DNA from: Bacillota bacterium
GTDB taxonomy: Bacteria; Bacillota; Limnochordia; Darwinibacteriales; Darwinibacteriaceae
Direction: 5' to 3'
Length of the DNA stretch: 40,092 bases
NCBI GenBank assembly: GCA_012521335.1
Contig: JAAYMM010000018.1
Location: 1 to 40,092, forward strand
Shown here: positions 1 through 40,092 of the stretch, piece after piece
How the letters are laid out: each line of letters begins with the position of its first letter
Position numbering within the stretch: position 1 is the first letter of the stretch
Program-made: the position numbers and the translations under genes
Notes under the pieces: model-generated
The model's input: only the letters and a program-made list of their open reading frames with translations
What the model was told of the DNA's origin: nothing
Database searches by the model: none

Positions 1-1839
1 CTGCTGGTGGGCCTGCTGGTGGTGCCTTTGGCAGGATGCCAGGGTGGGCGCGGCAGTCACCGGCCAGATCCCAACACGCTCTATGTGGGCTCTGTGCAGT
101 CTTCCTTCCCTTCCGCTTATATGCCCTGGCTGTCCAGGGAGGGGATCGCGCCCACCATCGCCGGTATGCTTTACGACTCTTTATTCTCCTACGACGAAGT
201 AACCGACAGCTATCTGCCGGCCATCGGCAAGGAATGGTATTACGTGGATGAAGACGGGGAGCCTATCCTCACCGCGGACGGCTCCATTGACTATGCCCGC
301 CTGGAGGAGATCTACAGCGATCCCAAGTACGACTACCTGGCGGTCAAGGTGGTTATCCACGACAACATCACCTGGAGCGATGGTGTGCCTCTGACTGTGG
401 AGGACATTTACTATTCGTTTGATCTGGCGGCCAACCATGCCCTCTCCAACCATGCGGGCGCGCTGGCTTGGACTAGTGACCTCAAGCACAAGTACACCAA
501 TGGGGTATTGGTGCAAAAGGGCATCTTCACCTACGAGCGCGGCGCCCTGGAGCAGGGGTACTACATTGCCCCGGATGAGAAGGATACGGTGATCTACTTC
601 CATGTCAACAAGGTTTTGGGGGCGGTGACACCCCTGTTCACTTCCGTGTTGATCCTGCCGCGGCATATCTGGGAGCCAGTAGTGACCCCGCAGAACCAGC
701 TTAACAGCAGTGCACCCAATGAGGAGCTGCTCTATCGCTACACCCATCCCGTAGGAAGCGGTGCCTGGGTGTTGGATACGGAACAGTCCGGCAGTCAGCA
801 GATTGTCCTGCACCGCAGGAAGGACTATCACCTGACGAAAGACGATGGCAGCCCTCTGTACGCCGTGGACACCATCAAGTTTGTGCTCTACCAAGAGCAG
901 AATGTGGCCATTTACGCACTGCTCAAGGGGCACATCGACGTTCTGGATAGCTCAGTAAGTTCCAACTACCTGCTGCTCTTTGCCAAGGAGAAAGACCTGT
1001 TCGTGTGCAATGCTCCTGGCACGTTCACCCAGACGCTGGTCTTCAACCTCAATCCTGTAACCAGCGAGCGCAATCCCATGAGGAATCTTCTGGCAAACGC
1101 TGAGTTTCGGAAGGCTATGGCGTTGGCCATTAACCAAGATGAGCTGATAAAGAATGTGCTGGATGGGGCTGGCGTGTGGGCCAGCGCGGGGTTGATGCGG
1201 CCTGCTCTGGAGGAATTCTACAATCCCCAAGCGGACAGCCTGTTACCTTCGGACTATGAGCAGAGGCTTGCCCTGGCCAACAGCATTTTGGATCAGATCG
1301 CGCCCGACAAAGATGGTGATGGCTACCGACTGCTGAACGGGCAGCGCATCAGCTTCAAAATCCTGGGGACGCCTCGGGAGCAGGATGTGGTTTCTTTCCT
1401 GCAGATCCAGTTCCAGAAGATCGGGATCGACGTGCAGTATGCGCCTAAAGGGGCCCAACCCGAATCTACTTACCTGTACACCAGCAAGTTTGACCTGACT
1501 TTACAGGGAGTGATCTTCTCCCTGTCCAACGTGGACATTATGTACCCGGCGCACTTTTCCACTTTAGGCCGTACCTCCAACTACGGCCGTTTGGTGAACG
1601 AGCAGCTCAATGCGGCCATCGAGGAGATGCGCTACACACTCAATCTCAACAGGAAATACGAGCTCATAAAGCAGATTCAGCCCATGATCGCCCAGGTGTA
1701 CTACAAAGTGCCTTTGTACACAGCCAACGTCATCTCCGTGGCCCGCACCGATCGCTTTACAGGTTATCAGGTGGTGGAAGGGGCGACTGTGCTGAACTCC
1801 GCATCACTCCAAAATCTGCGCCGGGTGGAAGGCAGGTGA
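1..1839 (+). CDS. Family 5 ABC transporter substrate-binding lipoprotein (5' end missing)
   Basis: This is the solute receptor of a peptide/oligosaccharide (Dpp/Opp-type) ABC importer and is truncated by the left window edge. The reading frame is open from base 1, which encodes the end of a signal peptide with a lipobox (Leu-Ala-Gly-Cys), so the mature protein should be lipid-anchored outside the cytoplasmic membrane. About 610 residues are visible, the usual size for the family. The fold follows the SBP_bac_5 pattern: a Tyr-Asp-Ser-Leu segment near residue 55, the TWSDGVPLT-like segment near residue 120 and a C-terminal YKVPLY segment. Two permease and two ATPase genes follow within a few bases. 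Whether the ligand is a peptide or an oligosaccharide cannot be read from the sequence. The family call is secure; the true start lies outside the window. Confidence 0.93.
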   Translation: MLVGLLVVPLAGCQGGRGSHRPDPNTLYVGSVQSSFPSAYMPWLSREGIAPTIAGMLYDSLFSYDEVTDSYLPAIGKEWYYVDEDGEPILTADGSIDYARLEEIYSDPKYDYLAVKVVIHDNITWSDGVPLTVEDIYYSFDLAANHALSNHAGALAWTSDLKHKYTNGVLVQKGIFTYERGALEQGYYIAPDEKDTVIYFHVNKVLGAVTPLFTSVLILPRHIWEPVVTPQNQLNSSAPNEELLYRYTHPVGSGAWVLDTEQSGSQQIVLHRRKDYHLTKDDGSPLYAVDTIKFVLYQEQNVAIYALLKGHIDVLDSSVSSNYLLLFAKEKDLFVCNAPGTFTQTLVFNLNPVTSERNPMRNLLANAEFRKAMALAINQDELIKNVLDGAGVWASAGLMRPALEEFYNPQADSLLPSDYEQRLALANSILDQIAPDKDGDGYRLLNGQRISFKILGTPREQDVVSFLQIQFQKIGIDVQYAPKGAQPESTYLYTSKFDLTLQGVIFSLSNVDIMYPAHFSTLGRTSNYGRLVNEQLNAAIEEMRYTLNLNRKYELIKQIQPMIAQVYYKVPLYTANVISVARTDRFTGYQVVEGATVLNSASLQNLRRVEGR

Positions 1840-1843
1840 AGGC

Positions 1844-2842
1844 ATGAAACTGAGCTATGTAATCAAGCGGGTGTTGTACTCCTTGTTTGTGTTCGCGGTG
1901 GTGATCACCCTCAACTTCTTCATCCCCCGCATCGGGGTGGCGGATCCTGCGGAGCGCTACTATCCGCCCCAGGGCAATATGAGTGACATCGAGTATGAAA
2001 TTGTCAAGCAGCTCACCAGGGAACAGTACGGATTTCATGTGTCCACCTGGCAGCAGTATCTCAACTACCTGAAGGGGTTGGCCCGGGGGGACCTGGGTAC
2101 TTCTTTCCGCCCCGGATCGCCTAAGGTGATGGATCTGATCACAGAAAGGCTGCCTTGGACCTTGGTCCTTTCCGTGAGCACCATGCTCATCGGCTTAATT
2201 GTGGGCGTCTTGTTTGGAGTTGTGGCTGCAGTAAAAAGGGGCCGCTGGCAGGATACCCTGCTTCTCAACGCCTCAACGGTGATGGTGGCCCTGCCGTCGT
2301 TTTTCATCGCTTTGATCCTCTCGTTTTATCTCGGTTTTGAATGGGAGATCTTCCCTGCCTACACCGATTCTACCATGGTGTCGGAGTTTGCCTGGACCTG
2401 GGAAGGGATCAGCCGGGTGGCGCGCAATGCGGCTCTGCCGGTGATGAGCATGATGGTGGGGAGCATTATCAGTTATGCCCAGGGCACCCGCAATGCGGTG
2501 ATCGCGGTGACCAATGAAGATTTTGTACTCACAGCCAGGGCCAAAGGCTTGAAGACCAGCACCATCCGCTACAAGCACATCCTCCGCAACTCACTTCTGC
2601 CCATTGTCACTTCCTTAGGGATGAGCATCAGCGGCCTCATCGGCGGCCAGGTGGTCATTGAGCAGGTCTTCAACTGGCAGGGAATGGGTACGTTGTTCCT
2701 GGAAGCCAACCAGACCAATGACTATCCTTTGATGATGGGGATTATGCTGCTCCTTTCCGGCTTTACCATTTTCGCCATTTTGGTTACAGATCTCATTTAC
2801 GTGCTCCTCGATCCCAGAGTGACGGTTGGTGATAAGCGATGA
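1844..2842 (+). CDS. ABC transporter permease, DppB/OppB type
   Basis: This is an inner-membrane permease subunit of the importer, 332 residues, the usual length for DppB. It has a cytoplasmic N-terminus, a first hydrophobic segment near residues 10-30 and a long extracytoplasmic loop. The BPD_transp_1 core follows, with the EAA-type coupling loop around residues 225-255 (DFVLTARAKGL, then RNSLLPIVTSLG). It starts 4 bases after the receptor stop and overlaps the next permease by 4 bases (ATGA), so translation is probably coupled. The pairing with a DppC-type permease and two different ATPases is the classical five-gene Opp/Dpp layout. Confidence 0.94.
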   Translation: MKLSYVIKRVLYSLFVFAVVITLNFFIPRIGVADPAERYYPPQGNMSDIEYEIVKQLTREQYGFHVSTWQQYLNYLKGLARGDLGTSFRPGSPKVMDLITERLPWTLVLSVSTMLIGLIVGVLFGVVAAVKRGRWQDTLLLNASTVMVALPSFFIALILSFYLGFEWEIFPAYTDSTMVSEFAWTWEGISRVARNAALPVMSMMVGSIISYAQGTRNAVIAVTNEDFVLTARAKGLKTSTIRYKHILRNSLLPIVTSLGMSISGLIGGQVVIEQVFNWQGMGTLFLEANQTNDYPLMMGIMLLLSGFTIFAILVTDLIYVLLDPRVTVGDKR

Positions 2843-3867
2843 AGCGCCTCTGGATGGGTGTAAAAAGACGCATAAAGGGCGCCGGAGAGCTGCTGGCTAA
2901 GATTTGGGCCCATAAGCAGGGCAAAGTGGGCCTAATCATGGTTTCCCTCTTGGTACTGGTGGCCATCTTTGCCCCGTACATTGCACCGTACGATCCCTAT
3001 GATGTATCCCAGCGCACCACCAAAGGCCTGCCCCCAAGCAGAGAGCACCTTTTGGGGACGACCATCAACACCGGTCAGGACATCTTCAGCATGCTGGTTT
3101 ACGGCACGCGGGTGTCCCTGCTCGTGGGCGTAACGTCGGGAGTGTGCATAGCCTTTGTAGGCTCCCTGCTGGGGGTGGCCGCAGGTTACCTGGGTGGCGC
3201 TGTTGATAACCTGATCATGCGCATCGTCGATATTATGCTGGTTATCCCCACATTGCCCTTGGTGATCGTGCTCACCAATGTTTTGGGCCGGGATTTCTGG
3301 ATCATCATCCTCATTTTTGTAGCTCTAGGCTGGACCGGTTTGGCCCGCACCATCCGTTCGCTGGTTTTGGTGCTCAAGAACACCAACTACGTGAAAGCAG
3401 CGGAACTGGCGGGAGCCAGCCGCTGGCAGATCATGACCCGGCATATTCTCCCGGGCACCAGCCACCTGGTGATTATGAGTACCGCCCTGAGCAGTGCCGG
3501 TATCATGGTCGCCGAAGCGGGCTTAAGCTTCTTGGGGCTGGGCGATCCCACCGCCATCAGCTGGGGCAAAATGCTGGCTGAAGCCCAATCCGGCGGTGCC
3601 CTGCTCTTTGGGGCCTGGTGGTGGATTTTGGCTCCTGGTTTGGGAATCTTCCTGGCGGTGTTTGGTTTTATGCGCTTGGGTTTGGTCTTGGAGGAGATCG
3701 CCAACCCGCGCATGAAGCGTACCAGCAGCGTGTATAAGCTCTTTAGGAGCCTAGATTCGAGCTACATAGAAGAAGTCTTCAGATCTATGGACGACTACAC
3801 AAAGATAGGTGTCCCGGAGGCTACCTATGGGGGAGGGCAGAGTCATGGAACAGGTTTTGAAGCTTAG
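2839..3867 (+). CDS. ABC transporter permease, DppC/OppC type, with C-terminal extension
   Basis: This is the second permease subunit of the same importer, 342 residues. A short cytoplasmic N-terminus precedes a hydrophobic segment and the APYDPYDV motif region typical of OppC_N. The permease core follows, with the coupling loop near residues 185-215 (NYVKAAELAGASRWQIMTRHILP). The conserved GLSFLGLGDPTAISWGKML segment lies near residue 230. DppC proteins usually end shortly after a NPRMK-like motif. Here about 45 more hydrophilic residues follow it (SSVYKLFRSLDSSYIEEVF and onward), and the frame overlaps the next gene's start by 23 bases. The extension could be real or reflect loss of an earlier stop codon. 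Confidence 0.93.
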   Translation: MKRLWMGVKRRIKGAGELLAKIWAHKQGKVGLIMVSLLVLVAIFAPYIAPYDPYDVSQRTTKGLPPSREHLLGTTINTGQDIFSMLVYGTRVSLLVGVTSGVCIAFVGSLLGVAAGYLGGAVDNLIMRIVDIMLVIPTLPLVIVLTNVLGRDFWIIILIFVALGWTGLARTIRSLVLVLKNTNYVKAAELAGASRWQIMTRHILPGTSHLVIMSTALSSAGIMVAEAGLSFLGLGDPTAISWGKMLAEAQSGGALLFGAWWWILAPGLGIFLAVFGFMRLGLVLEEIANPRMKRTSSVYKLFRSLDSSYIEEVFRSMDDYTKIGVPEATYGGGQSHGTGFEA

Positions 3868-4834
3868 GAACCTCAAGGTTGTCTTCCCCACGGACTACGG
3901 CTTGATTCGGGCGGTGGAAGGGGTAGATCTGGACATCTACCATCGAGAGTGTGTAGCTTTAGTAGGTGAATCGGGCAGCGGGAAGAGTGTAACCAGCCAG
4001 GCTGTGATGCGCCTTCTGGATTCGCCCCCGGCGCTGATCCGCGTGGACACCTTGGAGTTCGCCGGCCAGGATCTCACCCAACTGACAGAGCAGCAGATGC
4101 AGGAGATTCGGGGCAAGGAGATGGCCATGATCTTCCAGGATGCCATGACCTCTCTCAATCCCGTGATGACAGTTGGCAAGCAGATCGATGAGGTGTACCG
4201 GCGCCACTATGGCGACTCCAAGCAGGCAGCGAGGGAAAAGACAGTCAAGAACCTGGAGCTCATCGGTATCCCTGAGCCTAAGGAGCGGGCCAATGCCTTT
4301 CCCCACCAGCTGAGCGGCGGCATGCGCCAGCGGGTCCTGCTGGCCATGGCCTTTGCCTGCATGCCCAAACTGATCATTGCGGATGAGCCGACCACCGCTT
4401 TGGATGTGACCATCCAGGCCCAAGTGCTCAAGACCCTCAGGGGGATGCAGCGGGGCTGCGGCACATCGCTGCTCCTGGTCACCCATGATCTCAGCGTTGT
4501 GGCGAGCACTGCCGACCGGGTGTATGTGATGTATGCCGGAAAGATTGTGGAAAAGGCACCGGTGAAGGATCTCTTTACTGCTCCCCATCATCCCTACACC
4601 GTGGGCCTCATGGCCGCGGTGCCCAGGCTTTCCGATGAGAAGAAGAAGTTCACGCAGATTCCAGGAACCGTGCCTTCGCCCATCGACAAACCCAGCGGCT
4701 GTTACTTCCATCCCAGGTGCACTTACGCCACAGAACGCTGCCGCCGGGAGATGCCCAGACTTACGCCCATGGGGCCAGATCGGGAAGTGCGGTGCTTCCA
4801 TCCGCTTTCGGTAGGGAGGAACGGCCATGACTGA
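3845..4834 (+). CDS. Oligopeptide-type ABC transporter ATP-binding protein, DppD type
   Basis: One of two ATPases energising the importer. I chose the ATG at 3845 over an in-frame ATG at 3809 because a GGGGGAGGG ribosome-binding site ends about 8 bases before 3845 and homologues begin at this point. The product is 329 residues. Walker A is GESGSGKS, the Q-loop is in MIFQDAMTSLNP, the signature is LSGGMRQR and Walker B is LIIADEPT. The C-terminal oligo/dipeptide extension carries HPYTVGLM and a Cys-containing segment (CYFHPRCTYATERC) that is standard in this subfamily. It overlaps the preceding permease by 23 bases and the following ATPase by 8. Confidence 0.95.
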   Translation: MEQVLKLRNLKVVFPTDYGLIRAVEGVDLDIYHRECVALVGESGSGKSVTSQAVMRLLDSPPALIRVDTLEFAGQDLTQLTEQQMQEIRGKEMAMIFQDAMTSLNPVMTVGKQIDEVYRRHYGDSKQAAREKTVKNLELIGIPEPKERANAFPHQLSGGMRQRVLLAMAFACMPKLIIADEPTTALDVTIQAQVLKTLRGMQRGCGTSLLLVTHDLSVVASTADRVYVMYAGKIVEKAPVKDLFTAPHHPYTVGLMAAVPRLSDEKKKFTQIPGTVPSPIDKPSGCYFHPRCTYATERCRREMPRLTPMGPDREVRCFHPLSVGRNGHD

Positions 4835-5864
4835 GCTGATGACTTTGCAGAACGTATCCGTGCATTTCCCCGTCCGGGGTGCCCTGCCTTTCCTGAAAAA
4901 GGGGGAAATCCAGGCCGTGAGCAACGTTTCCCTCAGTATCCACCGCGGGGAGATCTTCGGCATAGTCGGGGAATCGGGCTGCGGTAAGACCACCTTGGCC
5001 AGCACCATGGTGGGTATGATCAAGCCCACCGCGGGCCAGGTACTCTTTGAAGGGGTGGATCTGAACAGCCTGCCCCGGGACGAGTTCAAAAAGACCCGGC
5101 GGCGCATGCAGATGATCTTCCAGGATCCCTTCTCTTCGCTCAACCCCCGTTTCAACGTGTACCAGATCGTCTCCGAGCCCATGTTCATCCGGGGAGAAGA
5201 CGATGAGGAGACCATGAAAGCACGGGTCGCGGAACTTTTGGAGATGGTGGGCCTGTCAGCGGGGGACATGTACCGCTACCCTTCTGACTTTTCCGGTGGC
5301 CAGCGCCAGCGCATTGGTATCGCCAGGGCCATTAGTTTGAACCCCAGCTTCTTAGTGTGTGATGAGCCCGTTTCGGCCTTGGATGTGAGTATTCATGCCC
5401 AGATTCTCAACCTCTTGCTGGAACTGCAGGAGAAGCTGAACCTAACGTATGTCTTCATCTCCCACAACCTGGCCGATGTGAAGAAGCTGTGTGACCGCCT
5501 GGCCGTGATGTATCTGGGGAAGATCATGGAGTCGGGGGATAGCGACAAGATCTTTGCTCAGCCTCTGCATCCCTACACCCAGGCGCTGATGGCGGCGGTG
5601 TTGGACATCAACTTCAGTGAGCAGAAAGAGACCGAGATTCTGCCGGGCGATACGCCCAGCCCCATCAACCCTCCGCCCGGGTGCCGCTTCTGGCAGCGCT
5701 GCCCGAAAGCCATGCGGGGCTGCAAGGCAATTCCACCTGAGTACGTGGAGGTGGAGCAGGACCACTTCGTCGCCTGCCGCCTGGTAAACGGTTTTCCAGA
5801 CCAGGACATGCCAGAGGGCTATGACCAGCCCCTTGTACGCTTGAAGACGGTACGGGGCAGGTAA
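4827..5864 (+). CDS. Oligopeptide-type ABC transporter ATP-binding protein, DppF type
   Basis: The second ATPase of the importer, 345 residues. Walker A is GESGCGKT, the Q-loop is in MIFQDPFSSLNP, the signature is FSGGQRQRIGIARA and Walker B is FLVCDEPVSALD. A HPYTQALM segment and a Cys-rich tail (PGCRFWQRCPKAMRGC) mark the oligo_HPY domain. It is the last gene of the operon: a strong rho-independent terminator lies about 130 bases downstream, and the next gene belongs to an unrelated exported-protein operon. Transport specificity remains unknown. Confidence 0.95.
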   Translation: MTELMTLQNVSVHFPVRGALPFLKKGEIQAVSNVSLSIHRGEIFGIVGESGCGKTTLASTMVGMIKPTAGQVLFEGVDLNSLPRDEFKKTRRRMQMIFQDPFSSLNPRFNVYQIVSEPMFIRGEDDEETMKARVAELLEMVGLSAGDMYRYPSDFSGGQRQRIGIARAISLNPSFLVCDEPVSALDVSIHAQILNLLLELQEKLNLTYVFISHNLADVKKLCDRLAVMYLGKIMESGDSDKIFAQPLHPYTQALMAAVLDINFSEQKETEILPGDTPSPINPPPGCRFWQRCPKAMRGCKAIPPEYVEVEQDHFVACRLVNGFPDQDMPEGYDQPLVRLKTVRGR

Positions 5865-5993
5865 CCGGTGTGGGCATTCGAAAGCGCCGATCGCTGCTGC
5901 CGTGGCAGTGGACGGGACAGCAAGCATTGATGCTTAGGCGCCTATAGCGCCATCTTTCCTTAAGAGCATAGGTCCAATTCTGGACTTAAAGGG

Positions 5994-6032
5994 AGCCTCC
6001 CAGTTTGGTGACAACTGGGGGGCTTTCTTTTT
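5994..6032 (+). terminator. Rho-independent terminator of the family 5 ABC operon
   Basis: A 12-base-pair stem (5994-6005 with 6013-6024, one G-T wobble) closes a 7-base loop and is followed by a T-rich run. It separates the ABC transporter operon from the exported-protein operon starting at 6099. Confidence 0.88.
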
Positions 6033-6098
6033 CTGAGCCCCAGCATTTTTGAATGAGAGGCAAGATTTGGGAAATACTACGGTTCAGGAGGTGCGCTT

Positions 6099-6650
6099 AT
6101 GAACAAGGTGAGAGCTGCCCTATTGGCCCTCTGCCTCGTCCTGGCTTTTCCGGGAGCGGTGTGGGCCTTGGACTCAGCTGATGTGCCAGTGACCGTGAAG
6201 ATCCCGCAGATGATCATTCTGGAGCTGGATGCCACCGAGCTGGTCTTTGAGGAAGCGGACTTCGATTACGTCCTCGGCCCGGCTCAGCTCGTTAAGGTGG
6301 GCGTGGTTGCCACCAAGGAACAGGCCGTGACTGCCACGGTATCGGGGAACGTACCCTACACACTCTCTATCGCGGCCCTGGAAGAGTACCTTATCGGAGC
6401 ATACGGCGGGCTGATTCATATCTCGCAGCTGAAGTGGCGACTCACGGACAGCGACAACCCTGAGCATTGGGAGCCCCTCACTCTGGACAGGGTGCCGGTA
6501 AAGAGCGGGCCGCCGGGCACCATGGAGGTGAGATTTGACTTCCAGTTAACCGCCCTATGGGAAAACCCAGCTCAAATGTACACGGGGAACATACTGCTGA
6601 CTGTGATCCCTGAAGAAAGCGAAGAGATGTCACAGGGAAGCAAGTGGTAA
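6099..6650 (+). CDS. Exported beta-sandwich-like protein, possible surface-structure subunit
   Basis: I do not recognise a named family with certainty. The 183-residue product has a clear Sec signal peptide (cleavage near AVWA-LD, residue 23), so it is secreted or periplasmic. The mature part starts with a VPVTVKIP strand and ends with an alternating hydrophobic strand containing YTGNILLTV. This Tyr-x-Gly then strand-of-branched-residues ending recurs in three other exported proteins in this block (ends at 10053, 11816 and 12602) and resembles DUF4402 or spore-coat-U-like domains. A GGAGGTG site precedes the ATG. The secretin gene starts 24 bases later, so it is the first gene of a five-gene operon. 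A structural subunit or a periplasmic accessory protein are both possible. Confidence 0.7.
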   Translation: MNKVRAALLALCLVLAFPGAVWALDSADVPVTVKIPQMIILELDATELVFEEADFDYVLGPAQLVKVGVVATKEQAVTATVSGNVPYTLSIAALEEYLIGAYGGLIHISQLKWRLTDSDNPEHWEPLTLDRVPVKSGPPGTMEVRFDFQLTALWENPAQMYTGNILLTVIPEESEEMSQGSKW

Positions 6651-6674
6651 AGCACTCTCAAAGGAGGGAAAGGT

Positions 6675-7844
6675 GTGAAGAAGAAAGGCTGTGCCTTTGT
6701 GCTTCTTGTTGTTATGCTGGTGAGCCTGGGAGCCGCAGCGGAAGAAGCGCAGCCCTTGGTGAACCTGTTTTTGTTTGAAACTAACATTCGGGACGCCTTA
6801 AGCGAGATCAGTATGCAGACCGGGGTGAATATTATCCCCGATAGTACGGTGAGCGGTCTGGTTACGGTGGACCTGCAGGATGTACCTCTGGAGCGGGCCC
6901 TGCGCATGATCCTCATCGGCGGAGGCTACGCTTTCAGAAAGATTGACGACTTCTACCTGGTCGGACTGCCCGATCCCCGCAGCACTACGTTTGGAGAGTT
7001 GACAGAAACCCAGATCGTGTTGCTCGAGCATGTGAGCGCGGGTCATGTGCTGTCGGCACTGCCCTCGTTTTTGACCAGCTATGTGAAGGGCGACAAAGAC
7101 GGACGCCTGTTGACGATCACGGCTCCTCCAGCCGAACTGGATAGAATCCTCGAACTTATCGATACCCTTGATGCGCCGCCTCAACAGGTGGAGATCCAGG
7201 TGATCGTCACAGAGGTTTCTACCAAAGCGCTGAAGGAATTGGGGTTTAACCTCTTTGAGTTTTCCTTCGGAGCGGGCACAGATTGGAACGACAACTGGAC
7301 AGCCAAGATCGGCCTTGGCGGTACAGCCCTGTCCCTGGAAACCACTCTCTTGGGAAACCTGCTGATGAATCTCAAGGCTCTGGAGGAAGACCAGGAAGCT
7401 GTGATCCATGCTGACCCCAGAGTGCTGGTGAGCGATGGCCAATCCGCCCATCTCTTCGTGGGCGACCGCCAGATCTTGCTGCTGACTGACGCCAATGACA
7501 AGACCACGCGGGTGGAACGGGTGGAAGTGGGGATGGATCTGAAGGTGACTCCCCGCATCCTGGGCGAGGAGATTCTCTTGTCCATCTCTCCGGAGATGAG
7601 CCACTTCGTCAACGAATCCAAGAGCAGCTTGACGGTGAAGCAGAGTTTAGTCTCCACAACAGTGCGTTTGAAAAACGGGCAGACAGCCGTTTTGGCTGGG
7701 ATGACGCTGCAAGAGTCAGGTGACCAAACCAAGAAGGTCCCTATCCTAGGCGACATTCCCCTCATCCGCTGGCTGTTCCGGAGCGATACCACGCGGGCGG
7801 CAGATAAGGAGCTTCTGGTTTTCGTCACGCCAGTGATTATGTAA
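6675..7844 (+). CDS. Secretin (outer-membrane channel of the GspD/PilQ superfamily)
   Basis: Secretins form large multimeric gates in the outer membrane for secretion systems and type IV pili. The 389-residue product starts at GTG behind an AGGAGGG site and has a Sec signal peptide of about 22 residues. An STN/N0-like domain spans residues about 29-97 and an N1-type secretin_N domain about 111-170. The secretin core runs from about 172 to the end and contains the diagnostic VPILGDIPLIRWLF segment (355-368), then KELLVFVTPVIM at the C-terminus. It is short for the family, with two N domains at most and no S domain. No GspE/PilB ATPase, platform protein or pseudopilin is in the window. It sits directly before a predicted outer-membrane barrel gene. 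Confidence 0.93.
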   Translation: MKKKGCAFVLLVVMLVSLGAAAEEAQPLVNLFLFETNIRDALSEISMQTGVNIIPDSTVSGLVTVDLQDVPLERALRMILIGGGYAFRKIDDFYLVGLPDPRSTTFGELTETQIVLLEHVSAGHVLSALPSFLTSYVKGDKDGRLLTITAPPAELDRILELIDTLDAPPQQVEIQVIVTEVSTKALKELGFNLFEFSFGAGTDWNDNWTAKIGLGGTALSLETTLLGNLLMNLKALEEDQEAVIHADPRVLVSDGQSAHLFVGDRQILLLTDANDKTTRVERVEVGMDLKVTPRILGEEILLSISPEMSHFVNESKSSLTVKQSLVSTTVRLKNGQTAVLAGMTLQESGDQTKKVPILGDIPLIRWLFRSDTTRAADKELLVFVTPVIM

Positions 7845-7857
7845 TGGGGGGATGGTC

Positions 7858-9162
7858 ATGAGACTGCACAGGGGTAAGGGCAGTGTGCGTGCACTGCTCT
7901 TCTGCCTAGTGTTTGTGTTGATCGCCTCTCCTCCGATCACGGCGTACGAAGCGTGGAGTGTGGATATGGCTCAGATGCTGATGGCTGAAGACTGGGATTT
8001 GGGTCAGGAGCAGGAAACCGCCGTGGTGGGTTACCTGATCCACCTGGTGGAAATAGAGCGCGGTGTGGCCCAGGCCCTGAGTTTCCAGATGGACTTGGCC
8101 AGCGCCGAAACCCCGGGACTATGGTTGGTTGCTGGTGAGGGGTTGGATCTCACGGTCAAGGGAGGCAGCCCCTTAACCTGGTCTGCCCAATCCCAGGTCT
8201 ATGTGGGCCGAAACCAGCAGGCCTTAAGTTACGATTCGTGGCTGCTCACCGTGGATGGCCAGCCCTTGCGTGTGGATGTATCCAAAACCAAGGTGCCTGC
8301 GGATCCCCATGCACCCAAACAAGAGCAGTTGGAGATCACCATCTTCCCCAAGAAGGTGCTGGGTGAGCGCATTGAGTCGGAGATCCACATCGCCTATCAG
8401 ACCTTTCAGGGGACCGTGGCGCAAGTGGCAACGACCCACTGGGTGGGCCCCGAGGCGGACCAACCTGTAGCTGTAGTTTCCCGCCAGGTAAACCGCGGTA
8501 AGACGCAGGAGTATCAGTATTTCGCGGTCTATGTGGCGGGCATGCTCATTCCCCATGAACTCATCCCCGAACACGCCCAGTTCTTGTCTATGGGTTCCAT
8601 CGCCGGTCTTGAGCGGTTTATGGAAACGGCCGTTCCTGAGCAGCGCTGGGTGGAACTGGGAGTGAGCCTGAGCCGGGGGCAAGAAGAGTGGGGTTGGCGG
8701 CTGGATGGTTCATTTCCGCTAGGAGACAAGCATAGGATCTATGGACAGGTTAAGTCTCTCCCACAGCCCGCCTATCTCATGGGTGCGGAAGGTTCTCTGA
8801 ACCCTGAGCTTCACTTTGTGGTTGAAGCGGCTAGCGGCAGGGGAGAAGGGCCGTTCCTGCGTTTCGGCATTCGCGACGAGGTCCGTCTAAGTGAAAACCT
8901 GCGCCTTTCGGCAGCCCTCCTGCCCCTAACATTCAGCTTCGAGAGTTGGAAACCGGATCTCACGCTCGATTGGAGAATCAGGGCGGAGTTCGTTGAAGAG
9001 AAGTACGAGCTGTGGTACCAGCTGGACCATGAACGGGACGAGTTCAGACACAGTGCAGGAGCAACGATTTTTCCAACTCAGAAGGTGGGGGCCAAAGTAT
9101 CGTGGACCTGGGATGGCGAAAGCGGCAGCGTGTTCTTGGTGGGGCTTGAGGTCAGGTTTTAG
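7858..9162 (+). CDS. Predicted outer-membrane beta-barrel protein with N-terminal beta domain
   Basis: No named family recognised. I prefer the ATG at 7858 to the one at 7852 because the G-rich ribosome-binding site abuts the latter. The 434-residue product has a signal peptide (cleavage near residue 30), a short region (YEAWSVDMAQML) and a beta-rich middle domain. From about residue 255 to the end there are repeated amphipathic strands alternating polar and aromatic or hydrophobic residues, with turns such as DGSFPLGDKH and ESWKPDLT. The last residues, VFLVGLEVRF, end in Phe, which is the classic C-terminal signature read by the BamA machinery. The gene is 13 bases after the secretin, suggesting a shared outer-membrane function. 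The barrel is inferred from sequence pattern only. Confidence 0.7.
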   Translation: MRLHRGKGSVRALLFCLVFVLIASPPITAYEAWSVDMAQMLMAEDWDLGQEQETAVVGYLIHLVEIERGVAQALSFQMDLASAETPGLWLVAGEGLDLTVKGGSPLTWSAQSQVYVGRNQQALSYDSWLLTVDGQPLRVDVSKTKVPADPHAPKQEQLEITIFPKKVLGERIESEIHIAYQTFQGTVAQVATTHWVGPEADQPVAVVSRQVNRGKTQEYQYFAVYVAGMLIPHELIPEHAQFLSMGSIAGLERFMETAVPEQRWVELGVSLSRGQEEWGWRLDGSFPLGDKHRIYGQVKSLPQPAYLMGAEGSLNPELHFVVEAASGRGEGPFLRFGIRDEVRLSENLRLSAALLPLTFSFESWKPDLTLDWRIRAEFVEEKYELWYQLDHERDEFRHSAGATIFPTQKVGAKVSWTWDGESGSVFLVGLEVRF

Positions 9163-9177
9163 AGGGGAGGGATGGCC

Positions 9178-10053
9178 GTGAAGAAAAGGAACTTTGGGGC
9201 ATTTGTGTTGCTCTTGATTGCAGTAGTCCTGGGCGAAGCAGCTCAGTCTCAGGATGTCTACAGGGTTGATGGTGGACCTTTGAGGTGGGTGCTGGAAGGC
9301 CAACCAAGTCCTTCCAACTTGGCTCAGTATGTGGAGTTCAGGTTGATTAGGGAAGGTGCCGAACCAGTTGACCTGAACTTCAGCCTGTCAGCACTCGTGG
9401 ATGATCTGCACAACGAGTTTCCCAGGGAATTACTCGCGTTGCGCACTCCATACGACTCTGAGGAGCAGCGGTGGGACCTTATTCCTACCGAGAAATGTCT
9501 GCTGGCCGCGGCTGATGAGTTCGCCGATCTTCAGCTGGGCGTGTATTACACCGAAACTGTTGCGGCAGGCACGTACACTGGTTCGTTGCGTTCCGATGCC
9601 GGTGGGGAGATTCCTTTAGAGATAGTGGTCAAACCATTTACGGCGGTAGTCATCGATTCGGCGCAGATCAAGTTGGAAGCTCTAGGCGGCCCAGGAATCT
9701 ACCGGATAAGCGAACCGATCCAGGTATGCGTCCGAGCCAATCACAGCAACTGGGTTGCCCGCTTTAGTTCTCCGGGATTGCTGCCTGTGGACGATTTGAC
9801 CGGTGTGAGCAGACCATTAGCATCATGGGAACAGAGCTCTGAACGTACGGCGGTGCCAGTACCCCTCTTGTTCATTGACCTGAGTTCCGACCAGGAAGCG
9901 GAGTCGGGTTCAGAAGTGCTTCAGGTAACGGGGGCTGAGTACGGTTGGCAGGCGATCATAGAATTCACGATTCAGGCGCGGGTTGGTTGGGAGCACCCCG
10001 CTGGCGAGTATGTCGGTGTCATAAGGGTTGATCTTGAGGAAGTCGATGAATAG
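9178..10053 (+). CDS. Exported two-domain beta-sandwich-like protein
   Basis: Function not recognised. GTG at 9178 is preferred over ATG at 9172 because the GAGGGGAGGG site ends right before 9172. The product of about 291 residues begins with a Lys-Lys-Arg n-region and a hydrophobic core, cleaved near AQSQ-DV, so it is exported. The mature part seems to hold two similar halves. The first ends with a strand around GTYTGSLRSD, the second with GEYVGVIRVDLEE, each matching the Tyr-x-Gly-hydrophobic ending of the operon's first gene. It follows the barrel gene by 15 bases and precedes the DUF916-like gene by 18 bases. A structural or adaptor subunit of the same assembly is a reasonable inference; a carbohydrate-binding role is not excluded. 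Confidence 0.65.
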   Translation: MKKRNFGAFVLLLIAVVLGEAAQSQDVYRVDGGPLRWVLEGQPSPSNLAQYVEFRLIREGAEPVDLNFSLSALVDDLHNEFPRELLALRTPYDSEEQRWDLIPTEKCLLAAADEFADLQLGVYYTETVAAGTYTGSLRSDAGGEIPLEIVVKPFTAVVIDSAQIKLEALGGPGIYRISEPIQVCVRANHSNWVARFSSPGLLPVDDLTGVSRPLASWEQSSERTAVPVPLLFIDLSSDQEAESGSEVLQVTGAEYGWQAIIEFTIQARVGWEHPAGEYVGVIRVDLEEVDE

Positions 10054-10071
10054 AACAGGGAGGGGAGATTT

Positions 10072-11592
10072 TTGGTTCTCCAAGGAAGAAAACTCGCGTT
10101 CATTTATCTGCTTGTATTGGGCGTGTCCTTGTTTTTCGCCGATGCAGTAGCTGCCATCGGGGTACGGCCGCTTGTTCTGGAGCTCAATGTGCGGCCGGGG
10201 GATGTGAGGGATTTTGAGATAGCACTCCTCCCAGGACTGACTGAGGAGATAGTCGATTTGACGCTCTATGAGCCAGTGCAGCAGTTGAGTGGGGCGTTGG
10301 CCTACCAGCTACCAGAAAACCCGGCTTTTTCGGCAACCAGTTGGGTGAACCTTGAGCGGAATGTGGTGCGGGTGTACCCTGATGAAGAGGCTAAGGTAAC
10401 TGGGCGGGTGACAGTCCCCTTTTCAGCCAGCGGATCCCATACGGTGATCATCATGGTAGAACCCAGACCGCCGGAAATCACCGCTGGCATTTCTCTTCAA
10501 GTCCGTTATGCCGTGCGCCTCAGCATTCGTGTGGAGCGTCCCGGGCAGCGGCAGGTGGCCGACCTAGATGAGTTCAGCCTACAACCCGGTGACAGGGGTC
10601 AACCGGTTGTACGGACTGTGCTGAAGAATCCTTCACCTTGGGACTACCTGGTGGAGGGGGAGGCAACCATCCGTGATGCCGACGGTCGCTTAGTGGAACG
10701 GATTGCGCTAGTCAGCCCAGCGACCCGCGGCTCGGAGCAGCAGGCCCTTCGACTCTATCCTGGAGCGCGGGTGGAGTTCCTGGGTGAAGTGACCAAGCGC
10801 CTGCAGCCAGGAGACTATTCGTTAAGAATCTACTTCCGCTACGGTGATCACGGACAGATCATTAAGAACGAGACCATTTCCATCGCCGAAGGAGACTTCA
10901 TCTTCCCGAACGCAGACGAACTGGGCGTCTTTTCCATTGCCCCAGAAGCAATCGAGTATGCGGCCAAGCCAGGTGAGAGGAAGAGCCAAGTGCTGGAGTT
11001 CTTGAGCGAAACCGCCGATAGTGTGCGCATGGTTGTAGAGCCCCGGCCCGTAGCTGTTGATTATCCCTACTCGCTCAGCGATTGGCTTCAGTTGCGCATG
11101 TCGGGAAACGAGTTTGAGTTACCGGGGCGTAGGAACACCAGGCTTGGTCTGACCATCGCCATTCCCAGAGACGTCGCTGATGGCAGTTATCATGGAACCA
11201 TAGTGGTGCAGGCCCTTGACCCGGTCACCAGTAAACTGCTTACCGAAAAGCTCATACCAGTGACCGTAGTGGTGGGGGAGGAACACAAAAAGAGTGTGGA
11301 AGTGCGCAACCTAGTGGCGGCTCAAGGTGAACTGGTACTCGATCTTTTCAACGCCGGGAACGTGTTCATCAGTCCCCGAGGAGAGGCGCTGATCATAGAC
11401 AGCAGAGGTGAGTCGGTGGCCAGAGTGGTGCTCACGCTTCCTGACGGTGAGAGGGGAATAGTTCCCTTGGGGAGACAGCGCCTGGAGGGCCGGACCCCCA
11501 TTCTGGAACCTGGTTTATATCAGGTTGAGATCTCTATAAAGGATGGGGTCTCTGATCTGCTGGTCGTCACCAGGGAGCTGCAAGTCTTCTAG
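10072..11592 (+). CDS. Large exported protein with DUF916/COG1470-like or chaperone-like beta domains
   Basis: The start is TTG, fixed by a GGGAGGGGAG site 4-5 bases upstream. The 506-residue product has a signal peptide (cleavage near AVAA-IG, about residue 28). Next comes a segment IGVRPLVLELNVRPGDVRDFEI, in the style of proteins with DUF916-like or fimbrial-chaperone-like Ig domains, where a Pro-Gly-x-x strand precedes an alternating strand. A second similar unit begins near residue 165 (FSLQPGDRGQPVVRTVLKNP) and a third near residue 285 (GVFSIAPEAIEYAAKPGERKSQ). No C-terminal membrane anchor is visible, so it is probably soluble periplasmic or surface-bound. It is the last gene of the operon. 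Possible roles are subunit chaperone, stalk or adhesin; none is proven by sequence. Confidence 0.65.
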   Translation: MVLQGRKLAFIYLLVLGVSLFFADAVAAIGVRPLVLELNVRPGDVRDFEIALLPGLTEEIVDLTLYEPVQQLSGALAYQLPENPAFSATSWVNLERNVVRVYPDEEAKVTGRVTVPFSASGSHTVIIMVEPRPPEITAGISLQVRYAVRLSIRVERPGQRQVADLDEFSLQPGDRGQPVVRTVLKNPSPWDYLVEGEATIRDADGRLVERIALVSPATRGSEQQALRLYPGARVEFLGEVTKRLQPGDYSLRIYFRYGDHGQIIKNETISIAEGDFIFPNADELGVFSIAPEAIEYAAKPGERKSQVLEFLSETADSVRMVVEPRPVAVDYPYSLSDWLQLRMSGNEFELPGRRNTRLGLTIAIPRDVADGSYHGTIVVQALDPVTSKLLTEKLIPVTVVVGEEHKKSVEVRNLVAAQGELVLDLFNAGNVFISPRGEALIIDSRGESVARVVLTLPDGERGIVPLGRQRLEGRTPILEPGLYQVEISIKDGVSDLLVVTRELQVF

Positions 11593-11711
11593 CCAGAGCC
11601 GGTAGCAAGAAAACTTTCTTCGCTCGCCACGTATGATGCGCAATTTGCTGCGACAGTCTCCTGCGGAGGCTGGCCGCTGCGAACCACTATCCTAACCACA
11701 AGGGGCAGAAG

Positions 11712-11750
11712 AAGACGGGCTGTTGGCGCACATTGCCAACAGCCCGTCTT
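11712..11750. terminator. Bidirectional terminator between convergent exported-protein operons
   Basis: A perfect 16-base-pair inverted repeat (11712-11727 with 11735-11750) with a 7-base loop ends in short T-rich stretches on both strands. It lies between the plus-strand operon ending at 11592 and the minus-strand gene ending at 11816. The rest of 11593-11815 shows no gene. Confidence 0.85.
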
Positions 11751-11815
11751 GGTCTTACACATTCTTCGGGTCAAGCCCGATGATGCTCGGACTTTTCGTC
11801 AGACGCACCTGGTTG

Positions 11816-12523
11816 TTACTTGGAAACCGTGACTATGATCTGTCCTACATAGTTGCCAGCCGGTTGGCTGGAGATTTCGTCGGTGCTGGCGAATCCGAAT
11901 ACCTGGAAGGCGTAAAGGCCGTTTCGCCTTACGTGATTGCTGACAGCGTCTTTGTCTTCTTCCCAATCATCCTCAGGCCAGAAATTCGTTTTGAACGATT
12001 TGAGAACCCTATCCAGGATCTGTTCAAAGACCCTGCCGTTGTCTTTGCGAGGAGCTTTACCGGCTTCCCCGAAATAGCCAATCTCTTCATAGGGCTGAAT
12101 CTGTTCCGGGACGTTTATAAAGAGCCAGGGTTCAGGAAGCGGGTCGACTCCTCTGGAGAGCCATGCCCAGTATCTGGTAAGCATGGCATCACCGGTCACC
12201 GTGTGCCTGAGAGACCTTCCGTGGAACGAGACTGTCAGATCGGTGTTGGTTTCTAGGATAAAGCAGTTGCTGTCTGCGGCTTTCCCGTATCCATCCTCCC
12301 CGGTGTAATACCCGAAATCCATCCCTGGTTCGCCCTCTTTCCAGAAAAGCCACCAGCAGTCTTGCAGTACGACCTTCTGCGCTTCTATTTTGGCGTAAGG
12401 GCCTACAGTGACGGAAGCTTCAACAGTCTCGGATATTCCGGCCCCCGGATTGCCGTCAGCAGCCAGAGCACCTGTTGACAAGACAAACAGCAGGCACAGG
12501 GTCAATAACACTAGTTTTTTCAT
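11816..12523 (-). CDS. Secreted protein with VTVGPYAKI motif, paralogue of the neighbouring gene
   Basis: Function not recognised. The 235-residue product starts at an ATG with a GGAGG site 6 bases upstream and has a typical signal peptide (cleavage near GALA-AD, residue 22). The mature N-terminus contains EASVTVGPYAKIEAQ and the C-terminus ends GNYVGQIIVTVSK. Both motifs are shared with the upstream gene product (SATIGPYAKITAG and SYSGVLTITVTKN). The central part is rich in Trp, Phe and acidic residues and differs between the two. The architecture resembles small secreted beta-sandwich proteins of the DUF4402 or spore-coat-U type. It lies 78 bases after its paralogue, with a hairpin between, and converges on the secretin operon. 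Confidence 0.65.
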   Translation of the reverse strand: MKKLVLLTLCLLFVLSTGALAADGNPGAGISETVEASVTVGPYAKIEAQKVVLQDCWWLFWKEGEPGMDFGYYTGEDGYGKAADSNCFILETNTDLTVSFHGRSLRHTVTGDAMLTRYWAWLSRGVDPLPEPWLFINVPEQIQPYEEIGYFGEAGKAPRKDNGRVFEQILDRVLKSFKTNFWPEDDWEEDKDAVSNHVRRNGLYAFQVFGFASTDEISSQPAGNYVGQIIVTVSK

Positions 12524-12549
12524 GGCTGGCCTCCTTCATATGTCCATTG

Positions 12550-12580
12550 AAAGGGGCCCGCACGGCCCCTTTGCGTTTTT
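12550..12580. terminator. Hairpin between the two paralogous secreted-protein genes
   Basis: A 9-base-pair inverted repeat (12550-12558 with 12564-12572) with a 5-base loop lies 30 bases downstream of the minus-strand gene ending at 12602 and just upstream of the next gene's ribosome-binding site. The T-run (12576-12580) is on the plus strand, so on the minus strand it may act as a partial terminator or mRNA stabiliser. Confidence 0.55.
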
Positions 12581-12601
12581 GAGCTCTGTGAAGCGCTTCT
12601 C

Positions 12602-13210
12602 CTAGTTCTTGGTTACAGTGATAGTGAGAACGCCACTGTAGGAGTCAGCCTTCTGATCGCTGATACTCCGAATCCAGATAGCACCATTGATGCCGTACAG
12701 CTGTTCTCGCTTCTGGTACTCGTGGACAAACGATTTGCCATAGCCTACAAGATCGAAGTTGGCTGCTGCCCAGGCTTTCACTACATCGGGTTCGCCTGCC
12801 TTGGCGATTCCGAACAGGGTTGGGGATTCTAGCCAGTCTTTGTCGTCAAATTCCACCTGGATCAGTACATCGCAGTTGGATTCGATGTAGAAGGAGCCCC
12901 AGCCTCCATCGTTGTTGCTGACAAAGAGGTTTTCGTCGACCACAAGACCGAACACCTCAGCTGCGTGGTAGAACTGTTCTGCTGTCGCGTCAAAATCGTT
13001 GGCCGTGTAAAGCCCCACTTTGCCCAGGAGTTCACCGAACTGGACAGGCCTCCCCGCCGTGATCTTGGCATATGGTCCAATGGTGGCCGAGACGTCGATC
13101 GTCGCTGAAAGCGATTGCCCTTTGAGTGTCCCCGCGCCTGCAGCAGAAGTCACTGCAGCCAGGCCCAGAACCAACACTGCGGCCAAAACGAAACTCATGT
13201 ACCTTTTCAT
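12602..13210 (-). CDS. Secreted protein with ATIGPYAKI motif, paralogue of the downstream gene
   Basis: Function not recognised. The 202-residue product has an AGGAGG site 7 bases before its ATG and a signal peptide cleaved near TSAA-GA (about residue 24). The mature N-terminus carries TIDVSATIGPYAKITAG and the protein ends SYSGVLTITVTKN, a framework shared with the 235-residue neighbour. The middle region (residues about 65-175) is unrelated between the two by eye. Small size, export and the repeated beta-strand framework suggest a surface or periplasmic structural protein. It is the first gene after a 337-base non-coding region that separates it from the divergent EAL-HDOD gene. Confidence 0.65.
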   Translation of the reverse strand: MKRYMSFVLAAVLVLGLAAVTSAAGAGTLKGQSLSATIDVSATIGPYAKITAGRPVQFGELLGKVGLYTANDFDATAEQFYHAAEVFGLVVDENLFVSNNDGGWGSFYIESNCDVLIQVEFDDKDWLESPTLFGIAKAGEPDVVKAWAAANFDLVGYGKSFVHEYQKREQLYGINGAIWIRSISDQKADSYSGVLTITVTKN

Positions 13211-13547
13211 TGCGTATCCTCCTCTATTTGGCTAGTCTTCAGACTTGTCGGCACATGTGCGCCATATCTAGCGTAGAACTGGGTTTCCCCATCACCACCT
13301 CCCTTGGCTTAGACAGGTTGTACACCCTTACCAATCTTAGGGTATTCCGCCAGATTGCGACTTATGCACTGATTCAGGCTGCGTGGAAAACTGCCTTTCT
13401 CCAGTTATGCTGGCCTCCCTTGGGATTGGTGGTGTCAGCCAGTGCTATCCTTCCCAAAATCTGGGCCGGCTATGCACAGGAAATAGCAAGTTATGGTAGA
13501 AATGTTAAAATGTTGAGATGACCAATGCGTGGGGAAGGGTGAGGGAG
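13211..13547. other. 337-base intergenic region between divergent genes, rich in inverted repeats
   Basis: No convincing gene is present. The region holds a perfect 10-base palindrome (13251-13260), a short inverted repeat AGTCT-TC-AGACT (13234-13245), a GAAA-capped hairpin on the minus strand near 13279-13290, and a CCCT/AGGG hairpin near 13325-13342. It must contain the promoters for the secreted-protein gene (minus) and the EAL-HDOD gene (plus), but I could not identify convincing -35/-10 pairs. A structured leader RNA for the minus-strand gene is possible. Confidence 0.4.
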
Positions 13548-14756
13548 ATGAACGTGTTCCTCGCACGTCAGCCCATCTTGGATGTCAAGCAGAGGATCCG
13601 CGCCTATGAAATCCTGTACCGCAGCGGTTACACTAACCACTACCTGGCCGCGGATCCCGATGAAGCATCATCCATCGTGGTACTGGATACCTTTCAACAC
13701 CTGGGATTAGACTCGCTTACGGGGGGCAGCCCAGCCTTCATCAACTTCTCCAGTAGGCTTCTGGAAATGGATATTGCCACACTCTTTCCCGCGAGGTACC
13801 TGGTGATCGAGCTTTTGGAAACGGTAGATTGCCGTCCCGAGGTTCTGCAAAAATGCCGCGAGCTCAAGGCTCTTGGGTACACCATTGCCCTCGATGACTT
13901 CGTGTACAGTTCCAGCAGCGAAGCACTGTTGGGCGTGGCTGACATCGTTAAGATTGACTTCCAAGCAGCTGATTCTTCTCAGTTGCGCTGGTTGGTGCCC
14001 GAGCTCAAGGCGCGCCGGCTCACTCTGCTCGCAGAAAAAGTGGAAAGCTGGGAAGAGCTCAGGCTCGCCTGCGAGCTGGGCTTCACCATGTTCCAGGGCT
14101 ATTACTTCAGCAGACCGGAGATCGTCACCGCCAAGCGTCTGCTGCCCCTCCAGATGATCTGCCTGGAGCTGATTCGGGCAGTCAACCAACGGCCGCTGGA
14201 CTTCCGCCATGTGGCCGGCATCGTCTCCCGCGATCTCTCCCTTACCTACAGCCTGCTCCGCTTAGTTAACTCTGCAGCGTTCAGCCCCCGTCACAGGATT
14301 GAGTCTGTTCAACAAGCACTGGTGTTCTTGGGCGAGACGGAGATTAAAAAGTGGGTTTCCCTCCTAGCCCTACAGCATATGCGTACCACGAAACTTGATG
14401 CACCCGTTGTTACTTCATTGGTGCGGGGCCGTTTTGCTGAGCTTTTGGCTGAACAGACCCATCTGCGGGAAAAGAGCGGCGCCCTATTTTTGAGTGGTCT
14501 TTTTTCCATGCTGGATGTGCTGCTCCAGCGCCCTTTGGACCTGATCTTGGAAGAGATCGGAGCTCCGCCAGAGGTGCGGCAGCTCCTTTTGGAGGGGACA
14601 GGCCCCTATCGGGACATAGGCAGCCTGGTTCTGGCCTACGAACAGGGCAGGTGGGGAGATATGGAGGAGTACGCCACCAGGCTGCAGCTGGCGGCGGAGA
14701 CGGTCACGCAAGCATATATCGAAGCCATTCAGTGGTGCCCGGGCAGTTTGGAGTAG
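13548..14756 (+). CDS. EAL-HDOD domain signalling protein (YuxH-like)
   Basis: The 402-residue product matches the YuxH-like architecture: an N-terminal EAL-type domain (about residues 1-195) and a C-terminal HDOD domain (about 200-400). ATG at 13548 is chosen because the product then begins MNVFLARQPILD, the standard family start, and a GGGGAAGGG site lies about 9 bases upstream; an in-frame ATG at 13518 is less likely. The canonical Glu-Ala-Leu motif reads ELLE (88-91) and several metal-binding positions look altered. It is therefore probably a non-catalytic c-di-GMP-related or protein-binding module, as in many family members. The HDOD part includes VAGIVSRDLSLTYSLLRLVNSAAF. It is monocistronic, divergent from the secreted-protein pair and upstream of the sugar-sensing genes. 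Confidence 0.9.
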   Translation: MNVFLARQPILDVKQRIRAYEILYRSGYTNHYLAADPDEASSIVVLDTFQHLGLDSLTGGSPAFINFSSRLLEMDIATLFPARYLVIELLETVDCRPEVLQKCRELKALGYTIALDDFVYSSSSEALLGVADIVKIDFQAADSSQLRWLVPELKARRLTLLAEKVESWEELRLACELGFTMFQGYYFSRPEIVTAKRLLPLQMICLELIRAVNQRPLDFRHVAGIVSRDLSLTYSLLRLVNSAAFSPRHRIESVQQALVFLGETEIKKWVSLLALQHMRTTKLDAPVVTSLVRGRFAELLAEQTHLREKSGALFLSGLFSMLDVLLQRPLDLILEEIGAPPEVRQLLLEGTGPYRDIGSLVLAYEQGRWGDMEEYATRLQLAAETVTQAYIEAIQWCPGSLE

Positions 14757-14771
14757 AGAGCCAAGCTGCCC
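14741..14771 (+). terminator. Stem-loop spanning the stop codon of the EAL-HDOD gene
   Basis: An 11-base-pair stem (14741-14751 with 14761-14771, one G-T wobble) encloses a 9-base loop holding the stop codon. There is no T-run after it, so termination is uncertain. It may instead protect the mRNA 3' end. Confidence 0.45.
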
Positions 14772-14844
14772 AACTGTTACCTTGGGGAAAGTACAGGAAA
14801 ATGCGGGTTTTGTGCAGAAGTAAAGAAGCTTAGGGGGTGGGTTT

Positions 14845-15837
14845 GTGCCTAAGAAGTCGCCTGTTTTCACTACAGCTCTTCCCATAGTAGTTGCGCTTCT
14901 CGTGGTTTCCAGTTTAGCGCTGGGCGCTGAGAGGGAAGAGCCCTTAACCATAGCCGTACTGCCCCGCGCCCTGGGCAACCCCATTTTCCTCGATGCCTTT
15001 GAGGCAGCCCAAAAGAAAGCCCATGAGCTGGGTGTGCGCCTGGAGTGGGTCGCACCCTTTGACTTCAGTTCCGAAGCTCAGGTGGAGATGATCGAAAACC
15101 TGATCCGCCGGGGAGTGGACGGCATTCTTGCCAGCGTCAACGATGACGAGGCCATTCACAGGGTGTTCCAGAAGGCCAGGGCACAGGGTATCGCCGTGGC
15201 CACCTTTGACGGGGACAGCCCGGGCAGCGGACGCCTGTTTCACATCGGTATCGACAACTACCGCGCAGGGTATGCCATTGGGCAGGCCTTAGTTGGCGTG
15301 CTCCAAGAGCGGGGCCTGGCTGAAAAAGAGTTAGACACCATGATCATGACCGGCCTGCGGGAAGCTTTCCACCACGAAGAGCGCATCCGCGGCTTTCTGG
15401 CGGCCACCGAGGGGCAGGTCAACCTGAAGGTCCGGGATATCGTGGAGAACGAAGACACGGTGGAAAAATCCATTATTCTGCTTGAGGATTACGTCCGCCA
15501 CAACCCCGATATTGAGGTGATCTTCTTCGTAGGCGGCTGGCCATTTTACGTGCCCAGCGAGGCACTTCCTAACTTCCAGCGCTGGGCCCAGGCAGGCGGC
15601 ATCGCCGTGGGTATCGACCTCTTTTACGATGCTCTCTTGCTCCAAAAGGAGGGCTTGATTCAGTACCTCATCGGCCAAGATATGAGCACCATGGGCTCAT
15701 TAGGCTTGGAGCTCTTGGTGAATTACATCCGCTACGGCCACGTTCCTCCGAACTTCGTGGAAGTGGGCCTGGAACATGCCAACGAAAGCAATATCGATCG
15801 ACTGCTCGAGATCCACAAACCCTGGCTTGTGAAGTAG
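14845..15837 (+). CDS. Periplasmic sugar-binding protein, probable sensory partner of the adjacent kinase
   Basis: A type 1 periplasmic binding protein (Peripla_BP_4-like, 330 residues) starting at GTG. The signal peptide is cleaved near LALG-AE with no lipobox cysteine. The fold shows the family landmarks: a first strand LTIAVLPRALGNPIF, then GVDGILASVND near residue 97, the GIDNYRAGYAIGQAL segment near 136 and a C-terminal half with DIEVIFFVGGWPFY. The kinase gene starts 7 bases downstream and the regulator overlaps that. This order matches three-component sugar sensors such as XylFII-LytS-YesN of clostridia, where the binding protein reports the sugar to the kinase. The transporter's own receptor is a separate gene at 18897, supporting a sensory role here. 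The ligand is unknown, plausibly a pentose or hexose. Confidence 0.82.
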   Translation: MPKKSPVFTTALPIVVALLVVSSLALGAEREEPLTIAVLPRALGNPIFLDAFEAAQKKAHELGVRLEWVAPFDFSSEAQVEMIENLIRRGVDGILASVNDDEAIHRVFQKARAQGIAVATFDGDSPGSGRLFHIGIDNYRAGYAIGQALVGVLQERGLAEKELDTMIMTGLREAFHHEERIRGFLAATEGQVNLKVRDIVENEDTVEKSIILLEDYVRHNPDIEVIFFVGGWPFYVPSEALPNFQRWAQAGGIAVGIDLFYDALLLQKEGLIQYLIGQDMSTMGSLGLELLVNYIRYGHVPPNFVEVGLEHANESNIDRLLEIHKPWLVK

Positions 15838-15844
15838 GGAGGCG

Positions 15845-17632
15845 TTGCATATCAAAAGCTTGGAGAGGTTCTGGTCCAAATTAGTTAAAAAAGCGGAGAT
15901 TCACACCATCCGCACCAAACTGATCATCTCCTTTTTGATCATGGCCCTGCTGCCCTTCAGCATCATGACTCTCTTTTCGTACAACACCTATTTTCGCGGG
16001 CTCATGTACAGGGTGAGTGAGTATTCGCAGGAAGTGGTCAGCCGCATGGCCAGGGAGCTGGATGAGTATTTCCTAGACATCGAAGCCCTGCTCACCAAGG
16101 AACAGGACTTCTACCTAGACCAGCTGATCAAGCTGGTGGAAGGGAATGACTTCAACAACCGCAAGTATGTGTTCCGCATTTGGGAAGACTTAAGCAACCT
16201 GCAGCGGGTCAAGCCGGACGTGGAAGAGCTGTCCATCATCTTCCCCAACGGCAACCGGCTGAGCAGCTACGGGCTGTACACGGTAGACTATGAGGCTTTC
16301 CTCGCTGATTACCACCGTTTAGCACGGGAAAACGGAGTGGCCATCTTGGGGCCCTATGCTAACTTCCTCAACCGTATCGTGGTGACCATGGTCAAGCCCT
16401 ACCCGGCACCGACAGCCCAGGGGGAGATCTACCTCAGTGCGGAGATCGACCTCGCCCGCCTCGCTTCCATTACCGATGTGAAGCTGGGGGAAAACGGCTA
16501 TATGTTCGTGGCCGACGACACCGGGCGGATCATCTACCACCCTGATGGGGAGCAGATCGGTACTCTGAGCCCCTTCTTCCAAAACGGAGTAACCCAAGGT
16601 TTTGTGGATGGCTTCAACGGCGCGGGCAGTGACCGTTACTTCCTCACCACCGCCCGTTCGCCCATCACCGGCTGGACTGTGGTGAGTGTAGCCGATGCCG
16701 ATGAACTCGGCGCGGAGCTGCGGCCCATCCAGAGGATCACCTATCTTGTGATCGCGATCATCCTTGTTGCGGTGGTGCTCCTGGCCGGGTATCTATCCCA
16801 TGCCTTAAGCAGGCCCATCAAGGAGCTGCAGGATCTGACCAACCGGGCCGCCAACAATGATCTCTCTGTGCATATCGAGCCCTCCGGCAACGATGAGATC
16901 GCCCAGCTGGGACACAGCTTTAACAAGATGATCCGCCGTATCCAGGATCTCATGGCTGAGAATGTGAAAGAGCAGGAGCTCCTGCGCAAGCTGGAACTGG
17001 AGAGCCTGGACAACCAGATCAAACCCCATTTCATCTACAACACCCTGGATCTGATCATCGGCCAGCTGGAGAGCAACAAAACGGAAGAAGCGGCCTATCT
17101 CATTGAGGCCCTGGGCAACTTCTTCCGGTTGTCCCTGAGCAAAGGCAGCGAGACGGTACCCATCGCCAGTGAGGTGGAGCATGTGCGCAACTACCTGTTT
17201 ATCCAGCAGCTCCGGCACGGCGGGGAGTACCGTTATGAGATTGTCATTGAGGATGAAGAGATCTTGAGCAAATACATCCCCAGGCTGCTGCTGCAGCCTC
17301 TGGTGGAAAACGCCATTTACCACGGTATCCTCCGGGCAGGTCGGGAAGGAACTATCACCATCCGCGGCCGTCAAGAGGGGGACAACGTGATCTTCGAAGT
17401 GGTGGATGACGGCATCGGTATCGAACCCAGTAAACTCCAGGACATCAATGAAGTGCTGCGCGGCATCCGCCCCTTGAACAACGAGCGGGAGTATTTCGGG
17501 CTGCGCAATGTGAACAAGCGTGCCCAGCTCAGGTTCGGCCCTGAGTACGGTGTGGTTCTGGAGAGCACTTTAGGCGAGGGCACCAAAGCGATTCTCACCA
17601 TTAAGGCACTTGAGGGGGAGCCCCATGTGTAA
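15845..17632 (+). CDS. YesM-like sensor histidine kinase
   Basis: A membrane sensor kinase of 595 residues starting at TTG, preceded by GGGAGG and 7 bases after the binding-protein stop. Transmembrane segments are near residues 25-45 and 300-320. They flank an extracytoplasmic dCache-like sensor (KLGENGYMFVADDTGRIIYHPDG near residue 217). A HAMP domain follows (about 322-375, SRPIKELQDLTNRA). The His_kinase box is NQIKPHFIYNTLDLI with the phosphorylated His at residue 395. The HATPase domain has LLQPLVENAIYHGI and DDGIGI. It should phosphorylate the regulator encoded next, with which it overlaps by 8 bases. Input probably comes from the binding protein upstream, from a ligand of the Cache domain, or both. 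Confidence 0.93.
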   Translation: MHIKSLERFWSKLVKKAEIHTIRTKLIISFLIMALLPFSIMTLFSYNTYFRGLMYRVSEYSQEVVSRMARELDEYFLDIEALLTKEQDFYLDQLIKLVEGNDFNNRKYVFRIWEDLSNLQRVKPDVEELSIIFPNGNRLSSYGLYTVDYEAFLADYHRLARENGVAILGPYANFLNRIVVTMVKPYPAPTAQGEIYLSAEIDLARLASITDVKLGENGYMFVADDTGRIIYHPDGEQIGTLSPFFQNGVTQGFVDGFNGAGSDRYFLTTARSPITGWTVVSVADADELGAELRPIQRITYLVIAIILVAVVLLAGYLSHALSRPIKELQDLTNRAANNDLSVHIEPSGNDEIAQLGHSFNKMIRRIQDLMAENVKEQELLRKLELESLDNQIKPHFIYNTLDLIIGQLESNKTEEAAYLIEALGNFFRLSLSKGSETVPIASEVEHVRNYLFIQQLRHGGEYRYEIVIEDEEILSKYIPRLLLQPLVENAIYHGILRAGREGTITIRGRQEGDNVIFEVVDDGIGIEPSKLQDINEVLRGIRPLNNEREYFGLRNVNKRAQLRFGPEYGVVLESTLGEGTKAILTIKALEGEPHV

Positions 17633-18767
17633 CCTGCTGATTGCCGAAGATGAAAAGTCCCTCCGGGATAAGGTAGCCGGCAACGTAGACTGGGAGGGGC
17701 TGGGTTATAGACTGTTTGTGGCCAAGGATGGGGAGGAAGCTCTGGAGATCATTGAGCGGGAGCCCATCGACATTCTGGTCACTGATATCCGTATGCCGGG
17801 CATGGATGGGCTGGAGCTCACCGAGCGGGCCAAATGCATCAACGACCAGATCAAGGTGATCATCATCTCGGGCCATGCCGAGTTTGAGCTGGCCCAATCC
17901 TCCATCCGCTTGGGCGTGGAAGACTACCTGCTCAAACCCTTCCGCACCCAAAGACTGCTAGACGTCGTGGAGAAAACCCGGGCCAAGATTGCCGCCGAGC
18001 GGGAACGCAGGGAACATCAGCGCCGCCAAGAGGAACTGGCCAAACAGCACCTGGAACGGCGGGTGCGCGATGTGTTCGGCTGGCTGGCCAATCCCCAATC
18101 CCTGCTCCAGCACGCGCAGGCACCCATCCGCCACCGCTTGGCAGAAGTGCTGCGCACAGGCACCCACAGCGAGCTGCGCGCGGAAATCGCTCTTTTGCAT
18201 GAAGCCATCGATGAGAACGCGGCCAATCCTGATAATCTGTTGATCATCTTGAGTGACATTGTGCTGTCTACTCTGACAGCCCTAAAAGCACTGGATTTAG
18301 ATGTGGAGCAGGGGATCGATGTGATGAACAGGCTTCTGCCCGCGGATCCCAGGGATCAGGTTGCTGAGCTCAAGCACTGGGTGGAGAGCTTCCTGCTGGA
18401 GATCAATGAGCTGATCAAGGGGCGCCAGCAGGGCAGCGCCGAGCAGCTGATCGCCACTATCAAGGCATATGTAGATGAGCACTACCGCAGCCGCATCACG
18501 CTGGGCACTCTCGCTCAGCAGCTGAACATGAGCCCGTCCCAGCTCAGCAAGCTCTTCCACGAGTACGTAGGGGAGAACTTTTCGGACTATGTGAACCGTC
18601 TCAAAGGCCAGAAGGCCAAGGAACTGCTCAAGGGAACCGATCAGAGAATCTATGAGATTGCGGATTACCTGGGCTTTAGCGATGCCTATTACTTCAGCGC
18701 CTGGTTCAAGCGCACCGTAGGCGTGAGCCCCACAGAGTACCGGGAAGGCTTAGGAAAAGGAAGGTAA
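17625..18767 (+). CDS. YesN-like response regulator with AraC-type DNA-binding domain
   Basis: The cognate response regulator, 380 residues. ATG at 17625 is chosen because a GAGGGGGAG site ends 4-5 bases before it. The receiver domain (1-120) has the acidic pair Glu8-Asp9, the phosphoacceptor Asp54 in VTDIRMPG and the conserved Lys in DYLLKPF. A central linker of about 140 residues follows. The last 100 residues are an AraC-family double helix-turn-helix (ITLGTLAQQLNMSPSQLSKLF, then IYEIADYLGFSDAYYFSAWFKR). It lies 129 bases upstream of the sugar-transport operon on the same strand, so that operon is its most likely target. The palindrome at 18851-18867 is a candidate site, although AraC-type regulators usually prefer direct repeats. 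Confidence 0.93.
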   Translation: MCNLLIAEDEKSLRDKVAGNVDWEGLGYRLFVAKDGEEALEIIEREPIDILVTDIRMPGMDGLELTERAKCINDQIKVIIISGHAEFELAQSSIRLGVEDYLLKPFRTQRLLDVVEKTRAKIAAERERREHQRRQEELAKQHLERRVRDVFGWLANPQSLLQHAQAPIRHRLAEVLRTGTHSELRAEIALLHEAIDENAANPDNLLIILSDIVLSTLTALKALDLDVEQGIDVMNRLLPADPRDQVAELKHWVESFLLEINELIKGRQQGSAEQLIATIKAYVDEHYRSRITLGTLAQQLNMSPSQLSKLFHEYVGENFSDYVNRLKGQKAKELLKGTDQRIYEIADYLGFSDAYYFSAWFKRTVGVSPTEYREGLGKGR

Positions 18768-18836
18768 AGCACGGATTTGGAAAAAGATCAAAAGAAAAAG
18801 AAATAGATTAAATGGAGTCTTGCACCTGCTGTCCTT

Positions 18837-18867
18837 TACAATACTAGTAGAACCGTTACAAACGGTT
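18837..18867 (+). promoter_or_regulatory. Operator-like palindrome and possible -10 box before the monosaccharide ABC operon
   Basis: A perfect inverted repeat AACCGTT-ACA-AACGGTT occupies 18851-18867, 30 bases upstream of the binding-protein ATG. A TACAAT hexamer at 18837-18842 could be a -10 box, which would place the palindrome at the start of transcription, a typical repressor position. No good -35 is spaced correctly, which would fit an activator-dependent promoter. The regulator identity is unknown. Confidence 0.55.
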
Positions 18868-18896
18868 AAGAAATTACAAAGGAGAGGTGGCAAGTC

Positions 18897-19982
18897 ATGA
18901 AGAGATTTCTGGTGTTGCTGGTCGCAATCTCTGTTCTGCTGGTCAGCACTGGCGCCGTCTTCGCCCAGAGGGTAGATGTTGGTATCGTTCTGCCAACGAA
19001 GGATGAACCCCGCTGGCTGCAAGACGTGGCCCGTTTTGAAGAAGTAATTTCCAAGACTCCCTACCGCGTTGAGGTTCTGTTCAGCCAAGGTTCCTCCGCT
19101 GCTGAGAAGACCAACGTGGAGACCCTGATTGCTCGCGGCGCTAAGGTGATCATCATCTGCGCTCACGACGCAGCAGCTGCAGCCGCCGCCGTGGAAATGG
19201 CTAAGCTGGAAGGCGTGACCGTGATTTCCTACGACCGCCTGATCACCGGCACCGATGCCGTTGACTACTATGTAACCTTCGACAGCATTTCCGTTGGTGA
19301 AGCCATGGGCCAATACCTGGTGGACAACGTAACAGGCAAGGGCCATCCGCTGTACCTCTACGCTGGTGCCCTCACTGACAACAATTCCTTCCTGTTCTTC
19401 CAGGGTGCCTGGAACATCCTCCAGCCCAAGATTGCTGATGGAACCTTCGTGATTAAGAACTCGGCTCAAGCTGAGGCTGTGAAGGACATCAAGGAACTCT
19501 CCAGAGACCAACTTGCTGCCATCATCGGCGAAGTGACCACCGACTGGGATATGAACGTTGCCAAGTCCAAGGCTGAAGCCCATCTCACCGCTAAGACCGC
19601 GGCTGACAAAGGTCAAGTCTACATCTTGGCTCCCAACGATGGTACTTCCCGCTCCATCGCTGACGTCTTCGCCGCTGATCCTGATGTGACCAAGTACTTC
19701 ATCACCGGTCAAGACGCCGAGAAAGCTTCCGTACAGTACATCATCGACGGCAAGCAGAGCATGACCGTGTTCAAGGATACCCGTGTTCTGGCCGCTGATG
19801 CCATGAACATGGCCATCGAAATTCTGGAGGGCAAGACTCCCCAGACCGATACCACCTACTTCAACCAGGCAATCGAAGTACCGTCCAAGCAGTCCCCGGT
19901 ACTCGTTGTAACCAAGGACAACGTGAAAGAGGCTTTGATTGACTCTGGTTACTACGATGCTGGAGAGTTTACCGGTATCTAA
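18897..19982 (+). CDS. chvE: Multiple-monosaccharide ABC transporter substrate-binding protein (ChvE-like)
   Basis: A periplasmic sugar receptor of 361 residues with an AAGGAGAGGTGG site before its ATG. The signal peptide is cleaved near AVFA-QR and there is no lipobox cysteine, so it is a soluble periplasmic protein. The mature sequence starts DVGIVLPTKDEPRWLQD, continues with IARGAKVIIICAHD and VISYDRLITGTDAVDYYVTFD, and has the C-terminal FITGQDAEKASVQYIIDGKQSMTVFKD segment. All of these are characteristic of ChvE/XylF proteins that bind arabinose, xylose, glucose or galactose. ATPase and permease genes follow after a hairpin. Codon choice looks more biased than in the neighbours, consistent with high expression. 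Confidence 0.92.
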   Translation: MKRFLVLLVAISVLLVSTGAVFAQRVDVGIVLPTKDEPRWLQDVARFEEVISKTPYRVEVLFSQGSSAAEKTNVETLIARGAKVIIICAHDAAAAAAAVEMAKLEGVTVISYDRLITGTDAVDYYVTFDSISVGEAMGQYLVDNVTGKGHPLYLYAGALTDNNSFLFFQGAWNILQPKIADGTFVIKNSAQAEAVKDIKELSRDQLAAIIGEVTTDWDMNVAKSKAEAHLTAKTAADKGQVYILAPNDGTSRSIADVFAADPDVTKYFITGQDAEKASVQYIIDGKQSMTVFKDTRVLAADAMNMAIEILEGKTPQTDTTYFNQAIEVPSKQSPVLVVTKDNVKEALIDSGYYDAGEFTGI

Positions 19983-19997
19983 TTCAGCTCAGCAGTG

Positions 19998-20027
19998 GAA
20001 GGCCGGCTCGCTTTCGGGTCGGCCTTC
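19998..20027 (+). terminator. Intraoperonic stem-loop between receptor and ATPase genes
   Basis: An 8-base-pair inverted repeat (19998-20005 with 20020-20027) with a 14-base loop lies just after the receptor gene. There is no strong T-run. Such hairpins commonly stabilise or partly terminate the mRNA so that more receptor than transporter is made. Confidence 0.6.
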
Positions 20028-20053
20028 TCAGACGTGAAAGGAGGGCTGGAGAC

Positions 20054-21598
20054 TTGAGTGATTATATTCTCGAAATGAGGGCAATCACCAAGGAGTTCCC
20101 CGGCGTGAAGGCCTTGGATAACGTGTCCTTCCAAGTGCGCCGAGGTGAAATCCACTGTCTAGTCGGAGAGAACGGGGCGGGGAAATCCACCCTGATGAAG
20201 GTGCTCTCCGGCGTCTATCCGTTCGGCACCTTTGAAGGGTCGATTCTGATTAACGGCCAGCCCCAGCAGTTTCGCCATGTCTCGGACAGCGAAAAGCAGG
20301 GGATTGCCATTATCTACCAGGAACTCGCGCTCTTCCCTGAACTCCCCATTTACGAGAACTTGTTTGTTGGTCATGAAATCATGAAGGGGAGAATTATTGA
20401 CTGGAAAGAAACCAAGGCGAGGGCCAAAGGAGTTTTGGAGCGGGTGGGCCTCGATCTAGATCCTTCCATGAAGATCAAGGATTTGGGCGTGGGGCAGCGG
20501 CAGCTGGTGGAAATTGCCAAAGCCTTGTCCCGCGATGCGCAGATTTTGATCTTGGATGAACCCACCGCCGCCCTCAACGAAGATGACAGCGAGAATCTGC
20601 TCAATCTGCTCCAAGAACTAAAGGGCCAAGGGGTTACCTGCATCCTCATCTCCCACAAGCTGAAGGAGATCGTGGCCGTGGCCGATACCATCACCGTGCT
20701 GCGGGACGGCCGGGTGGTTACTTCCCTCAATGCCCGGGAGCGGAAGGTGACTGAACAGGAAATCATCAAGCACATGGTGGGCCGAGAAATCGAGAACATC
20801 TATCCCAAGCGGGAGAATGTGCAGATCGGCGATGTGCTGTTTGAGATAAAGAACTGGACTGTGGTGGATCGGACGCGGAACCGGGAGATCCTGCACAACG
20901 TGAACATGCAGGTGCGCAAGGGCGAGATCGTGGGTGTGGCGGGTCTTATGGGCTCCGGCCGCACAGAACTGGCCCTGAGCATTTTCGGCAATGTGCCTGG
21001 CTACCAGATCACCAGTGGTGAGCTCTACCTGAACGGGAAGCAGGTGCAGTTCAGGCATCCTGCCGATGCCATTAAGAGCGGGGTAGCCTATGTCACCGAG
21101 GACCGCAAGCTCAACGGGCTGGTGTTGATTCAAGATGTGAAGTTCAACATTTCCCTGCCTGCCCTGGAGAAACTGGTGGAGGGCTTGGTGGTAAATGAGC
21201 ATGAAGAGATCACCATGGCGGAAGATTACCGCAGATCTTTTGATATCCGTACACCCAGCGTGAAAGCGAAGGTAGGCAATCTATCCGGCGGCAACCAGCA
21301 GAAGGCTTCCCTGGCTAAGTGGCTTTTTGCTGAGCCGAGCCTGTTGATCATGGATGAGCCCACGCGGGGCATCGATGTGGGGGCCAAGTACGAGATCTAC
21401 ACCCTCATGAACCGCCTGGTGGCCCAGGGCATGAGCATCATCATGATCTCCAGTGAACTTTTGGAGATCTTGGGCATGAGCGACCGCATCTACATCATGT
21501 CTGAAGGCACCATCACCGGTGAGCTGGATGCCCAGGAGGCTACGGAGGAAAAGATCATGGCCATGGCAACTAAGACAACGGAGGGAGTAAGGGAATGA
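20054..21598 (+). CDS. mmsA: Multiple-monosaccharide ABC transporter ATP-binding protein (MmsA/GguA-like)
   Basis: A double-domain sugar ABC ATPase of 514 residues starting at TTG, placed by a GGAGGG site and by the family start (ILEMRAITKEFPGVKAL). Domain 1 has Walker A GENGAGKS, signature-region LGVGQRQLVEIAKAL and Walker B ILILDEPT. Domain 2 has a degenerate Walker A (AGLMGSGRTEL), signature LSGGNQQKASLAKWL and LLIMDEPTRGIDVG. This tandem arrangement is diagnostic of the XylG/MglA/RbsA class. The stop overlaps the permease start by 4 bases. Confidence 0.94.
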   Translation: MSDYILEMRAITKEFPGVKALDNVSFQVRRGEIHCLVGENGAGKSTLMKVLSGVYPFGTFEGSILINGQPQQFRHVSDSEKQGIAIIYQELALFPELPIYENLFVGHEIMKGRIIDWKETKARAKGVLERVGLDLDPSMKIKDLGVGQRQLVEIAKALSRDAQILILDEPTAALNEDDSENLLNLLQELKGQGVTCILISHKLKEIVAVADTITVLRDGRVVTSLNARERKVTEQEIIKHMVGREIENIYPKRENVQIGDVLFEIKNWTVVDRTRNREILHNVNMQVRKGEIVGVAGLMGSGRTELALSIFGNVPGYQITSGELYLNGKQVQFRHPADAIKSGVAYVTEDRKLNGLVLIQDVKFNISLPALEKLVEGLVVNEHEEITMAEDYRRSFDIRTPSVKAKVGNLSGGNQQKASLAKWLFAEPSLLIMDEPTRGIDVGAKYEIYTLMNRLVAQGMSIIMISSELLEILGMSDRIYIMSEGTITGELDAQEATEEKIMAMATKTTEGVRE

Positions 21599-22812
21599 AA
21601 ACGGCCGACGTTACTAAAAAGGTTGGAAAAGGGGGCCTGGGGGCAGAGATCCGTTCCCTGCTGGCCAGCAACATCCGCGACTACGCCATGTACGTGGCCC
21701 TGGTGATTATCTTCATCGTGTTCACCATCGCCACCGACCGGCTGTTCATTTCCCCCCGCAACTTGGTGAACCTGGTGAACCAGACAGGTTATGTGGCCGT
21801 GTTGGCCATTGGCATGACCTTGATCCTGATCATCCGGCATATTGACCTGTCCGTAGGTTTCGTGGCCGGCTTTTTGGGAGCGGTAGCCGCGATTCTGCTC
21901 ATGCGGGGCTGGAACGTATGGCTGGTCATTCCTGTTGTTCTGCTCTGCGGCATCGCCGTGGGTGTGTACCAAGGGCTCTTGGTTACCAGGATTAAGGTGC
22001 CGGCCTTTGTGACCACGCTGGCGGGCATGTTTATCTTCAGAGGACTGCTTTCCTGGGTGACCGCAGGAACCGGTACCATTATCGTGCGCGACCGCACCTT
22101 CCTGCAGCTCTCCAACGGGTACATCCCTGATCTTCCCTGGGGGCAGAATGTCAACTTCCACCTCTTGACTCTGCTTTTGGGCATCGCCATGGTTGGCATC
22201 TTCATCCTGGGGCAGTTCAAGCAGAGGCAGGATCTTAAGCGCTACAACTTCCCCACCACCTCGCCTGTGATCTTCGTAGGTAAGCTGGTCTTCTTCTCTG
22301 CGGTTATCCTCGCGGTGACTTGGATTATGGCCTCGTACCGCGGACTGCCCTGGACTGCGGTGATCGTAGCAATCGTACTGCTCATCTACAACTTCATCCT
22401 GAACAAGACCAGGCTCGGCCGCCATATCTACGCCATCGGCGGTAACCCGGAAGCGGCGGAACTGTCCGGCATCAAGGTGAGGAACGTCACGTTCCTGGTC
22501 TTCGCCTCCATGGGCCTGATGTCGGCCCTGGCAGGCATTCTCTACACCTCGCGCCTCGCTTCAGCCACGCCCACAGCGGGTTTGGGCTTTGAGCTCGACG
22601 CTATCGCCTCCAGCTACATCGGCGGCGTGTCTGTGGGCGGCGGCGTAGGTCGGGTGACCAACACCATCGTTGGGGCCTTGGTGATCATGTCCCTCACCAA
22701 CGGCATGAACCTTCTGGGTGTGGATATCTCCTTCCAGTACGTGGTTAAGGGTATCATTTTTGTGCTGGCGGTAGCCTTCGATGTGATCACCCGCAGCAAG
22801 GCCAAGGTTTGA
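21595..22812 (+). CDS. mmsB: Multiple-monosaccharide ABC transporter permease (MmsB/GguB/XylH-like)
   Basis: The inner-membrane channel of the sugar importer, 405 residues, in the usual GguB/XylH size range, with about ten hydrophobic segments. Family landmarks are RNLVNLVNQTGYVAVLAIGMT, IDLSVGFVAGFLGAVAAILL and the GGNPEAAELSGIKV segment near residue 281. The C-terminal half includes GFELDAIASSYIGGVSVGGGVG, in the conserved position for BPD_transp_2. It overlaps the ATPase gene by 4 bases and ends the operon in front of a strong terminator. Confidence 0.94.
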   Translation: MKTADVTKKVGKGGLGAEIRSLLASNIRDYAMYVALVIIFIVFTIATDRLFISPRNLVNLVNQTGYVAVLAIGMTLILIIRHIDLSVGFVAGFLGAVAAILLMRGWNVWLVIPVVLLCGIAVGVYQGLLVTRIKVPAFVTTLAGMFIFRGLLSWVTAGTGTIIVRDRTFLQLSNGYIPDLPWGQNVNFHLLTLLLGIAMVGIFILGQFKQRQDLKRYNFPTTSPVIFVGKLVFFSAVILAVTWIMASYRGLPWTAVIVAIVLLIYNFILNKTRLGRHIYAIGGNPEAAELSGIKVRNVTFLVFASMGLMSALAGILYTSRLASATPTAGLGFELDAIASSYIGGVSVGGGVGRVTNTIVGALVIMSLTNGMNLLGVDISFQYVVKGIIFVLAVAFDVITRSKAKV

Positions 22813-22834
22813 GAAGAAAAGTCAAAGTAGATCG

Positions 22835-22877
22835 GCAAGTGGGCGCCTTGAGCGGAAGGGCCCACTTGCTTTTTCTT
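22835..22877 (+). terminator. Rho-independent terminator of the monosaccharide ABC operon
   Basis: A 10-base-pair stem (22835-22844 with 22860-22869) contains a second short stem (CCTT/AAGG) inside and is followed by five T residues. It ends the operon 23 bases after the permease stop. Confidence 0.9.
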
Positions 22878-22936
22878 CGCCTTGAAAGGAAAGCAGAGCA
22901 GGAACGAGAACTCTTCCTCTACTGGAGGTATGGACG

Positions 22937-23926
22937 ATGCTGTTGTTAGGAGTAGATGCGGGCGGTTCCACAACGGTGGCTGCCCTCGCAGATGAACAGG
23001 GAGAGGTTTTGGCCCTAGCCCAAGCGGGGCGGGGCAACTTCCAAGGCCCTGGGCTGGAGGCAGCCCGGGCCGAAGTGCAAAGGAGCATTGAGCTGGCCGC
23101 AGCCCAAGCGGGAGTAGGCACCAAACAGATCACCTCGGCCTATTTCGGCATGGCTGGGGCGGACCGCCCCAGGGATTTTGAGCTGGTGCGGGAACTGCTT
23201 ACACCCATTGTACCGCCACAGGCCCTGTGGGGCTTTGAAAATGATGCCCTCCTGGGTCTCTGGGCAGGTACCAGGACCGGTGTGGGCGTGGCGGCGATCT
23301 GCGGCACTGGGACCAATGTGGTGGGCGTGAACGCCCAAGGCAAGAAGGTGCAGGTGGGAGGCATGGGCACCATCTTTGGGGACTACGCGGGGGGCAGGTA
23401 CATCGGTGAGCTGGCCCTGGCCCGCAGCCAAAGGTCGGTGGAAGGGCGCGGTGAGCCCACTGTCCTCTACGAGCGCCTCTGCCAGCACTATCAGGTTCGG
23501 GAGCTTTTAGACCTGGTGGACTGGCTCTATGCCGGCCGGGATCTGCAGTTGGCGGAGCTGGCACCGCTGGTGGTGGAAGCGGCCGCTGAGGGTGATGCTG
23601 TGGCCTGGGAAATATTGTTTGAGGTTGGGGAGGAGCTGGCTGTCTCTGCCCTGGCCGCCACTAGGCAGCTCTTTGAGCCGGGAGCGGCGGTGGACGTTGT
23701 GGCCATGGGCAGCGTGTTCCAAAAGGCCCGCCATCCTCTGCTCTTCAGCGCCTTCGCCCAGAGGCTGCTGGATAGCGAGTACGAGATCCAGGCCCAGCTG
23801 CTGCGGACCGAACCGGTGGTGGGTGCGCTCTTGGCTGCCGCCCGCCAAGCCGGGCTGGAAGTCACTGCAGAGTTTGCCCACAGGGTGGAAGAGTCGCTGA
23901 AAGACTACCTCCCCAAGAAGGAGTGA
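22937..23926 (+). CDS. BadF/BadG-family sugar kinase (N-acetylglucosamine kinase-like)
   Basis: A 329-residue ASKHA-fold ATPase. The phosphate-1 motif GVDAGGSTT is at residues 5-13, followed by FGMAGADRP, the FENDALLGLW segment carrying the catalytic-type Asp, and a phosphate-2 region AAICGTGTNVVGV with GGMGTIFGDYAGGRYIG. These are hallmarks of BadF/BcrA-type kinases, most of which phosphorylate GlcNAc or related amino sugars. The GH4 glycosidase gene follows 4 bases later, so the pair probably belongs to one sugar-utilisation pathway. A GlcNAc specificity is family-based inference; glucosamine or other hexoses are possible. Confidence 0.86.
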   Translation: MLLLGVDAGGSTTVAALADEQGEVLALAQAGRGNFQGPGLEAARAEVQRSIELAAAQAGVGTKQITSAYFGMAGADRPRDFELVRELLTPIVPPQALWGFENDALLGLWAGTRTGVGVAAICGTGTNVVGVNAQGKKVQVGGMGTIFGDYAGGRYIGELALARSQRSVEGRGEPTVLYERLCQHYQVRELLDLVDWLYAGRDLQLAELAPLVVEAAAEGDAVAWEILFEVGEELAVSALAATRQLFEPGAAVDVVAMGSVFQKARHPLLFSAFAQRLLDSEYEIQAQLLRTEPVVGALLAAARQAGLEVTAEFAHRVEESLKDYLPKKE

Positions 23927-23930
23927 GAGC

Positions 23931-25190
23931 GTGAAGATTGCCGTGATCGGTGCAGGCAGCACCTACACCCCCGAGCTGGGGGAAGGCCTCATCCTAGAAG
24001 CCCAAGCATTGGGCTTGCGGGAGCTTTATCTCCATGATATCAATGCTGAGCGCCTGAAGATCGTGGGCGGCTTGGTTCAGCGCATGGTGGAGGCTCAAGG
24101 GAATCCCTTTGTGGTTAAGTGCACCCTCGATCGGGTGGAGGCCGTGGCTGGCGCCAGCTTCGTGCTCACCCAGCTCCGCGTGGGCGGTCAAGCGGCCAGG
24201 GCCTTGGACACCAAGATCTGCTTAGAGGAAGGCCTGATCGGCCAGGAAACCACAGGGCCTGTGGGTTTTGCCAAGGCTATGCGCACGATTCCCGTTCTGC
24301 TGGAAATCTGTGCTGACCTGCAAACCCATGCACCAGGGGCGTTTCTGATCAATTTCACCAATCCTGCAGGCGTAGTCACGGAAGCCGTGCTCAAACACGG
24401 AGGGGTGCAGGCTATCGGTCTCTGTAATATTCCCTTTGGCCTCAAGAACTCTGTTGCCCAGGAGTGCGGGGTGTTGGCAGAAGAAGTGGATCTGGACTAT
24501 GTGGGGCTCAATCACCTCTCCTGGGTGCGCCGCATCTTCGTTGCGGGCCGGGACCGTACCGGCGAGCTGCTGGTAAGAATTGCCGCCCGTCCGGCCAATA
24601 TCCCGGGACTAAACATCGACCCGCAGTTTGCTGAGGCTCTAGGCATGTGGCCCAACAGCTACCTCAACTACTTCTACCTGCAGGATGAGATGATCGAGCA
24701 TCTCCAGGCTCAGCCGCGGGTGCGGGGAGAGGTAGTGGCGGAGCTGGAGGCCAGGTTGTTGGAGGAGTACAAAGATCCCCAGCTGCGCACCAAGCCCCTA
24801 GAGCTGAGCAAGCGTGGCGGAGCTCACTACTCCACCGCTGCCGTTTCGCTGATCCGGGACATTCACTTGAACGCGGGCCGAAAGCACATCGTCAATGTGC
24901 AGAATCAAGGGGCCCTGCCGGATCTGCCCTGGGATGGGGTGGTGGAGGTACCCTGTGTGGTGGATGCCCAAGGCGCGCATCCCTTAACCATGGGCAGGCT
25001 GGAACCGCAGATCAGAGGGCTGATCCAGCATGTGAAGGCCTATGAAGAGCTGACAGTGGCAGCGGCTGTAACCAAGGACTACCATACGGCGCTCCTGGCC
25101 TTAACGTCCCATCCCCTGACCAGGTCGGTGAACAAAGCCAAGCGCATCCTCGATCGCTTTAACGAAGCACATCAGCTGCAGCTTCACTAG
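23931..25190 (+). CDS. GH4 family 6-phospho-beta-glucosidase-like enzyme
   Basis: A cytoplasmic NAD- and metal-dependent glycosidase, 419 residues, GTG start. The N-terminal Rossmann motif is AVIGAGSTYTPEL (4-16). The family signatures are present: GQETTGP (104-110), NFTNPAG (141-147), the metal-binding Cys165 in GLCN and the metal-binding His195 in GLNHLSW. This pattern fits the 6-phospho-beta-glucosidase branch rather than alpha-galactosidases. GH4 enzymes cleave phosphorylated disaccharides by an oxidation-elimination route. Yet no PTS genes are present in the window, so its substrate might be generated by the preceding kinase. It is the last gene before a bidirectional terminator. Confidence 0.92.
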   Translation: MKIAVIGAGSTYTPELGEGLILEAQALGLRELYLHDINAERLKIVGGLVQRMVEAQGNPFVVKCTLDRVEAVAGASFVLTQLRVGGQAARALDTKICLEEGLIGQETTGPVGFAKAMRTIPVLLEICADLQTHAPGAFLINFTNPAGVVTEAVLKHGGVQAIGLCNIPFGLKNSVAQECGVLAEEVDLDYVGLNHLSWVRRIFVAGRDRTGELLVRIAARPANIPGLNIDPQFAEALGMWPNSYLNYFYLQDEMIEHLQAQPRVRGEVVAELEARLLEEYKDPQLRTKPLELSKRGGAHYSTAAVSLIRDIHLNAGRKHIVNVQNQGALPDLPWDGVVEVPCVVDAQGAHPLTMGRLEPQIRGLIQHVKAYEELTVAAAVTKDYHTALLALTSHPLTRSVNKAKRILDRFNEAHQLQLH

Positions 25191-25204
25191 CATCTAGGCA
25201 CAGC

Positions 25205-25230
25205 AAAAGCGCCCCGCAGGGCGCTTTTCT
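25205..25230. terminator. Bidirectional terminator between GH4 and dehydrogenase genes
   Basis: A perfect 10-base-pair inverted repeat (25205-25214 with 25219-25228) with a 4-base loop starts with AAAA and ends with TTTT, so it works on either strand. It lies between the convergent genes ending at 25190 and 25245. Confidence 0.92.
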
Positions 25231-25244
25231 CTTCTTAGGCTGGT

Positions 25245-26876
25245 TTAGGCTTCATCCATGTGCGGATAACGGTAGCAGCGCGGCGGCAGGGGATGCTCCT
25301 TGATGGTGCGCTGGGATACCCAGCGGAGCAGGTTGAGCATACTGCCCGCTTTGTCATTGGTACCAGATGCCCTCGCTCCACCAAAGGGCTGCTGGCTGAC
25401 CACAGCGCCGGTGGGTTTGTCGTTGACATAGAAGTTGCCGGCCGCCTCGGAAAGGGCGCGGGACATGGCCACGATGGCACGGCGGTCCCGGGCAAAGATG
25501 GCGCCGGTAAGGCCGTACGGAGATGTGGTGTTGCACAGCTCCAGGGTTTCCTCCAGCTGCTCATCGGGATAGACGTAGACCGTGAGCACGGGGCCGAAGA
25601 TCTCCTCTTCCATCAGTTTGAACTTGGGATTGGTGGTCTGCACGATGGTTGGGTAGATGAAATAGCCCGTGCTGTCATCGTAGTCGCCGCCCACCAATAT
25701 GGTCGCTTCCGGTGAGTTTTTGGCGTACTCGATGTAGGAGACGATGTTGTCAAAGGCTTTCTTGTCGATTACTGCGCCCATGAAAGTGGTAAAGTCGCTC
25801 ACATCGCCCACTTTCAGCTCCTTAGTCATGGCGATCAGGCGTTCCTTAACCTCCGGCCAGATGCTGGCGGGGATGTAAGCACGGGAAGCTGCCGAACATT
25901 TCTGCCCCTGGAACTCGAAGGCGCCTCTGACCAGAGCCACAACCAGGGCTTGGATATCTGCGGTGTGGTGGGCGAACACAAAGTCTTTGCCGCCCGTTTC
26001 CCCCACAATTCGGGGATAGGTGCGGTAGTTGTGGATATTCTCACCCACCGTTTTCCACATGTTCTGGAAGGTCTCGGTGCTGCCTGTAAAGTGGATCCCG
26101 GCCAGGTCCCTATGCTTGAGGACAATATCACCCACTGTACTGCCGGGTCCGGGGATGAAGTTGATCACGCCCGGAGGCAGGCCCGCTTCTTCCAGAATCT
26201 TCATGATGAAATAGGCGGGATAAACCGCGGAAGAAGCTGGCTTCCAGACTACGGTGTTGCCCATCATGGCTGGCGCGGTGGGCAGGTTACCGGCAATGGA
26301 CGTGAAGTTAAAGGGCGTGACCGCGAAGATGAAGCCCTCCAGGCCCCTATGTTCCACGCGATTCCAGCTTAAGGGGGTGGAGCGGGGCTGCTGGCGGTAG
26401 ATCTCTTCCATGTAGTAGACATTGAAGCGCCAGAAGTCCGCGAGTTCGCAGGCGGAGTCGATTTCAGCCTGGTAGGGTGTCTTGCTCAGGCCCAGCATGG
26501 TCGCGGCATTGACCAAGTAGCGGTGTTCATGGGCCAGGATCTCCGCAGCTTTGATAAAGATGCCTGCCCGCTCTTCCCAGGGCATGGCTGCCCACTCTTT
26601 CCGGGCGCGCAGTGCCGCGTCGATGGCGGCTTGGACTTCAGCAGGTCCTGCTTGATGGAACTGGCCCAGGCGGTGCTTGTGGTTGTGGGGGATCACGCAG
26701 TCGCCCAGCCGCCCAGTTCTGACTTCCTTTCCGTCAATGAACAGGGGGATCTCGATTTCTTGGCCCTTCAGCTCCTCCAGGGCGGCCTTGAGTTTGGCCT
26801 TTTCAGGACTGCCCGGCCCGTAGGCGAATACCGGCTCGTTTTGGGGGCGGGGCACTTGGAAAATACCGTTAGACAT
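25245..26876 (-). CDS. pruA: L-glutamate gamma-semialdehyde (P5C) dehydrogenase, ALDH4-like
   Basis: A NAD-dependent aldehyde dehydrogenase of 543 residues that oxidises glutamate semialdehyde (from pyrroline-5-carboxylate) to glutamate. The catalytic Glu is residue 293 in VGETGGK and the catalytic Cys is residue 327 in FQGQKCSAASR. The NAD-site segment FTGST is at 263-267. The N-terminus (NEPVFAYGPGSPEKAKL) and the length match the ALDH4A1-like group (TIGR01236 type) rather than Bacillus RocA. It is the last gene of a minus-strand operon whose two upstream genes encode a flavoprotein complex, so it probably completes proline (or hydroxyproline) oxidation. An AGAGGTG site precedes its ATG, 19 bases after the previous stop. 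Confidence 0.93.
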   Translation of the reverse strand: MSNGIFQVPRPQNEPVFAYGPGSPEKAKLKAALEELKGQEIEIPLFIDGKEVRTGRLGDCVIPHNHKHRLGQFHQAGPAEVQAAIDAALRARKEWAAMPWEERAGIFIKAAEILAHEHRYLVNAATMLGLSKTPYQAEIDSACELADFWRFNVYYMEEIYRQQPRSTPLSWNRVEHRGLEGFIFAVTPFNFTSIAGNLPTAPAMMGNTVVWKPASSAVYPAYFIMKILEEAGLPPGVINFIPGPGSTVGDIVLKHRDLAGIHFTGSTETFQNMWKTVGENIHNYRTYPRIVGETGGKDFVFAHHTADIQALVVALVRGAFEFQGQKCSAASRAYIPASIWPEVKERLIAMTKELKVGDVSDFTTFMGAVIDKKAFDNIVSYIEYAKNSPEATILVGGDYDDSTGYFIYPTIVQTTNPKFKLMEEEIFGPVLTVYVYPDEQLEETLELCNTTSPYGLTGAIFARDRRAIVAMSRALSEAAGNFYVNDKPTGAVVSQQPFGGARASGTNDKAGSMLNLLRWVSQRTIKEHPLPPRCYRYPHMDEA

Positions 26877-26895
26877 GGGATCACCTCTTCTATTT

Positions 26896-28041
26896 TTATT
26901 TCAAGAGCTCTTCACCGCTGAAATCGCGATAGGGAGATAGGTCGGCAAAAATCTCCTCAGGCTGTTCGCCATCGACAATCGCAGCGGCTACAATCTCCGC
27001 CAAGCCCGGCCCCAGCATGAGGCCTTGGCCGCACATGCCCACCGCATGGAAGAAGCCAGCCACATTCCGGTCAAAGCCCACAATAGGCTTGCCATCGGGA
27101 GTCATGGGGTACAACCCCCGCCAAACTCTGCGCACCCGGATGTTGCGCAGGCGGGGATAGAGACTCAGCATGCGTGGGATCACCATGGGCAGGAACTCCG
27201 AAGTGGAGCGCCGGTCTGTGCCCATGCGCTTGGGCCTGGGCGTAATGCAGAAGACGATGCCCCCCTCTTTGGCTTGGTAGAAGTAATAGTTGTCAGAGTG
27301 CTCATCGGGGGCGATGTCCACGAGCATGGGGTTAAACAGGGGCTGGATGGGTTCGGTTACGCCGGCTTCATGGGAGTCGGGGTACACGGGCAGATCGGCC
27401 CCGATCATCTGGCCCACTTCTCGGCCGAAGCCGCCGGCGGCGTTGACCACTGTACCGCAGCCGAAGCTGCCCTTGTCTGTGAGCACCGCCGTTACTCGGC
27501 CGTTTGCGACATCAAAACCTGTTACTTTAGTTTCAAAGTGGAACTCGGCCCCTGCCTGCCGGGCCAGGCGGTAAAAGGCGCCGGCCAGTTTGAGGGAGGA
27601 AAGATGTCCATCTTCCGGTGAGAACGTTCCGCCCAAGAGCCCCTCGGCGCGGATACCGGGCACTATTTCCTGCACTTCCTCAGGCCCAATCCAATCGATA
27701 TTCAGCCCGTGCCGCTTCTGGTAGGGCAGCAGAGACTGAAGGCCCTCAGCGATCTTTTCATCGTAGGCGGGGAAGAGGTAGCCCCCTTCCACGTAGTCCA
27801 CATCCTGGCCGAACTCAGGCTCGAGGCGGCGGATGAACTCCAGCGAGGCAATGCCGATGCGGATTTTGGCCCGATCGGAGTGGGTGGCCCGAATGCCGCC
27901 GATGGCCGCCTTGTTCTGGCCCTGGCCGGGGGAGGAGAGCTCATCAATCACACCCACACTCACGCCTCTTGCTGCCAGGCGATAGGCTAGGGGCAGCCCC
28001 ACGCTGCCTGCTCCCACAATGATCACATCGTAATTCTTCAT
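26896..28041 (-). CDS. DAO-family FAD oxidoreductase, probable proline dehydrogenase beta-type subunit
   Basis: A 381-residue FAD-dependent amine/imino-acid oxidoreductase. The N-terminal dinucleotide-binding motif is VIIVGAGSVGLPLAYRL and the DAO-fold C-terminus has GLYPMTPDGKPIVGFDRNVAGFFHAVGMCGQGLMLGPGLAE in pieces typical of sarcosine oxidase beta, glycine oxidase and HcnC. In Thermococcales, paralogues of this family are the catalytic subunits of dye-linked L-proline dehydrogenase. Pairing with the multi-cofactor subunit upstream (4-base overlap) and P5C dehydrogenase downstream makes proline the best guess. Sarcosine, D-amino acids or hydroxyproline remain possible. No signal peptide is seen, so it is cytoplasmic or membrane-associated. 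Confidence 0.82.
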   Translation of the reverse strand: MKNYDVIIVGAGSVGLPLAYRLAARGVSVGVIDELSSPGQGQNKAAIGGIRATHSDRAKIRIGIASLEFIRRLEPEFGQDVDYVEGGYLFPAYDEKIAEGLQSLLPYQKRHGLNIDWIGPEEVQEIVPGIRAEGLLGGTFSPEDGHLSSLKLAGAFYRLARQAGAEFHFETKVTGFDVANGRVTAVLTDKGSFGCGTVVNAAGGFGREVGQMIGADLPVYPDSHEAGVTEPIQPLFNPMLVDIAPDEHSDNYYFYQAKEGGIVFCITPRPKRMGTDRRSTSEFLPMVIPRMLSLYPRLRNIRVRRVWRGLYPMTPDGKPIVGFDRNVAGFFHAVGMCGQGLMLGPGLAEIVAAAIVDGEQPEEIFADLSPYRDFSGEELLK

Positions 28042-30113
28042 GCCTTTCCACCCCCCTGGTTGGCCAGAGCTTTCATCGGTATTTCCACCGTTAAGGGACG
28101 GTAGGTTGCGGGACGGATAGCTTCCTTCGGGACTCCAGCCTGCATCAGCACCCTAGGCAGCAGATCTAGACAGGTCTTGCCTCCGCAGGCACCCATGGCC
28201 GCCCTAATCTGTTTGAGCTGGTTGAGGTCAGTGACCTCGTTTTCCTGCACAAACCGCTTGATTTCGCCCACGCTCACCCGCTCGCAGCGGCAGACGATGG
28301 CGTTATCGGGTACATAGGTGAGGTCCGCTTCCGGCAGCGGTTCAGTCACCGCGGGATCCTGCACCAGGATGCCCGCAGTTCTAGCAGCGATGGCCGCATC
28401 CACTTCTATGGTGAGCAGGTGGGTGCGGTGTTTTTTGCTGAAGCGTGTGGATAATACGGTGCCGCTTCCCAGGTCTCCGCCTTCCACGTCGCGCAGGGCT
28501 ACCTGGTCACCAGGTTGGAAGCTGTGCTCAAACTCGTAAGGCAGCACCAGTTCCGCTAAGCCGTCCTTGTGGGACTCGCGCACTAGGGTGATGGCTAAGC
28601 CCGGACAGATCAGAACGCACATGCCGCAGCCGATGCACTTGCCGCTGAACTCGGGAAGATCCATGATCGTGCCCGTTTTCCCAGTAAGCTGGATGGAATT
28701 GTGCGGGCACACGGTCGTGCAGGGGTTGCAGGGAATCTCTTGGTAGCAGTGGATCACCGGCTGCCAGCCCTCTTCCGCAGGCCACTTGTGGGTGCGGGGG
28801 AAGACTTGACCGGGATGGCTCTTGAGGATTTCCGCTTTCTCAAACCATTCCTGGGGTATCTCCAGATCACTGCCGAGAAGCCTGGCCATCTGGCGGCCGG
28901 TGATGCGCCCGCCCATCATAGCCGAGGACGCTTCAGCAATCTCATTGGCATCGCCAGTTTTCAGCACGGGAAAGCCCGCTTCCACGCCGGCGTTGTAGAA
29001 CTCATCCACAGAGCTCAAACCGACAGCGATGAGCACTGTGTCCACCGCGAAGGTCTTGGCCGTCTGCAGCAGGGGATTCCAGTGTTCATCCACCTGGGCG
29101 ATGGTGGCTTTCTCCACCTTGCCTTCGCCTTGTACGCTCACTAGGGTATGGCTGAGGTAGATGGGCACGCCCATGCGCTTGATCTTATCGGCGTGAACTC
29201 TGTAGCCGGAGATGCGGGGGGCGATATCAATGAGGCCAACCACGTTGATGCCCGCCTGCAGGGCATGATAGGCGGCGATCAACCCCACGTTGCCGCAGCC
29301 CACGATGAGCACCCGCTCCGAGGACCTGACCAGGTCACGGTTGACCAAGGTCTGAAAGGCACCCGCGCCAAAGACGCCGGGCAGATCGTTGCCGGGAAAG
29401 ACCAAAGAGCGTTCGCGGGCTCCCGTGGCCACCACCACGCCCCTGAAGGAGACTAAGAGGTACCTCTCCTCGTTGGGCTGGTAGATGCCTGCTTTGCCGT
29501 CGGCGTAGACGCCAGCTACTACCGAGTCGGTCATAATGGTGATGTTTTTCCGTGCCCGAGCCTCCTGTTCCAGGATGCGGGCAATGTCTGTGCCCCTGGT
29601 GCCCGCGTAGCAATCGGCCATGGAGCCAAAGAACTTGTGGGTCTGGAGCACCAGTTTGCCGCCGAGATGATCTTTATCATCTGCAAGGATGACTGAATAG
29701 CCCGCCTCGGCCAGTTCAATGGCCGCGGTAATGCCGGAAGGACCGGCACCCACAACCAAAACGTCGCAGGTCAGTTCCTGCGGTTTATGGGCTTGCCGGG
29801 GCTCGTCATCGGCGGGCAGCTCGGGGAAGTGGACCAAGGTTTTAATCTCCATTCCTTCCCGCAGCGGAGTGATACAGCTTTTCATGGGCAGGCCATCTAT
29901 GAGCACCGTGCACTGGGCGCACTGGCCGTTGGCACAAAAAATACCCTGCGGCGCATCGCCCACTCTGTGGCGGGAAAAAGTACGAATTCCGTTAGCGAAG
30001 AGGGCTGAAGATACCATTTCCCCTTCTCTGCCCACCAGAGTTCTGCCGTCAAAGGTGAAGGCTACTTCTCTGCCTGGCTTAGGTTCCAATATGGGATGTT
30101 GCGTTATTCTCAA
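28038..30113 (-). CDS. Multi-domain iron-sulfur/FAD oxidoreductase, HcnAB/PDH-alpha-like fusion
   Basis: I choose TTG at 30113 because a perfect GGAGGT site (30121-30126) lies 7 bases upstream; a GTG at 30182 is in frame but lacks one. The 691-residue product is modular. An N-terminal [2Fe-2S] domain has Cys60, 65, 68 and 80. A pyridine-nucleotide/FAD module has GAGPSG (122-127) and a second Rossmann motif, VGCGNVG (271-277). A ferredoxin insert has CNPCTTVC (462-469) and CIGCGMCVLIC (493-503). A BFD-like [2Fe-2S] domain has Cys608, 610, 643 and 648. This matches HcnA+HcnB or proline-dehydrogenase alpha plus small ferredoxin subunits in one chain. It probably takes electrons from the DAO-type subunit. 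Confidence 0.85.
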   Translation of the reverse strand: MRITQHPILEPKPGREVAFTFDGRTLVGREGEMVSSALFANGIRTFSRHRVGDAPQGIFCANGQCAQCTVLIDGLPMKSCITPLREGMEIKTLVHFPELPADDEPRQAHKPQELTCDVLVVGAGPSGITAAIELAEAGYSVILADDKDHLGGKLVLQTHKFFGSMADCYAGTRGTDIARILEQEARARKNITIMTDSVVAGVYADGKAGIYQPNEERYLLVSFRGVVVATGARERSLVFPGNDLPGVFGAGAFQTLVNRDLVRSSERVLIVGCGNVGLIAAYHALQAGINVVGLIDIAPRISGYRVHADKIKRMGVPIYLSHTLVSVQGEGKVEKATIAQVDEHWNPLLQTAKTFAVDTVLIAVGLSSVDEFYNAGVEAGFPVLKTGDANEIAEASSAMMGGRITGRQMARLLGSDLEIPQEWFEKAEILKSHPGQVFPRTHKWPAEEGWQPVIHCYQEIPCNPCTTVCPHNSIQLTGKTGTIMDLPEFSGKCIGCGMCVLICPGLAITLVRESHKDGLAELVLPYEFEHSFQPGDQVALRDVEGGDLGSGTVLSTRFSKKHRTHLLTIEVDAAIAARTAGILVQDPAVTEPLPEADLTYVPDNAIVCRCERVSVGEIKRFVQENEVTDLNQLKQIRAAMGACGGKTCLDLLPRVLMQAGVPKEAIRPATYRPLTVEIPMKALANQGGGKA

Positions 30114-30131
30114 GGCGTGCACCTCCAAAAC

Positions 30132-30162
30132 TTGTGAGCCACCCTTGGAGGGTTTTTCACAA
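30132..30162 (-). other. Nested hairpin in the leader of the iron-sulfur oxidoreductase gene
   Basis: An outer inverted repeat TTGTGA (30132-30137) / TCACAA (30157-30162) encloses an inner ACCCT/AGGGT stem (30141-30145 with 30149-30153). It lies immediately upstream of the GGAGGT site on the minus strand. It may influence translation or be a protein-binding site. The outer arms resemble CRP/FNR half-sites but the spacing is wrong. Confidence 0.4.
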
Positions 30163-30284
30163 TGTACATATTCTGTTAACACATCTCTATTCCTGCCTTG
30201 ATCCGCGGCGCCTGAACGAATATCGTAAATTTAACCTCGATTTTCGGACCCTGGGAAAAGAGGTACAAATCCGGTTCAAACCTG

Positions 30285-30338
30285 TTGACAATGGGCATCA
30301 GGCGCGCTATGATTATCGCGAGAATGATTTTCACTGTC
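30285..30338 (+). promoter_or_regulatory. feo promoter with overlapping Fur-like box
   Basis: TTGACA (30285-30290), a 17-base spacer and TATGAT (30308-30313) form a near-perfect housekeeping promoter. Immediately downstream, 30320-30338 matches the classical 19-base Fur box at most positions. A longer palindrome AGAATGA-N9-TCATTCT spans 30321-30343. Its position at the expected transcription start fits repression by iron-loaded Fur. Confidence 0.8.
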
Positions 30339-30366
30339 ATTCTTGTGAGGGCTTGCAGCAATCCGA

Positions 30367-30405
30367 AAAAGCGGCTGGGAAGAGGGATCCCGGCGGCTTT
30401 TAGCA
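30367..30405 (+). other. Terminator-like hairpin in the feoA leader
   Basis: A nearly perfect 13-base-pair stem (30367-30372 with 30396-30401 and 30374-30380 with 30388-30394, one wobble and a G/G mismatch) is followed by only a short T stretch. It lies between the promoter and the feoA ribosome-binding site, so it could be an attenuator. No known metal riboswitch pattern was recognised. Confidence 0.45.
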
Positions 30406-30426
30406 GCATTATTTGGAGGAGATCAG

Positions 30427-30663
30427 ATGGAGGGTGACCAGATGAGACAGAATCTCTATGACGCACAGCCTGGCAAGGAATACACCGTTTTGGAGACTCC
30501 AGAATATAAACTTCTATCCAGCATCGGCTTGTTCAGCGGAGCCAAGGTAAGAATGGAAAGCAAGTACGGCTTGGGGGGGCCCGTGTCCCTATCTTTGTCC
30601 ACCAAGAAGATCGCTGTGGGCAAAGATCTGGCCATCCAGATCTACGTGCGCGAGGTGCGGTAA
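30427..30663 (+). CDS. feoA: FeoA-family ferrous iron transport protein
   Basis: A small cytoplasmic SH3-like protein of 78 residues that associates with FeoB and modulates iron uptake. The FeoA fold is visible as strands around KEYTVLETPEYKLLSSIGLFSGAKVRM and GGPVSLSLSTKKIAVGKDLAIQIYVRE, where family members end. ATG at 30427 is supported by GGAGGA 6 bases upstream; an in-frame ATG at 30442 also has a weaker site. FeoB starts one base after the stop. The Fur-like box upstream indicates iron repression. Confidence 0.88.
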   Translation: MEGDQMRQNLYDAQPGKEYTVLETPEYKLLSSIGLFSGAKVRMESKYGLGGPVSLSLSTKKIAVGKDLAIQIYVREVR

Positions 30664-30664
30664 C

Positions 30665-32455
30665 ATGAGCCGCAGCTGCCATGAACTGCCGGAAGATCGC
30701 GAGGTTTTGGAGCTAAGTGACAAGATCCTCCTCATGGGCCCTCCCAATGTGGGCAAAAGCGTGTTCTTTTCGGAGCTGACCAGTATTCACGTGGTGAGCT
30801 CCAATTACGCGGGCACAACCGTTTCTTATATGAAAGGAACAGTGCCCATCAACGGCAAGCAGTACAACCTTTTGGATGTACCGGGTACCTACTCGCTGGC
30901 AGCCACGTCCCTAGCGGAAGAGGTTGCTCTGCAGTTTCTGGCCAGCGACCCTCTGGCCATAGTATTCGTGCTCAATGCAGCGGATCTGGAAGGCAGCATC
31001 AAGCTCCTTCTAGAAGTGCAGGAGTTTAACATCCCGGTGGTCGCAGCCCTGAACCTGGCCGATGTGGCCAACCGTAAGGGTATGCAAATTGATGTGGAGG
31101 CGCTCAAGCGGGAACTGGGAATTCCCATTGTGCCCACGGTGGCCGTGAAGCGGCAGGGGCTTCGGGAGTTGGTGGACGAGCTGGCTAAGGTCTTGGCCAG
31201 CATAGAATCAGCGGCGGCCCGCCAAGGAGCGGCCGCTAAAGAGCGCGCCCGTTCCATGGATATGGAGCTCTGGAAGCGCGCCCAGGAGATCACGGCCAAG
31301 TGCGTGCGCTGGTCCAACAGCCAGCCTAGTTTCCTGGACCGCTTGGGCGATGCCATGCTCAAACCCTGGCCTGGCATTCCCATCGCTGTGCTGGTCATGC
31401 TGGTTAGTATCGGCGTGGTGGTGGGGGCAGGCAAGGCCTTGCGGGCGGCACTGCTTCTGCCTTTGGTCAACAGGGGTATTGTGCCTCTGTTTGAGGCGCT
31501 TTTCTCGCGCCTGCCGCTGCCCACTGTAGTGCACAATGTGCTCATCGGCGAGTTCGGCATTTTCCGCATCAGTTTTGAGTGGATATTGGCCCTGGTCATG
31601 CCCTATGTGCTCCTGTTTCAGCTGGTCTTTTCTTTCCTGGAAGACAGCGGCATCCTGCCCAGAATTGCCGTTTTGTTCGATAACATCATGCGCAAGCTCG
31701 GGGTGCAGGGGGGCAGCCTGATCAACATCATGCTTGGTTACGGCTGCGCCGTGCCGGCGATTATCGGCACCCGCACCGCCACCACCAAAAAAGAGAGGTT
31801 GATTGTCACTACCATCGTCTGTTTTGCCGTACCCTGCATTTCCCAGACCGGGGCGCTGTTTTCCCTTTTGGCCGCCTACTCCTACTGGTTGGTGCTCGGG
31901 GTACTTCTCACCGGCTTAACTGTCTTTATGCTGGTTTCCATTCTCAGCAGCAAGCTGATCAAGGGAACGGTGGATCCACTGGTCATTGAGATCCCCAACC
32001 TGCTCATCCCGGAGCGGCGCGCCTACTTCAAAAAGTTCTTTACCCGGGCTAAGCATTTTGTGCTCGATGCGGAAGGTCCCATGTTGGTTGCAGTGGTTAT
32101 CGCCGCGATCTTGGCGGAGACAGGTCTGCTCACAGGTATCAGCAGTGTGCTCAAGCCTCTGGTTTCTGGCTGGCTGGGACTTCCTCCTGAGGCTTCCATG
32201 TCCCTCATTTTGGGGATCATCCGCCGGGAGATGAGCGTGGCACCCCTGCTCGCGTTAGACCTGGACAGCTTACAGGTCTTTGTGGGCGCTGTAGTCTCTT
32301 TGATCTATCTGCCCTGCATGTCCGTTTTCGCCATTGTGGCTAAGGAGTTCGGGGCCAAAGTGGCGGTGGCCATCACCGCGGGTACGACCTTTACCGCGCT
32401 GTTTTTGGGCGGTGTACTCAACCACCTGATCCGTTTCGTCGTGAGTTTGGTCTAG
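30665..32455 (+). CDS. feoB: Ferrous iron transporter FeoB
   Basis: The main Fe(II) permease, 596 residues, shorter than E. coli FeoB (773) and at the small end for the family. The N-terminal G domain has G1 GPPNVGKS (25-32), a G2 Thr region in YAGTTVSYMKG, G3 DVPG (71-74) and G4 NLAD (130-133). The transmembrane part starts near residue 240. It includes the first Gate segment (GGSLINIMLGYGCAVPAIIGTRTATTKKERL in pieces) with the conserved Cys in GYGCAVPAI, a second Gate region, and GIIRREMSVAPLLALDL. No FeoC gene is present. It is the second gene of a five-gene operon and is followed 15 bases later by the methyltransferase-like gene. Confidence 0.93.
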   Translation: MSRSCHELPEDREVLELSDKILLMGPPNVGKSVFFSELTSIHVVSSNYAGTTVSYMKGTVPINGKQYNLLDVPGTYSLAATSLAEEVALQFLASDPLAIVFVLNAADLEGSIKLLLEVQEFNIPVVAALNLADVANRKGMQIDVEALKRELGIPIVPTVAVKRQGLRELVDELAKVLASIESAAARQGAAAKERARSMDMELWKRAQEITAKCVRWSNSQPSFLDRLGDAMLKPWPGIPIAVLVMLVSIGVVVGAGKALRAALLLPLVNRGIVPLFEALFSRLPLPTVVHNVLIGEFGIFRISFEWILALVMPYVLLFQLVFSFLEDSGILPRIAVLFDNIMRKLGVQGGSLINIMLGYGCAVPAIIGTRTATTKKERLIVTTIVCFAVPCISQTGALFSLLAAYSYWLVLGVLLTGLTVFMLVSILSSKLIKGTVDPLVIEIPNLLIPERRAYFKKFFTRAKHFVLDAEGPMLVAVVIAAILAETGLLTGISSVLKPLVSGWLGLPPEASMSLILGIIRREMSVAPLLALDLDSLQVFVGAVVSLIYLPCMSVFAIVAKEFGAKVAVAITAGTTFTALFLGGVLNHLIRFVVSLV

Positions 32456-32470
32456 AGAGGCGTGCGGTCC

Positions 32471-33046
32471 ATGTGGATTACTAAGTTCACCAGGCAGATC
32501 GAACAGCTGGCTGTCAGCAGCCGGCTGATTTACTCCGCGGTGTCCTTATATTACCGTCAAATGGTGCAGAGGGAAGCTGAGCTGGCCGGGATCGGCCCGC
32601 AGGATCGGGTGCTCTGCATCGGCGGAGGCATCTGCCCGTACACCGCCGTACTGCTCCACCAGTACACGGGGGCGCAAATTACCGTCGTGGACAATGACCG
32701 CACCTGTGTGGAGGAATGCTGTCGCTTCTTGAGACGGCTGGGGATGAAACAGATCGGAGTGCACTGTGCCGATGGTCAGGATGTGGACTGCCGAGACTAC
32801 ACAGTGATTCACCTTGCCCTGCAGATCTGCCCCCGTGAAGAAGTGCTCAGGAGTGTCCTAACCCGTGCTCCCGAAGGAGCTCGGGTGCTTGTGCGCGTTC
32901 CTAAGGGCTGCGTAGCAGGGCTCTACTGCCCTCAGAGCGGAAGGCAGGTCCAGGGAGACCTTAAGGTGCAGCACGGAGTTCTGTCCAACGTGGCTTACAC
33001 TTCCATCCTCGTGGTGCCCGGTGCACCAGGGCAGGTGGCGGTATGA
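32471..33046 (+). CDS. Cysteine-rich SAM-dependent methyltransferase-like protein in the feo operon
   Basis: A Rossmann-fold class I methyltransferase-like protein of 191 residues. ATG at 32471 is preferred to GTG at 32462 because the GAGAGG site ends only one base before the latter. The SAM-binding motif region is VLCIGGGICPYTAVLL (47-62), followed by the acidic ITVVDND (70-76). The general look, with a GGG-x-C/P loop and a VDND second strand, recalls nicotianamine-synthase-like proteins, but similarity to other methyltransferases cannot be excluded. Ten cysteines in 191 residues is unusual. Co-transcription with feoAB and overlap with an UPF0104 gene (4 bases) suggest a metal- or lipid-related role, unproven. 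Confidence 0.65.
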   Translation: MWITKFTRQIEQLAVSSRLIYSAVSLYYRQMVQREAELAGIGPQDRVLCIGGGICPYTAVLLHQYTGAQITVVDNDRTCVEECCRFLRRLGMKQIGVHCADGQDVDCRDYTVIHLALQICPREEVLRSVLTRAPEGARVLVRVPKGCVAGLYCPQSGRQVQGDLKVQHGVLSNVAYTSILVVPGAPGQVAV

Positions 33047-34044
33047 TCAGTGCAGTAAGGAAGGGCCGGACACCAGCGGCCCTTTTGCTCAATATTCTGG
33101 GGATTTGTGCGCTCGGTGTTCTGGTCTACATCGCTTGGAACACCGATTATACCCTGATCTGGCGGGAAATGCAGTTCCTGCCCAGGGAGCTGTTGCTTCA
33201 GCTTGTGGTGCTGCAGATCGCTACCCAATTGGCTCTAAACTACCAGTGGTTCCGCCTCTGCAGGGTGCTTGGGCTTAATGCCTCGTTTGGATCTCTGCTT
33301 GTGGTCAATGCCTACGGTACCGTGGTGGATGCGGCCAATCCAGGGGAAAAGGTGGGGGGCGAGGTGGCTAGGGTGCTCCAGCTTCGCCATCTGCTGGGTT
33401 TCAGCGCCCACCAGGCCACATCGTTGGTGACCATTCAGAAGTCCCTCAGCCTTTCTGCTCTGCTGATCCTCGGCGGCTTAGCTCTGTTCGTTCTAGGCGA
33501 TGCCGTCGCCGTTCGCTGGATCGTACTGCCCCTGCTCGTAGGTCTGGGCGCGGCGTTGGTGTACGCTCTCTTTTTCACGCAGCACCTGAACCAGAGGGTT
33601 CAGGGCTGGAGATCTGAAGGCCGGATCGCGCGGTGGCTAAAACGGTGGACGGCGAGCTTTGCCCGGGATACACAGGCCATTGGCCGTAAGCCCGGCGAGT
33701 GGGCTCTGCAGTTCCTGTTGTCCTTGGCTATCTGGACTCTTTTTCCCCTGAAACTGCAGCTGATCGTGGCGCAGTATGGCAGGGTCAGTGCTCTGCTGCT
33801 TTTTGCCATCACCTTTGTCTCGTACTTTGCCGCGATGATCCCCCTGCTGCCTGGAGGGTTGGGGACTTTTGAAGCCACCATGAGCGGCCTCTTAGCGGCT
33901 GCCGGCCTAGGCTGGCAGCAAGCTGTGGCCATCAGCCTCGTGTTCCGATTCATCACCTTCTGGTTGGTGGTGCTGTTAAGTGTCCTGCTGATAATAGGAG
34001 CGGCGTTACTACGCTGGGTGAGGAGAAACGGCTATGAAAGCTAA
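33043..34044 (+). CDS. UPF0104 / lysylphosphatidylglycerol-synthase-like membrane protein
   Basis: An integral membrane protein of 333 residues with about eight hydrophobic segments and a pattern typical of the UPF0104/LPG_synthase_TM family. Recognisable pieces are NAYGTVVDAANPGEKVGGEVARVLQLRHL in the second loop and MIPLLPGGLGTFEATMSGLL near the C-terminus. The MprF-type catalytic cytosolic domain is absent, so this is not an aminoacyl-lipid synthase. Stand-alone members are thought to act in lipid translocation or envelope biogenesis. It overlaps the methyltransferase-like gene by 4 bases and the CDP-alcohol transferase gene by 11, which points to membrane-lipid function for the operon's second half. 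Confidence 0.8.
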   Translation: MISAVRKGRTPAALLLNILGICALGVLVYIAWNTDYTLIWREMQFLPRELLLQLVVLQIATQLALNYQWFRLCRVLGLNASFGSLLVVNAYGTVVDAANPGEKVGGEVARVLQLRHLLGFSAHQATSLVTIQKSLSLSALLILGGLALFVLGDAVAVRWIVLPLLVGLGAALVYALFFTQHLNQRVQGWRSEGRIARWLKRWTASFARDTQAIGRKPGEWALQFLLSLAIWTLFPLKLQLIVAQYGRVSALLLFAITFVSYFAAMIPLLPGGLGTFEATMSGLLAAAGLGWQQAVAISLVFRFITFWLVVLLSVLLIIGAALLRWVRRNGYES

Positions 34045-34585
34045 TCCGATGCTCAAACGGCTGCCCACCCTGCTCACCCTGGTAAATCTGCTTTTGGGGC
34101 TGGCGGTGGTGTTTGCCCACGGGGAGCGGGGGCCTGTCTATCTTCCGCGGGCTTGCTCCCTGATCGTGACGGCTGCTTTACTTGACGCTGCGGACGGTGC
34201 GTTGGCCCGGCGTCTGGGGGTGGAATCCGATCTGGGCAAGCAGCTGGATTCCTTTGCCGATCTGATCTCCTTTGGCCTTGCGCCGGTGCTGATCACCCTC
34301 ACCCATGATGGAGTGCGGGCCGCAGGCTGGCCGAGCTACGCTGCTTTGGGGCTGTATGTCCTGGCTGGGGCGTTTCGCCTGGCCCGGTACAATCTCGGGG
34401 ACTTTCGGGAGTTCTTTGTGGGCCTGCCTATCACGGCCGCGGGTACCATCCTGGTACTGATCAACGCGCTGGCGCACTACACGGAGCTTCTCGAGCAGAG
34501 TTGGGCGGCTGCCGTACTGAACTGCTTGGTTGTGCTCCTGGCCGGTCTGATGGCCAGTAAAGTGAGGATCAAACGCTTCCTCTGA
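34034..34585 (+). CDS. pssA: CDP-alcohol phosphatidyltransferase, PssA-like
   Basis: A membrane enzyme of 183 residues that transfers a phosphatidyl group from CDP-diacylglycerol to an alcohol, most likely serine. The family signature D-x2-DG-x2-AR-x8-G-x3-D-x3-D is complete, from DAADGALARR to SFAD (residues about 52-77). The following SFGLAPVLI and a GAFRLARYN segment match bacterial phosphatidylserine synthases of the type II (Bacillus-like) class. It is the last gene of the feo-led operon, before a strong terminator. Specificity for serine rather than glycerol phosphate or inositol phosphate is inferred from similarity. Confidence 0.87.
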   Translation: MKANPMLKRLPTLLTLVNLLLGLAVVFAHGERGPVYLPRACSLIVTAALLDAADGALARRLGVESDLGKQLDSFADLISFGLAPVLITLTHDGVRAAGWPSYAALGLYVLAGAFRLARYNLGDFREFFVGLPITAAGTILVLINALAHYTELLEQSWAAAVLNCLVVLLAGLMASKVRIKRFL

Positions 34586-34597
34586 AGATGAAGAGAA

Positions 34598-34630
34598 AAA
34601 CCGCATGGGTTCGCTCAACCCATGCGGTTT
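34598..34630. terminator. Bidirectional terminator after the feo-pssA operon
   Basis: A perfect 14-base-pair inverted repeat (34598-34611 with 34617-34630) with a 5-base loop begins in an A-run and ends in TTT. It separates the convergent genes ending at 34585 and 34651. Confidence 0.9.
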
Positions 34631-34650
34631 GTAGCTGCTCTCTATCTTGC

Positions 34651-35214
34651 TTACTTGGCGGTCTGGATGGTGGGCCCGTCTTCGCCCACGTTAAGCATGA
34701 TCTGCGGTTTCAAAAAGCCCAGGAGCTCGCCTTTGAACAGGCCCAGATAACCGTTGTTGGAGGCGTTGTTGCCCATGATGCCCGTGGGCAGGCCTTGGGC
34801 ATTGTTGATCTCCAGCACTCCACCGTAAAGACCAGCGCGCAGGGCCACCAGTTTGGTCATCTCCCTGGTTCCGTTGTAGACCAGTATGGCACCGGCATCG
34901 GCTTCATTCTGGATCGCCGCAGTGAGATGGCCCTCTTGGTTAAAGATGCCCACGGCGCCGCCATCTGCGTAGGAGAGGAGCGAGACTACCCGGCGGCCTT
35001 CGTTGTTGAACAGCTCAAAGCTGGGGTTTTCCTTGTCTTGATCATATTTCAGCACGGCCACTTCCTGGCCTTCGTCGTTGACGATTACAACTTCCCGGGC
35101 CACAATGCGCTCGAACCACTGCTGAGTGGCATTGGCTAGATTCACGCCCGTGAGGGAAGCGAAGAGTGCCAGAAACAGCAGCGGATAGATAATCAGGCGC
35201 TCGTATTTGGACAT
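34651..35214 (-). CDS. Membrane-anchored protein with about six 22-24-residue beta repeats
   Basis: Function not recognised. The 187-residue product has one hydrophobic segment near residues 8-28 (a signal anchor or uncleaved signal). The rest consists of imperfect repeats of 22-24 residues starting near 42, 66, 88, 110, 133 and 156. Typical units run hydrophobic-x-hydrophobic-Phe/Tyr/Val-Asn-x-x-Gly, then a second strand, then a Gly or Asn turn (for example FELFNNEGRRVVSLLSYADG and VGIFNQEGHLTAAIQNEADA). The pattern suggests a beta-helix or stacked beta-hairpin domain outside the cytoplasmic membrane. An AAGGAG site lies 7 bases before the ATG. It is on the same strand as the GH18 gene, 98 bases downstream of it. 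Confidence 0.65.
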   Translation of the reverse strand: MSKYERLIIYPLLFLALFASLTGVNLANATQQWFERIVAREVVIVNDEGQEVAVLKYDQDKENPSFELFNNEGRRVVSLLSYADGGAVGIFNQEGHLTAAIQNEADAGAILVYNGTREMTKLVALRAGLYGGVLEINNAQGLPTGIMGNNASNNGYLGLFKGELLGFLKPQIMLNVGEDGPTIQTAK

Positions 35215-35312
35215 AAAATCGCTCCTTTGCTCAACTGGATAGTGCTACATTAATTCGTTGTCCAAGGCTAAATACCTGCCGTTTGGGCCCAGGTGCTCCT
35301 CCAATAAACTTC

Positions 35313-36422
35313 TCAAGGTGCGGTGCTTCCCTTGAGCGATGTGTGCAGGACCTCCAGCAGTTCACCGCTGAGGTCATGGCCGTACTCCCAGATCATGATG
35401 CCAGCCAGGCCGAGCCGTTGTGCGTAATCGGCTTTGCAGGCCAGGGAGCGGGCATCTTCGTAGGTGATGAACTCATCGCCGTTGAACAGATAGGCTGCCT
35501 TGGCCTGGTCGTCCCAGTAGCGTACATAGCGTGGGTCGCTGAGAAAACGTTCCTTCAAATCGGTGTAGCTGAGCCCGTGCTCGTAAGCGGCGCTGGCAAA
35601 GGGCTGAAACAGACCGTCGTTCTCGGGAGACACGCCCCGCCAGGCCCGGGCGTAAAACGGTACGCCGAGCAGCAGTTTCTCGGGCTTTACGCCTGCGGCC
35701 AGATAGAGCTGCACCGCTTGATCCGCACTCCAGCCTGTGGGATCCTGGGGATTAGGGCACAGGTTTGCTGTATGCCCGGTGGTGGCGCTCCAGCCGCCGT
35801 AAAAGTCGTAGCTCATGAGCTTAAGGTAGTCTACCGCTTCCTGCACGCGAGCAAGATCAATCGCCTTAGGAAACCAGGCCAAGGCTGGCACTGCAGTGGT
35901 CAGGGTGAGGGGGCGGCCTAGTCTGGCGCTCAGGCCATCGAGGGCCCGGCGCAAATCACTGAGCAGGTAGATGTAGTTTTCGGCATCTTCCGGTCGGGTC
36001 TTGATCTCAAGTCCTCCTTCCGGGCCTACAGGGTATTCCCAGTCAATATCCACGCCATCGAGCTTGTACTTTGCGATCCAGCGGAGCACGTCCGCGGCAA
36101 ACTCGGCGCGGCTGGTGGGGCTTAGGGCCAAATCAGAAAAACCCTCGGCGCCCCAGCCGCCAACGGAGAGGTTGAGCTTGAGGTGGGGATGCTCCGCCTT
36201 TAGTGCGGCCAGTTCGTCAAAGAGATTGCTGAAGCCGGGCAGCTCAGGCTGATCAGCCAAGGCGGGAAGATAGAGGCGGTTTCCCTCCAGCAGCCCAAAG
36301 GCGATGTTCAGGGTATCCAGCAGTTCTCCCCGGATGTCTTCGGCTTTCCAGCGCCGGCCTTGGGCCATCTCCTCTGCGGTGCTCCCCAAAGGCCAGGTGC
36401 GCAGATAGCTGACTATGAGCAT
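35313..36422 (-). CDS. GH18-family glycosidase without signal peptide
   Basis: A TIM-barrel glycoside hydrolase of family 18, 369 residues. The catalytic DxxDxDxE motif is in LDGVDIDWEYP (near residue 122-132), with the acid Glu present. LNLSVGGWG is the third-strand motif, LKLMSYDFYGGW is strand 6 and GIMIWEYGHD is the eighth strand. The protein starts directly on the first barrel strand (MLIVSYLRTWP) and has no signal peptide or LysM domain, so it is predicted cytoplasmic. This is unlike most chitinases and unlike LysM-bearing spore cortex enzymes. It could degrade imported chitooligosaccharides, feeding the BadF-type kinase encoded 13 kb away, which is inference. An AAGGAG site lies 9 bases before the start. 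Confidence 0.9.
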   Translation of the reverse strand: MLIVSYLRTWPLGSTAEEMAQGRRWKAEDIRGELLDTLNIAFGLLEGNRLYLPALADQPELPGFSNLFDELAALKAEHPHLKLNLSVGGWGAEGFSDLALSPTSRAEFAADVLRWIAKYKLDGVDIDWEYPVGPEGGLEIKTRPEDAENYIYLLSDLRRALDGLSARLGRPLTLTTAVPALAWFPKAIDLARVQEAVDYLKLMSYDFYGGWSATTGHTANLCPNPQDPTGWSADQAVQLYLAAGVKPEKLLLGVPFYARAWRGVSPENDGLFQPFASAAYEHGLSYTDLKERFLSDPRYVRYWDDQAKAAYLFNGDEFITYEDARSLACKADYAQRLGLAGIMIWEYGHDLSGELLEVLHTSLKGSTAP

Positions 36423-36564
36423 GGAAGCAGCTCCTTCCCATGGACTTTATGCAGATCTATTCCCCTTTGCAGTGGGCCGTTCCTCTCGGTTTCAGGCACC
36501 TGAGCAGCAGGACTGCTGGAGGGGAGTGGGGAATATTCAAAGGAGCATATCTGGATGGAGGACG

Positions 36565-37470
36565 ATGGCCATTAGAATCTTTGAACCCTTTCTCATGCTT
36601 GCTTTCCTCATTGCCCTGGGCGCTCTGCTCTACCGCCTGGGCATCCTTGATCTGGATTTCTGCCGCCGCCTGAGCCGTTTAGTGGTGCGGGTGTCCTTTC
36701 CCATCCTGCTCTTTGTGTCCATGTACACGAACGTCAACGGGGAAGCCTTGCGGCGGGGGTGGGTCTTTACCCTGCTGGGGCTGGGTACTTCCATCTTCCT
36801 GGCGATTACGGCTCACCACACTGGTAAGCGTCTGCAACTGGCAGGCAAAGTCTTCGGCACCTTTCAGATCCTCTGCACGAACGGCAACAACGTCTTCCTG
36901 CCTGTGCCTATCGTTACCGCTCTGTTTGGGCCGGAGTATGTGGTCTACCCCGTCTTATTCGAGCTGGGGGCAGGCTTGTTCTATTGGAGTTACGGTGTAT
37001 CGCACTTCCGCACTGGTCCCCGCTTCAACCTGAAGCGTCTGTTCAACCCCAACATGGTGGGGCTGGTTCTGGGTCTGATCTGCGGCTTGGCCGGGCTGCG
37101 GCTGCCCGGTTTTGTCCTGGGAGGTCTAGAGATTGTGGCCAATATTACGGTGGGTAGCGCCATGCTGATCATCGGCTCCTTGGTTGCCGACTTAGTGCAG
37201 CGGAAGGTGCCTCTGCGCAGAGAAGTGTGGGGTGTGGTTCTGCATCGCTTCCTGCTCAGCCCCCTGGTGGGCCTGGTGTTCCTGCCCTTGTTGGCTTGGC
37301 CTGGGCAGCTGAAGACCATTCTGCTCATGATGCTGGCTATGCCGCCCCTGGCCACCACAGCCTTGGTTGCCGCCAGCTTCGGGGGAGATGAAGAGCTGGC
37401 TGCCGCGGGAGTGGTGATTCCTACGCTCTTGAGCTTTGTCCTTGTACCGCTGGGCCTGCTGCTCTTCTAA
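36565..37470 (+). CDS. AEC-family (auxin efflux carrier-like) permease
   Basis: An integral membrane protein of 301 residues with about ten hydrophobic segments and the two-half layout of Mem_trans/AEC carriers. Landmarks are ALLYRLGILDLDFCRRLSRLVVRVSFPILLF at the N-terminus, a charged central loop, and MLAMPPLATTALVAASFGGDEELAAAGVVIPTLLS at the end. ATG at 36565 is preferred because homologues start there and GGAGG lies just upstream. Longer in-frame starts run back into the divergent GH18 gene's promoter. Bacterial AEC carriers export or import malate and other carboxylates. The substrate is not deducible. Confidence 0.85.
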   Translation: MAIRIFEPFLMLAFLIALGALLYRLGILDLDFCRRLSRLVVRVSFPILLFVSMYTNVNGEALRRGWVFTLLGLGTSIFLAITAHHTGKRLQLAGKVFGTFQILCTNGNNVFLPVPIVTALFGPEYVVYPVLFELGAGLFYWSYGVSHFRTGPRFNLKRLFNPNMVGLVLGLICGLAGLRLPGFVLGGLEIVANITVGSAMLIIGSLVADLVQRKVPLRREVWGVVLHRFLLSPLVGLVFLPLLAWPGQLKTILLMMLAMPPLATTALVAASFGGDEELAAAGVVIPTLLSFVLVPLGLLLF

Positions 37471-37580
37471 CGAGCGTTAAGAATCCACGCGGGAAAATGT
37501 GAAAAAACGGCACAAAAAAAGAGGATTTGCTTCTGGGTACAGCAAATTATACGGGAGAGAGGTTGCTTCTGTGGGGCAAA

Positions 37581-37595
37581 ATGCAACCGGTTACA
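37581..37595 (+). promoter_or_regulatory. cre-like catabolite control site upstream of the AglE-like gene
   Basis: The 15 bases 37581-37595 match the CcpA cre consensus WTGNAANCGNWNNCW at every defined position and contain the palindrome AACCGGTT. The site lies 25 bases upstream of the GTG start and just before the GAGGAGG site (37606-37612), compatible with repression. Binding by another LacI-family regulator is equally possible. Confidence 0.65.
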
Positions 37596-37620
37596 TTACA
37601 ATTTCGAGGAGGTTTCGGAA

Positions 37621-38889
37621 GTGAAGAAAAGCATAGTTGCGGTCTTCTGTCTCTTGTTGGTATTCGCTCTTTCCTTCGGCGCCTTAGCCCAGGACAGAGT
37701 GGTCACCATGATGGGGGTATGGGGGGGCCAAGAGCTTGAGGCCTTCCAAGCAGTGATGGACGCTTTCACAGCCAAGACAGGCATTAAAGTGCAGTTTGAA
37801 GGCACCCGCGACCTGCCCACTCTGCTGCAAACCCGTCTGGCCGCCGGCAATCCCCCGGATGTGGCAGCTATCCCTGGACCTGGGGCCATGAAGGAGTATG
37901 TGGATGCCGGTGCTTTGGTTGATCTGAGCAAGGTAATCGATGCGAAGGTATTGGCTGAGGACTACAGTCCCGCCTGGATTGAGCTGGGAACCTACAAGGG
38001 CGGCTTCTATGCCCTCACCTTCGCCGCAGACGTGAAGAGCTTGGTCTGGTACCGGCCTGCTGAGTTCGCCGCCAAGGGCTATGAAATTCCCACCACCTGG
38101 GAGGAAATGGAGGCCCTCATGGATAAAATGGTAGCCAATGGCGATACTCCTTGGGCCATCGGTTTGGAATCCGGTGCTGCCAGCGGCTGGCCGGCTACCG
38201 ACTGGATCGAGGACATTATGCTGCGCACCGCTGGTCCTGAGGTTTATGATCAATGGGTTAACCACGAGATTCCTTGGACCGATGCACGCGTTAAGGAAGC
38301 TTTCGAAGTGTTCGGCAAGATCGCCCGCAACAGCAACTATGTCTACGGTGGACCTACTACAGTTCTGGCCACCAACTTCGGCGACTCTGTGAGCGAACTG
38401 TTCACCAACCCGCCGCGGGCCATGATGCACCGTCAAGCCAGCTTTATCACCAGCTTCATTACGGATGCCAACCCCGATGTGAAACTGGGCGAAGATGTGT
38501 CCTTCTTTGGCTTCCCCATGATCAAGCCTGAGCACGGCAATCCCATGCTGGGTGCTGGCGACATGATCGCTCAGTTCAACGACACTCCCGAAGCCAGAGA
38601 GTTTATGAACTTCCTGGCCAGCCCCGAGGCTCAGGAGATCTGGGTAGGCAGGCTGGGCAAGCTGGGGACCAACAACAAGATCGATCCAGCCGCTTATCCC
38701 GATGATCTCACCAGGGAGATGGCTGAACTGCTGAACACCGCGGACGTGTTCCGCTTTGACGGTTCCGACTCCATGCCGGCAGCTGTGGGCTCCGGAGCTT
38801 TCTGGGAAGGCATGCTCATGTATGTGGGCGGCGAGGATCTGGACACCGTGCTTGAGTACATTGAATCTGTAGCCCAAGAGAGCTACTAA
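37621..38889 (+). CDS. Family 1 sugar ABC transporter substrate-binding protein (AglE-like)
   Basis: A periplasmic sugar receptor of 422 residues starting at GTG after a GAGGAGG site. The signal peptide is cleaved near ALA-QD (about residue 23) and has no lipobox cysteine. The mature part starts VVTMMGVWGGQELEAFQAVMDAF and contains TRLAAGNPPDVAAIPGPGAMKEY, both typical of the alpha-glucoside (AglE/ThuE-like) branch of SBP_bac_1. AWAIGLESGAASGWPATDWIEDIMLR-type segments near residue 178 and ASPEAQEIWVGRLGKLGTNN near residue 335 support this. Two permease genes of AglF/AglG type follow after a hairpin. Alpha-glucosides are the most likely ligands, by family only. Confidence 0.9.
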   Translation: MKKSIVAVFCLLLVFALSFGALAQDRVVTMMGVWGGQELEAFQAVMDAFTAKTGIKVQFEGTRDLPTLLQTRLAAGNPPDVAAIPGPGAMKEYVDAGALVDLSKVIDAKVLAEDYSPAWIELGTYKGGFYALTFAADVKSLVWYRPAEFAAKGYEIPTTWEEMEALMDKMVANGDTPWAIGLESGAASGWPATDWIEDIMLRTAGPEVYDQWVNHEIPWTDARVKEAFEVFGKIARNSNYVYGGPTTVLATNFGDSVSELFTNPPRAMMHRQASFITSFITDANPDVKLGEDVSFFGFPMIKPEHGNPMLGAGDMIAQFNDTPEAREFMNFLASPEAQEIWVGRLGKLGTNNKIDPAAYPDDLTREMAELLNTADVFRFDGSDSMPAAVGSGAFWEGMLMYVGGEDLDTVLEYIESVAQESY

Positions 38890-38916
38890 AAGCTTGAGGA
38901 AAGTTTGGTGACATGT

Positions 38917-38949
38917 GGGCGCGCCCTTCCCTCAGGGTGCGCCCCTTTT
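38917..38949 (+). terminator. Intraoperonic terminator-like hairpin between receptor and permease genes
   Basis: An 11-base-pair G+C-rich stem (38917-38927 with 38934-38944, one wobble) with a 6-base loop is followed by CTTTT. It lies 28 bases after the receptor stop and probably causes partial termination, giving excess receptor over permeases. Confidence 0.78.
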
Positions 38950-38976
38950 CCAACCTAGAGGGAAAGGGTGAAGTCC

Positions 38977-39849
38977 ATGAAGCGCAAAACGGGGGTGCTC
39001 ACATCCCTGCTCTACGTCGGCCCAGCCGTGCTGTTTCTCCTGGTTTACCAGGTGTATCCCGCCCTGCAGACAGTATACCTCAGTTTCCTGGACCGACGTT
39101 CCCAATCGTTTGTGGGTTTGGAGAACTACAAGTATGTGTTCACCTCCCAAACCATGCTGCGCGCCTTCAAGAATAACCTGCTGTGGCTGGTCTTGTTTAC
39201 CGCAGGAACGGTGGGCTTAGGGTTGCTCTTTGCCATCCTGGTGGACCGGGTGCGCTATGAACGCCTGGCCAAATCCATCATCTTCATGCCCATGGCCATT
39301 TCCTTTGTAGGTGCGGGTGTGGTGTGGAAGTTCATGTATGCCTATAAGCCCTCTGGGGCGGAACAGATCGGTCTTCTGAACCAGATCATGGTGGTGCTGG
39401 GCTTAGAGCCTAAAGGCTGGCTGTTGGAGAGCCCCGTGAACAACCTGGCCTTAATTGTGGTGGGGTTGTGGATCTGGACTGGTTATTGTATGGTCATCCT
39501 ATCCGCCGCGTATAAAGGCATTCCCAAAGAGCTGATGGAAGCGGGTCAGGTGGATGGGGCCAATGACTGGCAGGTGTTCAGGCATATTATCATCCCTGAG
39601 ATGCGGCCGGCCTTGACCATGGTGACCACCACCATGCTGGTGAACGTGCTCAAGATTTTTGACATCATCTACGTGATGACTAATGGCAACTTCGGCACCG
39701 AGGTCATTGCCAACCGCATGTTCAAGGAGATGTTCCAGTTTGCCAACACGGGCAGGGCCAGTGCCATTGCCGTGGTCTTGTTTGTGATCATCATTCCCAT
39801 CATGTATGCCAACATCCGCCAGAAGCTGAAAGGGGAGGGAGCGCGGTGA
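38977..39849 (+). CDS. Sugar ABC transporter permease (AglF-like)
   Basis: An inner-membrane permease of 290 residues. ATG at 38977 is preferred over GTG at 38968, which overlaps the AAAGGG ribosome-binding site. It has six predicted membrane segments: LYVGPAVLFLLVYQVYPALQ at the N-terminus, SIIFMPMAISFVGAGVVWKFMYAY in the middle, and the EAA coupling loop in ELMEAGQVDGANDWQVFRHIIIPEMRP near residue 195. These match AglF/MalF-like permeases of the CUT1 family. The stop codon overlaps the next permease start by 4 bases (GTGA). Confidence 0.92.
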   Translation: MKRKTGVLTSLLYVGPAVLFLLVYQVYPALQTVYLSFLDRRSQSFVGLENYKYVFTSQTMLRAFKNNLLWLVLFTAGTVGLGLLFAILVDRVRYERLAKSIIFMPMAISFVGAGVVWKFMYAYKPSGAEQIGLLNQIMVVLGLEPKGWLLESPVNNLALIVVGLWIWTGYCMVILSAAYKGIPKELMEAGQVDGANDWQVFRHIIIPEMRPALTMVTTTMLVNVLKIFDIIYVMTNGNFGTEVIANRMFKEMFQFANTGRASAIAVVLFVIIIPIMYANIRQKLKGEGAR

Positions 39850-40092
39850 CCCGGCAGAAGTTGAAGGCGAAAATGCCCCAGATCGTGATTAACCTGGTGG
39901 TCATTGTGTCCATGCTGCTTTGGATTGTGCCCACTTTGGGCTTGTTAATCACATCCTTCCGCCCCGCCAGCGATGTAGTCTACTCTGGCTGGTGGACTGT
40001 GCTCACCAGCCCCCTGAAGTTTACGCAGTATACGGTGGAGAACTACAAGACGGTGCTCAGTTCGGGAGGCATGTCCACCGCCTTCCGCAACA
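39846..40092 (+). CDS. Sugar ABC transporter permease (AglG-like), truncated by the window end
   Basis: The first 82 residues of the second permease are present, starting at GTG (39846) within the GTGA overlap, with GGGGAGGG upstream. The visible part has a short cytoplasmic Lys-rich N-terminus, a first membrane segment (VINLVVIVSMLLWIVPTLGL) and then LITSFRPASDVVYSGWW. That last segment is characteristic of AglG-type CUT1 permeases. The remainder lies beyond the window. Confidence 0.88.
   Translation, partial: MTRQKLKAKMPQIVINLVVIVSMLLWIVPTLGLLITSFRPASDVVYSGWWTVLTSPLKFTQYTVENYKTVLSSGGMSTAFRN

Follow-up and report, generated by a model that had tools for sequence, protein, structure and literature searches.

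Seven neighbouring genes in the 40,092-nt stretch of DNA analysed here (the window) make up a secretin-centred system that recurs in diderm Bacillota, and in relatives the system is independent of the platform and ATPase genes of type IV pili (T4P) and type II secretion (T2SS). It is close to certain that these genes form a real, conserved system. With a probability of about one half, we propose that the system exports beta-sandwich subunits through the secretin with the help of a periplasmic chaperone and without a motor, and assembles them at the cell surface.

The window is contig C21 of a 1.72-Mb genome in 93 contigs (95% complete). Five of the genes, W1–W5, form an operon on the + strand with intergenic gaps of 7–24 bp. 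The first, W1 (6099..6650), is predicted to encode a secreted beta-sandwich-like subunit of 183 aa. It is followed by W2 (6675..7844), a short secretin of 389 aa with the layout N0 (STN), N1 (Secretin_N) and secretin; W3 (7852..9162), a putative secretin-derived periplasmic region with a C-terminal 12-strand outer-membrane barrel (residues ~268–435); W4 (9172..10053), a secreted beta-sandwich-like protein of 293 aa; and W5 (10072..11592), a chaperone-like protein of 506 aa with four Ig-like domains and no membrane anchor. Behind the operon, W6 (11816..12523, 235 aa), convergent with it, and W7 (12602..13210, 202 aa) encode further secreted subunits on the − strand. A signal-peptide-like N-terminus is present in every one of the seven, and hydropathy shows no later membrane helix in any of them. 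An earlier note on this DNA had described two further secreted paralogues facing the operon, and the strand of W6 and W7 together with their profile match (hhalign probability 99.0 across 44 C-terminal columns) bears this out. The gene order given in that note was correct in placing the barrel, W4 and W5 after the secretin; it was wrong in placing both beta-sandwich proteins there, as W1 precedes the secretin. Pfam and NCBIfam searches with W1 and W3–W7 returned no useful direct matches, and a promoter scan gave no signal above chance.

W2 matched Pfam Secretin (3e-39), Secretin_N (1e-7) and STN (7e-6, just under the cut-off), and it matched NCBIfam PilQ at 4e-47, yet far below the cut-off of that model. 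Against the PDB, the profile of its family retrieved PilQ (2e-37), GspD (6e-36) and phage pIV (2e-32, covering profile positions 118–395), with further matches to RcpA, InvG and DR_0774. Judged by these homologies, W2 is a bona fide secretin, as the first reading of the window had held. The short layout of N0, N1 and secretin domains in about 400 aa is also that of filamentous-phage pIV, whereas no phage genes were apparent when the loci were read. A phage origin of W2 was set aside. W5 had no match in 50,697 phage records or in 72,556 plasmids. Familiar secretins either draw their power from a motor in the cytoplasm or inner membrane or serve the extrusion of phage. Published accounts of secretins in diderm Firmicutes cover those of pili, Tad and T2SS (PMC5007114, PMC6668835).

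The C-terminal 168 residues of W3 were modelled by AF2 as 12 antiparallel strands (block pLDDT 87–97 from residue 271), which agrees with the outer-membrane barrel that had been predicted downstream of the secretin. The N-terminal half was modelled poorly, with residues 94–123 below 50, and the secretin-like region of W3 therefore rests on sequence. When only the close W3 family was compared directly with W2, the profiles gave no signal (probability 1.7); the connection runs via intermediates, namely full-length relatives and the third-gene proteins of the type B loci described below. The type B proteins aligned with W3 at a probability of 99.6 (E = 1e-24) and with the W2 profile over 181 columns at 96.4 (E = 1e-9), and a joint profile headed by the W3 of the window aligned with W2 over 184 columns at 93 (E = 3e-7). 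One relative (L120:4487-6082) joins both halves in a single chain: its residues 16–193 match N0–N1 of the W2 model (1e-26), its residues 248–531 match the W3 model (4e-14), and its Pfam STN match is above the cut-off. In a quick tree, W3-type proteins grouped with the W2 secretins, away from the PilQs of pili, on long branches that make the placement unsure. A sequence search of the type B barrels against the PDB gave nothing significant. Through these intermediate relatives, the W3 family can be read as secretins that have decayed and become joined to an outer-membrane barrel, and this secretin ancestry is a new finding of the present study.

The nearest PDB folds to the W3 barrel are the 12-strand porins KdgM (Foldseek TM 0.71) and NanC, which pass oligogalacturonate and sialate. 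This likeness would suit a nutrient uptake system in which the beta-sandwich proteins bind substrate at the surface while oligosaccharides or peptides enter through the W3 barrel and the secretin; a peptide ABC transporter also precedes the operon, in a neighbourhood that includes genes for sugar binding and sugar ABC transport. However, 12-strand barrels look alike whatever their function, and we know of no secretin that serves as a nutrient pore. Moreover, the ABC neighbours are not generally conserved beyond the genus, and the distant gene set has a different barrel-like protein of ~300 aa. Sugar uptake was set aside, and an uptake function is very unlikely.

The AF2 model of W5 (pLDDT 91.5, 48 sequences) was read from its strand order as four Ig-like units. 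Among the best 50 of 844 PDB matches in Foldseek, the highest target-normalised TM-scores were those of WxLIP from Enterococcus faecium (9i1y/9i25, TM 0.56–0.62, one entry WxL-bound) and of CsuC in complex with the pilus subunit CsuA/B (6fqa/5d6h, TM 0.54–0.58), with both sets of matches spanning about two of the four W5 domains. In the same best 50, other Ig-repeat proteins ranked higher by E-value with poor superposition, and the resemblance of W5 is therefore at the level of the fold; Ig folds are widespread. W5 had no WxLIP or chaperone sequence-family match in Pfam and nothing significant in a PDB sequence search, and a distant homologue reached Pfam WxLIP_PGBD at E = 0.004, below the cut-off. 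The former description of W5 as DUF916/chaperone-like is supported by the fold resemblance to WxLIP and CsuC; none of the seven window proteins reached DUF916 or DUF4402 by sequence. Separately, open frames of ~300 aa in G271, G341, G301, G324, G388 and other genomes gave weak partial matches to the W5 profile, and these are possibly two-domain chaperones or WxLIP-like proteins.

A C-terminal Y-x-G followed by a hydrophobic strand unites W1, W4, W6 and W7; such an ending, shared by four of the proteins, had originally been noticed. It is absent from W2, W3 and W5 and recurs in 5 of 381 other proteins of at least 120 aa in the loci. Profile comparison linked W4 to W1 and W7, and the subunit profile found only W6, W7 and, weakly, W1 (E = 4e-4) in the genome of the window. 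W1 orthologues occupied the same position in 10 of 19 family loci, and W4 orthologues occurred in type A operons and several more distant loci. Among 57 subunit members, six matched DUF4402 (best 4e-5, 0.6 bit under the cut-off), one weakly matched SCPU and none matched the Pfam WxL domain at E ≤ 1.

W5 was found in 54 of 398 Bacillota genomes drawn from across the phylum. In all 47 judgeable loci (three that ran off contigs and one W5 remnant, L125, were excluded from this count), W5 had a short secretin adjacent or near on the same strand, and subunit-like genes lay no more than 8 kb away in 46 of the 47. Thirty further loci were read for linkage between W5 and W2, and the linked loci come from no fewer than 15 Bacillota family groups in the numbering of the search tool. 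Three arrangements were distinguished. Type A, found in the genus and the family, has the secretin, W1, W3, W4 and W5 in one order; type B, in other family members, runs from the subunits to W5, the secretin and a third gene, and two genomes (G009 and G011) carry both. The more distant type C (L126-L135, L123) has a longer W5, a secreted protein of ~240 aa and often another of ~600 aa, and its third gene encodes the barrel-like protein of ~300 aa. One W5 pattern searched against 84,980 named genomes matched only in Bacillota, under the labels Halanaerobiales, Clostridia, Peptococcaceae and unclassified. The conservation in relatives on which the earlier note had made its proposal depend was therefore found, as the gene set is kept across many diderm Bacillota. 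W5 also tracks the outer membrane. Omp85 was present in 51 of the 54 W5 genomes versus 102 of 398 overall (Fisher p = 7e-32, uncorrected for shared ancestry), and the three W5 genomes without Omp85 had weak W5 matches only. The genome of the window carries Omp85.

This genome also encodes a T4P cluster on a different contig (C50), comprising PilB, PilT, PilC, PilM, PilN, PilO, an STN-domain protein and a 533-aa secretin, with the gene names assigned by order and resemblance. A second T2SSE and T2SSF set lies at C16:1629-4341, apart from the C50 cluster. The presence of a pilus cluster in the genome makes it conceivable that W2 is a spare PilQ for a pilus encoded elsewhere, that is, part of an accessory T4P or DNA-uptake branch. 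In one type C locus, pilins, PilM and a prepilin peptidase directly adjoin the system in convergent orientation (L129:283-4723), and a prepilin peptidase adjoins it in L116-L118, which would also suit such a branch. However, the C50 cluster owns a secretin, and W2 stood apart from the pilus-cluster PilQs in the quick tree. Homologues of PilB, PilT, PilC, PilN and PilO were found in none of the loci searched, and PilM was found only in L129; apart from the pilus genes adjoining that locus, the loci contained no ATPase, inner-membrane platform or prepilins. Furthermore, the T2SSF platform went unmatched in 12 of the 45 system genomes, among them two single contigs; six of these 12 also had no T2SSE match over the cut-off, including both single-contig genomes. 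The first of these, G395 (3.02 Mb), has the secretin of the system as its sole secretin, and the second, G332 (3,817,036 bp), carries two copies of the system. The fragmented G002 and G010 (98 and 97% complete) likewise had one secretin, no T2SSF and no T2SSE over the cut-off. The reading of W2 as a spare PilQ is largely refuted by these two single-contig genomes, G395 and G332, which lacked detectable platform and ATPase genes, and a pilus branch is accordingly a very unlikely explanation.

These results also bear on what the earlier note had said of the secretin's partners. In keeping with the absence that it had described, no ATPase occurred in the loci searched and prepilins were seen only beside L129. 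Type IV pilus genes, which it had named as a possible counter-indication, do exist elsewhere in the genome, in a cluster with a secretin of its own. The central proposal of the note, a distinct system built around a secretin and serving the surface or export, gains support from the conservation of the gene set and from the platform-less single-contig relatives. As a separate observation, G332 contains two more secretin genes without an adjoining W5, at ~1.31 Mb (L139) and ~1.47 Mb (L140) of G332:C1; after the latter comes a gene for a 1315-aa RHS/YD-repeat protein, and a similar stretch is present in L139.

A possible regulator lies next to the system. Divergent from W7, an EAL-HDOD protein is encoded at 13518..14756 on the + strand (Pfam HDOD 2e-18, EAL 1e-14), and phmmer located others at L045:2700-3908, L053:4741-5949 and, as a fragment, L043:1201-1512; EAL-HDOD genes thus neighbour the system in four genomes of the family, counting that of the window, which hints at c-di-GMP-linked control. 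In addition, a BTAD-type transcriptional activator is encoded in or beside the system at 13 loci (L107, L109, L110, L112, L047, L048, L049, L067, L075, L115, L121, L122 and L124), at several of them inside the operon between W3 and W4/W5. Both kinds of neighbour are consistent with a regulated surface structure. In G010, a CRISPR array lies upstream of the secretin (L046:33-1039), with a repeat of ~29 bp at 61-bp spacing and one spacer present twice.

The system thus combines a secreted chaperone and secreted subunits with an outer-membrane gate and barrel and no inner-membrane part, and motor-independent export therefore fits it best. Given the signal-peptide-like starts and the lack of other membrane helices, Sec would carry all parts across the inner membrane. 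In the periplasm, W5 would hold W1, W4, W6 and W7, probably by beta-strand pairing as its fold suggests. W2 would act as the outer-membrane gate with N0–N1 facing the periplasm, as is usual in its family, and W3, whose architecture includes the modelled barrel, may sit beside this gate as a docking, piloting or capping partner. The exported subunits could then join into a fibre or coat via their conserved C-terminal strand, with the energy presumably coming, as for chaperone-usher pili, from the folding of subunits or the exchange of strands. Subunit binding by W5 and strand exchange are both suggested by analogy. Several points count against this reading: the system has no known inner-membrane part, the well-studied bacterial secretins are motor-driven, pilus genes adjoin L129 and a prepilin peptidase adjoins L116-L118, and the Foldseek matches of W5 cover two of its four domains in a widespread fold.

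The same components could instead build a structural envelope complex in which W2, W3 and W5 anchor a WxL-like coat or S-layer and the secretin is a static gated pore. W5 resembles WxLIP, whose proposed role is to keep WxL proteins at the Gram-positive wall, and for WxL clusters the insertion of a DUF916 beta-hairpin into WxL has been predicted (PMC10599100). A solved secretin, DR_0774, annotated as a type IV piliation protein, is a further point in favour of such a complex. Limnochordia are known diderms, and thin-sectioned isolates reveal an S-layer and envelope filaments; the genome of strain L945, in which an S-layer was seen, yielded no S-layer protein (PMC11456536). The system is a candidate, no more, for the Limnochordia S-layer or envelope filaments. 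However, W5 lacks a membrane anchor, its closest Ig-pair matches (best 50 of 844) include the true export chaperone CsuC, and even a coat would have to cross the outer membrane, where the operon offers no obvious route other than the secretin. A purely structural complex is thus unlikely, albeit a less remote prospect than a pilus branch or nutrient uptake.

The building blocks of the system are of known kinds, and their combination matches none of the known systems compared. Like archaic chaperone-usher (Csu) pili, the system has a putative periplasmic chaperone with a predicted tandem Ig fold (matched by CsuC over about two domains, as above), secreted beta-sandwich-like proteins that are small and end in a conserved strand, and no cytoplasmic ATPase. 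Unlike them, it has four Ig domains in the chaperone-like protein instead of two and a secretin with a secretin-derived barrel in place of the usher, and Pfam Usher (PF00577) had no match among the seven window proteins. Gram-positive WxL clusters (WxLIP/DUF916-DUF3324) resemble it in the Ig pair of W5, which matches 9i1y/9i25 by structure only, and in the adjacent small secreted beta proteins. In contrast, W5 has no hydrophobic segment after its signal peptide and thus lacks the C-terminal membrane helix of WxLIP, the 57 subunits have no Pfam WxL, and the secretin and outer-membrane barrels are additional here. T4P, T2SS and Tad systems are related through the homology of W2 to PilQ, GspD and RcpA, and differ in that no platform or ATPase was detected in some single-contig system genomes. 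The gene set was undescribed in the literature searched (open-licence papers). At somewhat short of even odds, we suggest that it represents a separate export class of diderm Firmicutes, in which a secretin, a WxLIP/CsuC-like chaperone and a secretin-derived barrel produce fibres or coats without a motor. If so, this class would parallel the chaperone-usher pathway in function, with a secretin replacing the usher, and the secretin fold could serve a motor-independent pathway. It may also link the Gram-positive WxL surface system to a diderm precursor, and such a possible diderm relative of WxL and WxLIP proteins would bear on how the surface of Firmicutes changed when the outer membrane was lost.
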